The translations under genes and the position numbers were made by a program. A stretch of 64,000 nucleotides of DNA, taken from positions 43,704-107,703 of the forward strand of contig NZ_CALWJK010000004.1 in the NCBI RefSeq assembly GCF_944380975.1, given 5' to 3'. This stretch comes from an uncultured Agathobaculum sp. Lineage in GTDB: Bacteria > Bacillota > Clostridia > Oscillospirales > Butyricicoccaceae. Below, one piece after another: positions 1-64,000 of this stretch. Under the pieces are notes generated by a model that had not been told where the DNA came from, ran no database searches, and saw nothing but the letters and a program-made list of their open reading frames with translations. Each line of letters opens with the position of its first letter. The first letter of the stretch is position 1.

Positions 1-79
1 GATATCGCTTTTAGAACCGCTGTGCAAGCGCATAATTTTGTTTTGGATGATGCAAGTTATAGGAAAAGGAGGAATTGAT

Positions 80-268
80 ATGCATACTGACCCTCATTCC
101 ACTCCGCCCGCTATACAAGGAATACAGACACAGATCGGTGCAGGCACCTTTCTGGTCAGGCGGCAATATGTCGGCAGCTGTCCGGTCGGTGAACTGCTCC
201 AGCAGCGTGTGCAGCAAGCCGCACACACAACATCATCCATTGACGAGGGGATCGGCGCCGCGGTATAA
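80..268 (+). CDS. Small recombinase-associated protein (TnpW-like, tentative)
   Basis: A 62-residue ORF with a good ribosome binding site (AGGAGG a few bases before the ATG at 80) placed directly upstream of the serine recombinase in the same direction. It has a short core, residues about 12-36 (IGAGTFLVRRQYVGSCPVGE), reminiscent of the small proteins of the form 'IGxxTYxVxxxF' that often precede TnpX-type recombinases in clostridial elements, some annotated TnpW. Its function is unknown; a role as a recombinase accessory factor is inference from position. The ATG at 80 is preferred to earlier ATGs because only it has a ribosome binding site. Confidence 0.5.
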   Translation: MHTDPHSTPPAIQGIQTQIGAGTFLVRRQYVGSCPVGELLQQRVQQAAHTTSSIDEGIGAAV

Positions 269-305
269 TCATTGCGTGAGCCGGTTCTGAAAGGAGTTAA
301 ACCAC

Positions 306-1979
306 ATGAGAACCGGTAACAAGACATTGGCATTCGCTTACTTGCGTCTTTCCAACGAGGAAGCGCACAGCAGTGAATCGTCCAGTATTGCCAACCAGCG
401 GCAAATGATTCGGGACTACTGCCAGCGGCACAGCATTATGCTGGTACGCGAATTCGTGGACGACGGCTACTCAGGCGGTAACTTTGACCGTCCTGCATTT
501 CAGGATATGCTGCGGCAGCTGCACGATAACAAGGCCAATATGGTGCTTACCAAGGATCTGTCCCGCCTCGGGCGCGACATGCGCGAAGCCAGCTATTACG
601 CCGAGCAGTTTTTCCCGGAGCACGGCATCCGCTATCTAACCATTGCAGACAATTTTGACACTGCACATGAAAACGTCATGGCGCCGTTCCAGTTTGCCAT
701 GAACGAGGTCTATCTGCGGGACGGTTCACGCAAGGTTAAAGACGTGCTGCGCAGCAAACGGGAAAACGGCCAGTACTGTGCCTGCCCGCCCTATGGCTAT
801 CGTAAGAATCCGGCAGACAAAAGCCGTCTTGCCCCGGACGAGCAGACTGCCCCCATTGTTCAGCGTATTTTCGAGCGGGCAGCAGCCGGGGATTCCTCGC
901 GTAAGATCGCACTTGACCTGAACGCAGACAGCGTTATCCCCCCGCTCAAATACCGTGTGCTGTTTCGTGATGATTTCAGCCCAGAGGGCGCGGCACGGGC
1001 ATCCGACCTGTGGAACTACACTACCGTCAAACGGATTCTCAAAAACCCAGTCTACCTCGGACACACTTTGCTGGGCAAAAGCCGCAAGGTCAGCGTCAAG
1101 TCCAAGAAAAAGGTAGCTGTACCGCAAAGCGACTGGGCCGTGACGCATGACACGCATCCCCCACTCATCACACAGACGCTCTATGAACAGGCGCAGCGCA
1201 ATCTGGGACGCGGACAACACGCCAATCGTACCGATAGAGACATCCGCAAGAGCATTTTTGCCGGACTGGTGTTCTGCGCACGCTGCGGACACGCGCTCTG
1301 TTCCTGCGGCACAGTCTACAAAGGAGAACGGGGAAAATACTGGTATTTGTCCTGCACACATCAGCGCGGCGATATCGCCAATCGATGCGATGGCGTGCGC
1401 ATCAAATATGCGGATCTGATCGAAGTAGTGCGGCGCGATCTCAACGATCTGCTGACGCTGACCGATACACAGGCCGAAGCGCTTGCACGGGCAACCGCAG
1501 AACGGGAGCAGGGCGCATCCGAACGCACAGCACGGCAAGCCCGCTTACAGCAGGCACAGTCCCGCCTGCTGACCATCGACAAAGTCATTACCAAGCTGTA
1601 CACGGACAACGCCGAAGGCCGACTGGACGACGATCGTCTGACGCGCATGGTCGAAGCGCTCGAGCAAGAATCCGCTTCGCATCAAGCCGTTATCGCAGAG
1701 TTATCGCAGACGTTTCCACCGCAGGAGGACACAGAGGAACGCTTTCGACGTTTCTTTGCGCTTACCAAGCAGTACAGCCAGATCGACGTACTCGACCGCG
1801 ACACACTGCTCACCTTTGTCGAACGCATTGAAGTCGGGCCCAAGCAATTTGCCGACGGCCGGCGCAAAGCGACCCACCGCAATACCCCCTACCGGCAGAG
1901 CATCCGCATATCGTATCGCTTTATCGGTGAAATTACAACCGACAATGCGCAAGTGCTCGATGCATCCTGCAATTTTTAA
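306..1979 (+). CDS. Large serine recombinase (site-specific integrase/excisionase)
   Basis: A 557-residue member of the large serine recombinase family (TnpX/phiC31-like layout). Residues about 8-150 form the resolvase catalytic domain: the nucleophile is Ser16 in AYLRLS, and the conserved arginine motif LSRLGRD follows near residue 85. A recombinase domain follows (about 170-280), then a zinc beta-ribbon starting with Cys324 and Cys327 (FCARCGH) and ending near residue 365, a charged coiled-coil stretch (about 385-460) and a C-terminal DUF4368-like segment (RIEVGPKQ and following). Such enzymes cut and rejoin attP and attB to insert or remove an element. AAGGAGTT precedes the ATG. No truncation is visible, so it should be active. 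It points toward the interrupted SASP gene. Confidence 0.93.
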   Translation: MRTGNKTLAFAYLRLSNEEAHSSESSSIANQRQMIRDYCQRHSIMLVREFVDDGYSGGNFDRPAFQDMLRQLHDNKANMVLTKDLSRLGRDMREASYYAEQFFPEHGIRYLTIADNFDTAHENVMAPFQFAMNEVYLRDGSRKVKDVLRSKRENGQYCACPPYGYRKNPADKSRLAPDEQTAPIVQRIFERAAAGDSSRKIALDLNADSVIPPLKYRVLFRDDFSPEGAARASDLWNYTTVKRILKNPVYLGHTLLGKSRKVSVKSKKKVAVPQSDWAVTHDTHPPLITQTLYEQAQRNLGRGQHANRTDRDIRKSIFAGLVFCARCGHALCSCGTVYKGERGKYWYLSCTHQRGDIANRCDGVRIKYADLIEVVRRDLNDLLTLTDTQAEALARATAEREQGASERTARQARLQQAQSRLLTIDKVITKLYTDNAEGRLDDDRLTRMVEALEQESASHQAVIAELSQTFPPQEDTEERFRRFFALTKQYSQIDVLDRDTLLTFVERIEVGPKQFADGRRKATHRNTPYRQSIRISYRFIGEITTDNAQVLDASCNF

Positions 1980-2026
1980 TAAATTTCTTGTATCTATTGC
2001 TTTAAGATGGTGCAGGAACACCAAGG

Positions 2027-2155
2027 GAGGTTGGCGTCAACCTGAAGCAGGGCTATAACGGCGATCTGACTTCCCGTCAGGCTGGCTCGATCGGTGGTCA
2101 GATGGTCAAGAAGATGATCGAATCCTACGAGCAGAACCTGGCTGGCCAGGGCTGA
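2027..2155 (+). pseudogene. 3' fragment of an alpha/beta-type small acid-soluble spore protein gene, split by the element
   Basis: Translation from 2027 gives EVGVNLKQGYNGDLTSRQAG (first 20 residues) followed by SIGGQMVKKMIESYEQNL and a TGA stop at 2153-2155. This is the conserved second half of clostridial SASPs, the proteins that coat and protect DNA in dormant spores; the GxNxTSRxAGSxGG pattern is diagnostic. The N-terminal half, start codon and ribosome binding site are absent, replaced by sequence downstream of the serine recombinase. The in-frame stop at 2003-2005 blocks any fusion to upstream sequence. The missing half is predicted at the far (left) end of the element. Excision could restore a whole gene. 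It could not be expressed as it stands. Confidence 0.88.
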
Positions 2156-2168
2156 TCTGAGGCAATAG

Positions 2169-2220
2169 AAAGCGCGCGGCTTCCGGACTGATTCCGGAAA
2201 CCGCGCGCTTTTCTTTTTTT
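2169..2220. terminator. Rho-independent terminator, probably shared by the SASP gene (+) and ptsI (-)
   Basis: A strong GC-rich hairpin: AAAGCGCGCGG (2169-2179) pairs with CCGCGCGCTTT (2201-2211), extended by TTCCGGA repeats around the loop. A T-rich tract follows on the plus strand to 2220. It lies between the SASP stop at 2155 and the ptsI stop at 2251, which converge on it. Confidence 0.85.
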
Positions 2221-2250
2221 GTCACAACGTGATTTCTTATTCGATTGGAC

Positions 2251-3963
2251 TCAACCGCGCCACTCGGCAAAAATCTGCTCCGCATCGGTCGCACTTGCCG
2301 CTGCAACCAGCTTATCCGCCAGTTCCTTGCACTCCGCGTAAGAATGCGCCGCCAGATCAGCCTTAGCCGCCAGCATCGCGGAAGCAGACATAGACAGGTT
2401 GGTAACTCCCAGACCGCAGAGCACCGGCGCCATGCCCGGCGTACCAGCCATTTCACCACATACGCCAACCTCGATGCCGTTCTCATTGGCTGCCTTCGCC
2501 GTCATCGCAATCAGACGCAGCACGCCCGGATGCAGCGGACGATACAGATACGAAATCTTCTCATTGATACGGTCGACCGCGCAGGAGTACTGAATCAAGT
2601 CGTTCGTGCCGATCGAGAAGAAGTCAACTTCCTTCGCCAGAATATCCGCGCAAACGGCAGCCACCGGAATTTCGATCATGATACCGACCTTGACATCCGG
2701 ATTGTGCTCCACGCCCTCCGCTGCGAGCAGATCCTTCGCCTGCTGCAGAACCTGCTTGGCATTGCGGATTTCCTCGATCGAAGAGATCATCGGGAACATA
2801 ATACGCAGATCACCGTACTTCGCCGCACGCAGCAGGGCACGCAGCTGGGTCAGGAACAGATCGGTCTTATTCAGGCAGATACGGATCGCACGGTAGCCCA
2901 GGAAGGGATTCTGCTCCTTCTCCAGCTCAAGTGCCGGCACTTCCTTATCGCCGCCGATGTCCAGCGTACGGATGATGACCGGCTTGCCCGCCATGATTTC
3001 GCACGCCTTCTTATATGCTTCAAACTGCTCTTCCTCGCTCGGCAGATCATCGCGGTCCATAAACAGGAACTCGGAACGGAACAGGCCAACGCCTTCGCCG
3101 CCCAGGTCCGCTACGCGGACTGCGTCATCCGGCGTACCGATATTGCCTTCCACGATGATGCGGCGGCCGTCGCTCGTTGCGCCCTGACGATCCTTGAACT
3201 TCGCCAGCATCGCACGGCGCTCGTCCTCCGCCTTTTTCTTCTGCTCGAACTGTGCCAGCGTTTCCGCATCCGGATCGACCACGACTTCACCTGCCACACC
3301 GTCAAGCAGCAGATCGGAACCGTCTTCAATACCGTCCACCTTGTCGCCTGCGCCTGCAACGGCCGGAATACCGATCGAACGCGCCATGATTGCAGAATGG
3401 CTGGTACGCCCGCCGATACGGGTGATAAAGCCGACAACCGGCTTGGAGCCGATCTTTGCCGTATCCGACGGTGTCAGGTCATTGGCAATGATGATGCACG
3501 GCTCGGTGATCGTGTCGATTGCATTATCCGCAATGCCCTTCAGATTTTTGAGCACACGCTTGGAAATATCACCGATATCCGCTGCACGCGCCTGCATATA
3601 TTCACTATCCATCGCGCGGAACATCGCCTGGAAATTCTCGCAGTTGACAAAGCAAGCATACTCCGCGCATACCTTTTCCTCTTCTACCAGATTGGTCATA
3701 CCCTCAATAAAATCCGGGTCGTCCAGCATGAGCAGATGCGCGTCAAAAATTTCTGCCTCAGAGGCACCAATGTTTTTCTCCGCCTCATCGCGCAATGTCT
3801 GGATCTGTTTTTTGGCATTTTCCACCGCATCGGTCACACGTTTCTGCTCGGCCGCAACATCTGTGATGCTGTCCTTGACGACCGTCAGATCCTCCTCCTT
3901 GATGACCAAAGCTTTGGCATGCGCAAGACCCTCCGAAACGCCAATCGCTTTAAACTTGACCAT
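2251..3963 (-). CDS. ptsI: Phosphoenolpyruvate-protein phosphotransferase, PTS enzyme I
   Basis: 570 residues, the normal length for enzyme I, which takes phosphate from PEP and passes it to HPr to energise sugar uptake. Seen: the N-terminal HPr-binding and swivel region with the phosphorylated His189 in GGRTSHSAI, then the PEP-binding TIM barrel with LDIGGDKEVP, IGTNDLIQY and the C-terminal GVCGEMAG motif. The ATG at 3963 starts MVKFKAIGV and has AGGAGG before it; the longer frame to 4020 adds residues that lie upstream of that site and is rejected. It stands alone: ptsH (HPr) is not adjacent in this window. A consensus-like promoter lies at 4026-4054, divergent from the DUF1015 gene. Confidence 0.97.
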   Translation of the reverse strand: MVKFKAIGVSEGLAHAKALVIKEEDLTVVKDSITDVAAEQKRVTDAVENAKKQIQTLRDEAEKNIGASEAEIFDAHLLMLDDPDFIEGMTNLVEEEKVCAEYACFVNCENFQAMFRAMDSEYMQARAADIGDISKRVLKNLKGIADNAIDTITEPCIIIANDLTPSDTAKIGSKPVVGFITRIGGRTSHSAIMARSIGIPAVAGAGDKVDGIEDGSDLLLDGVAGEVVVDPDAETLAQFEQKKKAEDERRAMLAKFKDRQGATSDGRRIIVEGNIGTPDDAVRVADLGGEGVGLFRSEFLFMDRDDLPSEEEQFEAYKKACEIMAGKPVIIRTLDIGGDKEVPALELEKEQNPFLGYRAIRICLNKTDLFLTQLRALLRAAKYGDLRIMFPMISSIEEIRNAKQVLQQAKDLLAAEGVEHNPDVKVGIMIEIPVAAVCADILAKEVDFFSIGTNDLIQYSCAVDRINEKISYLYRPLHPGVLRLIAMTAKAANENGIEVGVCGEMAGTPGMAPVLCGLGVTNLSMSASAMLAAKADLAAHSYAECKELADKLVAAASATDAEQIFAEWRG

Positions 3964-4025
3964 AGCCGTATCCTCCTGTTTTCTTGTAGTTCTTATACAA
4001 AAACTATATTCATTTCCCAAAATAC

Positions 4026-4054
4026 ATTGTATAATATTTCCGCTCTTTCGTCAA
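4026..4054 (-). promoter_or_regulatory. Sigma-A-type promoter of ptsI
   Basis: Read on the minus strand: -35 TTGACG (4049-4054), 17-base spacer, -10 TACAAT (4026-4031). It lies about 60 bases upstream of the ptsI start, in the intergenic region shared with the divergent DUF1015 gene. No operator or cre-like site was confidently recognised. Confidence 0.7.
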
Positions 4055-4121
4055 GTGTACAGACCATTTTTCAGAAAACTTGCAGGAACTCAAAAATTTT
4101 TGTGCCGATTCGTCGGTTTTC

Positions 4122-4130
4122 TGCTATACT
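4122..4130 (+). promoter_or_regulatory. Possible extended -10 promoter for the DUF1015 gene
   Basis: TGCTATACT fits an extended -10 element (TGnTATACT), about 44 bases before the start at 4174. No good -35 is present at the usual distance, so the assignment rests on the -10 alone. Confidence 0.45.
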
Positions 4131-4173
4131 TATACCATTCTACATATGAACTTCTACAGGAGGAATGACAACC

Positions 4174-5484
4174 ATGGCAAACCGCTGCACCCATATTCCT
4201 GAAATGATGCTGCCCCGAGAGGACACAGACCTTTCCAAATGGGCGGTCATCGCCTGCGACCAATACACGTCCCAGCCCGAATACTGGGCGGAAACCGACC
4301 GCACGGTTGGCGACGCTCCCTCTACGCTGCGCCTGACGCTGCCGGAGGTCTATCTGGAAGAGGATGATGTTGCTGAACGCACCGAAAAAATCCACCGCAC
4401 CATGCACCAGTATATCGAGGACGGTACACTGCGCACACTGCCCGCAGGCGTTATCCTGACCGAGCGTTGGTCTGGCGGTTCCTGTCCGCGTCGCGGTATC
4501 GTGATGGCGGTCGATCTGGAGGCCTATGAATACACGCCCGGCTCGGCGTCTCTCATCCGCCCGACCGAAAAGACCGTGGTTGAGCGTATCCCGCCGCGTC
4601 TCAAGGTCCGTCAGGGCGCGTGCATGGAGCTGCCGCACATCATGATCCTGATTGATGATCCCAACCGCGAGATCATCGAGCCGCTGTTTGACCAGACCGC
4701 AGAGCTGGAAAAGGTCTACGACACCGACCTGATGCAGAACGGCGGCCACATTACCGGCTGGTTCATTCCCAAGGGCACGCAGACCGACAAAATCGAAGCC
4801 GGTCTGGAAGCGCTGTGCGACCGCGAAACCTTCAATCAGAAATATGGTTGCACCGATGCGCAGGCACTGCTGCCCTACGCCGTCGGTGACGGCAACCACT
4901 CGATGGCGACTGCCAAGGCGTACTGGGAAGAAGTCAAGGCTGGTCTGTCTGCCGAGGAGCAGGCCACCCATCCTGCCCGCTTTGTGCTGGTCGAGATCGT
5001 CAATATCCATGATGAAAGCCTGATTATCGAACCGATCCACCGTATCCTGTTCAGTGTGGACGCCGATAAGATGCTGCACGATCTGATTGCATTCTATGAG
5101 GCACAGGGCTGCAAGGCTTATGTTGCAGACGAAGCGCCCGCAGATGCATCGGTGCATTCTTTCCCGTTCTGCACAGCGGAAAAATCCGGCGTGCTGGTAG
5201 TCGAAAACCCCAAGTGGTCTATCCCGGTTGCCACCATGCAGACCGCGCTCGACGCTTGTCTGGAGCAGAACCCCTCCGCGCGCATCGACTACATCCACGG
5301 CGCGGATGTGGTTGGCGATCTTTCCAAAAAGCCCGGCAATCTGGGCTTCATTCTGCCGGATATCGCCAAGAACGACCTATTCCGCGGTGTTGTCTTTGAC
5401 GGCGTTCTGCCGCGCAAGACCTTCTCCATGGGCGAAGCACACGAAAAGCGCTATTATATGGAAGCGAAGACGATCGTTAAGTAA
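4174..5484 (+). CDS. DUF1015 family protein
   Basis: 436 residues matching the DUF1015 family over its full length. Recognisable features are the N-terminal segment DLSKWAVIACDQYTSQPEYW, a central GDGNHSMATAKAYW motif near residue 233 (the family's most conserved stretch), and a C-terminal IDYIHGAD. No signal peptide or membrane segment, so cytoplasmic. The biochemical role is not established to my knowledge; in clostridia this family often lies near serine biosynthesis genes (serA/serC), which are not seen here. The ATG at 4174 is chosen because AGGAGG at 4158-4163 is well spaced for it, while the in-frame ATG at 4165 sits almost on top of that site. Monocistronic, with its own terminator. 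Confidence 0.85.
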   Translation: MANRCTHIPEMMLPREDTDLSKWAVIACDQYTSQPEYWAETDRTVGDAPSTLRLTLPEVYLEEDDVAERTEKIHRTMHQYIEDGTLRTLPAGVILTERWSGGSCPRRGIVMAVDLEAYEYTPGSASLIRPTEKTVVERIPPRLKVRQGACMELPHIMILIDDPNREIIEPLFDQTAELEKVYDTDLMQNGGHITGWFIPKGTQTDKIEAGLEALCDRETFNQKYGCTDAQALLPYAVGDGNHSMATAKAYWEEVKAGLSAEEQATHPARFVLVEIVNIHDESLIIEPIHRILFSVDADKMLHDLIAFYEAQGCKAYVADEAPADASVHSFPFCTAEKSGVLVVENPKWSIPVATMQTALDACLEQNPSARIDYIHGADVVGDLSKKPGNLGFILPDIAKNDLFRGVVFDGVLPRKTFSMGEAHEKRYYMEAKTIVK

Positions 5485-6070
5485 ACTCCTGTTTATCATC
5501 GGACGCAGCCGTACCGGCTGCGTCCTTTTTTGTCCAGTCGAGGATGGCCTCGTCCCCTTCCACCCGGCACAACACAAACGCTGGCGCGAGCGCGAATGGT
5601 CGGTCAGATACAAATCGACAATGCAGGCGCAAGCTCTCCTGTCTGCGCTCTGCATGCACTTCCCCACCGTCCAGCAATGCGTCCAGCACAGCATCGCCTG
5701 TCCGCAGCAGTGGCTCTGCGCTGTCCGAATCCTGCGGTGACGCATCATCTTGCGGACATCGCTCCTCCTCCGTGACGGCATCATGTTTTTGCTGCGGATG
5801 CTCCGCCAGATAAAATGCTTTGGGCGGATCGTCCATGCATCCTGCCGCTTTGAGCGTCTCCTTGGACAGATGCCGCCGCAGCCGCAGCCTGCCGTTTTCC
5901 GGTGCGGGCAAGCCGACCAGCAGCGGTTCGCCACCGGTCTCTCCATAGCAGCGCAGCAGTGGCGCATCGGGCGGCATTGCGCAATCCACCTCAATCTGCA
6001 CACCGTATGCATCCGGCTCCCATATCAGCCAGCCTGCCGGCTCGCCCGCATAGTTTACCGATGCCCGCAT
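5477..6070 (-). CDS. Hypothetical protein, 197 residues
   Basis: Not recognised. A complete ORF with a strong ribosome binding site (GAGGAGG, seven bases before the ATG at 6070). The N-terminal ~80 residues look like a compact beta-rich domain (GEPAGWLIWEPDAYGVQIEV...LLRCYGE...LLVGLPAPENGRLRLRRHLS); the middle (about 95-125) is acidic and low complexity; the rest is charged. No signal peptide, membrane segment or Cys/His cluster. It converges on the DUF1015 gene and overlaps it by eight bases, so its last codons run through the DUF1015 terminator at 5501-5531. It starts just after the mazF terminator and no clear promoter was found, so expression may depend on read-through. Real gene status rests on the start context and length. 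Confidence 0.65.
   Translation of the reverse strand: MRASVNYAGEPAGWLIWEPDAYGVQIEVDCAMPPDAPLLRCYGETGGEPLLVGLPAPENGRLRLRRHLSKETLKAAGCMDDPPKAFYLAEHPQQKHDAVTEEERCPQDDASPQDSDSAEPLLRTGDAVLDALLDGGEVHAERRQESLRLHCRFVSDRPFALAPAFVLCRVEGDEAILDWTKKDAAGTAASDDKQEFT
5501..5531 (+). terminator. Rho-independent terminator of the DUF1015 gene
   Basis: GGACGCAGCCG (5501-5511), loop TAC, CGGCTGCGTCC (5515-5525), then six T. A perfect 11-base-pair stem. It lies inside the 3' end of the opposing hypothetical gene, so the hairpin is also coding sequence on the minus strand. Confidence 0.88.
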
Positions 6071-6084
6071 TGCCGCACCTCCTC

Positions 6085-6120
6085 AAAAAAACGCGTATCC
6101 TATAACAGGATACGCGTTTT
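6085..6120 (-). terminator. Rho-independent terminator after mazF
   Basis: AAAACGCGTATCCT (6088-6101), loop ATAAC, AGGATACGCGTTTT (6107-6120): a perfect 14-base-pair stem. On the minus strand it is followed by a run of T (plus-strand A at 6085-6091). It closes the nnrD-lipoprotein-alr-mazF transcript. Confidence 0.88.
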
Positions 6121-6137
6121 GCTTTGCGGATATGCCC

Positions 6138-6500
6138 TCAGCCCTGCACCGAGCCAAGACCGAAACTGACTGCCAGCGCTTCGTCCACGTGACGCATCGC
6201 TTTTTCATCCAGTGATCCCATTTTCTCGCGCAGCCGTCGCTTATCCAGCGTGCGGATTTGCTCGGTCAGAATGATGGAATCTTTGGTCAGGCCGTAATTC
6301 GGCGCACCGAGCGTAATATGCGTCGGCATTTTGGCCTTGTTGATCTGCGATGTAATGGCGGCGGCGATCACGGTCGGGCTATACCGGTTGCCCACATTGT
6401 TCTGTACGATCAGCACCGGGCGGATACCGCCCTGCTCGCTGCCGACCACCGGGCTGAGATCGGCATAGTAAATATCTCCCCGTTTGATGCTGGTATCCAC
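6138..6500 (-). CDS. mazF: MazF/PemK-family mRNA interferase toxin (EndoA-like)
   Basis: 120 residues, close to B. subtilis EndoA (NdoA). The family signature is complete: [28 protein letters not shown], and [12 protein letters not shown]. These enzymes cut single-stranded RNA at short motifs and are held in check by the MazE antitoxin. The start is a GTG at 6498-6500, since MDTSIKRGD follows it and no ATG fits. It lies downstream of alr exactly where ndoA lies in B. subtilis, but the 152 bases between alr and mazF encode no antitoxin-like ORF; that gap holds only a small hairpin (TTTGCGG/CCGCAAA near 6529-6545). The partner antitoxin is therefore either missing, elsewhere or unrecognised. 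Confidence 0.93.
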
Positions 6501-6652
6501 GTTGGTTCACACTCCGATGAAATAGATTTGCGGTTTGTCCGCAAACCTATTTTCCCCGCGCTGCGAAAAAATATAACAGCTGTCTGTCATTTCACGCAAA
6601 CATGGGTGGGAATTTCTTCCCGTTTCATCTTATGCAGCATACCGTGCCATCG

Positions 6653-7786
6653 TCAACCCTGATAGAACCGCGGCACACGGCTGCTGGCCGCACAGATGAC
6701 CTCATACGAAATGGTTCCCGCCGCCTCAGCGGTGTCCTCCGCCGTCCATACCTCCGGCCCGAATACGGTTACCTCGTCACCGCGGCGTACTTCCACGCCG
6801 TCCGGCACGCGCACCATGCACATATCCATGCAAATGCGACCAAGCACCGGCGCTTTTTGTCCGCCCAACACCACATGCGCCTTACCTGAACCTGCACGCA
6901 GAAAACCGTCGGCATAGCCGATCGAGACCACAGCCACGCGGGTCGGCTCGTCCGTTTCATAGGTGCGGCCATAGCTGACCGTAGTATGCGCCGGGATATC
7001 GCGCACCTGTACCACCCGCGCCTTAACCGTCATGGCAGGACGCAGATCGAGCACAGGCGCCACGGACGCATCCGGCCGACAGCCGTACAGGATGATACCC
7101 GCACGCGTCATCGTGCAGTGCATGCGTTCATAGCTTTGGATCGCGCCGCTGTTAGCGCAATGCCGCAGCGGCAATTTCAGACCATGTGCCGCCAAATCAT
7201 TGCACACATCCGCAAAACGCTGATACTGCAATGCGGTATAGGCCTCCCCTTCCGGTACATCCGAGACCGCAAAATGCGTAAAAATACCCTCGGATACCAG
7301 TCCCGGCAGGGCAGCACATGCTTCGATTTTACGCACAGTCTCCTCCCGCTCCCATGCAGGAAAACCCAGACGGGTCATACCGGTGTCCAGCTTATAATGG
7401 ACAGTCAGTTTTTCTCCGGTGCGCACCGTAGCATCGCTCAGCAGCTGCGCCGTTTCTTCATCGTATACAGGCGCGGTGATGTGCTGCCGTGCGATGGTAT
7501 CCATATCTGCCTCATCCACATAGCCCAAAATCAAAATGGGCTTTGTGATGCCGTTTTCGCGCAGCTCCACCGCCTCCGGGACGGTCGCCGCGGCAAAATA
7601 CGGCGCGCCCATTGCCTGCAAGTGCTGCGCGACCGGCACCGCGCCATGTCCGTATGCATCCGCCTTGACCACGCACAGCACAGGCGCTTTTGCCTGCTGA
7701 CAGATCACGCGGTAATTGTGTTCGATCGCGCCCAAATCAACCTCGGCCCAGGCGCGGTGTTTACTCGGCTTCATTTCGTTATTCAT
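6653..7786 (-). CDS. alr: Alanine racemase
   Basis: Interconverts L- and D-alanine for peptidoglycan, PLP-dependent, cytoplasmic. About 377 residues. The PLP lysine is Lys41 in VVKADAYGHG; the N-terminal TIM barrel is followed by a beta domain with SIGYADGF carrying the catalytic tyrosine, and RICMDMCMV. The start at 7786 (MNNEMKPSKH) lies 8 bases after the lipoprotein stop; a second ATG at 7774 is possible, as GGGG fits either. The longer frame to 7894 overlaps the lipoprotein gene and is rejected. Order nnrD-lipoprotein-alr-mazF mirrors the B. subtilis acpS-ydcC-alr-ndoAI-ndoA region. Confidence 0.95.
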   Translation of the reverse strand: MNNEMKPSKHRAWAEVDLGAIEHNYRVICQQAKAPVLCVVKADAYGHGAVPVAQHLQAMGAPYFAAATVPEAVELRENGITKPILILGYVDEADMDTIARQHITAPVYDEETAQLLSDATVRTGEKLTVHYKLDTGMTRLGFPAWEREETVRKIEACAALPGLVSEGIFTHFAVSDVPEGEAYTALQYQRFADVCNDLAAHGLKLPLRHCANSGAIQSYERMHCTMTRAGIILYGCRPDASVAPVLDLRPAMTVKARVVQVRDIPAHTTVSYGRTYETDEPTRVAVVSIGYADGFLRAGSGKAHVVLGGQKAPVLGRICMDMCMVRVPDGVEVRRGDEVTVFGPEVWTAEDTAEAAGTISYEVICAASSRVPRFYQG

Positions 7787-7794
7787 CCCCAGAT

Positions 7795-8373
7795 TTATGT
7801 TTCCCGGTATGATGTCACCTGAATTTGCAGCACCCGCTCGCCGTCCGCATAGAGTTCGGCGCAGACCAGCTGGTATCCCTGTTCGGTGAGCCATACCTGT
7901 TTTTCGACCTTCCCATCGTCGCCGTCCTGCTGGTATCGCAACACCAGCAGGTCAACGCCGCCTGTGCTTTCCGTCCAGACCTGTGCCGGTTCTGCGCGGC
8001 GCAGATCGTCCAGCAGGCAGAACAGCGCATCCGCAGGCGTTAGTCCCGTGCGCTGCGGCATAGCGTCATCCAGCTCAAGACCGTCATACTGCAAAACGAA
8101 AGACGCACTGTCTGTTCCTGCAATGGTGCCGCCGATACCGGCCAGACTTTCCGGCGCGGTGATGGTGAAAGTGTCGTTATCTTCCTTATTATAGACGTAA
8201 TCCACTTCATATTCCAGTACCGATTGCTCCAAATCGGATAAAATTTTCAAATGTGCTTCAAATCCGCCCAGTTCCTCGAAATACGCACGTACTGCCGATC
8301 CGTCCGCTGCCGCACTGCCGCCGCAGCCGGATAACAGCACCAGCAGCATAACCATACAAAATACCCGTTTCAG
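7795..8373 (-). CDS. Putative lipoprotein in the YdcC position
   Basis: 192 residues. The N-terminus is KR followed by a short hydrophobic stretch and a lipobox LLSGC with the lipidated Cys17, so it should be exported and anchored on the membrane. The remainder (VLEYEVDYVYNKEDNDTFTI, LRYQQDGDDGKVEKQVW, QGYQLVCAELYADG) resembles the LolA/RseB-like fold of B. subtilis YdcC, which also lies just before alr and is sporulation-linked there; the homology is inferred from context and weak resemblance. The start is probably CTG at 8373: GGGAG is seven bases upstream, and this start supplies the positively charged residues; the first ATG (8355) would leave a signal without charge. It overlaps the end of the nnrD frame region. 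Confidence 0.72.
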   Translation of the reverse strand: MKRVFCMVMLLVLLSGCGGSAAADGSAVRAYFEELGGFEAHLKILSDLEQSVLEYEVDYVYNKEDNDTFTITAPESLAGIGGTIAGTDSASFVLQYDGLELDDAMPQRTGLTPADALFCLLDDLRRAEPAQVWTESTGGVDLLVLRYQQDGDDGKVEKQVWLTEQGYQLVCAELYADGERVLQIQVTSYRET

Positions 8374-8374
8374 G

Positions 8375-9253
8375 TCACCACTCCCTTCTATTATACCGTT
8401 TGAGCAGTCCCGGCAGTTCACACAGCATATCTCCCGGTGTCATACCGTATTCGCTTAGTCGGTTGGCAGCCGCATCTCCCGCGCGCCCGTGCAGCCATGC
8501 GGCAGCGCAAGCCGCCTGTACCGGCGCGATCCCCTGCCCGCACAGCGATACCAACATGCCAGCTAACACGTCCCCGCTGCCACCCTTGGCCATGCCGGGA
8601 TTACCGGAATGGTTACGGTACATCGTGCCATCCGACGCGAAAACACGCGTGCGGTGCCCTTTATAGAGCAAAATGCATCGGTTTTCCTGTGCAAACGCAG
8701 ATAACTCCTCTGTTTCCGGCTGTCTGATACCGCTCAGGCGTGCAAACTCGGCTGCATGCGGGGTCAGTATAACCGGCTGCGCCGTCTGCCGTAATACATC
8801 TTTATGCGCGGAAAGTGCATTTATGCCGTCTGCATCCAAAACGATCGGGCATGTTATGCTTTGCAGCAAGCGGCAAACAATCTCTGTCACCGCGTCCGAG
8901 CGTCCCAATCCGCAGCCAATCAGCACCGCATCCGCACGAGCAGCCAAATCCGCCAGCACAGGCAGGGCTTCGCGCGACAGCATACCGTCCTCGCTGCACG
9001 GCATGGGCCGCACGACCGGCTCATTCAACTTGACCGCCAGCACCGGCCATGCTTTTTCCGGCGTCGCCAGCGTCACTACCCCGCTGCCCATGCGCACCGC
9101 GCCCTGTGCGGCAAAATACGCCGCTCCCGTATAGCCCGCTGAGCCACATACGCACAATACACGCCCAAACGCATTTTTATCTGCATCCGGTTTCCTGCGC
9201 GGCAAAACACTATCCACATACGCCTGATTGATCTCGATAAACGCTTCCGTCAT
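8375..9253 (-). CDS. nnrD: ADP-dependent (S)-NAD(P)H-hydrate dehydratase
   Basis: 292 residues, the stand-alone dehydratase domain (YxkO/YjeF C-terminal type) that repairs damaged NADH or NADPH hydrates with ADP. Seen: GRVLCVCGSAGYTGAAYFAA near the N-terminus, IGCGLGRS, VLDADGINAL, LTPHAAEFARL, and the ribokinase-like catalytic motif NPGMAKGGSGDVLAGM. The epimerase domain NnrE is not fused. The ATG at 9253 (MTEAFIEI) has AGGAGCG upstream; the track frame extending to 9892 is antisense to the amidase gene and is rejected. First visible gene of the nnrD-lipoprotein-alr-mazF set. Confidence 0.93.
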   Translation of the reverse strand: MTEAFIEINQAYVDSVLPRRKPDADKNAFGRVLCVCGSAGYTGAAYFAAQGAVRMGSGVVTLATPEKAWPVLAVKLNEPVVRPMPCSEDGMLSREALPVLADLAARADAVLIGCGLGRSDAVTEIVCRLLQSITCPIVLDADGINALSAHKDVLRQTAQPVILTPHAAEFARLSGIRQPETEELSAFAQENRCILLYKGHRTRVFASDGTMYRNHSGNPGMAKGGSGDVLAGMLVSLCGQGIAPVQAACAAAWLHGRAGDAAANRLSEYGMTPGDMLCELPGLLKRYNRREW

Positions 9254-9400
9254 ATCGCATCCGCTCCTATGTCCGCAATTTTTCTGCATCCAGCATAGCA
9301 CTCTGCCGTACCTTGCGTCAAGAAAGGCGGAGTATTTTGCCCGTCCTCCGTGTCCCGTTCTGGAATCTGACGGAATACAATGAACCGAGGAGGTGATTTT

Positions 9401-9973
9401 TTGCCCATCCGTATCTTCATTGACCCGGGACACAACCCGACTGGCCCGAACACCGGCGCGGAAGGCAACGGCCTGCGCGAGCAGGACGTCAACTTTGAGG
9501 TCAGCATGTACCTTGCCGACTTGCTGCGCGCCGACCCGCGCTTTGCCGTGCGGCTGAGCCGCAATACCCCGACCGAGATCCTCGGTACGAGCAACGCGAC
9601 CAGCCTTGCCATGCGCGTCAACATGGCCAACAGCTGGCCCGCGGATTACTTCATCAGCATCCACTGCAATTCCAACGTCAACCCCGCCATCAACGGCACC
9701 GAGGTTTACGTCTATCAGCAGAATACGCAGCCCTACTGGCTGGCGCAGCATGTGCTGCAAGGCATTGTCAACCGTGTCGGCACCAAGGACAACGGCGTGC
9801 GGCTCAACCCCAGCCTGTTCGTACTGCGGCGCACCCGCATGCCCGCCATTCTGGTGGAACTGGCCTATCTGAGCAACGAAGCGGATGCCCAAAAGCTCAA
9901 GGATGATTCTTATGGCTTTGCGCAGGGCATCTATAACGGCCTGCTCAGTTATTTCGGATTCAGCCCGATGTAA
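9401..9973 (+). CDS. N-acetylmuramoyl-L-alanine amidase, CwlC-like
   Basis: 190 residues, one Amidase_3 zinc domain and nothing else. Zinc ligands are His11 (FIDPGHNP), Glu27 (LREQDVNF) and His88 (ISIHCNSN), with the catalytic Glu in ILVELAYLSN near the C-terminus. Such enzymes cut the bond between muramic acid and the peptide stem. There is no signal peptide, as in B. subtilis CwlC, which acts in mother-cell lysis; a sporulation-stage role here is inference. The start is TTG at 9401, just after an almost perfect AGGAGGTGAT; the ATG at 9380 lies before that site. The 147 bases upstream hold no gene and no clear sigma-A promoter. Confidence 0.88.
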   Translation: MPIRIFIDPGHNPTGPNTGAEGNGLREQDVNFEVSMYLADLLRADPRFAVRLSRNTPTEILGTSNATSLAMRVNMANSWPADYFISIHCNSNVNPAINGTEVYVYQQNTQPYWLAQHVLQGIVNRVGTKDNGVRLNPSLFVLRRTRMPAILVELAYLSNEADAQKLKDDSYGFAQGIYNGLLSYFGFSPM

Positions 9974-9980
9974 TCAAAAA

Positions 9981-10010
9981 AGGTCTTGCCCGAAGGCAAG
10001 ACCTTTTTCT
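9981..10010. terminator. Bidirectional terminator between the amidase and the SDR gene
   Basis: AGGTCTTGCC, loop CGAA, GGCAAGACCT, with T runs on both strands (plus-strand A tract just before, T tract just after). It serves the amidase (+) and the murB-to-SDR operon (-), which converge here. Confidence 0.88.
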
Positions 10011-10031
10011 GTCTTTCCATTGATCCAGCGG

Positions 10032-10745
10032 TCAAAAGCCGCCAGTCACACCGAGCACCTGCCCCGTGATGAACGAAGCGCGCTCTGAGCAGAGATACAA
10101 TACGCTCTGTGCGACCTCATCCGCGGTGCCGATGCGCCCGAGCGGCGTCTCCGCCGCCAGTTCACGCATGGTTTCGCCGCTATGCATGGCATTCATATCC
10201 GTTTCAATCACACCGGGTGCCACGCAGTTGACCCTGATGCCGCTCGGCCCGAATTCCTGCGCCAGCGACTTGGTGAGTCCAATCAGCGCCGCCTTGCTCA
10301 CCGCATAATGGCTTTCGCAGGAGGCGCCCATCTGTCCCCAGATGGACGAAATCGTCACAATGCTGCCATGCTTTCGATGCAGCAGGTCAGGTAATGCCGC
10401 ACGAATGGTGCGCACCGCTCCCATCAGATTGATATCCAGCATGCGCTGCCAATCCTCATCCGTGATATCCTGAAACATCTTTTGCTCGGCAATGCCTGCG
10501 TTGCAAACCACGGCATCCGGCGCGCCGAAATGCCCGCGCACCTCGCCAAACGCACGGCTGACCGCTTTATCGTCATGCAGGTCGGCGCACAGCGCCAAAG
10601 CCCCCGTTTGCTCCGCCATCGCACCGGCTGTTTCACGGCTGACCCGATAGGTAAATGCAACCTGCCAGCCCGCCGCAGCGAACGCACGCACACACGCTGC
10701 GCCGATGCCGCGCGAACCGCCGGTGATAAAAACCGTCTGCGCCAT
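10032..10745 (-). CDS. Short-chain dehydrogenase/reductase, FabG-like
   Basis: 237 residues, classical SDR. Rossmann motif TGGSRGIG at residues 9-15, NAG at 82-84, catalytic Ser133/134, Tyr147 and Lys151 (YAVSK), and a C-terminal GVTGGF. The sequence is close to 3-oxoacyl-ACP reductases, but no other fatty acid genes are here, so the substrate is unsure. It overlaps the pfkA stop codon by ATGA and should be translationally coupled to it. Last gene of the murB-rapZ-whiA-dnaE-pfkA run, ending at a bidirectional terminator. Confidence 0.87.
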   Translation of the reverse strand: MAQTVFITGGSRGIGAACVRAFAAAGWQVAFTYRVSRETAGAMAEQTGALALCADLHDDKAVSRAFGEVRGHFGAPDAVVCNAGIAEQKMFQDITDEDWQRMLDINLMGAVRTIRAALPDLLHRKHGSIVTISSIWGQMGASCESHYAVSKAALIGLTKSLAQEFGPSGIRVNCVAPGVIETDMNAMHSGETMRELAAETPLGRIGTADEVAQSVLYLCSERASFITGQVLGVTGGF

Positions 10746-11719
10746 CAGATCGCAACCGTCTGCTGCGCTTCAAACAGGCACTGGTTGAGGTCCTTATCGC
10801 GGGACAAGCCTTCTTCAATATCCAGATCGGTGACCTGATTGTTGTCAAACACCACCACGCGATTGGTCTTTCCTTCCATCAGCGCACGCACCGCAGCATA
10901 GCCCATGCGGGTCGCCATGACGCGGTCCTGTGCGGTCGGCGCACCGCCGCGCTGGATGTGGCCCAGAATGGTCACGCGGGTATCAATGCCCGTCGCCTCA
11001 TGGATATGGTCGGCAACCTCCTGCGCAGAGCCATAGCCCTCTGCCACAATAATGATGTGGTGGTTGCGGCCTTTGATACGGCCAACACGCATTTTTTCCA
11101 CGATATCGGTGTCAAAATCCAGCTTGCGCTCGGGCAGGCAGATCGCCGTTGCGCCGACTGCACAGCCGACATGCAGCGCCAAATGGCCTGCACGGCGTCC
11201 CATGACCTCGACAACCGAGCAGCGCTCATGCGACTGCATGGTATCACGCAGCTTGTCAATGCACTCGATCGCAGTGTTGCATGCTGTGTCAAAGCCAATG
11301 GTATAATCCGTGCACACGATATCGTTATCGATCGTGCCGGGTACGCCGATGCACGGCACGCCCTTGCGGGAAAGCGCCTGCGCACCGCGGAACGTACCGT
11401 CACCGCCGCAGCAGATCAATCCATCAATACCGAGATATTTGCAGGTGTCTGCCGCCTTTTGCAGACCCTCTTCGGTCATCATTTCCTTGCAGCGTGCGGT
11501 ATACAGCATTGTGCCGCCACGGCGAATGATGCCATCCACGCTGCGCGCACCCATCTCAATGATATCGCCATTGATCAGGCCGCTGTAACCGCGGCGAATG
11601 CCAAGCACGGAAATATCATAAGCGGATGCGGTTCGAACGACCGCACGAATCAATGCGTTCATACCGGGCGCGTCGCCGCCGCTGGTGAGTACGCCAATTC
11701 TACGAATCTGCTTGTCCAT
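10745..11719 (-). CDS. pfkA: ATP-dependent 6-phosphofructokinase
   Basis: 324 residues, the length of the bacterial ATP-type enzyme of glycolysis. Motifs: LTSGGDAPGMNA at the N-terminus, CGGDGTFRGA for ATP binding, PGTIDND with the catalytic Asp, MGRRAGHLA and HIQRGG for fructose 6-phosphate. The Gly in GGDGT marks ATP rather than pyrophosphate dependence. Good GGGAGG site before the ATG at 11719. It follows dnaE by 52 bases, an arrangement common in clostridia. Confidence 0.96.
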   Translation of the reverse strand: MDKQIRRIGVLTSGGDAPGMNALIRAVVRTASAYDISVLGIRRGYSGLINGDIIEMGARSVDGIIRRGGTMLYTARCKEMMTEEGLQKAADTCKYLGIDGLICCGGDGTFRGAQALSRKGVPCIGVPGTIDNDIVCTDYTIGFDTACNTAIECIDKLRDTMQSHERCSVVEVMGRRAGHLALHVGCAVGATAICLPERKLDFDTDIVEKMRVGRIKGRNHHIIIVAEGYGSAQEVADHIHEATGIDTRVTILGHIQRGGAPTAQDRVMATRMGYAAVRALMEGKTNRVVVFDNNQVTDLDIEEGLSRDKDLNQCLFEAQQTVAI

Positions 11720-11771
11720 AATGAGCCTCCCTGTATCAAACCATAAAAAAAATTGGCCATAAAAATATGCT

Positions 11772-14700
11772 TTATTTTATTATAACATCCTCTTCGCCCA
11801 ATAGGAAGCGTAATTTTTCCAGAAACGGCACATCCGGCTGACACCAGTATCGCCGCGCCGCAAGGGTTTTCTTTTTGGTATCCATCGGATACAGATAAAC
11901 CGGCGTATCGCCAGGCTGTTTGACCAAAATCTCTTTGATCTGCGGCCATTCCTCGCTCTGCATGCTGTTGATGCGCAAATAAAGCTTTTGCGGTGCGATG
12001 CGGGCCGCCTGCGCATCGGTATAAACCGACTGCTGCGGATGCTCACGCGACTGCATGCTGCTGACTGCCGCTTCGGTCAGCGGCTGCGCTTCGTTGAGCA
12101 AAATTTTTGGTGCTTCATCTTCGCGCGCATCGATTTTACCTGTCAGCAGCACCGCGCTGTCCTCGGTCAGATATGCACCGCACTGCTGGAGAGAGCGCGG
12201 GAATACCACCAGTTCGATCGCCGCCGATTCATCCTCCACCGTGACATACGCCATCATAGAGCCGTTTTTGGTGGATTTGAGCCGCACTGCCGTGATAACA
12301 CACGCCAAATGCACAGTCATACCGTCCTTATACTGCGGCTGCGCGCTCTCGCCGGACAAATCGTCAATGATTTGCCGCACCGAAGCCGCCTGCGCCCGCC
12401 GCGCCAAATCGCGGTATTCATCCATCGGATGCCCGGACAGGTACAGCCCAGTCGTTTCCTTTTCCATCGCAAGCAGTTCCCGCTTGGATACCTCCGGAAT
12501 ATTGGGCAAAGCGATCTGCGTATCCTGCACCTCGTCGTTGCCCATACCAAACAGATCCATCTGCCCTTCGATATTCTTTTTGCGGCTCTGCGCAATCGCA
12601 TCCACCACCGCGCCCACGATTTGAATGAGCTGACTGCGGCGGTAGCCCATCGAATCAAATGCACCCGCTTTGATCAGACTTTCAAGTGCGCGGCGGTTCA
12701 GTTCGCGGTCGTACATGCGCTCGCAGAACTCCTGAAACGAGGAAAACAGCCCGCCCGTCTCTCGTTCTGCCACCAGCTGCTTCATAAACGAACGGCCCAC
12801 GCCTTTGACTGCGGCAAGACCGAAGCGAATATCGCGCCCGGAAACCGAAAATCCGTCAAACGACTCGTTCACGTCCGGCGGCAGCACGGAAATGCCCATT
12901 TCGCGCGCGGCCTGAATATATTCCGAGATCTTGTCCGAAGAATCCAGTACGCTGGTCAGCAGCGCCGCCATATATTCGCGCGGATAATGGCATTTGAGAT
13001 ACGCCGTGCGGAAAGAAACCACCGCATAACACACCGCATGCGCTTTGTTGAAGGCGTAGTTGGCGAAATCCATGATCTCGTCGAACAAACTTGCCGCAAC
13101 AGCTTCCGGCACACCGCGTTTCACCGCGCCGTCAATGCCGAGCTCCGCATTGCCGTGGATAAAGTTGACGCGCTCTTTTTCCAGCTCCTTCATCTTCTTT
13201 TTGCTCATTGCACGGCGCACCATGTCCGCCTTGCCGAGCGAATAGCCTGCTAAGCTTTGGAATACCTGCATGACCTGTTCCTGATAAATCATGCAGCCAT
13301 AGGTAACGCCAAGAATCGGCTCGAGCAGCGGATGCTTATACGTCACCTTTTCCGGATGATGGCGGCACTCGATATAACGTGGGATGGACTGCATCGGCCC
13401 CGGACGGTAAAGCGCCACGACTGCGGTGATATCCTCAATCGACTCCGGCTGCAGACCGGTGACGACATTGGTGATGCCCGCGCTTTCCAGCTGGAACACG
13501 CCCATCGTTGAGCCGCGCCCCAGCATTTCATAGGTGGCCTTGTCATTCATGTCCACCTTTTCGATATTGAAATCCGGCACATGGCGGCGGATCATCTTTT
13601 CCGCGTCCGCAATGACCGTCAGGTTGCGCAGACCGAGAAAATCCATTTTCAGCAGTCCCAGCTCTTCGAGCGTGGTCATGGTAAACTGTGTGACCATCTG
13701 CTCGTCGTTACGCGCGAGCGGCACATAGGTGTCAACCGGGTCTTTGGTGATGACTACGCCCGCCGCGTGCGTGGAAGCATGGCGCGGCATGCCCTCGAGC
13801 GCGCGCGCCGTGTCGATCAGCTCGCGCACCTGCGGCTTCTCATCATACATTTTTTTCAGTTCCGGGTTGACCGCAAGCGCCTTGTCGATTGTGATGTGCA
13901 GTTCGTTCGGTACCTGCTTGGCAACCACGTCGACTTCGTTATACGGGATATTGAGCGCACGACCGACATCGCGGATCGCACCGCGCGCCGCCATCGTACC
14001 AAAGGTCACGATCTGCGCCACGCGATCCTTGCCATACTTATTGGTGACGTACTCAATCACTTCCGGGCGGCGCACATAGCAGAAGTCCACGTCGATATCC
14101 GGCATGGATACGCGCTCCGGATTCAAGAATCGTTCGAAGTAGAGCGAATAGTGGATGGGGTCAAGGTCGGTGATGCCCAGGCAGTACGATACGATCGAAC
14201 CGGCTGCCGAACCACGTCCCGGCCCGACCGGAATCCCCTGCCGTTTGGCATAGCCGATAAAGTCGGAAACGATCAGGAAGTAATCAACAAAGCCCATCTG
14301 GGTAATCATGTCGATTTCATACTGCAAGCGCGCCCGCACCGTGCCGTCGTCCTTCGGATAGCGCACGGCAAAGCCCTCATCACATAGCTTTTGCAGGTAT
14401 TGCAGGGCAGTATACCCTTGCGGCACGTCAAATTCCGGCAAGTGATATTTGCCGAACTCAAATTCGACCTGACAACGCTCGGCAATTTTCACCGTATTGG
14501 CAAGCGCTTCGGGGTGATTCGGGAACAATGCGGCCATCTCGTCCGCATCCTTGATATAGAACTCCTCGGTCTCAAACTTCATGCGCGTGGGGTCGTCCAC
14601 CGTCTTTCCCATCTGGATGGACATAAGGACATCCTGAATACGCGCGTCCTTTCGAGTCAGATAATGCGCGTCGTTGGTCGCAACCAGACCGATGTTCAGT

Positions 14701-15287
14701 TCTTCGGCCAGCTGGAACAAGCCTTCGTTGACCTTTTTCTGAATTTCAATTCCGTGATCCTGCACTTCCAGATAAAAATGGTCACGGTCAAAGATTTCCA
14801 GAAACTGCTCGCAAAGTTCATAGGCGCCATCCATATCGCCCTCTGCCAGCGCACGAGGAATCACGCCCGCAAGGCAGGCAGACAGGCAGATCAACCCCTC
14901 GCTATGCTGTCGCAGCAGTTCCATGTCAATGCGTGGCTTCATATAGAATCCTTCGGCAAAGCCCAGCGACACCATGTGAATGAGGTTGCGGTAACCGGTC
15001 ATATTTTCGCACAGTAAAATCAGATGGCTGTGCCATTCCCCGTTCACATAGCTGCGGTCGAACCGTGAATGCGGCGCAAGGTACACCTCACATCCAATCA
15101 CCGGATGCACGCCCTTGGCCTTGCATGCCCGGTAAAAGTCGATCACGCCGTACATCACGCCGTGATCGGTCAGTGCGCACGCGGACTGTCCCAGCGCTGC
15201 CACACGGTCGACCAGACCTTCGATGCGGCATGCACCATCCAGCAGACTGTATTCACTATGCACATGCAAATGCGCAAATGGTACCAT
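11772..15287 (-). CDS. dnaE: DNA polymerase III alpha subunit, DnaE type
   Basis: 1171 residues. PHP domain at the N-terminus (HVHSEYSLLDGACR), polymerase palm with PDIDVDFCYVRR carrying the catalytic aspartates, fingers, helix-hairpin-helix (residues about 820-900) and a C-terminal OB-fold (MTVHLACVITAVRLK). There is no internal proofreading exonuclease, which separates it from PolC at 49731-54107. In Firmicutes DnaE extends RNA primers before PolC takes over. Its ATG directly follows the whiA stop (TAAATG), with AAGGAGG inside the end of whiA, so the two are coupled. Confidence 0.97.
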   Translation of the reverse strand: MVPFAHLHVHSEYSLLDGACRIEGLVDRVAALGQSACALTDHGVMYGVIDFYRACKAKGVHPVIGCEVYLAPHSRFDRSYVNGEWHSHLILLCENMTGYRNLIHMVSLGFAEGFYMKPRIDMELLRQHSEGLICLSACLAGVIPRALAEGDMDGAYELCEQFLEIFDRDHFYLEVQDHGIEIQKKVNEGLFQLAEELNIGLVATNDAHYLTRKDARIQDVLMSIQMGKTVDDPTRMKFETEEFYIKDADEMAALFPNHPEALANTVKIAERCQVEFEFGKYHLPEFDVPQGYTALQYLQKLCDEGFAVRYPKDDGTVRARLQYEIDMITQMGFVDYFLIVSDFIGYAKRQGIPVGPGRGSAAGSIVSYCLGITDLDPIHYSLYFERFLNPERVSMPDIDVDFCYVRRPEVIEYVTNKYGKDRVAQIVTFGTMAARGAIRDVGRALNIPYNEVDVVAKQVPNELHITIDKALAVNPELKKMYDEKPQVRELIDTARALEGMPRHASTHAAGVVITKDPVDTYVPLARNDEQMVTQFTMTTLEELGLLKMDFLGLRNLTVIADAEKMIRRHVPDFNIEKVDMNDKATYEMLGRGSTMGVFQLESAGITNVVTGLQPESIEDITAVVALYRPGPMQSIPRYIECRHHPEKVTYKHPLLEPILGVTYGCMIYQEQVMQVFQSLAGYSLGKADMVRRAMSKKKMKELEKERVNFIHGNAELGIDGAVKRGVPEAVAASLFDEIMDFANYAFNKAHAVCYAVVSFRTAYLKCHYPREYMAALLTSVLDSSDKISEYIQAAREMGISVLPPDVNESFDGFSVSGRDIRFGLAAVKGVGRSFMKQLVAERETGGLFSSFQEFCERMYDRELNRRALESLIKAGAFDSMGYRRSQLIQIVGAVVDAIAQSRKKNIEGQMDLFGMGNDEVQDTQIALPNIPEVSKRELLAMEKETTGLYLSGHPMDEYRDLARRAQAASVRQIIDDLSGESAQPQYKDGMTVHLACVITAVRLKSTKNGSMMAYVTVEDESAAIELVVFPRSLQQCGAYLTEDSAVLLTGKIDAREDEAPKILLNEAQPLTEAAVSSMQSREHPQQSVYTDAQAARIAPQKLYLRINSMQSEEWPQIKEILVKQPGDTPVYLYPMDTKKKTLAARRYWCQPDVPFLEKLRFLLGEEDVIIK

Positions 15288-16181
15288 TTAGTCCTCCTTT
15301 GACGCAAATTCAGTGATCTTTTTCAAACGGTGGCTCAGCCCCGGCTTGGAGATCGGCGGATCGAACCGCTGCGCCAGCTCTGCCAGCGTATCGGTCGGAT
15401 AGTCGAGCCGGAGACGCACAGTTTCCCGCAGATTCTCCGGAAATGCCTCTTCGCCGCGCGTGTCAAGCACAGCCCGAATCGCTGCGATCTGCCGCGCTGC
15501 CGCGTCCGCTGTCTTGACAAGATTGGCTGTCTCGCAATTGACCTGTCGGTTGATGGTGTTACGCAGATTTTTCTCCACTTTGGCCTCCATCAGCGCCATC
15601 GCCGCATGCGGCGCGCCGATGCGCGTGAGAAAATCCTCCACACTTGCGCTGTCCTTGAAGTACAGCAAGCAGCTGCCGCTGCGATGCGCAAGCTTCGGGG
15701 ACAGCCCCAAGTCCAGCAGCAGGCTGGTTTCCTCTCCGGCAAGGCTCTGGTGACCGCTTTTCAGCTCCAGATGACTTTTCTTGTCCGGCCCTGCCACTGT
15801 GCCCGCCATCAGGAACGCGCCGCGCAGAAAGGATGCTAAGCAGCAGTCCTCCTCCAGTTCGTTTCGGTTCAGATGGTATGTCACATGGCTTTTCCGGTCA
15901 TAGCCCAGCACGTCAAAAATGCGTCCGATCTGTGTAGACTGATCGAGCACGATCTGATACTTTCTGCCCTGATGCTGCGGCTCACACACGACAAAAAACG
16001 CGCGCTGCAGCAAAGCCTGCAAGCGGCGCGCGACCACAGCGTTTTCTGTGGACAAACGGATTTCCCGATGGGAGAAAACCGTTGCATGGAGCAATGCGCC
16101 GTAAGCCTCCGCCCGCGTGCAGCATGCACGCTGCATCGACACACGGCACAGCTCATTTTTTACCTCGGTTGAAAAGGACAT
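15288..16181 (-). CDS. whiA: WhiA sporulation/cell-division regulator
   Basis: 297 residues. Degenerate LAGLIDADG homing-endonuclease domain in the first two thirds (CYLASFLRGAFLMAGTV), then a C-terminal helix-turn-helix ending in LAQRFDPPISKPGLSHRLKK, the most conserved part. WhiA binds DNA and affects division and chromosome segregation. In most Firmicutes the order is rapZ-yvcK-whiA; here whiA follows rapZ by 23 bases and yvcK is missing. GGGAG precedes the ATG at 16181. Confidence 0.95.
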   Translation of the reverse strand: MSFSTEVKNELCRVSMQRACCTRAEAYGALLHATVFSHREIRLSTENAVVARRLQALLQRAFFVVCEPQHQGRKYQIVLDQSTQIGRIFDVLGYDRKSHVTYHLNRNELEEDCCLASFLRGAFLMAGTVAGPDKKSHLELKSGHQSLAGEETSLLLDLGLSPKLAHRSGSCLLYFKDSASVEDFLTRIGAPHAAMALMEAKVEKNLRNTINRQVNCETANLVKTADAAARQIAAIRAVLDTRGEEAFPENLRETVRLRLDYPTDTLAELAQRFDPPISKPGLSHRLKKITEFASKED

Positions 16182-16204
16182 CTCTGCTCCCTATTTTTCT
16201 TTGT

Positions 16205-17062
16205 TTATCTCTGATAATCGCGGTGCATGGTGACCACACCATAATCATGTCCACGCAGATGCCCACTGAGCGCTTCTGCAATGGCGACTGAGCGGTGTTT
16301 TCCGCCCGTGCAGCCGATACCGATGATGACATTGGACTTTCCCTCTGCCATATAGCGCGGCAGCAGAAAGTCAATCATGCTGGTCAAATGGCCCATCAGC
16401 GCATCGGCTGTGCCGCCTTGGAACACATAATCCCGCACATCCGGGTCGGTTCCGTTTTTCTCGCGCAGGCTCATTTCATAATACGGGTTGGGCAGGAAAC
16501 GCACGTCAAACACCAGATCGGACTCCGGCGGGATACCATACTTAAACCCGAACGACTGCACGATCACCTCGAACGCACCGCTGCCCTCCGCACCGGAAAA
16601 CAAGGTCAGCAGGCGCTCACGCAGACCGGCAGCGGACAGACCGGTCGTATCGACCACAAAATCCGCACGGTTGCGCAGCGCTGCCAGCATATTGCGTTCT
16701 CTTTCGATCGCCGCAGTCATGGGCACGCCTTTTTCCATCAGCGGATGCTTGCGGCGCGTCTCTTTGAAGCGCCGGATCAGCGTCGGCGTATCCGTATCCA
16801 AAAACAGGATGCGATAATCGCAGCCCATGGTTTTGATCGAATCAAGCGAATCAAACAGCTGCTGAAAATCACCGCCTGCACGCACATCGGTCACCAGTGC
16901 GACCCGCTCATATCGTTCGGTTGCCGCAAGGCAGATCTCCGCAAAGCGCGGGATCAGCGCAATCGGCAGATTATCCACGCAGTAGTAGCCCAGATCCTCA
17001 AATGTGGCTACAGCACGGCTCTTGCCCGCGCCCGACATACCCGAAACAATTAAAAAATACAT
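16205..17062 (-). CDS. rapZ: RapZ/YvcJ nucleotide-binding protein
   Basis: 285 residues. Walker A motif GMSGAGKS near the N-terminus, a second nucleotide-binding region, and the C-terminal domain with IGIGCTGGKHRSV, diagnostic of the family. In E. coli RapZ delivers a small RNA for decay; in B. subtilis YvcJ hydrolyses GTP and affects competence. The target here is unknown. The ATG at 17062 (MYFLIVSGMSG) is preferred: AAGGGGG is about nine bases upstream, whereas the in-frame ATG at 17071 lies right against that site. Between murB and whiA. Confidence 0.94.
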   Translation of the reverse strand: MYFLIVSGMSGAGKSRAVATFEDLGYYCVDNLPIALIPRFAEICLAATERYERVALVTDVRAGGDFQQLFDSLDSIKTMGCDYRILFLDTDTPTLIRRFKETRRKHPLMEKGVPMTAAIERERNMLAALRNRADFVVDTTGLSAAGLRERLLTLFSGAEGSGAFEVIVQSFGFKYGIPPESDLVFDVRFLPNPYYEMSLREKNGTDPDVRDYVFQGGTADALMGHLTSMIDFLLPRYMAEGKSNVIIGIGCTGGKHRSVAIAEALSGHLRGHDYGVVTMHRDYQR

Positions 17063-17093
17063 TGATGCCATCCCCCTTGTCCGGCAAAGCGCT

Positions 17094-18008
17094 TTAGCGA
17101 ACGATGCGAACCTCACATTCCAAATCCACACCGAACCGCTCGCGCACACGCTGCTGCACCAGCTCGATCAGACGCAGCATTTCATCGCAGGTCGCGCCGC
17201 CGCGGTTGATGAGAAAACCGGCGTGCTTTTCCGAAACCTGCGCCGCGCCGACCGAGACTCCTTTCAATCCCGCGTCCTCGATCAGTCTTCCGGCGAAATA
17301 TCCTTCCGGCCGTTTGAAGGTCGAACCAGCAGACGGGAAATTCAGCGGCTGCTTATCCCGCCGGCGCTGTGCAAAGTCATTCATCTTATCCAAAATTGCC
17401 GCCGGATCACCCGGCTGCAACCGCATTGTCGTGCGGACAACCGTCCAATCCGGATGCGCGCGGAATGCGCTGTTGCGGTAGCCGAAGCAATGTTCCTCGC
17501 CTGTCAGCGTGTGCAGGTTACCCTCGCCGTCCAGATACTCGGTCTTTTCCACAATGCCGGCCATCTGACCGTCATACGCACCGGCGTTCATGAACACTGC
17601 GCCGCCTACGCTGCCCGGAATACCGCCGGAAAACTCCGCACCGGTCAAACCTGCACGCTGTGCGCGCCGCGCCACGCGGGCCAGCAAAGCACCCGCCTGC
17701 GCCACCAACGTGCCATCCTCGCCTGCACGCACATCATCCATCTCGGTCGTGCAGATCACCGCACCGCGATATCCCGCATCCGAAACCAGCATGTTGGAAC
17801 CGTTGCCAAGCACCAGCAGCGGTACCCCGCAGTTCCGAAGCACCTTGAGCGCCCCTGCCAACTGCTCCAACGTTTTCGGTATCACAAACAAATCAGCAGG
17901 ACCGCCGATGGCAAAGGTTGTATGGCGGCTCATCGGCTCATTTGACACAATTTCTATTTCCGGAACGGCAGTGCGCAGCTCTGCCATGCATGCATTGCTA
18001 TTTCCCAT
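17094..18008 (-). CDS. murB: UDP-N-acetylmuramate dehydrogenase (UDP-N-acetylenolpyruvoylglucosamine reductase)
   Basis: 304 residues, type IIb MurB, FAD-dependent and cytoplasmic; reduces the enolpyruvyl group to make UDP-MurNAc. Motifs: SRHTTFAIGGPADLF, LGNGSNMLVSD, GIPGSVGGAVFMNAGAY, PSAGSTFKRPEGYFAGRLIE with the catalytic serine, and HAGFLINRGGAT. The ATG at 18008 (MGNSNACMAE) has GGAGG upstream; the frame to 18122 lacks a site. First gene of the murB-rapZ-whiA-dnaE-pfkA-SDR operon, with a strong promoter at 18125-18153. Confidence 0.96.
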   Translation of the reverse strand: MGNSNACMAELRTAVPEIEIVSNEPMSRHTTFAIGGPADLFVIPKTLEQLAGALKVLRNCGVPLLVLGNGSNMLVSDAGYRGAVICTTEMDDVRAGEDGTLVAQAGALLARVARRAQRAGLTGAEFSGGIPGSVGGAVFMNAGAYDGQMAGIVEKTEYLDGEGNLHTLTGEEHCFGYRNSAFRAHPDWTVVRTTMRLQPGDPAAILDKMNDFAQRRRDKQPLNFPSAGSTFKRPEGYFAGRLIEDAGLKGVSVGAAQVSEKHAGFLINRGGATCDEMLRLIELVQQRVRERFGVDLECEVRIVR

Positions 18009-18124
18009 GTTATCCTCCATTATTCTGACCAGTATGTCTACACAGTATGATGCCGCAGCGGCTGGCCGATGCTTTCTTTTGCATCCGCGCCGCACAGCAG
18101 CAGTATTGTTTCTTGTTCGCAAGT

Positions 18125-18153
18125 ATTATACCAAATACAGACGCAAAGTGCAA
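18125..18153 (-). promoter_or_regulatory. Sigma-A-type promoter of the murB operon
   Basis: On the minus strand: -35 TTGCAC (18148-18153), 17-base spacer, consensus -10 TATAAT (18125-18130). It lies about 117 bases before the murB start, leaving a leader of about 110 bases in which no conserved RNA was recognised. Confidence 0.75.
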
Positions 18154-18156
18154 ATC

Positions 18157-18183
18157 AAAGGCACCCCGAAGGGTGCCTTTTTT
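18157..18183. terminator. Terminator hairpin between the 18204 lipoprotein gene and murB
   Basis: AAAGGCACCC, loop CGAA, GGGTGCCTTT, then extra T on the plus strand. On the minus strand, where the lipoprotein gene ends at 18204, the following tract is a weaker TTTGATTTG. It probably ends the lipoprotein transcript just before the murB promoter. Confidence 0.65.
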
Positions 18184-18203
18184 GATCTGCTATAAAATGA
18201 ATG

Positions 18204-18713
18204 TTACGATGCGCTTGCCGACTGCAGCAGGCTTGCACCTTCCGCCATATCGGTCATAGCCGCTTCCAGCTGCTCACCCATCTGCGTGGTCAACTCGGAC
18301 AGCTTGGTCTGATCGGTCTCTTCCGTCATTGCAGCAACGGTATCAATAAACTCGATCAGAGACTGGCAGCCGGACTGGAGTTTTTCATGTGCATCCGCAT
18401 AGGCTTCCGGCGGGGTGATGGCAATGAAATCATTCAGAGAGGTCTTCATCGCCTCGAGTGCTTCCTTGGCCGCTTCCGGATCGGTTGCAACCGAGCTTGC
18501 GCTGCTCTGGATCTCGCTCATCTCCGTGCTCAGATCCTCAACCGCCTGCTGGTACTCCTCCTCGGTCAGGGCAGTGGATGCCGCTTCACCAGTTTCGCCG
18601 GTCTCGCCACCGCTGTTAGCCGCATCGTTTCCGCCGCCGCAGGCCGCCAGGGACAATGCCATGGCCGCTGCGAGCAATGCCGCCAACAAACGCTTGGTCA
18701 TATTCTTCTTCAT
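18204..18713 (-). CDS. Small lipoprotein of unknown function
   Basis: 169 residues. MKKNMTKR, a hydrophobic stretch and lipobox SLAAC with Cys25, then a Gly/Glu/Thr-rich spacer (about 26-50) and an all-helical acidic domain (EEYQQAVEDLSTEMSEIQSS, YADAHEKLQSGCQSLIEFID) likely forming a helical bundle. Exported and membrane-anchored by inference from the signal. The family is not recognised beyond clostridial lipoproteins of this kind. Monocistronic, with its own near-consensus promoter; GGAG precedes the ATG. Confidence 0.85.
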   Translation of the reverse strand: MKKNMTKRLLAALLAAAMALSLAACGGGNDAANSGGETGETGEAASTALTEEEYQQAVEDLSTEMSEIQSSASSVATDPEAAKEALEAMKTSLNDFIAITPPEAYADAHEKLQSGCQSLIEFIDTVAAMTEETDQTKLSELTTQMGEQLEAAMTDMAEGASLLQSASAS

Positions 18714-18756
18714 ACTGTGTCTCTCCTTACCTTATTTTTTCAAGACTGTATAAAGC

Positions 18757-18785
18757 ATTATAGCGGAAAGACACCAAAATGTAAA
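18757..18785 (-). promoter_or_regulatory. Sigma-A-type promoter of the lipoprotein gene
   Basis: On the minus strand: -35 TTTACA (18780-18785), 17-base spacer, consensus -10 TATAAT (18757-18762), about 45 bases before the ATG at 18713. Confidence 0.78.
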
Positions 18786-18849
18786 GACATATCTGAACAG
18801 TAGAAAACGATCTTACCAGAAATTTCTTATGCAGTTTACCTATTAAGTT

Positions 18850-19863
18850 TTAGCGTACCCAAACTTCCTCATGCTCACCGCGCCGCGGGCGACCCAGCAG
18901 CAAGCGGCTCGCCTCCGTGGCAGGCAGTCCATTATACAGCACCTCATACATCGCCTCAGTGATCGGCATGGAAACGCCCTGCTGCTTTGCCAGATGATAG
19001 CCCGCCTCGGTCGCATAATAGCCCTCGACCGTTGCGCCAACCTCGTCCATTGCCTCCTGCACACTCTTGCCTTGACCGATCAGGATACCTGCGCGTCGGT
19101 TGCGCGAATGCATGGAGCAGCAGGTCACGATCAGATCACCAACGCCTGATAAGCCCGCAAATGTTTCCTGTCGTGCGCCCAGCTGAACGCCCAGACGAGC
19201 AATCTCGGTCAAACCACGGGTCATAAAGGCAGCCTTAGAGTTATCGCCCATGCCAAGGCCGTCCGCGATGCCCGCGCCCAGCGCAATGATATTCTTAAAC
19301 GCGCCACCCAGTTCACAACCGATGATATCCGCAGAGGTATAAACGCGGAAATAGCTTTCGTTCATAAAAGCTGCCTGTGTCAACTCTGCCGCAGCACGGC
19401 TTTCCGACGCCGCAACGATCGCGGTCGGCACACGGCGCGCAACCTCCTCCGCGTGCGTCGGGCCAGTCAGCGCAACGACAGGGTTATTGCCGTGCATGAT
19501 GCGGTCGATGGTCTGCGAAAAGCGGCAATAGCCGTTTTTTGCGTCCAGTCCCTTACCGACGTTGACGATCACCGTACCGGCCGGCACGATAGCCGCAAGT
19601 TTTTCCGCCGTAGACGCAACCGCAAACGATGGCACCGCCATCACGATCAGGTCCGCCTTTGCCGCGCCCGCCATATCGGTGGTAATAGTAATCCCCTCTG
19701 GAATCTTAACCCCCGGCAGCAGCTTTTCATTGCCGCGCTCACGCAGCAGCAAATCGCACTCTTCCTGCAAATACGTCCACGAGGTCACTTCATGGCCGTT
19801 GTCGTGCAGCAGCATCGCCAGCGCAATGCCCCAGCCGCCGGTTCCCAGTACAAAAACCTTCAT
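18850..19863 (-). CDS. gpsA: Glycerol-3-phosphate dehydrogenase [NAD(P)+]
   Basis: 337 residues. N-terminal dinucleotide fold GTGGWGIALAMLL, PSFAV, then KNIIALGAGIADGLG with the catalytic lysine region and RNRRAGILIGQG. Reduces dihydroxyacetone phosphate to sn-glycerol 3-phosphate, the substrate of PlsY encoded just upstream; the two genes overlap by ATGA. So this pair starts phospholipid synthesis. GGAGAGGAG precedes the ATG at 19863. Confidence 0.96.
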   Translation of the reverse strand: MKVFVLGTGGWGIALAMLLHDNGHEVTSWTYLQEECDLLLRERGNEKLLPGVKIPEGITITTDMAGAAKADLIVMAVPSFAVASTAEKLAAIVPAGTVIVNVGKGLDAKNGYCRFSQTIDRIMHGNNPVVALTGPTHAEEVARRVPTAIVAASESRAAAELTQAAFMNESYFRVYTSADIIGCELGGAFKNIIALGAGIADGLGMGDNSKAAFMTRGLTEIARLGVQLGARQETFAGLSGVGDLIVTCCSMHSRNRRAGILIGQGKSVQEAMDEVGATVEGYYATEAGYHLAKQQGVSMPITEAMYEVLYNGLPATEASRLLLGRPRRGEHEEVWVR

Positions 19864-20504
19864 TTTTTGTTCTCCTCTCCGTTACGGTCGGATTGTTCAA
19901 TGGTTTTCTTGCTCTTGAAGGAAAACTTGTTTTCTTCACCGCGCAAAATGCGGGCGATATTCGAGCGATGCATGAAAATCACTGCCACCGCCATGCCAAA
20001 CGCCATTGCGGTCAATACCGGGTCGTTATAAAACACCAGTGTGGTGATTGGAAAGCTGATTGCACCCAGAATCGAGCCGAGCGAAATCCAACGCGTCAGC
20101 GCCACGGCCACAAAAAACAGCACAAATGCAATCAGGAAAATGCGCCAATCGAATAACAGCAGCATCACCGCGCCAACCAGCACGCCTTTACCGCCGCGGA
20201 AGCCGAAATACAGCGGGAACATATGACCCAAGATGACAAAGATGCCAGCTACCAGCTTGCCGACCGGACCCGCCAGCAGCGCGCCGATCGAGACTGCCGC
20301 CGCGCCCTTGGCAATATCGCCCAGCAGCACAAACAGCGTTTTGCCCGCGCCCATCGTGCGGTAGGAGTTGGTCAGTCCCGCGTTGCCGCTGCCGTATTCA
20401 CGGATATCCTTTCCCAGCGTGACCTTACTGACAATGATTGCGAAGCTCAGCGAACCGAGCAGATAAGCGCACACCGCGATAATGGCAAAATGCGTAAGTG
20501 TCAT
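19860..20504 (-). CDS. plsY: Acyl-phosphate:glycerol-3-phosphate acyltransferase
   Basis: 214 residues with several membrane segments. Family motifs: GSGNAGLTNSYRTMG (first loop), FGFRGGKGV (second) and the region around TRWISLGSI. Transfers an acyl group from acyl phosphate to glycerol 3-phosphate in the membrane. The C-terminal 25 residues are a charged tail (about 190-214) longer than the core needs. Downstream of der, coupled to gpsA. Confidence 0.95.
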   Translation of the reverse strand: MTLTHFAIIAVCAYLLGSLSFAIIVSKVTLGKDIREYGSGNAGLTNSYRTMGAGKTLFVLLGDIAKGAAAVSIGALLAGPVGKLVAGIFVILGHMFPLYFGFRGGKGVLVGAVMLLLFDWRIFLIAFVLFFVAVALTRWISLGSILGAISFPITTLVFYNDPVLTAMAFGMAVAVIFMHRSNIARILRGEENKFSFKSKKTIEQSDRNGEENKK

Positions 20505-20540
20505 ATGGTTTTCCCCCAGTTTCAGAAATATCAGCCGCGT

Positions 20541-21872
20541 TTATCGTTCCTTTTTCTCGCTGCGTTCCCGGATGACCATGCGCACCGGCGTGCCGGTCAG
20601 ACCGAACACCTCGCGGATCTGGTTTTCCAGATAGCGCTGATAGGAAAAATGGAACAGCCGTGCATCGTTGCAGAAGCAAACGAAGGTCGGCGGGCAGGTG
20701 GATGCCTGCGTCATATAGAAAATACGGAGCCGGCGACCCTTATCGGTCGGCGGCTGCACACGCGCGGTCGCCTCGGCCAGAATCGAGTTGAGTCGGCCTG
20801 TCGGGATACGCATGTGGTTCTGTTCATATACCTCGTGGATCAAGCCGAACAGCTTGTCCACACGCTGACCGGTCTGCGCCGAAATAAACAGCACAGGCGC
20901 ATACGGCATATAGGCCAGACCCTCGCGCACACGCAGCGTGTATTCCTTCATGGTTGAGCCGTCTTTTTCGACCAAATCCCATTTATTTACCACAATGATG
21001 CACGCCTTACCCGCGTTGTGCGCCTCGCCCGCGACCTTGGTGTCCTGCTCGGTCACTCCCTCGGTTGCGTCAATCATGATAACGCATACGTCCGCGCGCT
21101 CGACCGCAAGCAGCGAACGCATCACCGAGTATTTCTCAATCTTTTCGTCCACCTTGCTCTTCTTGCGAATGCCCGCAGTATCGATGAAAGTAAACTTTCC
21201 ATGCGCATTGTCCACATTTGCGTCTACGCTGTCTCGTGTGGTACCAGCCATATTGGATACAATGACGCGCTCCTCGCCCAGTACGCGGTTGAGCAGGCTG
21301 GATTTGCCGACGTTCGGCTTGCCGATGAGAGCCACGCGGATGCGTTCCTCGTCCTCGCCATCCTCGTCCGCAAGCGGAAAATGCTCGTAAGCTGCGTCCA
21401 GCAGCTCACCCATGCCGTAACCATGCAGCGCAGAAATGCCATACGGCTCACCCAGTCCGAGGTTATAAAATTCATAGAACTCAGGCTCGGGCTGACCGGG
21501 CTTGTCACACTTGTTGACCGCCAGCACGATCGGCTTGCCCGAGCGCAGCAGCATAGCCGCCACGTCCTGATCGGCTGCGGTGATACCGGTGCGCAAATCG
21601 GTGATAAAAATAATCACATCCGCGTGCGAGATTGCCGTTTCTGCCTGAAAACGCATAAACTGCAAAATCTCGTTGTCGTTATTCGGCTCGATACCGCCGG
21701 TGTCAATGATGGTAAAATCACGTCCGCGCCAGTCGCTTTCCGCGTACAAACGGTCGCGCGTCACGCCGGGCGTATCCTCCACGATCGACAGGCGCTTGCC
21801 TGCCAGACGGTTGAACAGCTGGCTCTTGCCGACGTTGGGTCGGCCCACGATCGCTACAATCGGTTTTGGCAT
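20541..21872 (-). CDS. der: Ribosome-assembly GTPase Der (EngA)
   Basis: 443 residues with two tandem G domains: GRPNVGKSQLFNRL with DTGG and NKCD, then GKPNVGKSSLLNRV with DTAGIRKK and NKWD, followed by the C-terminal KH-like domain ending in RMVIRERSEKKER. Needed for 50S assembly. The order DUF512-der-plsY-gpsA is common in clostridia. GAGGAGGG precedes the ATG at 21872. Confidence 0.97.
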   Translation of the reverse strand: MPKPIVAIVGRPNVGKSQLFNRLAGKRLSIVEDTPGVTRDRLYAESDWRGRDFTIIDTGGIEPNNDNEILQFMRFQAETAISHADVIIFITDLRTGITAADQDVAAMLLRSGKPIVLAVNKCDKPGQPEPEFYEFYNLGLGEPYGISALHGYGMGELLDAAYEHFPLADEDGEDEERIRVALIGKPNVGKSSLLNRVLGEERVIVSNMAGTTRDSVDANVDNAHGKFTFIDTAGIRKKSKVDEKIEKYSVMRSLLAVERADVCVIMIDATEGVTEQDTKVAGEAHNAGKACIIVVNKWDLVEKDGSTMKEYTLRVREGLAYMPYAPVLFISAQTGQRVDKLFGLIHEVYEQNHMRIPTGRLNSILAEATARVQPPTDKGRRLRIFYMTQASTCPPTFVCFCNDARLFHFSYQRYLENQIREVFGLTGTPVRMVIRERSEKKER

Positions 21873-21902
21873 ATCGATTCCCTCCTCTTTCCTCCGGGGG
21901 TG

Positions 21903-23207
21903 TTAGTCTTCAAAAATTTTGGCGAGCAGGTCTGCGCCGTCGATCTCGACCGGCACCAGCGGCACACCAATCGCTTTCGCGACCTGCTGCGGGGTGTAAT
22001 CGTCGAGGAATACATCGCCGCCGTCGCGCAGCATGTTGGCAGAGATCAGCACACGCTCACCCAGCTCACGGCCTTTGAGCTGCGCGATCAAATCCTGTCC
22101 GGTGATCAATCCCGCTACCGAAACGCGGTGTCCGAAAAAGTCATTGCGGATTTCCACAACTTTTCCATTCAGATTATCGCATTTTGCAGCCGCTTCGTCA
22201 AGCAGAACCGCCATAGACGGTGCTGCTGCCGCGCCGGTGGCAATGGTGAACGGACGCGCTGTGCAGCCCTCATAATCGGGCAGCGCCAGCCGGAACTCCT
22301 CCATAAACAGCGGCAGCATGCCAATGCCGTTTTCAAACTGAGTAAAATCCTCATAATATTCGGTGTCCGGCAGCGGACGCTCCGCTTTCAGATACAGTTC
22401 ATCCCCGCACCAGACCAGTCGCGTACCGAGTTCACGCAGGCACTCGTCCGCAAACGGCTCGACGATGTCCAGAATCGCTTCGGCAGCTGCCTTATCGGTC
22501 GGCTCAAGCGGATACAATCCCTCACGGTGACGCGTCATACCGAACGGCACAACCGAGATCGTGTTCACCGCAGGATACAGCGCCTTGAGGTCGCGCAGTG
22601 AACGGCGAAGTTCCTCACCGTCGTTTAATCCCTTGCACACCACCAGCTGGCAGTTCATAGTGATGCCGCCCTCTGCAAAGCGATCCATGATTTTCAGGGC
22701 ATCACCCGCACGCGGATTGCGCAGCATCTTCACGCGAAGCTCCGGATTGGTCGTCTGCACCGAAATATTGACCGGCGAAATGTGCATGCGCAGAATGCGA
22801 TCCACATCCGCCTCGGACAAGTTGGTCATCGAAATATAATTGCCCATCAGGAAGGACATGCGCGCATCATCGTCCTTGACATAAAGCGTTTTCCGCATGC
22901 CGCGCGGCAGCTGGTCGATGAAGCAGAACACGCACTTGTTGGAACACTGCTTCATCCCATCCATCAGGTAATGCTCAAAATTCAGGCCAAGCGGCTCTCC
23001 CTCGCGTTTACGCACGCGCACCTCGCGCAGTGTTTTTCCGTCCGCTTCCATCACCTGCAAGGTGAGTGCCGAGTCATAGCTGTAAAATTTATAATCCAAC
23101 ACATCGCGGATCGCGGTGCCGTCAATTTGCAGCAGGGTTTCGCCTGCTTTCAGCCCGGCGCGCTCCGCCGGACTGCCTGCGTCCACGCTGACGATCAAAG
23201 ATGCCAC
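21903..23207 (-). CDS. DUF512 family protein: PDZ plus radical SAM-like iron-sulfur protein
   Basis: 434 residues. N-terminal PDZ-like domain (residues 1-60, SPAERAGLKAGETLLQIDG), then Cys88, Cys92 and Cys95 in a CxxxCxxC arrangement (CSNKCVFCF) typical of a radical SAM [4Fe-4S] cluster, a TIM-barrel-like middle, and the C-terminal DUF512 domain. The reaction is unknown to me; the family is widely conserved in Clostridia beside der. The start is probably GTG at 23207, with AGAAGGAGGG just upstream; the ATG at 23234 lies in the T tract of the rpmF terminator and is rejected. Confidence 0.87.
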   Translation of the reverse strand: MASLIVSVDAGSPAERAGLKAGETLLQIDGTAIRDVLDYKFYSYDSALTLQVMEADGKTLREVRVRKREGEPLGLNFEHYLMDGMKQCSNKCVFCFIDQLPRGMRKTLYVKDDDARMSFLMGNYISMTNLSEADVDRILRMHISPVNISVQTTNPELRVKMLRNPRAGDALKIMDRFAEGGITMNCQLVVCKGLNDGEELRRSLRDLKALYPAVNTISVVPFGMTRHREGLYPLEPTDKAAAEAILDIVEPFADECLRELGTRLVWCGDELYLKAERPLPDTEYYEDFTQFENGIGMLPLFMEEFRLALPDYEGCTARPFTIATGAAAAPSMAVLLDEAAAKCDNLNGKVVEIRNDFFGHRVSVAGLITGQDLIAQLKGRELGERVLISANMLRDGGDVFLDDYTPQQVAKAIGVPLVPVEIDGADLLAKIFED

Positions 23208-23233
23208 TTTGCGCCCTCCTTCTGTTTTCTTCA

Positions 23234-23266
23234 TAAAAAAATGGAGAAGTCGTTGCCGCCTTCTCC
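23234..23266 (-). terminator. Rho-independent terminator after rpmF
   Basis: On the minus strand GGAGAAG pairs with CTTCTCC (plus positions 23260-23266 and 23243-23249) around a ten-base loop, followed by seven T (plus-strand A tract ending at 23241). It separates yceD-rpmF from the DUF512 gene. Confidence 0.75.
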
Positions 23267-23287
23267 ATCTTCTGTTCTGTTTTCGCC

Positions 23288-23473
23288 TTACGCTTCCTTA
23301 ACGGCGACAACCTCACGGCCATTGTAATAACCGCAAGCCTTGCACATTCTGTGAGCCAGCTTCATCTCGCCGCAGTGCGGGCACTTGGTCATGCCGGGCA
23401 GAGAGAGCTTCCAATGAGAGTTACGACGCTTGTCACGACGGGCTTTCGATACCTTTCTCTTCGGTACTGCCAT
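23288..23473 (-). CDS. rpmF: 50S ribosomal protein L32
   Basis: 61 residues, a normal L32. [17 protein letters not shown] at the N-terminus, followed by two cysteine pairs CPHC and CKAC that form the zinc ribbon (zinc-dependent form of the protein). Downstream of yceD, the usual bacterial pairing. GGAGGTG precedes the ATG. Confidence 0.97.
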
Positions 23474-23521
23474 GGTGGATACACCTCCTACTCTATCTTC
23501 TTTATTTTTTATTCACGAACT

Positions 23522-24037
23522 TCAGTTGTGCTCGTTCTCGTTGGAATCGAGCAGAGCGCGCAGCGCGGCAAAACGCGAATCGATCTGCTTGCTTTCGCAA
23601 TCGCAATCGACCTCATTGCGGTCGGCGCCACAGTGCGGACACAGGCCCTTGCAGTCCTCCCTGCACAGATAGGTCATCTGTACCTGAAGAATCAGCGCGG
23701 GTACCATCACATCCGCCGGATCCACGCTGTCACCGGTCAGCACGAAAAGATCATCCTCTTCCTCCGCATCGGGGTCGTCCGACAAAACCGTGTCGACCTC
23801 GGCTGTCAGCAGAATCTGAAGAGGCTTAAGACAGCGCGCGCAAACAGTGGAATAAATCGTTTTAATCGTTCCCTTGATCCGCAATACGCCGCTATCACCG
23901 GAAACCTCGCCGCTGATCTGAACCGGGCTTTGGAACGGTTTGGCACCGTACAAAGTTTCTTCCCGCAAATCGATTGTTTCGGAAAACGGAATCGACGCAT
24001 GCTGGGACGCGGTCAGTTTTTTTAAATCAATCTTCAT
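23522..24037 (-). CDS. YceD family protein (DUF177), ribosome-related
   Basis: 171 residues of the DUF177/YceD family, which always sits before rpmF and is linked to 23S rRNA accumulation in E. coli. Two cysteine pairs: CARCL near residue 69 and CREDCKGLCPHCG near residue 128. The acidic stretch DDPDAEEEDDLF is typical. Cytoplasmic. The two genes form a short operon with a promoter at 24062-24091. Confidence 0.9.
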   Translation of the reverse strand: MKIDLKKLTASQHASIPFSETIDLREETLYGAKPFQSPVQISGEVSGDSGVLRIKGTIKTIYSTVCARCLKPLQILLTAEVDTVLSDDPDAEEEDDLFVLTGDSVDPADVMVPALILQVQMTYLCREDCKGLCPHCGADRNEVDCDCESKQIDSRFAALRALLDSNENEHN

Positions 24038-24061
24038 GTCAACCTCACATGGTACTAAGAT

Positions 24062-24091
24062 AGTATACTACACCCAATCCCGCTTTGTCAA
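24062..24091 (-). promoter_or_regulatory. Promoter of yceD-rpmF
   Basis: On the minus strand: consensus -35 TTGACA (24086-24091) and a -10 region containing TAGTATACT (24062-24070). The TATACT hexamer gives a 19-base spacer and TAGTAT a 16-base spacer, so the exact -10 is uncertain. Confidence 0.6.
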
Positions 24092-24206
24092 CCAAAAAAT
24101 GCGGCAAAAAACGCATTTCTCTATCCGGCGCGGGCACTTCCCTTTTGTTCCGAAATGCGGTATACTGAATGCGTTCCATTATTTTTTCAGAAAAGGATAC
24201 CGCATC

Positions 24207-25178
24207 TTGAGAGAGTATTATATCACAAAAAACGACAGCGGGCAACGGCTGAACAAATTTCTTGAAAAAGCAGTACCGCTGCTGTCCGGCGGCATGATGC
24301 ACAAATACCTGCGTCTCAAACGCATCAAGGTCAACGGCAAGCGTACGGAAGCCGCCTACCGTCTTTGTGAAGGCGACGCTGTGCAGCTCTACCTCAACGA
24401 CGAATACTTTGACGCGCCGCGCGAGGAAGATGCCTTCCGCCGCATCACGCAGCCACAGCTCCGTATCGTCTATGAGGACGAGAACATCCTGCTGGCCGAC
24501 AAAGCGCCCGGCATGGTGGTGCATGCAGACGAACACGGCGACAGCAATACGCTGATCGCGCATATTCAAGCGTATTTGTTCCAGTCTGGTGCGTGGAACC
24601 CTGAGGACGCAGCTTCATTCGCCCCCGCACTGTGCAACCGCATTGACCGCAATACCGGCGGCATCGTGATTTGCGCCAAAACCGCCGAAGCGCTGCGCAT
24701 CCTCAACGAGCGCATCAAGGAGCGCGAGCTGGAAAAGCGCTATCTGTGCATCGTGCACGGCAAACCCAAGCCGCCCGAAGGCTTGATCGAAAACTATCTG
24801 CGGCGGGATGAAAAGCGCAAACAGGTCACGCTGCACAAAACGCGCGTTCCCGGTGCGAAAACCGCCAAAACGCGCTATCGTACGCTTGCCAGCCGTGGCA
24901 AGCTGTCTCTGGTCGAGTGCGAGCTGCTCACCGGACGCACCCATCAGATCCGCGCGCACATGGCATCCATCGGCTGTCCGCTGCTCGGCGATGGCAAATA
25001 CGGCACAAATGAATTGAACCGCCCCTATCGTGAGAACGGACAACTGCTGTACGCCTATTCGCTGACATTCCATTTTGAAGCAGATGCAGGCGCACTTGCT
25101 TATCTCAACGGCCGCACATTCTATGTCCAGCACATTCCCTTTGTGGAAAAGTATTTTCCAAGCTACCACATCCGATAA
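24207..25178 (+). CDS. RluA-family rRNA/tRNA pseudouridine synthase
   Basis: 323 residues. S4 RNA-binding domain (residues 1-65, QRLNKFLEKAVPLLSGGMMH) followed by the RluA catalytic domain: LADKAPGMVVHAD, and the catalytic Asp147 in NRIDRNTGG (the usual motif is RLDxxTSG), then RTHQIRAHM and GDGKYGTN. Converts specific uridines to pseudouridine; which RNA is not clear. Start TTG at 24207, because AAAAGGA lies nine bases upstream and the S4 domain begins there; the earlier in-frame ATGs add a segment antisense to yceD and are rejected. Confidence 0.9.
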   Translation: MREYYITKNDSGQRLNKFLEKAVPLLSGGMMHKYLRLKRIKVNGKRTEAAYRLCEGDAVQLYLNDEYFDAPREEDAFRRITQPQLRIVYEDENILLADKAPGMVVHADEHGDSNTLIAHIQAYLFQSGAWNPEDAASFAPALCNRIDRNTGGIVICAKTAEALRILNERIKERELEKRYLCIVHGKPKPPEGLIENYLRRDEKRKQVTLHKTRVPGAKTAKTRYRTLASRGKLSLVECELLTGRTHQIRAHMASIGCPLLGDGKYGTNELNRPYRENGQLLYAYSLTFHFEADAGALAYLNGRTFYVQHIPFVEKYFPSYHIR

Positions 25179-25181
25179 AAC

Positions 25182-25215
25182 AAAAAGGTAGGCACGTAAG
25201 CGTGCCTACCTTTTT
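25182..25215. terminator. Bidirectional terminator between the pseudouridine synthase and rodA
   Basis: AAAAAGGTAGGCACG, loop TAAG, CGTGCCTACCTTTTT: a perfect 15-base-pair stem including A and T tracts. The two genes converge on it. Confidence 0.9.
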
Positions 25216-25220
25216 TCGTA

Positions 25221-26351
25221 TCATTGCAGCCAAGATGGCTTTTCACGCATTCGCACACCTGCCGCAATGCCGAGCGCGGAATACATCGTCACCACCGAAG
25301 TGCCGCCGTAAGAGAAAAACGGAAGCGTCAGACCCATAACGGGCAGCAGACCGATATTCATAAAAATATTCATAAAGGTCTGGAACAGGAACATGCCGCC
25401 TACACCAACCGCCAACAAGGCAGAAAACGTGGTAGAAGCACGATAGGAAACATAGAACAAACGCAGAATGAGTAACGCCAGCAAGCAAATAATCAGCATG
25501 CAGCCAATAAAGCCAAGTTCCTCACCTGCGACCGAAAAGATATAGTCGGTCTGATTCTCCGATACCAGCTGCATCTGCGTCATGGTACCGTGCGTCAGTC
25601 CTTGTCCGGAAATCTGTCCGGAGCCGATGGCAATTTTACCGTAAGTCGATTGCATGGAAGCATCCGGGTCGATGGATGGATCAAACAGAACCAGAATACG
25701 GGTTTTTTGATAACCCTTCAAGATAAAATTCCAGATGATCGGAATGCTGATGACGCCAAGGCCGAAGCCCGCCCCCAACCACTTGAGCGAAAGCCCGGCG
25801 GCAAACAGCATAATGAGCGCAATCATAAAATACTGGATTGCCATGCCGGTATCGCCCGAAGCGATAACCACCGCGCCCATCATAATCAGCGTGTGCAGAC
25901 CGATAACAAACAATCCGCGCCACTCGCTGATATGGTCTTTAATTTCCGAGATATGTGCGGCAAGCGTGAAAATAAAAATCAGCTTGCCGAGCTCACCCGG
26001 CTGCAAGCTGGTCACGCCCAGATTAAGCCATGCACGCTGGCCGTTCACTTCGGTACCCAGAGGTGTAAACAGCAAAAGCTGCAAGCCAATGTTGACCAGC
26101 ACAAAAATCTTCCACCAGCCGCTCATACCCTCCAGGTCGATCAAGCTCATCACCACAAACGCGCCCAGACCAATGATAATCGCAGCCCCCTGAATAATCA
26201 GGTTGCGCGTGCTGCCGTCAAACACGGTTGCCGGGTTAAGCGTTGCTGAATAGATCAGCACCATGCCATACCCCGAACAAACCAGCGCCAATATTACCAG
26301 ATACAGGTCGGTGTTTTTGATATAATGCGTGATCGTTTTGAAAACGTCCAT
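25221..26351 (-). CDS. rodA: SEDS-family peptidoglycan polymerase RodA
   Basis: 376 residues, about ten membrane segments. SEDS features: LVILALVCSGYGMVLIYSAT at the first helix, NGQRAWLNLGVTSLQPGELGK, ASGDTGMAIQY with the essential acidic residue, DYIFSVAGEELGFIG, and NIGLLPVMGLTLPFFSYGGT at the end. It polymerises glycan strands from lipid II, normally with a class B PBP. The overall sequence fits RodA rather than FtsW, but mre and pbp genes are not here, so a SEDS paralogue is possible. AAGGAGGG precedes the ATG. Confidence 0.92.
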   Translation of the reverse strand: MDVFKTITHYIKNTDLYLVILALVCSGYGMVLIYSATLNPATVFDGSTRNLIIQGAAIIIGLGAFVVMSLIDLEGMSGWWKIFVLVNIGLQLLLFTPLGTEVNGQRAWLNLGVTSLQPGELGKLIFIFTLAAHISEIKDHISEWRGLFVIGLHTLIMMGAVVIASGDTGMAIQYFMIALIMLFAAGLSLKWLGAGFGLGVISIPIIWNFILKGYQKTRILVLFDPSIDPDASMQSTYGKIAIGSGQISGQGLTHGTMTQMQLVSENQTDYIFSVAGEELGFIGCMLIICLLALLILRLFYVSYRASTTFSALLAVGVGGMFLFQTFMNIFMNIGLLPVMGLTLPFFSYGGTSVVTMYSALGIAAGVRMREKPSWLQ

Positions 26352-26474
26352 GCCGACCCTCCTTTTACTGAATTTATATACGCTTTATATCATACCACAA
26401 CGCAGCCGCTTTTTCGATTCACAAATTCGGCAAATTTTTCGTTCTATCTGCTGGAAAACTGTGCAGAACATTGT

Positions 26475-26480
26475 TATAAT
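26475..26480 (+). promoter_or_regulatory. -10 element upstream of fhs
   Basis: A consensus TATAAT 36 bases before the fhs start, in the region divergent from rodA. The -35 position holds only a weak match (CTGGAA), so another factor could assist. Confidence 0.5.
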
Positions 26481-26515
26481 AATGTCACTGTGTAAAACAT
26501 ACGGGAGGAACTGCT

Positions 26516-28186
26516 ATGCTATCCGATATTGAAATCGCTCAGGGCTGCCAGATGCGCCCAATCACCGAAGTCGCTGCATCCGCCGGTCTGGATGCAGAAG
26601 ATTTAGAATTATACGGAAAATACAAAGCCAAGCTGTCTGCCGACGTCTGGAAAAAGACGGCCGGCCAGCCGGACGGCAAGCTGGTGCTCGTCACCGCCAT
26701 CAATCCCACGCCCGCAGGCGAGGGCAAGACCACCACGACCGTCGGCCTCGGCCAAGCGATGGCAAAGCTGGGCAAAAAAGCCATGATCGCGCTGCGCGAG
26801 CCGTCCCTCGGCCCGGTGTTCGGCATCAAGGGCGGCGCTGCCGGCGGCGGTTATGCGCAGGTCGTGCCGATGGAGGACATCAACCTGCACTTCACCGGCG
26901 ATATGCATGCCATCACCGCGGCCAACAACCTGCTGTGCGCCATGCTGGATAACCACCTGCAGCAGGGTAATGCGCTGGGCATCGACCCGCGCCGCATCAT
27001 CTTCACCCGCGTTATGGACATGAACGACCGCGCCCTGCGCAACATCACCATCGGCCTTGGCGGCAAGGTCAATGGCGTGCCGCGTGAAGATCACTTCATG
27101 ATTACGGTTGCCTCCGAGATCATGGCGATCCTGTGTCTTGCTTCCGACCTAGAGGATCTGAAAAAGCGCTTCGGCGACATTCTGGTTGCCTATAACTATG
27201 AAGGCAAGCCGGTTTATGCGCGTGACCTGAAAGCAGAAGGCGCGATGACAGCGCTGATGAAGGACGCCATCAAGCCCAATCTGGTGCAGACGCTGGAAGG
27301 TACGCCCGCGCTGATGCACGGCGGCCCGTTCGCCAACATTGCGCACGGCTGCAACAGCGTGCAGGCGACCAAGCTGGCGCTGCGGCTCGCAGATATCGCC
27401 ATCACCGAAGCCGGTTTCGGCGCAGACCTCGGCGCAGAAAAGTTTATGGACATCAAATGCCGCAAGGCAGGCCTGTCACCCGACTGCATCGTTATCGTTG
27501 CGACTGTGCGCGCCCTGAAGTACAACGGCGGCGTGCCCAAAACCGAGCTGAATACGCCGGATCTCGCCGCGCTCGAGCGCGGCATCTGCAATCTGGACGC
27601 CCATCTGGACAACATGAAGAAGTTCGGTGTGCCGACGGTCGTAGCGATCAACGCTTTCCCGACCGACACCGAAGAGGAAGTGGAGTTTATCCGTCAGCAC
27701 TGCGCTGCACGCGGTGTGCGGGTCGCTTTGTCTGAAGTGTTCGCCAAGGGCGGCGAAGGCGGCAAGGCACTGGCGGAAGAGGTTCTCGCCGTGCTGGACG
27801 AAGGCAAGGCAGACTTCCATATGCTGTACGAGGATGCACTCCCGCTTGAGGACAAGATCCGCAAGATCGCCAAGGAGATTTACGGCGCGCTGGGCGTGAC
27901 CATCGCCCCGGCAGCCCATAAGGAACTGGCGAATATCACCGAAATGGGCTACGGCAATCTGCCTGTCTGCGTCGCCAAGACCCAGTATTCGCTGTCCGAC
28001 GATCCGGCACTTCTGGGCCGCCCGACCGAATTTGTGGTCAATGTCCGCTCCGCGCGTCTGGCTGCGGGCGCAGGCTTCGTTGTGGTCGAAACCGGCGCGA
28101 TCATGACCATGCCGGGTCTACCCAAGGTACCGGCCGCCGAAAAAATCGACGTTGATGCGGATGGCAAGATCACAGGCCTGTTCTGA
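26516..28186 (+). CDS. fhs: Formate--tetrahydrofolate ligase
   Basis: 556 residues. Makes 10-formyl-THF from formate, ATP and THF; the entry to one-carbon metabolism and, in acetogens, part of the Wood-Ljungdahl methyl branch (no other genes of that branch appear here). ATP-binding loop [16 protein letters not shown], then [20 protein letters not shown] and [13 protein letters not shown], all diagnostic. Strong GGGAGG before the ATG at 26516. Single gene, with a weak hairpin after it. Confidence 0.97.
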
Positions 28187-28209
28187 TACAATTTTTCAAT
28201 CCATAGACG

Positions 28210-28236
28210 GAAGCCGCCGACAGGCGGCTTCTGTAT
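28210..28236 (+). terminator. Hairpin after fhs
   Basis: GAAGCCGCC, loop GACA, GGCGGCTTC, followed by only a short T-rich tract (TGTATT). A nine-base-pair stem, so probably a terminator of moderate strength before the AEC transporter gene. Confidence 0.6.
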
Positions 28237-28261
28237 TGCATCAACAAAACAGGGGGACAAT

Positions 28262-29194
28262 ATGGAAATCAGTCTGATTCTGGCGGAGCAGATCGTGCAG
28301 CTCTTTCTCATCCTGCTAATGGGCTACATCATCGTAAAAGCCAAACTGCTGCGCCCCGACGACAGCCGCAGCATTTCGGTGGTCATGGTATATATCGTAA
28401 CACCATGCGTTATCATCAATGCCTTTCAAGTGGAATATACGCCGCAGGTCATGGGCGGTCTGCTCTATTCCTTTGCTTTTGCAGGGGTGGCGCATCTGCT
28501 GTTCCTTCTCATTGCCCGCATACTTGCCCGCCCGCTTCGATTGGATGTGATCGAACGCGCTGTCATTGTTTACACCAACGCCGGCATTCTGGTCATTCCG
28601 CTGGTGAATGCCTTGCTGGGCGCGGATTACGTGATCTATTCCTGCGCCTTCATCGTCATCCAGCAGGTTCTGATCTGGACGCACTGCCGCAGTCTGCTTT
28701 GCGGCACCGGCGGTATGGAATGGCGCAAAATTCTGCTCAACGTCAATATCATCGCCATTGCCATCGGCTGTGCCCTGTTTCTGCTGCGTATCGAACTGCC
28801 CGATTTCATCAACCAGACGCTGGACACCACCGGCTCGATGCTCGGCCCGCTGGGCATGCTGCTGGCCGGTATGGTCATTGCCGACACACCTCTCCGCCAA
28901 TTGTTCACCGCGCCGCGCGGCTATCTGGCGGCTGCATTGCGGCTGTTGCTCTGTCCGCTGCTGACTGTGCTGCTGTTTCGTGCGGTTGGTGCTGCGGGCC
29001 TGATTCCCGACGGGAAAAATATCCTGATGACCGTGTATCTGGCCTGCATCACACCTGCCTGCGCCACCGTTACCTCGCTGGCACAGCTATATGATCGGGA
29101 CGCGGCGCACTCAAGCGCACTTTACGTTCTGTCCACTTTGCTGTCCATCGTCACCATGCCGCTCATGATCGGCGTATATGACTGGCTGATCTGA
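28262..29194 (+). CDS. AEC-family transporter (auxin efflux carrier type)
   Basis: 310 residues with about ten predicted hydrophobic segments in two similar halves. Typical features: YIIVKAKLL after helix 1, VVMVYIVTPCVIINAF, the NAGILVIPLVNALLG segment, and a second half with GMLLAGMVIADTPL and a late TPACATVTSLAQLY. Members export or import organic acids such as malate; the substrate cannot be told from sequence. AGGGGGACA precedes the ATG. It follows fhs and may have some read-through. Confidence 0.88.
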   Translation: MEISLILAEQIVQLFLILLMGYIIVKAKLLRPDDSRSISVVMVYIVTPCVIINAFQVEYTPQVMGGLLYSFAFAGVAHLLFLLIARILARPLRLDVIERAVIVYTNAGILVIPLVNALLGADYVIYSCAFIVIQQVLIWTHCRSLLCGTGGMEWRKILLNVNIIAIAIGCALFLLRIELPDFINQTLDTTGSMLGPLGMLLAGMVIADTPLRQLFTAPRGYLAAALRLLLCPLLTVLLFRAVGAAGLIPDGKNILMTVYLACITPACATVTSLAQLYDRDAAHSSALYVLSTLLSIVTMPLMIGVYDWLI

Positions 29195-29219
29195 ACCATA
29201 TCAGAAAACAGCCGCACAG

Positions 29220-29249
29220 TGGACAAATTCGTCCGTTCTGGTGTATAAT
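29220..29249 (+). promoter_or_regulatory. Promoter of the Lrp-type regulator/aminotransferase operon
   Basis: -35 TGGACA (29220-29225), 18-base spacer, consensus -10 TATAAT (29244-29249), 65 bases before the start at 29314. An Lrp-family regulator often controls its own gene, but no clear inverted repeat operator was recognised. Confidence 0.65.
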
Positions 29250-29313
29250 AGCCATACGACAGTGCACAGCACTGTCCGATGTTGCAAACTGACTCAAACA
29301 GGAGGTTGTTACC

Positions 29314-29805
29314 ATGGAAAATCCTGAAAAGCTGCTGGATTTGCTCAGCCAGGACGCGCGCCTGACCCCCGCCCAGCTTGCCGCCATGACCGGCGCAAGC
29401 GAAGAGGAGGTCACAGATGCCCTCCGGACTTTTGAAAAGAATTCTACCATTCTGGGCTATAAGACCGTGATCGACTGGGATAAAACCGCAAAAGAAAGCG
29501 TCACTGCGCTGATCGAGGTCAAAATCACCCCGCAGAAAGGCATGGGCTTTGATGAGATCGCGCGCCAGATTTATTCCCACCATCAGGTGGAAAGCGTTTA
29601 TCTGATGAGCGGCGGCTTTGACCTGACGGTTATCATCAAGGACCGCTCCATGCGCGAGGTCGCGCGCTTTGTCTCTGAGCAGCTTGCGCCGATGGAAAAC
29701 GTTCTTTCGACCGGCACGCATTTCATTTTGAAAAAGTATAAGGATTACGGCGTGGAATTCGACCCCTCCGATAACGATAAGAGAGAGGTCATGATCGCAT
29801 GGTAG
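29314..29805 (+). CDS. Lrp/AsnC-family transcriptional regulator
   Basis: 163 residues. N-terminal winged helix (about 5-55: LLDLLSQDARLTPAQLAAMT, EEEVTDALRTFEKNSTILGY) and a C-terminal RAM/ACT-like sensor (ALIEVKITPQKGMGFDEIA, VESVYLMSGGFDLTVIIKDR) that binds amino acids. AGGAGG precedes the ATG. The stop overlaps the start of the aminotransferase by seven bases, so the pair is coupled; this suggests the regulator senses a substrate or product of that enzyme. Confidence 0.92.
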   Translation: MENPEKLLDLLSQDARLTPAQLAAMTGASEEEVTDALRTFEKNSTILGYKTVIDWDKTAKESVTALIEVKITPQKGMGFDEIARQIYSHHQVESVYLMSGGFDLTVIIKDRSMREVARFVSEQLAPMENVLSTGTHFILKKYKDYGVEFDPSDNDKREVMIAW

Positions 29806-30971
29806 ATTACGAACAGCTGCTTTCCGATCGGGTTAAGGAGGTCAAGCCCTCCGGCATCCGCAAATTCTTCGACGTGGTTGCGACCATGCCCGATGCGATT
29901 TCGCTCGGTGTGGGCGAACCGGACTTTGAAACCCCGTGGCAGATCCGCCGTGCGGGCATCCAGTCGCTGGAAAAGGGCCAGACCTTTTATACCTCCAACT
30001 GGGGTCTTGCCGAACTGCGCCGCCAGATCGCAGCGCTGACCCGCCGCAAATATCAGCTCTGCTATGATGCAGAGAAAGAAATTCTGGTCACAGTGGGCGG
30101 TTCGGAAGCGATCGACAACGCCATCCGTGCGCTGGTCAATCCCGGCGAGGAAGTGCTCATCCCGGAGCCGAGCTTTGTCTGCTACACACCGCTGACCCAG
30201 ATGGCGGGCGGCGTACCCGTTCCGCTGCCAACGCGCGTAGAGGATCAGTTCAAGCTGACTGCGGACGCGCTGCGCGCAGCCATCACACCGCGCACCAAAT
30301 TGCTCATCCTGCCCTATCCCAACAACCCGACCGGCGCCATCATGACGCGGGACGAGCTGGAAGCGATCGCTGCTGTCCTGCGCGACACCAACATCATCGT
30401 ACTGTCGGACGAGATCTATTGCAGCCTGACCTATGGCAAGGACCCACATGTCTGCTTTGCCGAATTGCCCGGCATGCAGGAGCGCACCATCGTCGTGGAT
30501 GGCTTCTCCAAATCCTATGCGATGACTGGCTGGCGGCTCGGCTGGGCGATGGGTCCCAAGGAGCTGATGCGCCACATTTGCAAGGTGCACCAGTTCGGCA
30601 TCATGTCCGCGCCGACCACCGCGCAATTTGCAGGCATCGAAGCCATTCGCTCCGGCGAGGATGATATCGAACGGATGCGCACGCAATACGACATCCGTCG
30701 ACGCTATCTGCTCGGTGAGCTGCGCTCAATGGGATTGGAATGCTTCGAACCGCAGGGTGCATTCTATATGTTCCCGTCCATCACCTCCACCGGGCTGTCG
30801 TGTGAGGAATTCTGCGAGCGACTGCTCAAGGAGCAGAAGGTCGCGGTCGTACCGGGCAATGCATTCGGCGCAAGTGGAGAAGGCCATGTGCGCATTTCTT
30901 ACTCTTACTCGATGAACCATCTGCGCGAAGCCTGTTTCCGCATGCGCAAATTCCTGCAATCCTTATCCTAA
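29799..30971 (+). CDS. Class I/II PLP-dependent aminotransferase
   Basis: 390 residues, fold type I. PLP lysine Lys238 in VVDGFSKSYAMTGWRLGW; LPYPNNPTGA near residue 173, and C-terminal VRISYSYSMNHL with the substrate-carboxylate arginine. Closest to the PatA/aspartate-aromatic aminotransferase group. The substrate is unknown; the lack of hisC in the his operon makes it a possible, unproved source of that activity. Translationally coupled to the Lrp regulator; the start at 29799 has AAGGAT-poor context, and coupling explains that. Ends at a bidirectional terminator. Confidence 0.9.
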   Translation: MVDYEQLLSDRVKEVKPSGIRKFFDVVATMPDAISLGVGEPDFETPWQIRRAGIQSLEKGQTFYTSNWGLAELRRQIAALTRRKYQLCYDAEKEILVTVGGSEAIDNAIRALVNPGEEVLIPEPSFVCYTPLTQMAGGVPVPLPTRVEDQFKLTADALRAAITPRTKLLILPYPNNPTGAIMTRDELEAIAAVLRDTNIIVLSDEIYCSLTYGKDPHVCFAELPGMQERTIVVDGFSKSYAMTGWRLGWAMGPKELMRHICKVHQFGIMSAPTTAQFAGIEAIRSGEDDIERMRTQYDIRRRYLLGELRSMGLECFEPQGAFYMFPSITSTGLSCEEFCERLLKEQKVAVVPGNAFGASGEGHVRISYSYSMNHLREACFRMRKFLQSLS

Positions 30972-30975
30972 AAAC

Positions 30976-31010
30976 AAAACGGCTTGTTCCAATCGGGAAC
31001 AAGCCGTTTT
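30976..31010. terminator. Bidirectional terminator between the aminotransferase and pyrE
   Basis: AAAACGGCTTGTTCC, loop AATCG, GGAACAAGCCGTTTT: a perfect 15-base-pair stem with A and T tracts at both ends. The two genes converge on it. Confidence 0.9.
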
Positions 31011-31027
31011 CATTTGCATTTTTGGTT

Positions 31028-31690
31028 TTAGAACACGCAGTACTGCTCCATATAAGCGTCCATCAGCGGCAGGAGATGTGCATACTCTGCCTTGTCCGCC
31101 AGATATTCGCGGATATCCTGCACAGTGACGAGTGCATGCACCTTAATGCCGAACTCCTCGCCTACCTCCATGACCGCCGTCTTGCCCGGCGTCGTGCCAA
31201 CCTCACAGCGGTTGACCGAGATGAACATATCGGTCACCTTGACATCCGCGCAACTTTTGAGCACCGGCATGGTCTCGCGGATGGCGGTGCCTGCGGTGAT
31301 AACGTCCTCAATGATGATGACGCGGTCGCCATCCTGCGGCTTGTAGCCGACGATGCTGCCGCCTTCGCCGTGATCCTTGGCTTCCTTGCGGTTGAAGAAG
31401 AAGGGCTTGTCGATGCCATAGTTGCGCGCAAGCGCACCAGAAACCGAGGTTGCCAGCGGGATACCCTTATAAGCCGGACCAAACATCGCATCAAAGTTTT
31501 CACCGATGGTTTCCTTGACCAGCGCTGCATAGAACTCACCCAGACGGGAGTTCTGCAGACCGGTCTTATAGTTGCCGGTGTTGACAAAATACGGCGTTTT
31601 GCGACCGGACTTGGTCGTAAAATCGCCGAAACGCAGCACATCCGCGCTCATCATAAACTCGATAAATTCCTTTTTCGCCTCTGAAAGCAT
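31028..31690 (-). CDS. pyrE: Orotate phosphoribosyltransferase
   Basis: 220 residues. Converts orotate and PRPP to OMP in pyrimidine synthesis. PRPP-binding motif VIIIEDVITAGTAIRE, and FGPAYKGIPLA and FFFNRKEAKDHGEGG. The start MLSEAKK at 31690 has AAAGGTGG eight bases upstream; the earlier ATG (31714) lies before that site. No other pyr genes are adjacent, and no PyrR-type attenuator was seen in its short leader. Confidence 0.95.
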   Translation of the reverse strand: MLSEAKKEFIEFMMSADVLRFGDFTTKSGRKTPYFVNTGNYKTGLQNSRLGEFYAALVKETIGENFDAMFGPAYKGIPLATSVSGALARNYGIDKPFFFNRKEAKDHGEGGSIVGYKPQDGDRVIIIEDVITAGTAIRETMPVLKSCADVKVTDMFISVNRCEVGTTPGKTAVMEVGEEFGIKVHALVTVQDIREYLADKAEYAHLLPLMDAYMEQYCVF

Positions 31691-31722
31691 AACTCGTTCC
31701 ACCTTTATTCTCATTTGTCACC

Positions 31723-31751
31723 AGTATACCAGATTTAACCGACAGAAACAA
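31723..31751 (-). promoter_or_regulatory. Promoter of pyrE
   Basis: On the minus strand: -35 TTGTTT (31746-31751), 17-base spacer, -10 TATACT (31723-31728), about 33 bases before the ATG at 31690. Confidence 0.6.
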
Positions 31752-31767
31752 GCCGTCTGCAACATAC

Positions 31768-31799
31768 AAAAAGCCTGAAGCAATTGCTTCAGGCTTTTT
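31768..31799 (-). terminator. Rho-independent terminator of the ilv operon
   Basis: AAAAAGCCTGAAGC, loop AATT, GCTTCAGGCTTTTT: perfect 14-base-pair stem with T tract on the minus strand, eight bases after the ilvD stop. Confidence 0.88.
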
Positions 31800-31806
31800 C
31801 TTGATT

Positions 31807-33471
31807 TTATCGGAGCACTGCACCCTGATCGGCCGAGGTAACCAGCTTGGAATAGCGGTACAGCCAGCCAGACTTGATGTTCGGCTCGCGCGGCACAAAC
31901 TTCGCGCGGCGCGCCTCCATCTCCTCGTCGGAGATCTTGACATTGACCTTGCTGTTCGGAATGTCGATAGCGATGATATCGCCCTCTTCGATCAGCGCGA
32001 TCTCGCCGCCCGCAGCGGCTTCGGGCGAAACATGACCGATCGATGCACCGCGGGACGCGCCGGAGAAACGGCCATCCGTGATGAGTGCGCAGTCCTTGTC
32101 GAGCTGCATGCCAGCCAGCGCAGAGGTCGGATTGAGCATCTCACGCATGCCGGGGCCACCCTTCGGACCTTCGTAGCGGATGACTACCACGTCGCCCTTG
32201 CGAATTTCACCAGCATAAATCGCCTTGATGGCATCATCCTCAGAATCAAAGACGCGCGCCGGGCCTTCATGCACCATCATTTCCGGTGCAACCGCCGAGC
32301 GCTTAACAACACAGCCGTTCTTGGCAATGTTGCCCCACAGCACAGCGATACCGCCGGTCTCGGAATACGGGCTTTCCAGCGGACGCACGACTTCGGTGTT
32401 CTTGTTTACAACACCCTCGAGGTTCTCACCCACCGTCTTGCCGGTCGCCGTGATGAGCGACAAATCAAGCAGGTCGCGCTTGGTGAGTTCCTTCATGATG
32501 GCCGGCACGCCGCCCGCCATGTACAGTTCTTCGATGTGGTGCGGGCCTGCCGGCGCCAGATGGCAGATATTCGGCACCTTGGCAGACAGCTCATTGAGCG
32601 TATTCAGGTCGAGCGGTACGCCCGCTTCATTTGCCAGCGCGAGCAGGTGCAGCACCGAGTTAGTCGAGCAGCCAATCGCCATTTCACAGGTCAGTGCGTT
32701 GCGGAAGGCCGCAGGCGTCAGGATATCGCGCGGCTTGATATCGCGGCGCAGCAGTTCCATGATCTGCATGCCCGCGTGCTTAGCCAGATGGATACGCGCA
32801 GCGTGAACCGCCGGGATCGTGCCGTTGCCGGGCAGCGCCATGCCGATCGCCTCGGACAGGCAGTTCATCGAGTTTGCCGTGTACATACCCGAGCACGAGC
32901 CACAGCCCGGGCACGAACCGCATTCGCATTCCTCGAGCTTGGCATCGTCGATCAGGCCAGCCTTATACGCGCCGACCGTCTCAAACGTCTTGGAAAGCGA
33001 GATTTCCTGCCCGTCATAGTGACCAGCCAACATCGGGCCACCGGAAACGATGATAGACGGAATATTCAAACGCGCAGCAGCCATCAGCATGCCGGGCACG
33101 ATCTTATCACAGTTCGGGATGAGTACCAGCGCGTCGAACTGATGCGCCTGCGCCAGCGTTTCAACGCTGTCCGCAATCAGCTCACGGCTGGGCAGCGAAT
33201 ACTTCATGCCGATATGGCCCATGGCGATGCCATCGCACACGCCGATAGCCGGAACGAGCACCGGCGTACCGCCTGCGATGCGTACACCCGCCTTGGCAGC
33301 GTCTGCGATCTTATCCAGATTGATGTGTCCGGGAATGATCTCGCTGTATGCGGAAACCACGCCGATAATCGGCTTTTTCATTTCTTCGTCAGTCAAACCA
33401 CAGGCACGCAGCAGTGAGCGGTTGGGCATACGCTCAGCGCCTGCGGTGATGTTGTCACTTCTCTTGGACAC
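31807..33471 (-). CDS. ilvD: Dihydroxy-acid dehydratase
   Basis: 554 residues. Iron-sulfur enzyme that makes the 2-keto acids for valine and isoleucine. Cluster cysteines lie in [11 protein letters not shown] and [19 protein letters not shown]; also [11 protein letters not shown] and PRGPNI-like REPNIKSGW at the end. The start is GTG at 33471, with GAGGAGGGA upstream. Last gene of ilvBNCD, separated from ilvC by a strong hairpin at 33496-33523. Confidence 0.97.
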
Positions 33472-33495
33472 GGGGATTCCCTCCTCTTGTGCGAA

Positions 33496-33523
33496 ACAGG
33501 CGGGCGGAAACCCGCCCGCCTGT
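33496..33523 (-). other. Intercistronic hairpin between ilvC and ilvD
   Basis: ACAGGCGGGCGG (33496-33507), loop AAAC, CCGCCCGCCTGT (33512-33523): a 12-base-pair GC-rich stem. There is no good T tract on the minus strand, so it looks like a processing or stability element within the operon rather than a full terminator. Confidence 0.6.
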
Positions 33524-33536
33524 GCGCAGTATTTTT

Positions 33537-34544
<1,008 letters not shown>

Positions 34545-34592
34545 CTAAGTATATAGAAATGAAATTAGGAAAACAAATTGAATATGCCACCG

Positions 34593-35069
34593 TTATTTCT
34601 GGATGGCGGTAACGCCCGAGCGGCTCATCTCAACGACCTCGAAATTGGAAATCACGTCGAGGAACGCATCAATGCGACTCGGCACCTCGGACAACTCGAC
34701 GATCATCGTCTGCTCGGCAGATTCCACAATATGCGCAGCATACAAATCACAAAGCTGACGGATAGAGTCGCGCTCGCTGCCGTTCTCCGCGCGGAGCTTG
34801 ACAAACACCAGTTCGCTGCAGCAGGAGTCGTCTTCCTGCAAATGGTCGACGCGCTGCACCTCTTCCAGCTTGAGCAGCTGCTTGATGATCTGCTCAAGGA
34901 TGGGTTCATCGCCCTGCACAATGATCGACATGCGGGAAACCTTGGGATCGGTGGTCGCAGATACGGTCAACGAATCAATGTTGTAGCCGCGGCGGCCGAA
35001 CAGGCTGGACACGCGCGCCAGAACGCCCGCGTTATTCTGCACGATTACAGAAAGGATATATTTTTCCAT
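34593..35069 (-). CDS. ilvN: Acetolactate synthase small (regulatory) subunit
   Basis: 158 residues. N-terminal ACT domain (SVIVQNNAGVLARVSSLFGRRGYNIDSL, read as separate motifs NNAGVLARV and RRGYNIDSL), where valine feeds back, and the C-terminal ALS_ss domain (RIDAFLDVISNFEVVEMSRSG). Partner of IlvB, encoded 16 bases upstream. Confidence 0.95.
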   Translation of the reverse strand: MEKYILSVIVQNNAGVLARVSSLFGRRGYNIDSLTVSATTDPKVSRMSIIVQGDEPILEQIIKQLLKLEEVQRVDHLQEDDSCCSELVFVKLRAENGSERDSIRQLCDLYAAHIVESAEQTMIVELSEVPSRIDAFLDVISNFEVVEMSRSGVTAIQK

Positions 35070-35085
35070 TGTGTTTTCTCCTTTC

Positions 35086-36750
35086 TCAATCCGCCACGAT
35101 ATCGTCCACTGTGCCGCCAGCCGGAATCATGGGCAGTACGCGCTCATCCTTGTCGATGCGGCAGTCGATGAGCACCGGGCCGGTGCGCTGCAAAGCATCT
35201 GCCAGCGCCGCGCGCAGCTCCGCAATATTGGTCACACGGAAGCCGCGGCCGCCGAACGCATCGGCAAGCTTGATGTAATCGGTCTTGCGATACAGATTGG
35301 TCTGGGAATAGCGCTTTTCATAGAACATGGTCTGCCACTGACGCACATTACCCAGTACGTTATTATTCATAATGATCGTGATGATCGGCAGGTTATAGGT
35401 GACTGCTGTGCACAGCTCGTTCAGATTCATGTGGAACGAGCCATCGCCCGTGATATGGACAACCGTCTTATCTGGGAAGGCAACCTGCGCCCCCATGGCA
35501 GCACCATAACCAAAGCCCATCGTTCCCAGACCACCCGAGGTCAGGAAGTGACGTATCTTGCGGCAGCGGTTATACTGTGCCGACCACAGCTGATGCTGAC
35601 CGACGTCGGTCGCAACGATCGCGTCGTCCCCGATCATGTCATACAGCGTGCGCAGCAGCTGGTGCGGGTGAATGACACTGTCGTCATCCTTGGGCACATA
35701 ATCCAGCGTCTTGCGCCATTCTGCAATCTGCTCACGCCATGCAGTATGCTTTGCTTCTTTCACATATGGCAGCAGCGCTTCGAGGAAATTTTCCGCATCG
35801 CTGACCACCGAATAATCCACGCCGATGTTCTTGTTGATCTCAGCCGCGTCAATGTCGATATGGACAATCTTCGCCTTGGGGGCAAAGCGCCGCGGGTTGG
35901 TTGCCACACGGTCGGAGAAGCGCGCGCCGATGCAGATCAGCAGATCGCTGCGCTCGACCGCCCAAGCCGCCGAAACCGTTCCGTGCATACCGACCAGACC
36001 GAGGCTTAGCGGCTCGGTCTCCGGGATGCAGCCAATCGCCATCATGGTGTGCGCCGCTGGGATATCCGCCTTGCGCATGAGTTCGAGCAACGCCGCGCCC
36101 GCGTCCGCGGTTTCCACGCCGCCACCAAAATATATGATCGGGCGCTCAGCCTGCGCGATCATACCGGCAACCGTTTCCAGCTCCTCCGCTGTGACATCGT
36201 ACGTTTCTTTTACTTCCACTTTGGGGGCTGGGATGTATTCACACTCCGCACTTGTGACATCCTTCGGAATGTCAATCAGCACCGGGCCGGGACGGCCGGA
36301 CGCTGCAATACGGAATGCGCTGCGGATGGTATCCGCCAATTCCTCCACATGCCGCACGACAAAGTTGTGCTTGGTGATCGGCATGGTGATACCGGCGATA
36401 TAAACCTCCTGAAACGAATCTCGACCGATCAGGCTCGTGCCGACGTTGCCGGTGATCGCAACCATCGGAATGGAGTCCATGTAGGCCGTTGCAATACCCG
36501 TGACCAGATTGGTCGCGCCCGGGCCGCTTGTTGCCAGACACACGCCAACCTTACCGGTTGCGCGCGCATAGCCATCGGCTGCGTGGGCTGCGCCCTGCTC
36601 ATGGGCGGTTAAAATATGTCGAATGCGGTCGCTGTTTTTGTAAAGCGCATCATAGATATTGAGGACCGCGCCGCCCGGATAGCCGAAAATCGTATCGACC
36701 CCCTGCTCTACCAGCGCTTCCACCAAAATCTCAGAACCGTTCTTTACCAT
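35086..36750 (-). CDS. ilvB: Acetolactate synthase large (catalytic) subunit
   Basis: 554 residues, TPP- and FAD-dependent. Catalytic Glu in LTAHEQGAAHAADGYAR; FAD region around GLVGMHGTVSAAWA; TPP motif GDGSFHMNLNELCTA with NNNVLGNVRQWQ. Joins two pyruvates (or pyruvate and 2-ketobutyrate). First gene of ilvBNCD, behind the T-box leader. Confidence 0.97.
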   Translation of the reverse strand: MVKNGSEILVEALVEQGVDTIFGYPGGAVLNIYDALYKNSDRIRHILTAHEQGAAHAADGYARATGKVGVCLATSGPGATNLVTGIATAYMDSIPMVAITGNVGTSLIGRDSFQEVYIAGITMPITKHNFVVRHVEELADTIRSAFRIAASGRPGPVLIDIPKDVTSAECEYIPAPKVEVKETYDVTAEELETVAGMIAQAERPIIYFGGGVETADAGAALLELMRKADIPAAHTMMAIGCIPETEPLSLGLVGMHGTVSAAWAVERSDLLICIGARFSDRVATNPRRFAPKAKIVHIDIDAAEINKNIGVDYSVVSDAENFLEALLPYVKEAKHTAWREQIAEWRKTLDYVPKDDDSVIHPHQLLRTLYDMIGDDAIVATDVGQHQLWSAQYNRCRKIRHFLTSGGLGTMGFGYGAAMGAQVAFPDKTVVHITGDGSFHMNLNELCTAVTYNLPIITIIMNNNVLGNVRQWQTMFYEKRYSQTNLYRKTDYIKLADAFGGRGFRVTNIAELRAALADALQRTGPVLIDCRIDKDERVLPMIPAGGTVDDIVAD

Positions 36751-36784
36751 GCGAATCCGCCTCCTTTCCTCAAATCACAAAAAT

Positions 36785-37071
36785 AAAAAAAGCCTCTGTC
36801 TCTACAAAGAGACAAAGACTATTCCTCTGCGGTACCACTCTTCTTGCCGCACTTCATGCATTGCATGCTGCGGCCACTCAGCTGATCCTTTAACGCAGAT
36901 CACGCGGAACGCCTTACACAGGGCCCTGTTTCATCCCATTTCAGACGCTCGGCTCACGGAGGACTTTCGCACTTTCCTTCCTCCACCGCCTCGCACCACC
37001 CGGCGGCTCTCTCGTTTGGATTCCAGACGCTACTTTTCCGGTCATCGCCAACTTGCGTTGTTCAAAATGTA
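36785..37071 (-). promoter_or_regulatory. T-box riboswitch leader of the ilv operon
   Basis: Read on the minus strand. The T-box itself is AAGAGTGGTACCGCAG (36827-36842). Just before it is a hairpin that fits Stem III (GCCGCA...TGCGGC); just after it a terminator, GTCTTTGTCTC with GAGACAGAGGC (stem arms 36809-36819 and 36792-36802) followed by seven T. At the 5' end, a CCGCC/GGCGG hairpin with a GGGTGGTGCGA loop fits the Stem I apex. Uncharged tRNA should stabilise the antiterminator and allow ilvBNCD transcription. The specifier codon could not be fixed by eye; a branched-chain amino acid is expected from the genes. Confidence 0.92.
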
Positions 37072-37077
37072 ATTCAT

Positions 37078-37106
37078 ATTATAAATCTGCTCACAGCGAT
37101 TGTCAA
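37078..37106 (-). promoter_or_regulatory. Consensus sigma-A promoter of the ilv operon
   Basis: On the minus strand: -35 TTGACA (37101-37106), 17-base spacer, -10 TATAAT (37078-37083). Both hexamers are exact. Transcription should start near 37071, at the 5' end of the T-box leader, which suits constant initiation with control by attenuation. Confidence 0.92.
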
Positions 37107-37206
37107 CAACTTTTTCGCATTTTACTTTGTTAAATTCCTGACCAGGTATATTCTTCCGTTTTTGTGCCATACTACCGGTAAATCCCGATAGAAAAGAGGC
37201 CGAAAA

Positions 37207-37881
37207 ATGGCAGTCCCTCTGCTTCGCACGCTCATATTATACTTTGCCGTCATCGCTGCGGTACGCCTGATGGGCAAACGCCAGATTGGTGAACTCGATC
37301 CGTCCGAACTGGTCATCACCATTCTGGTGTCCGATTTGGCTGCCGTTCCCATGCAAGATCTGGGTATCCCCATGTTTGCCGGGCTGGTACCCATCGCGAC
37401 ACTTATTGTCCTTGAGATCCTGCTCAGTTGGATTGCACTGAAAAGCCGTACCTTCCGGCGGCTGCTCAATGGTCAGCCTGCCATTATCATCCGCGGCGGA
37501 CAGCTGGATATCCCCAAGCTGCGCGAAATGCGTCTGACCACCGATGAAATCATCGAGACACTGCGCAAACAGAATGTTGCCTCGGTGTCTGATGTGAAAT
37601 ATGGCGTGATCGAGCCGGACGGCACGCTGTCCGTTATCCTCAAACAGCCACAGCAGCCGGTCACGGCAGAAATGCTGGGCATCACGCCCAAGGATACCGG
37701 TCTGCCGCTGGTTGTCGTGTCCGACGGTCAGCTGGTGCGCCGTTCACTTCGGCTGCTGAAACTCGATCCCAAAGATATCGAAAACCGCCTGAGGAACCAA
37801 AGCCTTGCCGTATCCGACGTATTCCTGATGACGCTGGATGACTGCGGCAACAGCTTTATCCAAAGAAAGGAGAAACGCTGA
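37207..37881 (+). CDS. YetF/DUF421 family membrane protein
   Basis: 224 residues. Two or three N-terminal membrane segments (LLRTLILYFAVIAAVRLMG, FAGLVPIATLIVLEILLSW) and the soluble DUF421 domain with GKRQIGELDPSELVITILVS, RLTTDEIIETLRKQ and the YGVIEPDGTLSVI segment. In Bacillus YetF relatives affect spore germination or magnesium use; the role here is unknown. GAGG precedes the ATG. The next gene, DUF4363, starts two bases after the stop, the usual clostridial pair. Confidence 0.9.
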   Translation: MAVPLLRTLILYFAVIAAVRLMGKRQIGELDPSELVITILVSDLAAVPMQDLGIPMFAGLVPIATLIVLEILLSWIALKSRTFRRLLNGQPAIIIRGGQLDIPKLREMRLTTDEIIETLRKQNVASVSDVKYGVIEPDGTLSVILKQPQQPVTAEMLGITPKDTGLPLVVVSDGQLVRRSLRLLKLDPKDIENRLRNQSLAVSDVFLMTLDDCGNSFIQRKEKR

Positions 37882-37882
37882 T

Positions 37883-38224
37883 ATGCGGCGTCTTTGCATT
37901 GCCCTGCTGTTGCTGGCGCTTCTCATCTGGGGCAGCTGGTGGAGCCTGCATGCAGTGGAGCAGGTGACCGACCGCATTGTCCGCGAAATCGAAGCGGGCG
38001 ATCTGGACAAGGCACACCAGCACTGGGACGACGCACAGCTTTTGCTCGGCTCCCTACTGCTGCATGATGAAATCGACCAGGCAGACCGTTTGTTTGACCG
38101 CGTGCTTGCCGCATACCAAAAAGACGAAAACTCGGAGGATTTTCTGCTCGACCGCACGGAACTGCTCGCTCAGCTCAACCACCTGCCCGATCTGGAATGC
38201 CCCAGCTTCATCAATCTGTTATGA
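37883..38224 (+). CDS. DUF4363 family protein
   Basis: 113 residues. An N-terminal signal anchor (RLCIALLLLALLIWGSWW) and a helical outer domain (TDRIVREIEAGDLDKAHQHW, DDAQLLLGSLLLHDEIDQAD), so probably a helical bundle outside the membrane. DUF4363 proteins nearly always follow a DUF421 gene, so they likely act together. The ATG at 37883 has AAAGGAG upstream; the longer frame starts inside the YetF gene and is rejected. Confidence 0.86.
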   Translation: MRRLCIALLLLALLIWGSWWSLHAVEQVTDRIVREIEAGDLDKAHQHWDDAQLLLGSLLLHDEIDQADRLFDRVLAAYQKDENSEDFLLDRTELLAQLNHLPDLECPSFINLL

Positions 38225-38291
38225 TTCCCTAAATTCTGCCCTGCAACTTTGTTGCTTTTGATATAGCATTTCCCTTTGATATGTGGTAGTA

Positions 38292-38320
38292 TTGATTTGT
38301 AATTAGTAATTGATTCTAAT
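38292..38320 (+). promoter_or_regulatory. Promoter of the flavin reductase-rubredoxin gene
   Basis: -35 TTGATT (38292-38297), 17-base spacer, -10 TCTAAT (38315-38320), 24 bases before the ATG. The region is AT-rich with repeats of AATTAGTAATTGATT type, which might hold a regulator site such as a PerR-like box; that is speculation. Confidence 0.55.
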
Positions 38321-38343
38321 AGTATAAGAAAGGGAGCTGCTCT

Positions 38344-38976
38344 ATGAATAACGCCGCCTACAAAAAGCTCGATTATAGTCTTGCGCTGATCTCGACCGTG
38401 GCCGACGGCAAGAATTTCGGCTGCATCATCAATTCGCTGCATCAGGTGACCTCATCCCGTCCGCCGAAGTTTACGCTGTCCCTCAACAACGACTCGGCTA
38501 CCAGCACGGCACTGAAAAAGAGCGGTATTGCTTCTGTTACCCTGCTTGCGCAGGACGCTGATGAAAAAATCGTCAACGAATTCGGTTATAAATCCGGCCG
38601 GGCGATCGACAAGTTCGCTTCGTTCCCGTTTGAAACCGACGCCAACGGCTGCCCCTTCCTCAAGGACGGTATGGTTTCGCGCCTGAGCCTGCGCGTAACT
38701 GAGACGGTTGCCATCGGTTCGTACACGCTGTTTATCTGCGAACTGACGGATGCCGAAGTGCTGGCAGACGGCGACTGCCTGACCGTAAAAGCGCTGGAAA
38801 ACCGCGGCAAGGACGCGCCCCCCGCAGCGCCCGTTTATCACGAGGTAGGGCCGGATGCTGGCTGGAAATGCACCGTCTGCGGCTATGTCCGTCTGGATGA
38901 GTCCATCCCAGACGATTATGTCTGCCCGATCTGCCGCGCCCCGCGCAGCAAATTTGTCAAGCGTAGCGAAGCATGA
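38344..38976 (+). CDS. Flavin reductase-rubredoxin fusion (high-molecular-weight rubredoxin)
   Basis: 210 residues. N-terminal flavin reductase-like FMN domain (about 1-160: YSLALISTVADGKNFGCIIN, ATSTALKKSGIASVTLLAQD) and a C-terminal rubredoxin (about 172-205) with the cysteine pairs CTVCG and CPICR that bind one iron. Such Hrb proteins pass electrons from NADH to flavodiiron protein FprA for oxygen or nitric oxide reduction in anaerobes; FprA is not in the window. GGGAG precedes the ATG. Monocistronic. Confidence 0.93.
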   Translation: MNNAAYKKLDYSLALISTVADGKNFGCIINSLHQVTSSRPPKFTLSLNNDSATSTALKKSGIASVTLLAQDADEKIVNEFGYKSGRAIDKFASFPFETDANGCPFLKDGMVSRLSLRVTETVAIGSYTLFICELTDAEVLADGDCLTVKALENRGKDAPPAAPVYHEVGPDAGWKCTVCGYVRLDESIPDDYVCPICRAPRSKFVKRSEA

Positions 38977-39077
38977 ATGCCATACCCATCCTTTTCCGCT
39001 CCTTTCAAAAAAAGGAGCGGTTTTCTTGTCTTTTAACCTTCCCTGTGCTATGATGAAGCAAAGGCAGGTGGAGTACT

Positions 39078-39482
39078 ATGAAAAGCATCAAACCCGGCCG
39101 TGGCCCTTCCATGATGGGCGGCTTTGGCGCTGTGTTCGGCATCGTATTCGGCATTTTTTGGACCGTGCTTGCCGCATCCATGACACAGGGCTTTGGCCTT
39201 GTCGGCATCATCTTCCCGCTGTTCGGCGTACTGTTCATCATCATTGGCGTTGTCAACGCGGTTTACAACTTCAAGAACGCCACCAGCGAAAACCGCTATT
39301 CCGAATTTGACATCACGGATGATACCGAGGAACCTGACCCGCTCAACCAGCATTTTGGCGGCAAACCCAAGCATACGTCGAATGTTCCGCCGACCAGCAA
39401 CTTCTGCCCTTATTGCGGCGCACCGGTGCAACATGATTTCGCTTTCTGCCGCAAGTGCGGCAAACAACTGCCAAAGGAGTAA
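39078..39482 (+). CDS. Membrane protein with C-terminal zinc ribbon
   Basis: 134 residues. Two membrane segments (GAVFGIVFGIFWTVLAAS, GLVGIIFPLFGVLFIIIGVV), an acidic linker (about 80-100), and a C-terminal zinc ribbon with CPYCG and CRKCG. Ribbons of this kind (zinc-ribbon domain family) are common in Firmicute proteins of unknown role. GGTGGAG precedes the ATG. The downstream flavodoxin-fold gene starts eight bases after its stop, so they may be one operon. Confidence 0.85.
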   Translation: MKSIKPGRGPSMMGGFGAVFGIVFGIFWTVLAASMTQGFGLVGIIFPLFGVLFIIIGVVNAVYNFKNATSENRYSEFDITDDTEEPDPLNQHFGGKPKHTSNVPPTSNFCPYCGAPVQHDFAFCRKCGKQLPKE

Positions 39483-39489
39483 AACCGAT

Positions 39490-40089
39490 ATGAAAAAAGT
39501 ACTGTTTGTCAACGGATGCATCCGCGGAGCCAGCTCCCGCACCCTTCGTCTGGCGCAGCGGCTGATCCGCCAGATCCCGGACGCGGAAATCGAGGTGCTC
39601 GCTCTTCCTGCGCTGCACCTGACCCCCTATGACGCCAAGGATATCGCGGAACGCGATGCACTTTCCGCATCCGGTGCGTTCAGTCTGCCGTTTTTTGCCC
39701 TCGCAAACCAGTTCAAAAATGCAGATGCGGTTGTGCTGGCCTGCCCCTTCTGGGATCTGAGCGTACCATCGATGGTGCGCAATTATCTGGAACGCCTGTG
39801 TGTCACCGGTTTGACCTTCCACTACGGCAGCGATAACTATCCCGTGGGCGACTGCCGTTTGCAGCGGTTTGTCTATGTCACCACGCGCGGCGGTATTGTG
39901 GATAACACAGACCCCGTGCTCACGGACCACGCTTCCGCCTACCTGCGTTCGATCTGCAAGCTGCTCAGCCAAGGGCGTTTTGACACGCTTGCCGCAGAGG
40001 GGCTGGATATTGTCGGCAACGATGCGGAAGCACTACTCTGTGAGGCAGAAGCGCAAGCCGACCAACTCGCGCAGCACTTCTGGGAATAA
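39490..40089 (+). CDS. Flavodoxin-fold NAD(P)H oxidoreductase
   Basis: 199 residues, flavodoxin_2/azoreductase type. Motifs: KVLFVNGCIRGASSRTLRLA for FMN phosphate, PFWDLSVPSMVRNYLERLC, and TTRGGIVDN. Probably a two-electron flavoprotein reducing quinones, azo or other compounds; the true substrate is unknown. The ATG at 39490 follows AAAGGAG; the longer frame begins inside the zinc-ribbon gene and is rejected. Confidence 0.88.
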   Translation: MKKVLFVNGCIRGASSRTLRLAQRLIRQIPDAEIEVLALPALHLTPYDAKDIAERDALSASGAFSLPFFALANQFKNADAVVLACPFWDLSVPSMVRNYLERLCVTGLTFHYGSDNYPVGDCRLQRFVYVTTRGGIVDNTDPVLTDHASAYLRSICKLLSQGRFDTLAAEGLDIVGNDAEALLCEAEAQADQLAQHFWE

Positions 40090-40106
40090 TCTCTTCGTAT
40101 GAATGC

Positions 40107-40147
40107 AAAACCGCCGGAAATCAAGCTGGTTTCCGGCGGTTTTCTTT
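40107..40147 (+). terminator. Rho-independent terminator of the oxidoreductase
   Basis: AAAACCGCCGGAAA, loop of nine, TTTCCGGCGGTTTT, then CTTTT. A perfect 14-base-pair stem. Also serves the facing PNPOx-like gene, which stops at 40171. Confidence 0.88.
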
Positions 40148-40170
40148 TGTTCTGTTTGCCAAACACTGCA

Positions 40171-40650
40171 TCATTTTGGCAGTTTCTGCGAGCCCTCAAA
40201 CGAATCTGCATGCACCCAGAACACCTCAGCCACAGACAGCGCAGCATCCGTATACGACCAGTCCCCACGACCGGTCTGATGCTTCATGATAATGTCAAAG
40301 CCGTGACGCTTTTCCTCGTTATTCTGCGCAAACTGTACGCTGCCGTATCCTACGACAGACGAAAATGCAAAGCTGTATCGGCAGGCCAGATCGCCTTCGC
40401 CAGTCAGACCCATTTCGGTATCCATCTCAAAGCAAACGCGCGGATCTGCGCGCAGCGCGTCGATCTTCTTGCCTTTAATGCCACTATGAAAATAGATTGT
40501 CAGTCCGCTCTCATCCCATGTATAACCAAAATTCAGCGGAATGACATACGGCATACCGTCTGCGGTCATCGCCAGACGGCAGGTTTTGCACGCCTGCAAA
40601 ATCGGCTCGATATTTTCCCGTCCTGTGATTTCTCTATCTTTTCTGCGCAT
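40171..40650 (-). CDS. Pyridoxamine 5'-phosphate oxidase-family flavoprotein
   Basis: 159 residues, split-barrel FMN fold. Motifs: CRLAMTADGMPYVIPLNFGY, IYFHSGIKGKKIDALRADPR, ACRYSFAFSSVVGYG. Such small proteins include 5-nitroimidazole reductases (NimA-like) and FMN- or heme-binding proteins; true PdxH residues are not clear. The ATG at 40650 has GAGGTG upstream; the longer frame overlaps the next gene and is rejected. Confidence 0.85.
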   Translation of the reverse strand: MRRKDREITGRENIEPILQACKTCRLAMTADGMPYVIPLNFGYTWDESGLTIYFHSGIKGKKIDALRADPRVCFEMDTEMGLTGEGDLACRYSFAFSSVVGYGSVQFAQNNEEKRHGFDIIMKHQTGRGDWSYTDAALSVAEVFWVHADSFEGSQKLPK

Positions 40651-40732
40651 GATGATTTCACCTCTGCACCAGCATACCACGTTTTCCCAGCACAGGCAAG
40701 ACAAAGAGGGCGCAAATGCGCCCCCTCCTGCA

Positions 40733-41638
40733 TCATATGCGGGAACATGCCCACAATGCTGCGATCTGACCGGAAAGCCGGTCGTAAGACCATATTTTTT
40801 CGCTGCGCTTAACGCTGTTCGGATCACGCACCTCATACGTGCCATCTTCATCCCGTCCAGCCAGCACAATAAAGTGACCCTCGGTCGTAAAATCGCCCGG
40901 CAGCATCGAGCAGATCACCGGCTGGCCTGCATCCAGCGCTGCGTCGATCTGCGCCTTGTCCAGCGAAAGCTGGCGGCAGCTGATCCCGAATGCAGCAGAA
41001 CCCTCACTCAGCAGTGACCAGCTTGTTCCCTGCCCCGGTATGTAATATCCATGCTCCGCAGCATAGCGTGCCACCCGATAAGGCGTGACCATGCTGTCCC
41101 CAGTCAGATATGCCGCCGCCATCGCCAAGCTGGTCGGCGCGCAGCCGCTAACCGCAATCGTGCTGCCGCCGTAATCCTGATATCCCCAGCGGCCATCCCA
41201 TTGCAGCAGCAGTGGCACAGTATCCAGCGGTTCGGTCAGGCTTTCGGCAGGCGCATCTGCGTGATGCGCCGGATACCCCAGCACGAAATCCAGCGTTTCA
41301 TGATTTCCTGCCAACAGCTCAAGTAGTTCGATCGGATAATTTTCCGGATGCTGCAAAATCTCGCCCGCGCGGCTATCGGTCAGCGAAAGCTGAAAAATTT
41401 CCGCCGCCGTTCCGCTTTTGACATCGACACCATCCAACTGCCAACGCAGCGCGGCAATACCGCCGATTGCAACACGCGGCAAAAACCAGACCGCAGCGCC
41501 CAGCACAAACAACACCATGAGCAGCCGGAACGGATGCCGGCGCTTGCGCGCCTTACGACGGGTGCGCCGCCGCGCAGGGCGGGGTGCGGTTCTTTCAGCA
41601 GTGGTCTGCACCTGTATGGTCGAATAGCGGGTCGTCAT
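40733..41638 (-). CDS. Membrane-anchored C39-family (papain-like) cysteine peptidase
   Basis: 301 residues. A very basic cytoplasmic N-terminus (residues 20-36, ARRRTRRKARKRR), one membrane segment (39-60), an outer linker, then the Peptidase_C39_2 domain: catalytic Cys166 in SGCAPTSLAMAA, His255 in EGHFIVLAG and the Asp/Asn of DPNS. GGGYW-type WDGRWGYQDYGG precedes the Cys. Probably acts outside the cell on peptides; the target is unknown. The ATG at 41638 follows GGGAG; the earlier ATG (41758) lacks a site. Confidence 0.87.
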   Translation of the reverse strand: MTTRYSTIQVQTTAERTAPRPARRRTRRKARKRRHPFRLLMVLFVLGAAVWFLPRVAIGGIAALRWQLDGVDVKSGTAAEIFQLSLTDSRAGEILQHPENYPIELLELLAGNHETLDFVLGYPAHHADAPAESLTEPLDTVPLLLQWDGRWGYQDYGGSTIAVSGCAPTSLAMAAAYLTGDSMVTPYRVARYAAEHGYYIPGQGTSWSLLSEGSAAFGISCRQLSLDKAQIDAALDAGQPVICSMLPGDFTTEGHFIVLAGRDEDGTYEVRDPNSVKRSEKIWSYDRLSGQIAALWACSRI

Positions 41639-41940
41639 ACTGTTCTCCCTTTCCCAGCTGTGCGTCAAACAGCTTGTTCTTAATGCATCCAGCATAGCAG
41701 AGGTTTCTTTTGATTTTGCAGCCAAAAATCTTAAGATTTCCGAAGCCTTGCGGGACACGTCAAATCGTTCTCACTCATAAAGAGTCAAAAAACCCCCGAA
41801 TCGTTACAGCAAATCTGTAAATTTCGGGGGAAATTTTCTCCTCCTGCCAAAATACGTTTGACTACCCGTTTTTCTGACAGCAGCCATACGCAGTTCTATA
41901 AAGAACACGATGCGGGAAAGGGATTTGTTCTGTTGTAAAA
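41639..41940. other. Intergenic region between the peptidase and hisE
   Basis: About 300 bases with no supported gene on either strand. It holds the his operon terminator (41787-41830) and, between it and the peptidase start, the presumed peptidase promoter, which could not be identified: a TTGACG occurs near 41749-41754 (minus) but no -10 lies at the right distance. The 110 bases next to hisE show nothing recognisable. Confidence 0.6.
41787..41830 (-). terminator. Rho-independent terminator of the his operon
   Basis: CCCCCGAA (41793-41800) pairs with TTCGGGGG (41823-41830), with an inner TTACAG/CTGTAA stem. On the minus strand it is followed by six T. It lies about 110 bases after the hisE stop. 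Confidence 0.82.
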
Positions 41941-42264
41941 TCAGGTGTTATGGTCGGAAACGTGGAACTGCTTGAGGTTGCCGATCTTTTCCGCGCGCTT
42001 ATCCATCTCCACGCATACGTCCTCAAGCGTCACGCCGCATTCGTTCATCATGACCATCATGTGATAGAATACATCGTTGATCTCGCCGACAAGTTCAGCC
42101 TTATCACCGTTTTTGGCGGCGATGATCGTCTCCGCGCACTCCTCGCCCACCTTTTTGAGGATCTTGTCCAGACCCTTTTCAAACAGATAGCAGGTATAGG
42201 AATTCTCCTGCGGCTCCGCGCGGCGCTGCGCGATGACCGCCTCCATCTGTTCAAACGAATTCAC
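41941..42264 (-). CDS. hisE: Phosphoribosyl-ATP pyrophosphatase
   Basis: 107 residues. Second step of histidine synthesis, removing pyrophosphate from PR-ATP. Motifs: SYTCYLFEKGLDKILKKVGEE with the acidic metal residues, AAKNGDKAELVGEINDVFYH. Alpha-helical MazG-like fold. The start is GTG at 42264 with AAGGAGG nine bases upstream; an ATG just before it runs straight into a stop in another frame. Not fused to hisI; a 33-codon ORF lies between them. Confidence 0.94.
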   Translation of the reverse strand: MNSFEQMEAVIAQRRAEPQENSYTCYLFEKGLDKILKKVGEECAETIIAAKNGDKAELVGEINDVFYHMMVMMNECGVTLEDVCVEMDKRAEKIGNLKQFHVSDHNT

Positions 42265-42295
42265 GTCATTCGTCCTCCTTCTCGTTTTTCTTCGG

Positions 42296-42397
42296 TCACT
42301 GCCGCTTGGTAATCAGCATCACCAGCACCGCGATCAGCGCAATCGCCACAACCGCACCGGCCAAAAAGCACACCACGGTCACCAAAGGGAACGCCAT
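42296..42397 (-). CDS. Predicted 33-residue single-pass membrane peptide in the his operon
   Basis: A short ORF between hisI and hisE. It begins [20 protein letters not shown], continues with a hydrophobic stretch and ends KRQ. One membrane helix (about 4-29) and a short positive C-terminal tail. GGAGGAG lies eight bases before its ATG, and that ATG overlaps the hisI stop codon as ATGA, so translation would be coupled. Not known to me as a named protein. A spacer with a chance ORF is possible, but the ribosome binding site, overlap and clean helix argue for a gene. Confidence 0.68.
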   Translation of the reverse strand: MAFPLVTVVCFLAGAVVAIALIAVLVMLITKRQ

Positions 42398-42729
42398 CAC
42401 GCCTGCTCCTCCTTTTCCCACAAAGTGGTATAGAAACAGGTGCGGTTGCCCGTATGACAGACCGGTCCCTTGGGTATGCCGACATAAATCAAGGTATCAT
42501 CGTCGCAATCGGACAATATCTTGCTGACAAAAATAAAATTGCCCGAAGTCTCGCCCTTATTCCACAGCTTCTGCCGCGAGCGCGAGAAAAACCACGCCGT
42601 GCCGGTGTCCATCGTCAGCTGCAAGGCTTCCTCATTGGCATACCCCAGCATGAGCACCTCGCCGGTTCGCTCATCCTGACAAATCACCGGAATCAGCGGC
42701 GCTTTGACAAAAAATTTGCTCAAATCCAT
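42397..42729 (-). CDS. hisI: Phosphoribosyl-AMP cyclohydrolase
   Basis: 110 residues. Opens the purine ring of PR-AMP in histidine synthesis. Zinc and metal residues: [18 protein letters not shown], and the terminal [12 protein letters not shown]. Stand-alone, not fused to hisE. Starts three bases after the hisF stop and overlaps the small membrane ORF by ATGA. Confidence 0.95.
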
Positions 42730-42732
42730 CTC

Positions 42733-43500
42733 TTACAACCTCACCGGAATGCTTTTTTCATTCAGATGCGTCTTGACCTGCCCTACCGTCAGCTCGCCAT
42801 AGTGAAACAAGCTGGCGGCAAGTGCTGCGTCGCAGCCCGTTTTCTCGAACACCTCAGAGAAGTGCTCCAATGAGCCGCAGCCGCCAGACGCAATCACCGG
42901 GATACCAACTGCGTCAACCACCGCGCGCGTCAGCTCGAGGTCAAAACCAGACTTGGTACCGTCCTTGTCCATCGAGGTCAGCAAAATCTCGCCCGCGCCG
43001 CGCTCATAGACTTCGCGCGCCCATGCGACCGCATCTATGCCGGTCGGTGTGCGGCCGCCCGCGACGTAAACCTCAAAGCCCGAAGGCGTTTTGCCTGTTT
43101 TACGGCCATCAATCGCAACGACCACGCACTGACTGCCGTATTTCTCCGCAGCAGCATCCACCAGACTGGGGTTTTTCACCGCCGCCGAATTGACTGAAAT
43201 CTTATCCGCGCCCGCGCGCAGGATGTCACGGAAATCGTCCACCGTGCGGATGCCGCCGCCGACCGTGACCGGCACGAACACCTCGCGGCAGGTGCGGCGC
43301 ACCACGTCCGCAATCGTGTCACGTCCGTCGCTAGTCGCCGTAATATCGAGGAAGACGATCTCGTCCGCGCCCTCCTGCGAATAGAATTTCGCCAGTTCCA
43401 CCGGATCGCCCGCGTCACGCAGTCCGACGAAATTGACCCCCTTGACCACCCGACCGTCCTTGACGTCCAGACAAGGGATAATGCGTTTGGCCAGCATCAT
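42733..43500 (-). CDS. hisF: Imidazole glycerol phosphate synthase, cyclase subunit
   Basis: 255 residues, TIM barrel. Motifs: [41 protein letters not shown], and [20 protein letters not shown] with the catalytic aspartates. Works with HisH. Starts MMLAKR at 43500, overlapping the hisA stop. Confidence 0.97.
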
Positions 43501-44210
43501 TCGGCCTCCTTGATCGCAGCGGGCAGATCAAGCTTGCCCGTGTAGACCGCTTTGCCTGCAATGGCCGCGTCAATGCCTAGCCGCTTGAGCTGACGGATAT
43601 CATCCAGCGTCGACACACCGCCCGACGCCGCGATACGGCAGGACACAGTCGCGCGCAGCGCTGCAAGCTGATCGAAGTTCGGACCGGCAAGCATGCCGTC
43701 CTTGTCAATATCGGTGAAAATGATGGTTTTCACACCGTAGGATTCCATCCGCTCGGCAAACGAAATGTAATTTTCGCCGCTGTCGCCCAGCCAGCCGTCC
43801 GTGCGTACGGTTTCCGACTTCGCGTCAATGCCGACGGCAATCTTATCGCCGTATTTCTTGACTGCTTCCGCCACAAACTGCGGGTTGCGCACTGCCGCCG
43901 AACCAATGATGACGCGCTTGACACCAAGCGCCAGCACCGCTTCAACATCCTGCATCGTGCGGACGCCGCCGCCCAGTTCGACTGTCGCACCGGTCTCACG
44001 GATGACCCGCTCGACCACGTCATAATTGGCATGCGAGCCATCCTTCGCCGCGTCCAGATCGACCATATGGATCATGGTTGCGCCCGCGGCCATGAACTTG
44101 CGTGCGGTCTCTACCGCGTCCTCGGCTACCTTGTGCACGGTATCATAATCGCCCTTTTTTAAGCGCACACACTGTCCGTCTTTCAAATCAATCGCCGGAA
44201 TAACCTTCAT
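43497..44210 (-). CDS. hisA: ProFAR isomerase (phosphoribosylformimino-AICAR-P isomerase)
   Basis: 237 residues, TIM barrel related to HisF. Motifs: [60 protein letters not shown]. The two catalytic Asp are in AIDLKDG and TDIDKDG. Overlaps hisF and hisH by ATGA-type junctions. Confidence 0.97.
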
Positions 44211-44824
44211 TTGTCCACCTCCGTCAGTTTTGCAAAGTTTTGAAGCATACGCAGTCCTACTTTTCCGCTTTTTTCCGGATGAAACTGGCAGCCAAACAGA
44301 TTGCCGCGCGCCACCATGGCGGGCACGCGCGCACCGTAATCAGTCACAGCGGCAAGATCGTCCGCCTGCGCGGGACACGCCATAAAACTGTGCACAAAAT
44401 AGACATAATCGCCGCTGCTGATCCCCTGGGTCATTGCGTTGGGACGCACAATATCCAGCGCATTCCATCCGATTTGCGGCAGCTTGAGTTCGGTTCGGAT
44501 GCGCTCAATCCGACCGGGCAACAAGCCAAGCCCCTTACACAGCCGCACCTCGTCCGACTCCTCAAACAGCATCTGCATGCCGAGACAAATGCCGAGAAAC
44601 GGCTTTTCTTGCGCCGCACGCAGCACCGCATCGGTCAGTCCCGAAGCATGCAGCGCGTCCATTGCATCAGGGAACGCACCCACGCCCGGCAAAATCACAC
44701 CGGAAGCCTGCTCAATGACCGCAGGCGTATCCGCGACCTTGTTGTCATAGCCCAGAAAATCCAGCGTGTTATGCACGCTCATCAGATTGCCTGCGCCGTA
44801 GTCTACAATTGCGATATACCCCAT
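44207..44824 (-). CDS. hisH: Imidazole glycerol phosphate synthase, glutamine amidotransferase subunit
   Basis: 205 residues, class I amidotransferase that feeds ammonia to HisF. VDYGAGNLMSVHNTLDFLG at the N-terminus, catalytic Cys in LGICLGMQMLFE, His and Glu in GCQFHPEKSG. The ATG at 44824 is chosen; a GTG three bases earlier is also possible. It overlaps the hisB stop as TGATG. Confidence 0.96.
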   Translation of the reverse strand: MGYIAIVDYGAGNLMSVHNTLDFLGYDNKVADTPAVIEQASGVILPGVGAFPDAMDALHASGLTDAVLRAAQEKPFLGICLGMQMLFEESDEVRLCKGLGLLPGRIERIRTELKLPQIGWNALDIVRPNAMTQGISSGDYVYFVHSFMACPAQADDLAAVTDYGARVPAMVARGNLFGCQFHPEKSGKVGLRMLQNFAKLTEVDK

Positions 44825-45399
44825 CACAGTACTCCCTTTGCACTTAAAACGCCGCCGCCTGTCACCGTGACCGCCTGCCGCAGCGCCCGCGCAAGCGCCT
44901 TGTACAGCGCTTCAGTGATATGATGCGCATTTTCGCCGTATTCGGCCTTGAGGTGCAGCGTCAGCCCGGCGTTTACGCTAAGCGCGCGCATGAATTCAAC
45001 CGTCAAACAAGTGTCATACTGCCCGCACATCGGCTGCGGCACGGGGGCATCGAACACCAGATACGGACGGCCCGAAATATCAAGCGCGCAAAAGCCAAGT
45101 GCTTCATCCATCGGCACAAATGCCTGACCGAAACGTGCAATGCCAGCCTTGTCACCCAAGCACTGCGCAAGCGCCTGCCCGAGCACAATGCCGCAATCCT
45201 CGACCGTGTGGTGCCCGTCGACTTCCAAATCACCCTTGCATTGGAGCGTCAGGCCAAAGCCACCATGTACGGCAAAGGAATTGAGCATATGGTCGAAAAA
45301 GCCGATGCCGGTGTCGATCTTACGTTCGCCGCCGTCCAGATCGAGCGCAAGCGTAATATCGGTTTCCTTGGTTTTCCGTGTGATCTCAGCCTTTCGCAT
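44824..45399 (-). CDS. hisB: Imidazoleglycerol-phosphate dehydratase
   Basis: 191 residues, dehydratase only, without a phosphatase domain. Manganese-binding histidine motifs FFDHMLNSFAVHGGF, DGHHTVEDCGI, and EYGENAHHITEALYKALA near the end. The separate histidinol-phosphatase (hisN or hisK) is not in this operon. Overlaps hisD by 14 bases. Confidence 0.97.
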   Translation of the reverse strand: MRKAEITRKTKETDITLALDLDGGERKIDTGIGFFDHMLNSFAVHGGFGLTLQCKGDLEVDGHHTVEDCGIVLGQALAQCLGDKAGIARFGQAFVPMDEALGFCALDISGRPYLVFDAPVPQPMCGQYDTCLTVEFMRALSVNAGLTLHLKAEYGENAHHITEALYKALARALRQAVTVTGGGVLSAKGVL

Positions 45400-46687
45400 C
45401 GTCTTTCACCTCCGCAAAGCGCACCGCGACCGAGTTGGCGTGCGCGTCCAGATGCTCACTCTGCGCGAGCGCAATGATATCCTGCGCATAGCTTTCCAGC
45501 GCGTCGCGCGTGTATTCGATCACGCTGGTTTTCTTCAAAAACGTGTCGGTCGAGAGCGGCGAGAAGAACCGCGCTGTCCCCGAGGTCGGCAGCACATGGC
45601 AGGGGCCTGCCATGTAGTCGCCAAGCGGCTCAGGCGCATACTGTCCGAGGAAGATTGCGCCCGCGTTGTGCAGATACGGCAGCCACTCGCGTGGATTTGC
45701 CGTCACGACCTCCAGATGTTCGGGTGCGACCACATCTGCCATCTTGCATGCGTCCCTCAAATCGTCAAACACGATCGCACAGCCATAATTCGCCACACTC
45801 TCTTTGACGATATCCCAACGCGGCAGTTCCTTTGCCTGACGCTCCATTTCGCACGAAATCGCCTGCGCCTGTGCCATCGAGTCGGTCAGCAGAACAGCCG
45901 AAGCCAGACGGTCGTGTTCGGCCTGACTCAGCAGGTCAGCTGCAACCCAAGTCGGGTTTGCGGTGTGGTCGGCAATCACCAGCACCTCGGAGGGGCCTGC
46001 AATCATGTCGATATCCACTGTGCCAAAGGCCAACTTTTTCGCCGCCGCAACAAAGGCATTGCCCGGGCCGACGATTTTATCCACCTGCGGGATAAAACCC
46101 GCACCGTAGGTCAGCGCGGCGATTGCCTGCACGCCGCCGATCGCGATAACGGTATCCACGCCCGCGATTTTCGCCGCTGCAAGCACTTCATTGGACAGGT
46201 TTTCGGTCGGCGGCGTGACCATAATCAGCTCACCCACGCCTGCAACCTTAGCGGGTATCGCATTCATCAGCACGCTTGACGGATATGCCGCCGTACCGCC
46301 CGGCACATACAGGCCGACGCGCGCGAGCCCGCGCACGGTCTGACCGAGCACTTCGCCCTCCGATCGTTTCCATTCCCACGACTTGGCGAGCATCTGCTCA
46401 TGGTAGTCACGGATGTTGGCCGCCGCTTTTTCGAGCGCGGCAATCAGTTCAGGCGAACAAGCCGCGTAAGCCGCGTCCAACTGCGCAGACTCGATGATAT
46501 ACGGCTCTCTTTTATCGAATTTCTCCGCATATTCACAGACCGCGTCCCAGCCGCGCACCTGCACATCGTCCATAATGGCGCGGACAGTCTGCTCGATATC
46601 GCCGCGCGCACCCGCCGCACGCGCTTTCATCTCACGAATGACGGTCTGCTCGGCCTGTCCATCCGCGAGCACGGTTTTCAAAAACAT
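45386..46687 (-). CDS. hisD: Histidinol dehydrogenase
   Basis: 433 residues, zinc enzyme of the last two steps to histidine. Motifs: VPGGTAAYPSSVLMNAIPAK, VDKIVGPGNAFVAAAKK, IDMIAGPSEVLV, and HVLPTSGTARF near the end. Starts one base after the hisZG stop region. Confidence 0.97.
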   Translation of the reverse strand: MFLKTVLADGQAEQTVIREMKARAAGARGDIEQTVRAIMDDVQVRGWDAVCEYAEKFDKREPYIIESAQLDAAYAACSPELIAALEKAAANIRDYHEQMLAKSWEWKRSEGEVLGQTVRGLARVGLYVPGGTAAYPSSVLMNAIPAKVAGVGELIMVTPPTENLSNEVLAAAKIAGVDTVIAIGGVQAIAALTYGAGFIPQVDKIVGPGNAFVAAAKKLAFGTVDIDMIAGPSEVLVIADHTANPTWVAADLLSQAEHDRLASAVLLTDSMAQAQAISCEMERQAKELPRWDIVKESVANYGCAIVFDDLRDACKMADVVAPEHLEVVTANPREWLPYLHNAGAIFLGQYAPEPLGDYMAGPCHVLPTSGTARFFSPLSTDTFLKKTSVIEYTRDALESYAQDIIALAQSEHLDAHANSVAVRFAEVKDDAKG

Positions 46688-46688
46688 A

Positions 46689-48323
46689 TTATCCCTCCAA
46701 ACCGCTTTCCAGATCGGAAATCACCTGCTGAATGGCGGCTTTCTTCATCTTCGCGCTTGCCAGATTGACGATCACACGCGCGGAAATGGGCGCGACATCC
46801 TCGATGACCTCAAGGCCGTTTTCCTTGAGCGTTGTGCCGGTCTCCACAATATCCACGATCGCGTCCGCGAGTTCCAGCAGCGGTGCAAGCTCGACTGAAC
46901 CTTCAATCTTGATGGTTTCCACGTCCATGTTCTTCTTGTTGAAAAACGCCTTGGTGACCGCCGGATACTTGGTCGCAATGACTGGGGTCTTGTAGCCGCC
47001 GTACACATCCTTGCCCTTTTTGGTCGCAAGCGCAAAACGGCACTTACCAAAGCCGAGATCGACCATCTCGTAAAAACTGCCGCCCTTTTCCATGATCGTA
47101 TCCTTACCGACTACACCCATGTCGCACACGCCATGCTCGACATAAGTAATCACGTCCGCCGCCTTGGCCAGCACGATTTCCACGCCCGCATCCGGCAGAG
47201 TGAAAATCAGCTTGCGCGAACCGGCTTCCAGCTCGGAAATGTCATAGCCCGCCGCTTTGAGCAGCGAAAGCGTTTTCTTTTCCAGACGCCCCTTGGTCAG
47301 TGCAATGCGCACGGTATCGCGGCGGGTCGCCGCCTCGGGACGTGCAGCGCCCTGCAAGCTGTCCGCAATGCGCTCCACGTCAATGCCGAAACCACCTGCC
47401 GGCAGATCCTTACCGAATTTGGCACACAGTGCATTATATCGTCCGCCAGACAAAATCGCCGCGCCCGCGCCGCCGATATAGCCACGGAACATCACGCCGG
47501 TGTAATAATCCATCTCATGCACCAGACCGAGATCGATCATAATGCGATTGCCGTAGCCCGCCGCATCGAGTGCCTGATACAGCCGGCGCAGGTAGGACAC
47601 CGCGCCCAGCACGCGCACGTTACCGGTCAGTGCCTCGACCTGATCCAGCACCTCCACGCCGCCGAACAGCTGCGGCATCGCACCCAGCGCCTTGGCGGCA
47701 GGACGCTCGCCGTAAGGCGCCAGCGCATCACCCAACGCCGCAAAGGACTTGTTTTCGATCAGACGGCGGATACTCTCTGCCGTCTGCACATCTACGCCCA
47801 ATTCTTCGATCAGCGCCTTGTAGATCTCGGCATGGCCGAGTTCAATGCGGAAATTGTCCACACCTGTGCCGGTCAGAGCACCAAAGGCTGCCGACAGAAT
47901 ATCCTGATCTGCTGCAAGGCCGTCCGCACCAATCAGCTCGGCGCCGACCTGTAGAAATTCACCCTTGTGCCCGTGCCCGCCCACGACCGAGCGGAACACC
48001 TTTTGACTGTAATACAGCCGCACGGGCAGCGCCGCGTCATCCAGACGGGTCGCCGCAACGCGGGCAATCGGCGTGGTATTATCCGGACGCGCAACGCAGA
48101 TACGTCCCGACCGGTCGATGATTTTGAGCATATTCTCCTGATCGAGCTCAGGGTTTGCCTGCGCAAATACATCGAAATACTCGACCGCAGGCGTAATGAT
48201 CTCACTATATCCGCACCCCTCCAGCGCAGTGCGCACAGCACGCTCGGTCTGCCGCAGCACACGGCAGGACGCGAACAGCAGATCGCGTGTACCCTCAGGG
48301 GTGGAAATCCGAAAACGGTTCAT
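46689..48323 (-). CDS. Fused ATP phosphoribosyltransferase: HisZ regulatory plus HisG catalytic
   Basis: 544 residues with two complete domains. Residues 1 to about 325 are HisZ, a histidyl-tRNA synthetase-like regulatory part (TPEGTRDLLFASCRVLRQTE, RPDNTTPIARVAA, LSGGRYNALCAKFGKDLPAG). A linker near 325-335 joins a short-form HisG at about 336-544 (IALTKGRLEKKTLSLLKAAG, GVCDMGVVGKDTI, DIVETGTTLKENGL), which transfers a phosphoribosyl group to ATP, the first and feedback-controlled step. In most bacteria with short HisG the two are separate genes. No frameshift or stop lies between them. First gene of the his operon. Confidence 0.93.
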   Translation of the reverse strand: MNRFRISTPEGTRDLLFASCRVLRQTERAVRTALEGCGYSEIITPAVEYFDVFAQANPELDQENMLKIIDRSGRICVARPDNTTPIARVAATRLDDAALPVRLYYSQKVFRSVVGGHGHKGEFLQVGAELIGADGLAADQDILSAAFGALTGTGVDNFRIELGHAEIYKALIEELGVDVQTAESIRRLIENKSFAALGDALAPYGERPAAKALGAMPQLFGGVEVLDQVEALTGNVRVLGAVSYLRRLYQALDAAGYGNRIMIDLGLVHEMDYYTGVMFRGYIGGAGAAILSGGRYNALCAKFGKDLPAGGFGIDVERIADSLQGAARPEAATRRDTVRIALTKGRLEKKTLSLLKAAGYDISELEAGSRKLIFTLPDAGVEIVLAKAADVITYVEHGVCDMGVVGKDTIMEKGGSFYEMVDLGFGKCRFALATKKGKDVYGGYKTPVIATKYPAVTKAFFNKKNMDVETIKIEGSVELAPLLELADAIVDIVETGTTLKENGLEVIEDVAPISARVIVNLASAKMKKAAIQQVISDLESGLEG

Positions 48324-48359
48324 GGCCGCAAAACTCCTTTATCGCTTTATCGCGTTAAA

Positions 48360-48389
48360 ATAATACCATACCTGTATCCCACCTGTCAA
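48360..48389 (-). promoter_or_regulatory. Promoter of the his operon
   Basis: On the minus strand: exact -35 TTGACA (48384-48389), 18-base spacer, -10 TATTAT (48360-48365), about 40 bases before hisZG. The TGA stop of the upstream DUF1835 gene lies inside the -35. No T-box or other attenuator fits in this short leader. Confidence 0.8.
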
Positions 48390-49360
48390 CCCCTGTTTTT
48401 ACGGATGACCATATCGCGATAGGTTGCGCCGTCCTGCACGACGGTAAGCCGCCCAGCCGCTCCCAGTGCACGGACACGGGAAAAAATCAGCATATCACTG
48501 ACCCGATTGCCTGCTTCATCGAGCTTGGCCAGCGCCCGGCCCACGGTCAGTGCAGCACGGCTTTTTTCCTCCTCCGGTACGCAGGACAGGATGATCTCAT
48601 CATAAAAATCCTCAGAAACCGACTGCACTTTGCCGTCAACCATAGCGCGCAGCGGCGCATTTTCCTCCTGCATGCGCTTCCATTCTGTCAAAAGGGCGGC
48701 TTGTTCGGTCTGGGTCAGCTGACGACGGCGTTTGTAGAAATAAGGAACAATATTAGGCGACATCTCACCCACTGTTGAAAAACAAGCCATTCCTTCGCGC
48801 GGCGACTGCTCGACTCGTTTCTGCAAACTACGCTGCTCGATCCACGCCGCATACCGACGCAGTATGCATTGGGGCATGAGACGCAGCAAAGCATTCGTCA
48901 CACGACTGTCTGTGATCACGCCGACTACAGATGTGCTGCGCACCCGTTTGTTTGCCAAGGCGACCTCTCGTGCTGGAATCCAGCCAACCTCAGCTGCCCA
49001 AATCGGAATCTGCTTTTGATACAGACGACTGACCACATACCGCAGACCGCACTGCTCAAGCGCATTTCCACCCGCATACCAGATGACCGCCTCGTCAACC
49101 TCATCCAATCGGTCGATCACTTCCCAGTGCCGCGCCTGATATTCTGTCTGCCATGCCCCGTCCAATTCGGGATCGCCGCGCCACGGTGTCACTATGTCCG
49201 CGCGCGCGGCGCGGTCGGTCACGTCCCGAATATCGCCTTGTGAATAATCGTCTGAAAGCGCAAGAATATGCTCTGCCTTCATTTCGACATCAAGCGATCT
49301 GCATGCCTCTGTCAAGCATCCCTTTGCGCTGTCCCCAAAGCAAATCCAGTACAAAGTCAT
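48386..49360 (-). CDS. DUF1835/DUF3658 domain protein
   Basis: 324 residues. N-terminal DUF1835 (IHIVFGDS-type: YWICFGDSAKGCLTEA, ALSDDYSQGDI, and WYAGGNALEQCGLR) and C-terminal DUF3658-like region (ENAPLRAMVDGKVQSVSEDF, YDEIILSCVPEE). Found in Bacilli and Clostridia; function unknown. Cytoplasmic. Its start overlaps the DUF6054 stop by ATGA. The his promoter lies at its 3' end. Confidence 0.83.
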   Translation of the reverse strand: MTLYWICFGDSAKGCLTEACRSLDVEMKAEHILALSDDYSQGDIRDVTDRAARADIVTPWRGDPELDGAWQTEYQARHWEVIDRLDEVDEAVIWYAGGNALEQCGLRYVVSRLYQKQIPIWAAEVGWIPAREVALANKRVRSTSVVGVITDSRVTNALLRLMPQCILRRYAAWIEQRSLQKRVEQSPREGMACFSTVGEMSPNIVPYFYKRRRQLTQTEQAALLTEWKRMQEENAPLRAMVDGKVQSVSEDFYDEIILSCVPEEEKSRAALTVGRALAKLDEAGNRVSDMLIFSRVRALGAAGRLTVVQDGATYRDMVIRKNRG

Positions 49361-49701
49361 GCACCTCCGCTGTAATGCTCAGCCAGCTCGATCACCTTGT
49401 CCAGAAAGCTTTCCTCGCCCATGGTATTGAGCTTCCAAAACATTGCCTGACTGCCGCCCGAAGTGATCGCCGTCAAGAACAGGCGGTTCCCCTGCCCAGC
49501 CAACGTCAGGTTCAGGCTCACACGGTTGCTGCCCGTCCAGCTGAAGCGTTCAAATACACGCACGGCCACGCGCACGCCTTCCGCTGTCCAGTCACTGCCG
49601 TCCTCATAAGAGGCCGATGCGCTGCCATTCATGATGCCATCAAACAGATAGTCCAGAAATGCGTCAAAATCGCCGGTCAAATGCTTTTCGTACTTTGCCA
49701 T
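49357..49701 (-). CDS. DUF6054 family protein
   Basis: 114 residues resembling DUF6054 over the full length (MAKYEKHLTGDFDAFLDYL, SASASYEDGSDW, RVAVRVFERFSWTGSNRVSL, TAITSGGSQAMFWK). A small alpha/beta protein, cytoplasmic, unknown function. GGAGGGA precedes the ATG at 49701. It lies between polC and the DUF1835 gene and is coupled to the latter. Confidence 0.8.
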   Translation of the reverse strand: MAKYEKHLTGDFDAFLDYLFDGIMNGSASASYEDGSDWTAEGVRVAVRVFERFSWTGSNRVSLNLTLAGQGNRLFLTAITSGGSQAMFWKLNTMGEESFLDKVIELAEHYSGGA

Positions 49702-49730
49702 ACAGGGTCCCTCCTTCTATTCCATGCTGA

Positions 49731-52700
49731 TTATGCAAACAGCGAAATCTGTGTTGTCTTGGGCATAGAACCCAATGCGCCGATCTGGTCAAGCAGTTCC
49801 ACGACCGCTTTGGATGCCTTGGGGCAGCGTACGGTCAGTTCCTCCGCCGAGAGGAATTTGCCGTTTTTGCGCTCCTCTACAATGTTCTGCGCCGCCTGTT
49901 CGCCGATGCCGGGCATCGAAGTAAACGGCGGGATCAGTCCGTTTTCGGTTACCAGAAAAGTCGTCGCATCCGACGCGTAAATATCCATCGGCTCAAAAAC
50001 AAAGCCGCGGCGGTAAAACTCATGGCAGACCTCAAGCGTGGTGGACATTTCCTTTTCTGCTGCGGTGATTGTCTTTTCCTTTTCCTTGACCGCCAGCTCA
50101 CGCAGCTTATCCTGCACGACCTTATCGCCCTTAATCATGCAGGAAGCGTCAAAGCCCTTGGCGCGCACCGAAAAATACGCCGAATAGAATGCAAGCGGTC
50201 GATGCACCTTAAACCACGCGATGCGGAATGCCATCATAACGTATGCAACCGCGTGCGCCTTGGGGAACATATACTTGATCTTCTTGCACGAATCAATGTA
50301 CCAGTCGGGCACGTTCTGCTCACGCATCGCGCCCTCCATTTCCTCGGTTAAGCCCTTGCCTTTACGCACCGATTCCATCGTCTTAAACGATAGCTTGGGC
50401 TGTACGCCCTGCAAGATCAGATAGTTCATAATATCATCACGGCAGCAGATACAGCCGGACAGCGGAATGCCCTTGCGTACCAATTCGGCTGCATTGCCCA
50501 GCCATACGTCCGTGCCGTGCGACAGGCCGGAAATCGAAACCAATTCGGCAAAGGTGGAAGGATGCGTCTCCTTGACCATGCCGCGCACGAACTTGGTACC
50601 GAACTCCGGCACCGCAAGACAGCCGAGATCACCCAGAATCGGGTCGGTGTCTGGATTTTCGCCCGTGTACTTGAGTGCCTTGCACGAATGGAACAGGCTC
50701 ATGGTGTCCGGATCGTCGAGCGGGATCTCCTGCGCGTTGACACCGGTCAGGCTCTCCAGATGCTTAATCATGGTCGGGTCATCGTGTCCCAGCTCATCGA
50801 GTTTCAAGAGGTTCGCGTCGATCGAGTGATATTCAAAATGGGTGGTGATGATGTCCGAATCCGGGTCGTCCGCCGGATGCTGCACCGGACAGACATCGTA
50901 AATCTCAATTTCCTTGGGCACTACAACGACACCGCCGGGATGCTGGCCGGAGGTGCGGCGCACACCGGTGCAGCCCGCCGCAAGGCGGTTTTCCTCCGCG
51001 CGTGAACACTCAATACCGCGCTCGTCCATGTATTTTTTGACATAGCCGTAGGCGGTTTTTTCCGCAACCGTGCCGATGGTGCCTGCGCGGAACACATGAT
51101 CGTGCCCGAAAATCTCGCCCGTGTAATAATGGATACGCGACTGGTACTCACCCGCAAAGTTCAGGTCGATATCGGGCACCTTATCGCCCTCAAATCCCAA
51201 AAACGTCTCAAACGGAATATTGAATCCCTGCTTGGTCAGGGGCTTGCCGCAATTCGGACAGATTTTGTCCGGCAGATCGACGCCGCAGGAGTATTCCTCG
51301 TGCCACTCGACATATTTGTCATCCGGGCACAGATAATGCGGCGCAAGCGAGTTTACCTCGGTGATATCCGACATAAACGCCGCCAGCGACGAGCCGACCG
51401 AACCACGCGAACCGACCAGATAGCCGTCTGCGAGCGACTTGGTCACCAGCTTCTGCGCGATGATGTACATAACCGCGTAGCCGTTGCCGATGATCGAGTT
51501 CAGCTCGCGGTCAAGCCGCGCCTGCACCATTTCAGGCAGCGGGTCGCCGTAAATGCGCTTCGCCTTTTCGTAGCACATGTTGCGCAGATCGTCCTCACAT
51601 CCGTCGATGTGCGGCGGGTAGTTCTCCTTCGGCACAGGACGAATCGCATCGCACATGTCCGCAATCATATTTGTATTCTCGACCACAACCTCATACGCGC
51701 GATCCTCGCCAAGATAGGAAAACTCCTTGAGCATCTCATCGGTCGATTTGAAATACAGCGGTGCCTGATTGTCTGCATCGCCAAAGCCCTGCCCCGCCAT
51801 CAAAATGCGACGGAAGGCTTCATCCTCCGGCTCGAGGAAGTGCACGTCTCCGGTTGCGCAGCAGGGTTTTCCTAATTCGTCGGCCAGCCGCAAAATGTCC
51901 CGGTTCCAGTCGCGCAGCTGTTCATCGTCCTTCGCCATGCCCTTGGCAACCATAAACTGGTTGTTGCCGATTGGCTGAATTTCCAGATAATCATAAAAGG
52001 ATGCAAGCCGCTTGAGGTCATCCCACTCCGCGCCGTTTGTCAGCGCGCGGAACACCTCGCCCGCCTCGCACGCCGAACCGAAAATCAGTCCCTCGCGATG
52101 ACGGATCAGTTCGGAACGCGGCATGATCGGGCGCTTATTGTAATATTCCAGAAAGCTCTTGGAGATCAGCTGATACAGATTGCGCAATCCCGCCTGATTC
52201 TTTACCAGAATAATAAAGTGATACCGCGGCAGGTTTTTCAGCTTATTCTTGCGGTCGGTTGTCGCAGCGAGATCCGGGTTGATATCCGCCGTGGTCACCG
52301 CATGCAGTTCATCTTTCAGCCGCGCAAGCAGCTTTACGAAAATGCGCCCCAGCACGGCCGCATCCTCGCTCGCGCGGTGATGCTCAAACGGGCCGACCGC
52401 CAGTTCTTTCGCCAGAATATTCAGCTTAAACTTATGCAGATGCGGCAGCATCAGGCGGCTCATCTCCAACGTGTCAATGGCGGTAAAATCCCGCTCGATT
52501 TCCAGCCGCTTACAAGCCGTGCGCAAAAAGCCCATATCAAAGCCCGCGTTATGCGCGACGAGCGGATATTTTCCCTCGCCCGCCCATGCAAGAAACTTCG
52601 GCACGGCTTCGGCAAGCTCGGGCGCATCCGCGACCGTCTCGTCCGAAATACCGGTCAGCCTAGTGATTTCCTCGGGAATGGGCTTGTGCGGGTTGACGTA

Positions 52701-54107
52701 TGTCTGGAAGCTGTCCTGAATCGCACCGTCCACGATGCGCACCGCCGCAATCTCGGTGATTTCCTCGCTGGCAGGGTTGAGTCCGGTCGTCTCAAGGTCA
52801 AAAACGATAAATGTACCGGTCAGCGGCTCGGTCGACTTGCCGCGCACGACCGAAAGCGTGTCCTCATCGTTGATATAATACGCTTCGATGCCGTAAATGA
52901 TCTTCATATCCCCGATGATGCTTTTCTGCTTGCCCTCCTGCGCATGCAGCGCTTCGGGGAACGCCTGCGCCACGCCGTGGTCGGTGATCGCCATCGCACG
53001 GTGCCCCCACTGCGCCGCGCGGCACAGCAGTGCCGCAGTCGAGGTCATGCCGTCCATCGCGCTCATGTTGGTGTGCAGATGCAGCTCGACACGCTTCATC
53101 CCCTCAGCCTTGTCCTGCCGCACGGGCTTTTTCGCCTTGACGATACCGGTCGGCTCCAAAAACATTTCTTTGGCATAAGAGTCATACACCATTTTGCCCT
53201 GCACCGTGCAATACAGACCGTTTTTGATCTTGGAAGCAGTGTCGCCCGCCTTATCCGCGGCAAGGAACTTGGAAACGCGCACGGAATTCGTGCGATCGGT
53301 CATGTCAAAGGCGATCTTCACATAATCCTTGCCGGTTTTCTTGCTGTGAATATCCTTATTGTCGGTAAAGAACACCTCACCCTGGATGGTGACCATGTCA
53401 TATGCCGCAATCGCCTCATTGACCGAGATGATCGGGTCCTGTATGAGCTTGCCAAAAATCAAATCATCCTCGCGCACCTTTTCCGTGCGCGGGCGCTGAT
53501 AGCCGGTGTGCTCTTGTTTCGGTGCGGGACGCGGCTTTTTCGGTTTCGGCTCAGCGGGTGCTTCCGTAGCCGCCTGCTCAATGGCTTTTTGCAAAATCTC
53601 TTCACGCGGCGGCGCGTCAGATGCCGGTACGAAGTCGCAGACTTCCGCCCGCACGGCATGCACCGGACAGGGTGTGCCCAGCTCGCGCAGAATACGCGCT
53701 TCCAGATGACGCAGCGCATTTGCAAAATGGCGCTCGCTGACCTCGTCCATCGGGATTTGCAGCGCGCCGTCCGCATAGCGCCACTTGCCGCAGTCGAGCA
53801 GCCCGCGCGCGGACGGCATACGAAACGCCATATCCTCATATAGCGAATGGATGTACTCTGCCGTCAAGCCATCCGACATCGTATAGCGCGGCTCGATGCA
53901 CACACGGCTCAGACCGTATTGCTTTGCGATCTGTTTTTCCGCTTTGGCAAGCGTCTTGCGGCTGACGACCTGCTTCAGGTCGAGCTCCACCACCATTACC
54001 GTGTTATTATCCCCAAACGCGAGAGAACGCACCTCGCCTGAGGCGAGGTGCTGTTCTTCCGCAAGCAATTTACAGTTTTGAAATAAGTCTATCAGTTTGC
54101 CAGCCAA
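49731..54107 (-). CDS. polC: DNA polymerase III PolC-type alpha subunit with proofreading exonuclease
   Basis: 1458 residues, the main replicase of Firmicutes. N-terminal PolC domain and OB-fold, PHP domain (ELHLHTNMSAMDGMTSTA) interrupted by the 3'-5' exonuclease domain (FIVFDLETTGLNPASEEITE, HNAGFDMGFLRTAC), then the polymerase core (VPDIDLNFAGEYQSRIHYY) with a zinc-binding segment CPNCGKPL, and the C-terminal thumb region ending in GALGSMPKTTQISLF. The start is TTG at 54107 with CCGGAGGAA upstream. A residue Gln/Pro/Lys-rich stretch lies near 185-215. At the end of the pyrH-to-ispG cluster. Confidence 0.97.
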   Translation of the reverse strand: MAGKLIDLFQNCKLLAEEQHLASGEVRSLAFGDNNTVMVVELDLKQVVSRKTLAKAEKQIAKQYGLSRVCIEPRYTMSDGLTAEYIHSLYEDMAFRMPSARGLLDCGKWRYADGALQIPMDEVSERHFANALRHLEARILRELGTPCPVHAVRAEVCDFVPASDAPPREEILQKAIEQAATEAPAEPKPKKPRPAPKQEHTGYQRPRTEKVREDDLIFGKLIQDPIISVNEAIAAYDMVTIQGEVFFTDNKDIHSKKTGKDYVKIAFDMTDRTNSVRVSKFLAADKAGDTASKIKNGLYCTVQGKMVYDSYAKEMFLEPTGIVKAKKPVRQDKAEGMKRVELHLHTNMSAMDGMTSTAALLCRAAQWGHRAMAITDHGVAQAFPEALHAQEGKQKSIIGDMKIIYGIEAYYINDEDTLSVVRGKSTEPLTGTFIVFDLETTGLNPASEEITEIAAVRIVDGAIQDSFQTYVNPHKPIPEEITRLTGISDETVADAPELAEAVPKFLAWAGEGKYPLVAHNAGFDMGFLRTACKRLEIERDFTAIDTLEMSRLMLPHLHKFKLNILAKELAVGPFEHHRASEDAAVLGRIFVKLLARLKDELHAVTTADINPDLAATTDRKNKLKNLPRYHFIILVKNQAGLRNLYQLISKSFLEYYNKRPIMPRSELIRHREGLIFGSACEAGEVFRALTNGAEWDDLKRLASFYDYLEIQPIGNNQFMVAKGMAKDDEQLRDWNRDILRLADELGKPCCATGDVHFLEPEDEAFRRILMAGQGFGDADNQAPLYFKSTDEMLKEFSYLGEDRAYEVVVENTNMIADMCDAIRPVPKENYPPHIDGCEDDLRNMCYEKAKRIYGDPLPEMVQARLDRELNSIIGNGYAVMYIIAQKLVTKSLADGYLVGSRGSVGSSLAAFMSDITEVNSLAPHYLCPDDKYVEWHEEYSCGVDLPDKICPNCGKPLTKQGFNIPFETFLGFEGDKVPDIDLNFAGEYQSRIHYYTGEIFGHDHVFRAGTIGTVAEKTAYGYVKKYMDERGIECSRAEENRLAAGCTGVRRTSGQHPGGVVVVPKEIEIYDVCPVQHPADDPDSDIITTHFEYHSIDANLLKLDELGHDDPTMIKHLESLTGVNAQEIPLDDPDTMSLFHSCKALKYTGENPDTDPILGDLGCLAVPEFGTKFVRGMVKETHPSTFAELVSISGLSHGTDVWLGNAAELVRKGIPLSGCICCRDDIMNYLILQGVQPKLSFKTMESVRKGKGLTEEMEGAMREQNVPDWYIDSCKKIKYMFPKAHAVAYVMMAFRIAWFKVHRPLAFYSAYFSVRAKGFDASCMIKGDKVVQDKLRELAVKEKEKTITAAEKEMSTTLEVCHEFYRRGFVFEPMDIYASDATTFLVTENGLIPPFTSMPGIGEQAAQNIVEERKNGKFLSAEELTVRCPKASKAVVELLDQIGALGSMPKTTQISLFA

Positions 54108-54125
54108 TTTGACCGTTCCTCCGGA

Positions 54126-55178
54126 TTATGCTTCGAAATGCTCTATCATGTCCATCAGCTCGTCCACCAGCTGCTCCTGCGGCACCTTTTTGATGATTTC
54201 TCCCTTACGGAAGATCAAACCGACGCCGTCGCCGCCTGCGATACCGAAATCGGCCTCGCGCGCTTCCCCCGGCCCGTTGACCGCACAGCCCATCACAGCC
54301 ACCTTGAGCTTTTTGCCGTGGATGTTCATGCAGCGCTGCTCGACCTCCTTGGCAATGCCAATCAAGTCGATGCGGGTGCGCCCGCAGGTGGGGCAGGAAA
54401 CGACGTTGATGCCGTCCTCCGCGCAGCCGACTGCCTTCAAAATGGCCTTTGCCGCGTAAATCTCCTTGACCGGATCGTCCGTTAAGGAAACGCGGATGGT
54501 GTCGCCCACGCCGAGTGCGAGCAAGCCGCCGATGCCTGCCGCAGACTTAATCGTGCCCATGTACTCAGTACCCGCCTCGGTCACGCCGAGGTGCAGCGGA
54601 TAGTTCGTCTTTTCGTGCGCCAGCAGATACGCCTGCATGGTATACGGCACGGAGGACGACTTGATCGAAATACAAATATCGTCAAACCCGCAGTCATTCA
54701 GCAGGCCAACGTGATACAGCGCGGATTCCACCATCGCCTCAGGCGTCGGGCCGCCGAACTTTTCGAGAATATGTTTTTCGACTGAACCCGAGTTGACGCC
54801 GATGCGGATCGGGATCTTGCGCTCCTTTGCCGCCTGCACAACTGCATGCACGCGATCCGCTCCGCCGATGTTGCCGGGATTGAGCCGGATTTTATCCACG
54901 CCCGCCTCAATCGAGGCGAGCGCAAGCCGGTAATCAAAATGGATATCCGCTACAACCGGAATCGGCGAGTTTGCGCAGATTTCTTTGAGTGCTTCCGCCG
55001 CCTGTGCGTCCGGCACGGCGCAGCGCACAATATCGCAGCCCGCTTCCGCGAGCGCATGAATCTGCGCCAGCGTCGCTTTTGCGTCGCGCGTATCTGTGTT
55101 GGTCATGGACTGCACCGCGATCGGTGCGCCGCCGCCAATCGGCACATCCCGCACCAGGATCTGCTTGGTCTGTTTCAC
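54126..55178 (-). CDS. ispG: 4-hydroxy-3-methylbut-2-enyl diphosphate synthase (flavodoxin type)
   Basis: 350 residues. Iron-sulfur enzyme of the MEP isoprenoid route. N-terminal barrel (VAVQSMTNTDTRDAKATL-like: PIAVQSMTNTDTRDAKATLA), VADIHFDYRLAL, RLNPGNIGG, and the cluster motif VSCPTCGRTRIDL with AVMGCAVNGPGEA. The start is GTG at 55178 overlapping the rseP stop (GTGA), with GGGAGG upstream. Confidence 0.97.
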   Translation of the reverse strand: MKQTKQILVRDVPIGGGAPIAVQSMTNTDTRDAKATLAQIHALAEAGCDIVRCAVPDAQAAEALKEICANSPIPVVADIHFDYRLALASIEAGVDKIRLNPGNIGGADRVHAVVQAAKERKIPIRIGVNSGSVEKHILEKFGGPTPEAMVESALYHVGLLNDCGFDDICISIKSSSVPYTMQAYLLAHEKTNYPLHLGVTEAGTEYMGTIKSAAGIGGLLALGVGDTIRVSLTDDPVKEIYAAKAILKAVGCAEDGINVVSCPTCGRTRIDLIGIAKEVEQRCMNIHGKKLKVAVMGCAVNGPGEAREADFGIAGGDGVGLIFRKGEIIKKVPQEQLVDELMDMIEHFEA

Positions 55179-56221
55179 GTTCCTGTACCTCCCATGATGA
55201 TGCGTAAAATATCCTGTCCTGTCACATAAACCATCAACGCCAAGAGCAGCATCAACCCTGCCGCATGGATATATCCTTCATACTTGGGCGGCACCGGCTT
55301 ACGGCGCACCGCTTCAATGAAAAGGAACAGCAGCCGTCCGCCGTCCAACGCGGGCAGCGGCAGCAGATTCATCACGCCCAGATTGATCGAAATAAATGCA
55401 ACCAGCTGGAAGAATGAGATCATGCTGTATTTCGCGGTGTCTGCCATGACCTCGGCTACGCCCACCGGCCCGGAAAGCTGGTCGACACCGACCTGTCCGG
55501 TGACCAGCATGCCAAGGCTGGCCCAGACCATACGTGCATAACTCACCGAAGTGCGTACCGCCATACTGAGACGCAAGCCAATACTGTTCGGCTGCTCTGC
55601 AAAGGTCAGACCGATCATTTTGCGGCCGTCTCCCGCATCAATCGTTGCTTCCAGCTTGACGGCAGGCAGCGTGATTTTCTCACCATCCCGGCGCACAACG
55701 ACCTCATAGGTGGTATCCTCGCCGCGTGCAAGCGCAACCTCAAAATCGCTGCGCAGCAGGATTCTGTATCCATCCACCTTGAGGATCTCGTCCCCGGCCT
55801 GAAGACCGCCTTCTGCCGCAGCCGTGCTTGCCGGGTCAACCGAAGCAAGCGTCGCCACAATATAGCCGCCGTCCGGGCCGTTGGGTCGCATGACTGCCAG
55901 CACAATCAGAAAACCGACGAGGAAATTCATCAGCGCCCCCGCGGCCACGATCAGCATACGGCGCGGCAGGCTTGCCTTACCGAATGCATGCTCGTTTTCG
56001 CTTTCGCTGTCCTCGCCTTCCATGACGCAAGCGCCGCCAAACGGCAAAAGCTTCAAACAATACACCGTGCCGTGATACTGCTTTTTCAGCAGCGTTGGCC
56101 CCATACCGATCCAAAACTCATTGACTTGTACCCCGCCGCGCTTGGCCGTGATAAAATGCCCAAATTCATGCACGATAACCAGCATGCCAAACGCCAGAAT
56201 GGCAAGTATGATTTGCAGCAA
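55175..56221 (-). CDS. rseP: Site-2 metalloprotease RseP
   Basis: 348 residues, membrane zinc protease. HEFGH zinc motif in VIVHEFGHFITAKRGGVQ near the N-terminus, a PDZ domain in the middle (VDPASTAAAEGGLQAGDEIL), the second zinc region NLLPLPALDGGRLL, and a late membrane helix. Cuts anti-sigma factors or leader peptides within membranes. The start is probably TTG at 56221 (MLQIILAILAFG) with GAGAGGAG upstream. Between dxr and ispG, as in many clostridia. Confidence 0.94.
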   Translation of the reverse strand: MLQIILAILAFGMLVIVHEFGHFITAKRGGVQVNEFWIGMGPTLLKKQYHGTVYCLKLLPFGGACVMEGEDSESENEHAFGKASLPRRMLIVAAGALMNFLVGFLIVLAVMRPNGPDGGYIVATLASVDPASTAAAEGGLQAGDEILKVDGYRILLRSDFEVALARGEDTTYEVVVRRDGEKITLPAVKLEATIDAGDGRKMIGLTFAEQPNSIGLRLSMAVRTSVSYARMVWASLGMLVTGQVGVDQLSGPVGVAEVMADTAKYSMISFFQLVAFISINLGVMNLLPLPALDGGRLLFLFIEAVRRKPVPPKYEGYIHAAGLMLLLALMVYVTGQDILRIIMGGTGT

Positions 56222-56257
56222 AACACTTCTCCTCTCACAGGGTAAAACAAATTCGCT

Positions 56258-57391
56258 TTATGACAATACGATCTCCCGTGCCGCACGGTCAGCCGCAAGC
56301 ACATCATCGAGCGTCACGCTACTGCGGTACGCAATCGCATCCAGCGCCTGTGCCACCCGCTCGGCAATCTCCGTAAAACCGATGCGGCCTTCCAGAAACA
56401 ACCCGACCGCTGCTTCGTTTGCACCATTGAGCACCGCACCGCGATCGCCCTTGCGTGCCGCCGCCTGACGCGCAAGATTCAGCGCCGGGAATGCTTCGTA
56501 ATCCGGTGCATAGAAGGTCAGCTTTGCCGCTTCCGCCAACGACAAACGCGGCACCTTACAGGCCACGCGGGCGGGATAAGTCAGCGCATACTGGATCGGC
56601 AGCCGCATATCGGGTAAGCCAAGCTGCGCGATCATCGCACCGTCGGCAAATTCGACCGCGGAATGCACGATGCTTTCCCGATGGATGACGATTTCGATAT
56701 CCTCGGGCGACATGTCGTACAGCCACATCGCCTCGATCAGTTCCAGTCCCTTGTTCATCATGGTCGCCGAGTCGATCGTGATTTTCGCGCCCATTGACCA
56801 GTTCGGGTGCGCGAGGGCCTGCTCGCGCGTGACCGACCGCATTTCCGCAGCTGTTTTTCCAAAAAACGGGCCGCCTGATGCGGTCAGGATGATTTTGGCA
56901 AGCGGATTGCCGTGTGCGGCCTGCGCACACTGGAAAATCGCCGAATGCTCGGAATCGACCGGCAGAATTTTCACGCCCTTTTCCCGCGCCGCGCGCATGA
57001 CCAACTCACCCGCACACACGAGCGTTTCTTTGTTCGCCAAGGCGATATCCTTGCCCGCGTCAATGGCTGCCAGTGTCGGCAGCAGACCGACCATGCCGAC
57101 CACCGCGGTCACCACGATATCCGCACCGCTCTCTGCCGCGCAGGCGGTTAAGCCGTCCATACCGCTCAATACGCGAATATCCGTATCCGCAAGCTTGACC
57201 TTGAGGTCGCGCGCTGCTGCTTCGTCAAACGCACACACCATCTTCGGATGCAATGCACGCGCCTGCTCTTCGAGTAAGTTTATGCGCCGATTCGTCGTCA
57301 ATGCGACAACTTCGGCATCAATCGAGGGCAAAATATCGACCGTTTGCGTACCGATCGACCCGGTCGACCCTAAAATCGCAATTTTCTTCAT
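56258..57391 (-). CDS. dxr: 1-deoxy-D-xylulose 5-phosphate reductoisomerase
   Basis: 377 residues. NADPH enzyme of the MEP route. LGSTGSIGTQTVDIL for the cofactor, LANKETLVCAGELV, LPVDSEHSAIFQC with the metal residues, LTASGGPFFGK, and HPNWSMGAKITIDSATMMNKG. The ATG at 57391 follows AAAGGTG; the TTG at 57409 would overlap cdsA and is rejected. With ispG and uppS in the same cluster, this links isoprenoid supply to the wall lipid carrier. Confidence 0.97.
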   Translation of the reverse strand: MKKIAILGSTGSIGTQTVDILPSIDAEVVALTTNRRINLLEEQARALHPKMVCAFDEAAARDLKVKLADTDIRVLSGMDGLTACAAESGADIVVTAVVGMVGLLPTLAAIDAGKDIALANKETLVCAGELVMRAAREKGVKILPVDSEHSAIFQCAQAAHGNPLAKIILTASGGPFFGKTAAEMRSVTREQALAHPNWSMGAKITIDSATMMNKGLELIEAMWLYDMSPEDIEIVIHRESIVHSAVEFADGAMIAQLGLPDMRLPIQYALTYPARVACKVPRLSLAEAAKLTFYAPDYEAFPALNLARQAAARKGDRGAVLNGANEAAVGLFLEGRIGFTEIAERVAQALDAIAYRSSVTLDDVLAADRAAREIVLS

Positions 57392-57402
57392 AAAACACAC
57401 CT

Positions 57403-58248
57403 TTACCAAAGGATCCGGAACAGAATCTCCGCGAACGGAGCAACAAACAACACGCTGTCAAAGCGGTCAAGCACGCCTCCGTGTCCCGGAAAAATATGGC
57501 CATAATCCTTGATGCCGGTCTGCCGCTTGATAACCGAGAAGGACAGGTCGCCGATCTCGCCCAGCACAGCGCCCACGCCGCCCAGTACAGCCGCTGCCCA
57601 CAGCGGCATCTCCAGACCCAGCGTTGCATTCAGCAGCAGCGCGAAAAGCAATACCAGCACCGCTCCGCCGATTACGCCGCCGACTGCACCTTCCACGGTT
57701 TTTTTCGGGCTGACGACTGGTGCAAGCTTATGCTTGCCGAAAAACATGCCGGCAAACAGCGCACAGGTATCTGCGCCCCACGCCGCAAGCAGCTGCAGGA
57801 GTACGATGAACTGTCCTGCGCGCAGGTTGGTTTCCCCGATGGGCGGTAGAAAATCCATCTGGTAGATACGCAGCAGGCTGAGCATGAGATACGGCACCAG
57901 CAGCGCGCCGAAAAAGCCCCAAGAAACCTGTGCGGCGTTCATCCGTTCGTGGAACCGCAGCTCGATAGCAAACGAACCAATCAGCAGCACGAAAATCAGA
58001 CCCTGCACCACATCAATCAGATCCAACGGCAAAATATCAAAATGCCCGATGGCCAGCCCCAGCGAAACCAGCAGGCACAGCAGCAGCTCCAGCCGGTTAT
58101 GCACCAGTTTGGTAGAGCCGAGCACTTCATACGTCGCCAGCACACACAACGCCGCGATTGCCAGTTCCAAAATGATAGACGGAAATACATACAGCGCAAG
58201 CAACACCGCGATAAAGCCGACTACGCCAAACAACACTCTTGCTTTCAT
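57403..58248 (-). CDS. cdsA: Phosphatidate cytidylyltransferase
   Basis: 281 residues, several membrane segments. Makes CDP-diacylglycerol. The C-terminal CDP-diglyceride signature is complete: GDLSFSVIKRQTGIKDYGHI with FPGHGGVLDRFDSVLFV; AAWGADTCALFAGMFFGKHK fits the usual SDxxAYFxGRxxGK place with changes. Downstream of uppS as in most bacteria. The start at 58248 has a GAGGTGTAA site. Confidence 0.94.
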   Translation of the reverse strand: MKARVLFGVVGFIAVLLALYVFPSIILELAIAALCVLATYEVLGSTKLVHNRLELLLCLLVSLGLAIGHFDILPLDLIDVVQGLIFVLLIGSFAIELRFHERMNAAQVSWGFFGALLVPYLMLSLLRIYQMDFLPPIGETNLRAGQFIVLLQLLAAWGADTCALFAGMFFGKHKLAPVVSPKKTVEGAVGGVIGGAVLVLLFALLLNATLGLEMPLWAAAVLGGVGAVLGEIGDLSFSVIKRQTGIKDYGHIFPGHGGVLDRFDSVLFVAPFAEILFRILW

Positions 58249-58272
58249 AGCATTACACCTCGCTCTGTCTGT

Positions 58273-59022
58273 TTATACGCCGCCAAACCGGCGATTGCGC
58301 TTGTTAAACGCATCGATCGCCGCGTCCATATCGGTCGTTTTGAAGTCCGGCCACAACACATCGGTAAAATAATACTCCGCATAGGCCGACTGCCATAACA
58401 GGAAATTCGAGGTGCGGATTTCGCCGGAAGGACGGATGATCAGATCCGGGTCCGGCATGTGTGCCGTATACAGATGCGCGCCGATCGTCTCCTCGGTGAT
58501 GTCCTCGGGCGTCAACGCACCGCTTTTCACCTGCGCCGCAATGGCACGCACCGCGTTCTTGATCTCATCCCGTCCGCCATAGTTGATGCACAGGGAAGCA
58601 GTCGCCGCATCCGGCCCCAGCCGGTCGGCGATCTCATCCACTTCGCGGATCTGCGCACGGATATCCTCCGGCAGCGGCGTCAGATCACCCAGTACGCGCA
58701 CCGCGACCCCGCGCTGGAACATGGTCTCCGCCGCTTCTTTCAGGTAAGCACGGAACAGGTTCATCAGTGCGTTTACCTCTTCCTGCGGCCGTTTCCAGTT
58801 TTCGGTCGAGAACGCATACACCGTAAAATACTGTACGCCAATGTCCTTGCAGTAGGTCGCAATCGTGCGGAAGGTCTCCGCGCCAACCTTGTGCCCCGCC
58901 TGCCGCGGCAGGCCGCGTTTTTTTGCCCAACGGCCGTTGCCATCCATAATGACCGCAATATGGCGCGGCACCGGTCGGTTTTCCGCCACATCTACTTTCT
59001 TTTTCCGTCTAAACAGACCCAC
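58273..59022 (-). CDS. uppS: Isoprenyl transferase (undecaprenyl diphosphate synthase)
   Basis: 249 residues. Builds the C55 carrier lipid for cell wall synthesis from farnesyl diphosphate. Motifs: HIAVIMDGNGRWAKKRGLPR, GHKVGAETFRTI, FTVYAFSTENWKRP, and DLIIRPSGEIRTSNFLLWQ with YYFTDVLWPDF. The start is GTG at 59022 with GGGGGAAG upstream; the longer frame contains hairpin sequence. After frr. Confidence 0.95.
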   Translation of the reverse strand: MGLFRRKKKVDVAENRPVPRHIAVIMDGNGRWAKKRGLPRQAGHKVGAETFRTIATYCKDIGVQYFTVYAFSTENWKRPQEEVNALMNLFRAYLKEAAETMFQRGVAVRVLGDLTPLPEDIRAQIREVDEIADRLGPDAATASLCINYGGRDEIKNAVRAIAAQVKSGALTPEDITEETIGAHLYTAHMPDPDLIIRPSGEIRTSNFLLWQSAYAEYYFTDVLWPDFKTTDMDAAIDAFNKRNRRFGGV

Positions 59023-59041
59023 AATACTTCCCCCATGCAAA

Positions 59042-59063
59042 GGGGCGGCGAACCCGCCGCCCC
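59042..59063 (-). other. Hairpin between frr and uppS
   Basis: GGGGCGGCG (59042-59050), loop AACC, CGCCGCCCC (59055-59063): a nine-base-pair all-GC stem, 19 bases before the uppS GTG. The minus-strand tract after it is CTTTGC, too short for an efficient terminator, so it may lower or stabilise the distal transcript. Confidence 0.55.
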
Positions 59064-59069
59064 CCATTT

Positions 59070-59624
59070 TTAAACTTCTGCCAACTCCTTGGACTTCTTC
59101 GAGACCATTGCATCAATTTCCTTGACGTACTTATCGGTCAGCTTCTGCATCTTCTCTTCGCCCTCATGCAGCTCATCCTCGGTCATTTCGCTCTTTTTCT
59201 GCGCAGCCTTAAACTTGTCAATCGCATCACGGCGAATGTTGCGCAGCGCAACCTTGGCTTCCTCGCCCGTCTTGGACACGCCCTTGATCAGTTCCTTACG
59301 GCGCTCCTCGGTCAGCGGCGGGAAATTCAAGCGAATCTGCTTGCCATCATTCTGCGGATTGATGCCCAGATCGGAAACCTGAATCGCCTTCTCGATCGCC
59401 TTGAGGATCGAGCCGTCCCACGGCTGGATCGCAAGCGAACGCGGATCGGGCGTGGAGATCGCGGCAACCTGATTGAGCGGCGTCGGCGCGCCATAATACT
59501 CGACCGTGATCTTGTCCAGAACAGCAGGGTTTGCGCGGCCTGCGCGCACTGCCGCCAGTTCCTTGGCGAGCACGTCGAGTGTTTTCTTCATCTTGTCTTC
59601 ATAAGCGTTCAGCTGAGCCTTCAT
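59070..59624 (-). CDS. frr: Ribosome recycling factor
   Basis: 184 residues. Separates ribosomal subunits after termination with EF-G. Motifs: [54 protein letters not shown], and [21 protein letters not shown]. Full length. Overlaps the pyrH stop by ATGA. Confidence 0.98.
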
Positions 59625-60346
59625 GATTTGTCCTCCTCTACGATCGTGCCGATCTTTTCACCATTGACCGCACGATAAATATTTTCCGGATCGGAAAGCG
59701 CGAATACCAAAATCGGAATGTGGTTATCCATGGAAAGCGAGGTCGCCGTCGTATCCATCACGCCAAGGCCCTGATTGAGCACGTCCATATAGGTGAGGCG
59801 ATCATATTTCTTTGCATCCGGATTCTTTGCCGGGTCGGAATCATACACGCCGTCGACATTCTTAGCCAGCAGAATTACTTCCGCACCGATCTCCGCCGCA
59901 CGCAGCACCGCTGCCGTATCGGTGGAGAAGAACGGGTTGCCCGTGCCACAGCCGAAAATCACCACGCGGCCCTTTTCCAGATGGCGCGTCGCACGCTGCC
60001 GGATATACGGCTCGGCAATACGGTTCATCTCGATTGCTGTCTGCACGCGTACTGGCACGTCGCGCTGCTCCAGCGCATCCGCCAGCGCCAGCGCGTTGAT
60101 CGTGGTCGCCAGCATACCCATGTGGTCGGCGCGGGTACGTTCCATCTTGCCGCCGCCATCCTTGACGCCGCGCCAGAAGTTACCGCCGCCAACAACAATG
60201 CCGATCTCGCAGCCCTGTTCGTTGCATTCTTTGATCACATCGCATACCGGACCGATTACGTCAAAGTTCAGTCCAAAATGCTTATCGCCCGCAAGCGCCT
60301 CGCCGCTGATTTTGATCAGCACACGTTTATATCTTTGTGTTTCCAT
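59621..60346 (-). CDS. pyrH: UMP kinase
   Basis: 241 residues, hexameric bacterial UMP kinase. Motifs: [54 protein letters not shown], and [19 protein letters not shown]. The ATG at 60346 (METQRYK) has AAGGAG eight bases upstream; the ATG at 60367 lies before it. In most bacteria rpsB-tsf precede pyrH; here they do not, and pyrH has its own promoter. Confidence 0.97.
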
Positions 60347-60380
60347 GCTCCACACTCCTTGCTTCATTTTCCCGTATTCT

Positions 60381-60409
60381 ATTCTACCCTATAACCGCTT
60401 ATTTTGCAA
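60381..60409 (-). promoter_or_regulatory. Promoter of the pyrH-frr-uppS-cdsA-dxr-rseP-ispG-polC operon
   Basis: On the minus strand: -35 TTGCAA (60404-60409), 17-base spacer, -10 TAGAAT (60381-60386), about 35 bases before the pyrH ATG. Confidence 0.65.
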
Positions 60410-60501
60410 AGGGTTTCGCTATGGATTTTACAATTTATGCACAACTGTCTTGCGTATGCCGCAAGTACACACCGTCACTTACCCACACTCGCCCAGATGC
60501 C

Positions 60502-60533
60502 AAAAAAATCCCGCTCCTTTCGGAACGGGATTT
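60502..60533 (-). terminator. Rho-independent terminator after the IolE-like gene
   Basis: On the minus strand AAATCCCG with GGA pairs to TCC and CGGGATTT around a small loop (plus positions 60506-60533), followed by seven T. It separates the IolE-like gene from the pyrH promoter. Confidence 0.8.
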
Positions 60534-60557
60534 CTTGCTATATGTCAGTCTGACAAC

Positions 60558-61493
60558 TTACTTCTTCAGAACGACCTCGCCGCCCAGACCGGTGTGCGCG
60601 GTGATGTACTCGCGGCCCATCTTGGCATACTCGAACGGATTCGCCTTAGCCGGGTCCTGCTCTGCCTCAACCATGATCCAGCCGGTGTAACCAGCCTTGT
60701 CGAGCAGATCGAACACCTTGTCGAACTCTACGCAGCCGTCCGGATCGCCCGGAACAGTGAACGCGCCAGCGCGAACCGCGTCGAGGAAGGACCAATGCTC
60801 TGCACGAGCCTTCTCCACCAGCGGCATACGCATGTTCTTGAGATGTACGTGACCAACGCGGTCAGCAAACTTCTCGAGCATCTTGACCGGGTCCTCGCCT
60901 GCGAAGGTGAAGTGGCCGGTATCGAAGCACAGGAATACGTACTTGGGATCGGTGTTCTCCATCAGACGGGTGGTCTCCTCCACCGTCTGGCACACGGTGC
61001 CCATGTGATGATGGAAGCAGGTGCGGATGCCATACTTCTCCATGGACAGCTTGCCCAGCTTGTTCAGGCCCTCAGTGAAGCGAACCCACTCCTCATCGGT
61101 CAGCACGCGCTTGTTCTCCATGTCGAGAACCGGGGTATCGAGCTGGCCCTGAATGGAGCCGGACTGCTCGGATACGTTGATTGCGGTAGCGCCAACATAG
61201 GAGAGGTAATCCAGTTCCTTGATGAACTCTGCCTCAACCTCTTCGTACGGCTTGTCAACCAGGAAAGAGGAGAACCACTTGGATGCGATGGTCATGTTGC
61301 GCACGTCGAGCATGTGCTTAAGAACTTCCTTATCCTCCGGATACTTGTGGCCGACTTCGCAGCCGTCAAAGCCCGCGAGCTTCATCTCGGAAATGCACTG
61401 CTGGAACGTATTCTCATCGCCCAGATCCCACATATCGTCATTGGACCAGCCGATCGGGCAGATGCCCAGCTTTACTTTCTTCGGATCTAACAT
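60558..61493 (-). CDS. IolE-like inosose dehydratase / sugar phosphate isomerase-epimerase
   Basis: 311 residues, AP-endonuclease_2 TIM barrel. The N-terminus GICPIGWSNDDMWDLGDENT, GFDGCEVGHKYPED and later FHHHMGTVCQTVEET, CFDTGHFTFAGEDP, HVHLKNMR and IMVEAEQDPAKANPFEYA match IolE (2-keto-myo-inositol dehydratase) closely, including the metal-binding Glu, Asp and His positions. No other iol gene is visible, so inosose dehydratase is likely but a related sugar function is possible. GAGGGA precedes the ATG. Confidence 0.85.
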   Translation of the reverse strand: MLDPKKVKLGICPIGWSNDDMWDLGDENTFQQCISEMKLAGFDGCEVGHKYPEDKEVLKHMLDVRNMTIASKWFSSFLVDKPYEEVEAEFIKELDYLSYVGATAINVSEQSGSIQGQLDTPVLDMENKRVLTDEEWVRFTEGLNKLGKLSMEKYGIRTCFHHHMGTVCQTVEETTRLMENTDPKYVFLCFDTGHFTFAGEDPVKMLEKFADRVGHVHLKNMRMPLVEKARAEHWSFLDAVRAGAFTVPGDPDGCVEFDKVFDLLDKAGYTGWIMVEAEQDPAKANPFEYAKMGREYITAHTGLGGEVVLKK

Positions 61494-61690
61494 GTGTTAT
61501 TCCCTCCATTTTCATCTCTCATGCGCATGCTTCCACATGCGCCATTACTATCCTTATTGTACTCAACAATATATCAAAAGTCAAACGCATTTTTGCACAG
61601 AAATGACCTGTGCAAAAAACTTTTTCAGCAAATTGCACAGTGCCGCCGTGCGCGGGCACGCAGCATCCTTTTTTCCCGACGTTCTGCCTC

Positions 61691-62863
61691 TTAAATGCGC
61701 GCTACACCCGAATCGCGCGCCGCCTGTGCGACTGCATCCGCGACCGAGCGGATGACCTTCTTGTCAAACGCCATCGGCATGATATATTCAGGCGTCAGTT
61801 CCTCATCCGATACACAATAAGCGATCGCCTTAGCGGCAGCCCGCTTCATTTCCTCGTTGATATCGCTGGCACGCACGTCCAGTGCACCACGGAAAATGCC
61901 CGGGAACGCGAGCACGTTGTTGATCTGATTCGGATAGTCCGAGCGGCCTGTGCCGACCACTGCGGCACCGCCCTTTTTGGCATCCTCCGGCCAGATTTCC
62001 GGCACCGGGTTTGCCATGGCAAACACCATCGGATTTTCCGCCATGGTGGCAACCATTTCGCTGGTCAGCACCTGCGGCGCCGACATGCCAAAGAACACAT
62101 CTGCACCCTTGATGGCGTCCGCCAGCGTGCCGGTCATGTGGCTGCGGTTGGTGACGCGCGCCATTTCGGCCTGCGCGGGATTGAGACGCTCGTCACCCTC
62201 ACAGACAATACCGAAGCGCTCGACCATGGTCACGTCGCGGATACCGAGGAACATCAGGAATTTGGTCACTGCAATCGCAGCCGCGCCGCAGCCGTTGACG
62301 ACCATCTTGATATCCTCTACCTTACGGCCGGTCAGACGGCAGGCATTGATGAGCGCCGCGCCGCAGCAGACCGCCGTGCCGTGCTGATCATCGTGGAACA
62401 CCGGAATGTCACAGACTTCCTTGAGCTTGCGCTCGATCTCAAAGCAACGCGGCGCCGCGATGTCCTCCAGATTGATGCCGCCGAACGAGCCGGAAATCAG
62501 CTGGATGGTGCGCACAATTTCGTCCACATCCTTGCTCTTGACGCAAAGCGGGAACGCATCCACGTCCGCAAACGCCTTGAACAGCGCGCACTTGCCCTCC
62601 ATAACCGGCATTCCGGCCTCCGGGCCGATATCGCCAAGACCCAGCACCGCCGTACCGTCCGTGATAACGGCGACCAGATTATGCCGGCGGGTATAAGTGT
62701 AGCTCAAGGACGGATCCTCCTTGATTTTCAAACACGGCTCGGCAACGCCGGGCGTATAAGCAATCGAAAGATCCTCCTTGCTATTGACCTCGCAGCGTGC
62801 AACAACCTCGATCTTGCCACCCCACTGCTCATGCGCCTTAAGGGCGCGTTCCTTTAAATCCAT
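61691..62863 (-). CDS. NAD(P)-dependent malic enzyme
   Basis: 390 residues, the short bacterial form. Converts malate to pyruvate and CO2. Motifs: [74 protein letters not shown] for the cofactor, and [10 protein letters not shown]. The cofactor choice is not certain. The ATG at 62863 (MDLKERAL) has GGAGG upstream. The 200 bases between it and the IolE-like gene hold no gene. Confidence 0.95.
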
Positions 62864-62962
62864 ATTGTTTCCTCCATCGGCTTTCAGCACAAATTTCGTT
62901 AGTATAATTTTACCGTAAAATCACGCTTCTGCATAGGGGCAGAATGGACAAACCCATACACC

Positions 62963-62993
62963 AAAAAGGCGCGCTGCCAATTGCAGCGCGCCT
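62963..62993 (-). terminator. Rho-independent terminator after the transketolase subunit
   Basis: AGGCGCGCTGC (62967-62977), loop CAATT, GCAGCGCGCCT (62983-62993): a perfect 11-base-pair stem, with five T following on the minus strand. Confidence 0.88.
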
Positions 62994-63007
62994 GATATCT
63001 GTTTGGA

Positions 63008-63973
63008 TTACTTGCGAGAAATTGCCTTCTTAGCAGCCTCAACGATGTGAGCCGCCGTCAGGCCGTATTCCTCACGCAGGAAGCTCTCCGCGCCAACCTG
63101 GCCGAAGCGATCCTCAACGCCGACCATCTCCATCGGAACCGGGCAGTTCTGGATGACAACATTCGCAATCGCGGAACCAAGGCCGCACTTGACCTGATGG
63201 TTCTCTGCGGTTACGATCGCACCGCACTCCTTAGCAGAATCGATGATGAGCTGCTCATCCAGCGGCTTCCAGGTGAACATGTCGATCACCTTCGCGGAAA
63301 TGCCCTCGGCAGCCAACTGCTCCTGTGCCTTGAGCGCCTCGTCTACCATGATGCCGGAAGCGATGATGGCAACGTCCTTGCCTTCCTTCAGGGTAACGCC
63401 CTTGCCGATCTCGAAGTCCGAGCCATCGCCGTAAACGGTGGTGAAGGTCTTGCGGATCATACGCATGTAAGAGAACTTGCCGGATTCGGCCAGCTTCTTG
63501 GTCAGGCAATTGATCTGCGCATAGTCGACCGGATCGACAACAACTGCATCCGGAATGGACATGTACAGTGCGCAATCCTCAAACGGCATATGGGTGCCGC
63601 CATTGTAAGCCGCGCAAACGCCGGGGTCAGAACCGACGATATGTACCGGCAGCTTGGCATAAGCTGCGCTCATGAACGCCTGATCGAATGCACGGCGGGA
63701 AGCGAAGCAGCCGAAAGAGTGCACAAATACGGTCTTGCCGGTTGCACACAGGCCAGCAGAAACGCCGACAGCGTTGGCTTCCGCGATACCAGCGTTGATG
63801 GTGCGCTCCGGATATGCCTTCGCCAGCTTGCCGGTATTGATGCAGTTCTCGAGGTCACAGTCAACATGCATGACCGTGGGGTCCTTTTCCATCATCTCGA
63901 GCATTGCGGTAACGTAACCGTCGCGGTTTGCACGAGAATCCTTTTCGTGTTTGCCAATCAAAGTAAAGCTCAT
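63008..63973 (-). CDS. Transketolase, C-terminal subunit
   Basis: 321 residues covering only the pyrimidine-binding and C-terminal domains of transketolase (RANRDGYVTAMLEMMEKDPT, NAGIAEANAVGVSAGL with the catalytic Glu, FVHSFGCFASRRAFDQ, DMFTWKPLDEQLI). In many clostridia transketolase is split in two genes. The N-terminal subunit should be the next gene upstream on the minus strand, of which only the last codons are in the window. Joins the pentose phosphate route to glycolysis. GGGAGGG precedes the ATG. Confidence 0.95.
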   Translation of the reverse strand: MSFTLIGKHEKDSRANRDGYVTAMLEMMEKDPTVMHVDCDLENCINTGKLAKAYPERTINAGIAEANAVGVSAGLCATGKTVFVHSFGCFASRRAFDQAFMSAAYAKLPVHIVGSDPGVCAAYNGGTHMPFEDCALYMSIPDAVVVDPVDYAQINCLTKKLAESGKFSYMRMIRKTFTTVYGDGSDFEIGKGVTLKEGKDVAIIASGIMVDEALKAQEQLAAEGISAKVIDMFTWKPLDEQLIIDSAKECGAIVTAENHQVKCGLGSAIANVVIQNCPVPMEMVGVEDRFGQVGAESFLREEYGLTAAHIVEAAKKAISRK

Positions 63974-63987
63974 GTTCGTACCCTCCC

Positions 63988-64000
63988 TTACTGTGCCTTG
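63988..64000 (-). CDS. Last codons of the upstream gene, probably the transketolase N-terminal subunit (partial)
   Basis: Only Lys-Ala-Gln and a TAA stop are inside the window, 14 bases before the transketolase C-terminal gene, with the ribosome binding site of that gene just after the stop. Identity is inferred from the split-transketolase gene order; the sequence itself is too short to prove it. Confidence 0.45.

Follow-up and report, generated by a model that had tools for sequence, protein, structure and literature searches.

A conserved serine-recombinase element divides the single alpha/beta-type spore protein gene of Agathobaculum and related bacteria and is probably a programmed intervening element

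The analysis of a 64,000-nucleotide stretch from an uncultured Agathobaculum sp. (contig NZ_CALWJK010000004.1, positions 43,704 to 107,703; hereafter the window) confirms that a serine-recombinase element has inserted into a gene for a small acid-soluble spore protein (SASP), which serves as its attB site. This had been proposed in a preliminary description of the same DNA, and it is now borne out by the 5' half of the gene, matching junctions, a palindromic attP and empty sites in relatives. The element, which carries the large serine recombinase LSR1, is a conserved intervening element in a single alpha/beta-SASP gene and probably a programmed one. It is likely that a skin-like programmed excision rebuilds this gene at sporulation, with the timing, the compartment, re-insertion and the role of a small element-encoded protein being what we infer around that reading.

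Results

The interrupted SASP gene

The 3' half of the SASP gene (Table 1) aligns with profile positions 21-59 of PF00269 (E = 7.1e-19, above the curated cut-off), has no start of its own and is preceded by an in-frame TAA at 2003-2005, with the large serine recombinase just upstream, all as first described. The fragment had been taken for the last third of a SASP coding sequence, which was right as to the protein and too low as to the length: it holds 42 of the 71 codons (59%). A chance match as the source of the fragment was ruled out by this E value and by the finding of the 5' half, which had been suggested to lie left of position 1 and is indeed located about 23.1 kb upstream, outside the window, on the same contig and strand (G000:C4:22517-22605, G000 being the window genome). 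It covers PF00269 positions 1-27, carries a ribosome-binding site and a start, reads MTNTKNGSNQGMVPEARAAMDRFKMEAAAEV and then departs from SASP sequence. Fused at their common GA, the two halves encode a 71-residue alpha/beta-type SASP in frame, and arithmetic on the coordinates gives an intervening element of 23,126 bp between the two GA cores.

This arrangement was further examined in close relatives, where an uninterrupted gene was also sought. An intact SASP gene is present in G013, G018, G021 and G022 with the neighbours of the window locus, namely an EF-G-type GTPase with a C-terminal NYN domain on one side and ptsI on the other; an uninterrupted gene between identical flanks represents an empty site, and the interior is thus an insertion. 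Neither an element lacking a SASP 5' half at its left end nor an intact upstream gene beside a duplicated tail, the two arrangements named beforehand as telling against insertion, was encountered. The idea that SASP genes are multi-copy, and the site hence a safe one, proved false for the window genome: the two halves are its sole PF00269 matches in an assembly that is 91% complete, a further copy in the missing part being conceivable there. Agathobaculum massiliense (G012, 100% complete) likewise has two SASP halves only.

Table 1. Features at the right end of the element and its junction with the host (window coordinates)
Feature	Position	Strand	Remarks
Right end of the intervening element	1..2028	+	Bounds are the shared GA cores; continues left outside the window to G000:C4:22606
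Forespore-type promoter-like site ahead of the small gene	30..59	+	GCATA-N18-CAAGTTA; 10/12 consensus positions; read from sequence
Small gene, candidate recombination directionality factor	80..268	+	62 aa
Vegetative-type (sigma-A-like) promoter for LSR1	240..269	+	TTGACG-N18-TATAAT; read from sequence
Large serine recombinase LSR1	306..1979	+	557 aa
P arm of attR	2001..2028	+	Outer motif 2001-2010, core GA 2027-2028
SASP 3' half	2027..2155	+	42 codons plus stop; PF00269 match
Terminator-like feature: G+C-rich inverted repeat, then a T run	2171..2220	+	Just 3' of the SASP stop; by eye
Phosphoenolpyruvate-protein phosphotransferase (ptsI-type), right-hand host neighbour	2251..3963	-	Pfam PEP-utilizers_C 2.7e-115

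Attachment sites of LSR1

Both attP and attB were rebuilt for 31 genomes in which the two SASP halves were at hand (LSR1 genomes with both halves left out of the join were G078, G079, G082, G083, G090, G094, G095, G098 and G101), and the rebuilt SASP gene is open and in frame in 31/31. The attP arms form an inverted repeat centred on GA, that is, a palindrome, with a match of 72% (dyad 0.717), and moving one arm by 1 to 5 bases either way (ten shifts) lowers this to at most 0.294 (29%). In the left attP arm, a TTTAAGATG-like motif stops 17 bp short of the core in 27 of the 31 genomes (three unrecognised, one at 14 bp), its partner begins 17 bp from the core in the right arm of 29, and in attB the outer motif ends 12 bp from the core in all 31, so that the attP motif is the more distant by 5 bp. 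An integrase structure paper (PMC3783163) describes just such a 5-bp displacement of the zinc-domain motif between the two kinds of site, and the sites rebuilt here show both features of large serine integrase sites, namely the dyad around a 2-bp core and the 5-bp shift of the outer motif. Because this shift resembles that of integrases, the FKM codons of the SASP gene appear to be read by LSR1 as a half-site. Past the P' arm, the first 100 bp of element sequence following the 5' half also contain conserved motifs (e.g., L002 1570-1630, L130-L147), which read ACATACCGGCTCACA in Agathobaculum and ATTACTTATTTAGGT in several others and to which the recombinase or its factor might bind.

Distribution across genomes

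In a set of 60 genomes, the window genome included, eight have just two SASP halves (G000, G001, G004, G005, G012, G014, G016 and G051) and three have a single half (G011, G015 and G023), with G011 and G023 carrying the 5' half and lacking both LSR1 and the 3' half. Judged by the best match per genome, LSR1 is present in exactly the nine genomes with a SASP 3' half, at an identity of at least 84% within the genus and 59% in G051, and the best listed serine-recombinase match in each remaining genome reaches at most 42% identity to LSR1. A species-level genome collection was scanned with short peptide patterns, a scan that misses some relatives, and returned 58 loci, 57 of which are LSR1 at at least 57% identity, from Agathobaculum, Flavonifractor, Flintibacter, Oscillibacter, Dysosmobacter and other genera. 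Next to a SASP half end 51 of these 57 loci: 42 run into the 3' half (a count including L087, read by eye, and excluding L125, a fragment beside an intact SASP) and nine have the 5' half next to them on the other strand (L098, L099, L100, L103, L104, L107, L112, L116 and L121). Elsewhere, the contig ends before LSR1 is complete (L120, L124), its P arm is joined to non-SASP DNA (L077, L105), or a fragment of it stands beside a whole SASP (L123, L125). The recombinase has switched element ends in three parts of its tree (a tree without support values), as though the element had inserted into the gene anew in the opposite orientation. In L077 (~3150-3200, Flavonifractor An306), the P arm is fused to a non-SASP coding sequence and an intact SASP lies on another contig; this junction is a secondary integration site.

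A PF00269 search covering 42 of the 57 LSR1 genomes found no junction-spanning match in 38 of the 42, with both halves in 32 of these and the 3' half only in six; the exceptions are G061, G093, G099 and G100. Eleven pairs have both halves on a shared contig: ten are in direct orientation with 4 to 76 kb between the halves, and the remaining one (G080, 6.9 kb) is inverted. The P arm is visible at 53 loci, at none of which it is joined to a P' arm, and an exact attP pattern, which misses variant arms, had no match in 394 genomes, few of them LSR1 carriers. Isolates with the split gene include the gut commensal Agathobaculum massiliense Marseille-P4005, on a 3.2-Mb contig, and Flintibacter muris. 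In an order-wide sample of 197 genomes, 175 have a SASP match and six have the two weak matches of the split pattern (G000 and G051 verified), indicating that the split SASP is a widespread minority state, with the proviso that kinship among the sequences inflates all counts reported here. Among the matches listed, the SASP match of G055, G113, G133 and G244 stops at profile position 51-52, as if interruption at the second site of the gene (that of LSR2, below) extended to further families within the order. A search for GPR, the SASP-degrading protease, succeeded in 42 of 56 genomes (14/14 of the relatives set and 28/42 LSR1 genomes), and the enzyme is absent from one clade (G088, G090, G091, G094, G096 and G097), whose members may handle SASPs differently or sporulate poorly.

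Selection and age

Both SASP halves are under purifying selection. In Agathobaculum, the split 5' halves have a pN/pS of 0.011 (9 sequences) compared with 0.059 for that part of intact genes (11 sequences), and the split 3' halves have 0.121 (8 sequences) compared with 0.110 (12 sequences). LSR1 itself has a pN/pS of 0.29 over 49 stop-free sequences, and its synonymous divergence tracks that of ptsI within the genus across 21 pairs (slightly the higher of the two in each), the relation to be expected if the two have long resided together. The split arrangement is old, and in the ptsI tree intact species are interspersed with split ones, partly with low support. Contig-end cuts aside, the only shortened copies of LSR1 noticed are those of L123 and L125, each next to an intact SASP. 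In Colidextribacter OB.20 (G100; L125, L168 1965-2188, L188), the promoter and 5' half of the SASP gene are present as a second copy (224 bp, 99.1%) at the point where LSR1 is cut, thereby restoring an intact SASP, and the original 5' half still stands next to the P' arm; the pattern suggests that selection favours an undivided SASP where the recombinase no longer works.

The recombinase, the small gene and their promoters

LSR1 contains the Pfam domains Resolvase, Recombinase, Zn_ribbon_recom and DUF4368. The elements of its vegetative-type promoter (TTGACR, 17-18 bp, TATAAT, with at most one mismatch) occur ahead of LSR1 in 46 of 51 loci and in none of them in a control stretch taken from within the gene. 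At 37 of 49 loci, a small gene (45-67 codons) was recognised before LSR1. In its 51-codon class (17 sequences), pN/pS is 0.50, or 0.37 over codons 1-36, and 0.98 and 1.67 in the other frames, the lower value in the frame of the gene being a coding signature. Compared with Pfam and NCBIfam, known directionality factors included, the small protein matched nothing above cut-off, and the best lead, TnpW (E 0.15), was below cut-off and arose in one of 18 members. We consider the small protein a candidate directionality factor for LSR1.

Upstream of the small gene, the pattern GHATR, 18 bp, CATWHTA (at most two mismatches), which we take to be the sigma-G consensus of B. subtilis, was found at 25 of 32 non-redundant loci, five of the 37 having been removed as near-duplicates. 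By comparison, the same pattern at twelve other spacings occurs at 0 to 6 loci, and 200 shuffles give a mean of 1.5 and a maximum of 8. For several of the 25, the distance to the start codon of the small gene is about 40 nt, not 17-23. The SASP promoters of these bacteria commonly have a similar -10 element (CATACTA or CAAACTA). In C. difficile, sspA and sspB are described as sigma-G genes, and sigma-F and sigma-G promoters as strongly alike (PMC3789822); because the two are so alike, "forespore-type" is as far as a sequence-based assignment can go.

Element content and origin

The Pfam search of nine of the larger interior open reading frames (ORFs) of the window genome's element identified an SLH/Big_2 protein, a response regulator, a sensor kinase, a sugar-binding protein, an ABC ATPase, a permease, a galactose-1-phosphate uridylyltransferase, an OPT transporter and an M20 peptidase, with no phage structural, lysis or transfer family among the nine. 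The galactose-1-phosphate uridylyltransferase lies inside the element in G000, G001, G005 and G014 and on a contig other than that of the SASP locus in G003, G015 and G023, and this changing location implies that the cargo is not fixed. Plasmid matches to LSR1 reach at most 33% identity among the eight matches listed, single scans of viral contigs with the LSR1 protein and with the P arm gave no match, and against the CcrB profile LSR1 scores 100.2 bits, below the Ccr threshold of 900. A phage origin of LSR1 was considered and set aside: the best match in a phage collection (50.5% identical) is an unverified faecal scaffold that itself carries a SASP 5' half. In this human scaffold filed as phage (L187, MT836041.1), the 5' half follows the recombinase on the opposite strand, and a reverse transcriptase ORF is also present.

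A second recombinase at the same gene

A second, unrelated serine recombinase (LSR2) cuts the same SASP gene again at GGQMVK|K, leaving tails (L160, L161, L163, L164, L165, L167) and middle pieces (L076, L081, L083, L085, L086, L094, L095, L097, L125), and in six of eight loci examined the LSR2 C-terminus runs in frame into the SASP tail. In G064, G066, G075 and G100 the pieces are in direct orientation and separated by 7.5-15.4 kb, and in Flintibacter muris (G068) they lie on opposite strands at a distance of about 89 kb; a search with the SASP tail pattern found none in G067, G074 and G077. LSR2 has a Rep-type protein and a relaxase nearby and therefore looks mobile. A sigma-G-like promoter ahead of LSR2 was unconvincing across seven start points (10/12 at best in one, 8 or 9 in six).

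Discussion

A model of programmed excision

The probable sequence of events would begin in growing cells, where LSR1 would be made from its sigma-A-type promoter and, on its own, would favour the integrated state. Late in sporulation, a forespore sigma factor would switch on the SASP promoter together with the small gene before LSR1, the small protein would act as directionality factor, and LSR1 would then recombine attL with attR, restoring the SASP frame exactly at GA. In direct-orientation pairs (10/11) this would excise a circle of 4 to 76 kb, and in G080, with its inverted halves, it would invert 6.9 kb without loss. The spore would retain the circle, and re-insertion would follow germination, at a time when LSR1 would be present without the factor. 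SASPs act in the forespore, which is why the circle is expected to remain in the spore. Since the interrupted gene codes for a SASP, and C. difficile transcribes such genes with sigma-G in the forespore, recombination would be expected in that compartment, possibly with excision inside the future spore itself, and such excision would alter the heritable genome unless the circle re-inserts. Re-insertion, which we infer, fits the vegetative promoter of LSR1 and the integrated state displayed by the assemblies. The fullest form of this model, in which each forespore excises the element from its own chromosome for the sake of SASP, keeps the circle and re-inserts it at outgrowth, alternating with every spore generation, is tentative, and we would lean slightly against it as a complete account.

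Programmed excision as such draws on the 31/31 in-frame joins, the integrase-type sites, the linkage of LSR1 to SASP at 51 of 57 loci, the 38 of 42 genomes without a spanning match, purifying selection, and the vegetative- and forespore-type promoters, and it is further supported by the skin precedent and by the whole SASP beside LSR1 fragments in two genomes. Counted against it are the lack of a recombined product among the assemblies, the gaps in GPR, the intact species amid split ones and the lack of a factor-family match.

Alternative explanations

The same locus might instead be a mobile genomic island that uses the SASP gene as its attachment site, excises occasionally without developmental control and permits good spores only after its loss. 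Cargo that varies by species, P arms on non-SASP DNA in L077 and L105, LSR1 at either element end in different parts of its tree and the use of the same gene by a second recombinase would all suit such an island, whereas the fixed spacing of the forespore-type promoter ahead of the small gene, the tracking of ptsI by LSR1 synonymous divergence within the genus and the lack of a phage or transfer family in nine of the larger interior ORFs argue against it, and overall we judge it unlikely. It is improbable that the insertion simply inactivated a SASP that was no longer needed, with the halves as relics: despite the clade without GPR and the retention of only a 5' half, without LSR1, in G011 and G023, both halves evolve like intact genes (0.011 and 0.121 versus 0.059 and 0.110), the joins are in frame in all 31 genomes, and LSR1 is stop-free in the 49 copies compared, at a pN/pS of 0.29. 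Conservation of the split across many genera likewise favours programmed rejoining over mere disruption.

A split protein, with the two half-proteins functioning separately, would agree with the promoter, ribosome-binding site and start retained by the 5' half, but the 3' half is startless behind an in-frame stop and the 5' half terminates in variable element-coded residues, making this reading very improbable. The chance that the structure is an assembly artefact of metagenome bins, from which most LSR1 records come, is close to negligible given the same structure in the isolates Agathobaculum massiliense (3.2-Mb contig) and Flintibacter muris and the identical junctions across dozens of separate assemblies.

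Comparison with known elements

Programmed excision of the LSR1 element would place it in the skin-type class, with which it shares two in-frame halves, a recombinase beside the attachment site and direct attL/attR (10/11). In the C. difficile skin element, which interrupts sigK, the recombinase CD1231 is described as constitutive from sigma-A and the directionality factor CD1234 as under sigma-E, confining excision to the mother cell (PMC5025042). As described there, skin likewise has its recombinase inside the element with a sigma-A-type promoter (promoter-like here) and a small factor under a sporulation sigma that sets the time and place of the rebuilding, to which the candidate small gene with its forespore-type site would correspond, but the skin target is a mother-cell gene and the present target a forespore-type gene. 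The gin element in gerE of Bacillus cereus ATCC10987 (28.6 kb) is also a non-phage intervening element in a very short sporulation gene; it differs in having three recombinase genes, compared with one beside the site here, in a target that acts in the mother cell, and in being described from one strain, whereas LSR1 elements occur in dozens of species (PMC5595907). The SP-beta prophage in spsM of Bacillus subtilis uses a large serine recombinase and a small factor for a precise excision at sporulation that rebuilds the host gene, and excision only in the mother cell leaves the spores to inherit the prophage; SP-beta, however, is an active phage, and the LSR1 element has no phage families in nine of its larger ORFs (PMC4191935). 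The yin element in yabG of Clostridium botulinum, again a sporulation gene, has a recombinase and a putative directionality factor, but it is prophage-like, is described as unique to one strain and has a target other than SASP (PMC10747680). SCC cassettes (Ccr) resemble the LSR1 element in combining a serine recombinase, variable cargo and a fixed target gene, and LSR1 is distantly CcrB-like; the target differs, and a sporulation-type promoter stands ahead of the small gene here. No split SASP gene appeared among the matches listed in a search of the open-licence PMC literature on spore elements and SASP, and this, together with a target gene that belongs to the forespore, would make the LSR1 element novel within the skin-type class.

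Implications

SspA and SspB of C. difficile are described as providing UV protection to spores and as required for mature spores (PMC11392383). In the programmed rearrangements of spore formers compared here, mother-cell genes are affected and the rearranged genome is discarded; if programmed excision of the LSR1 element is true, the rearrangement would occur in the cell that founds the next generation, and the question becomes how the element survives. Gene finding on such split genomes would overlook the SASP. In addition, dozens of LSR1 loci each supply a recombinase, its attachment sites and a candidate directionality factor as a natural set. If the model holds, the protection of spore DNA, and perhaps survival outside the host, would depend on a recombinase in many gut bacteria.
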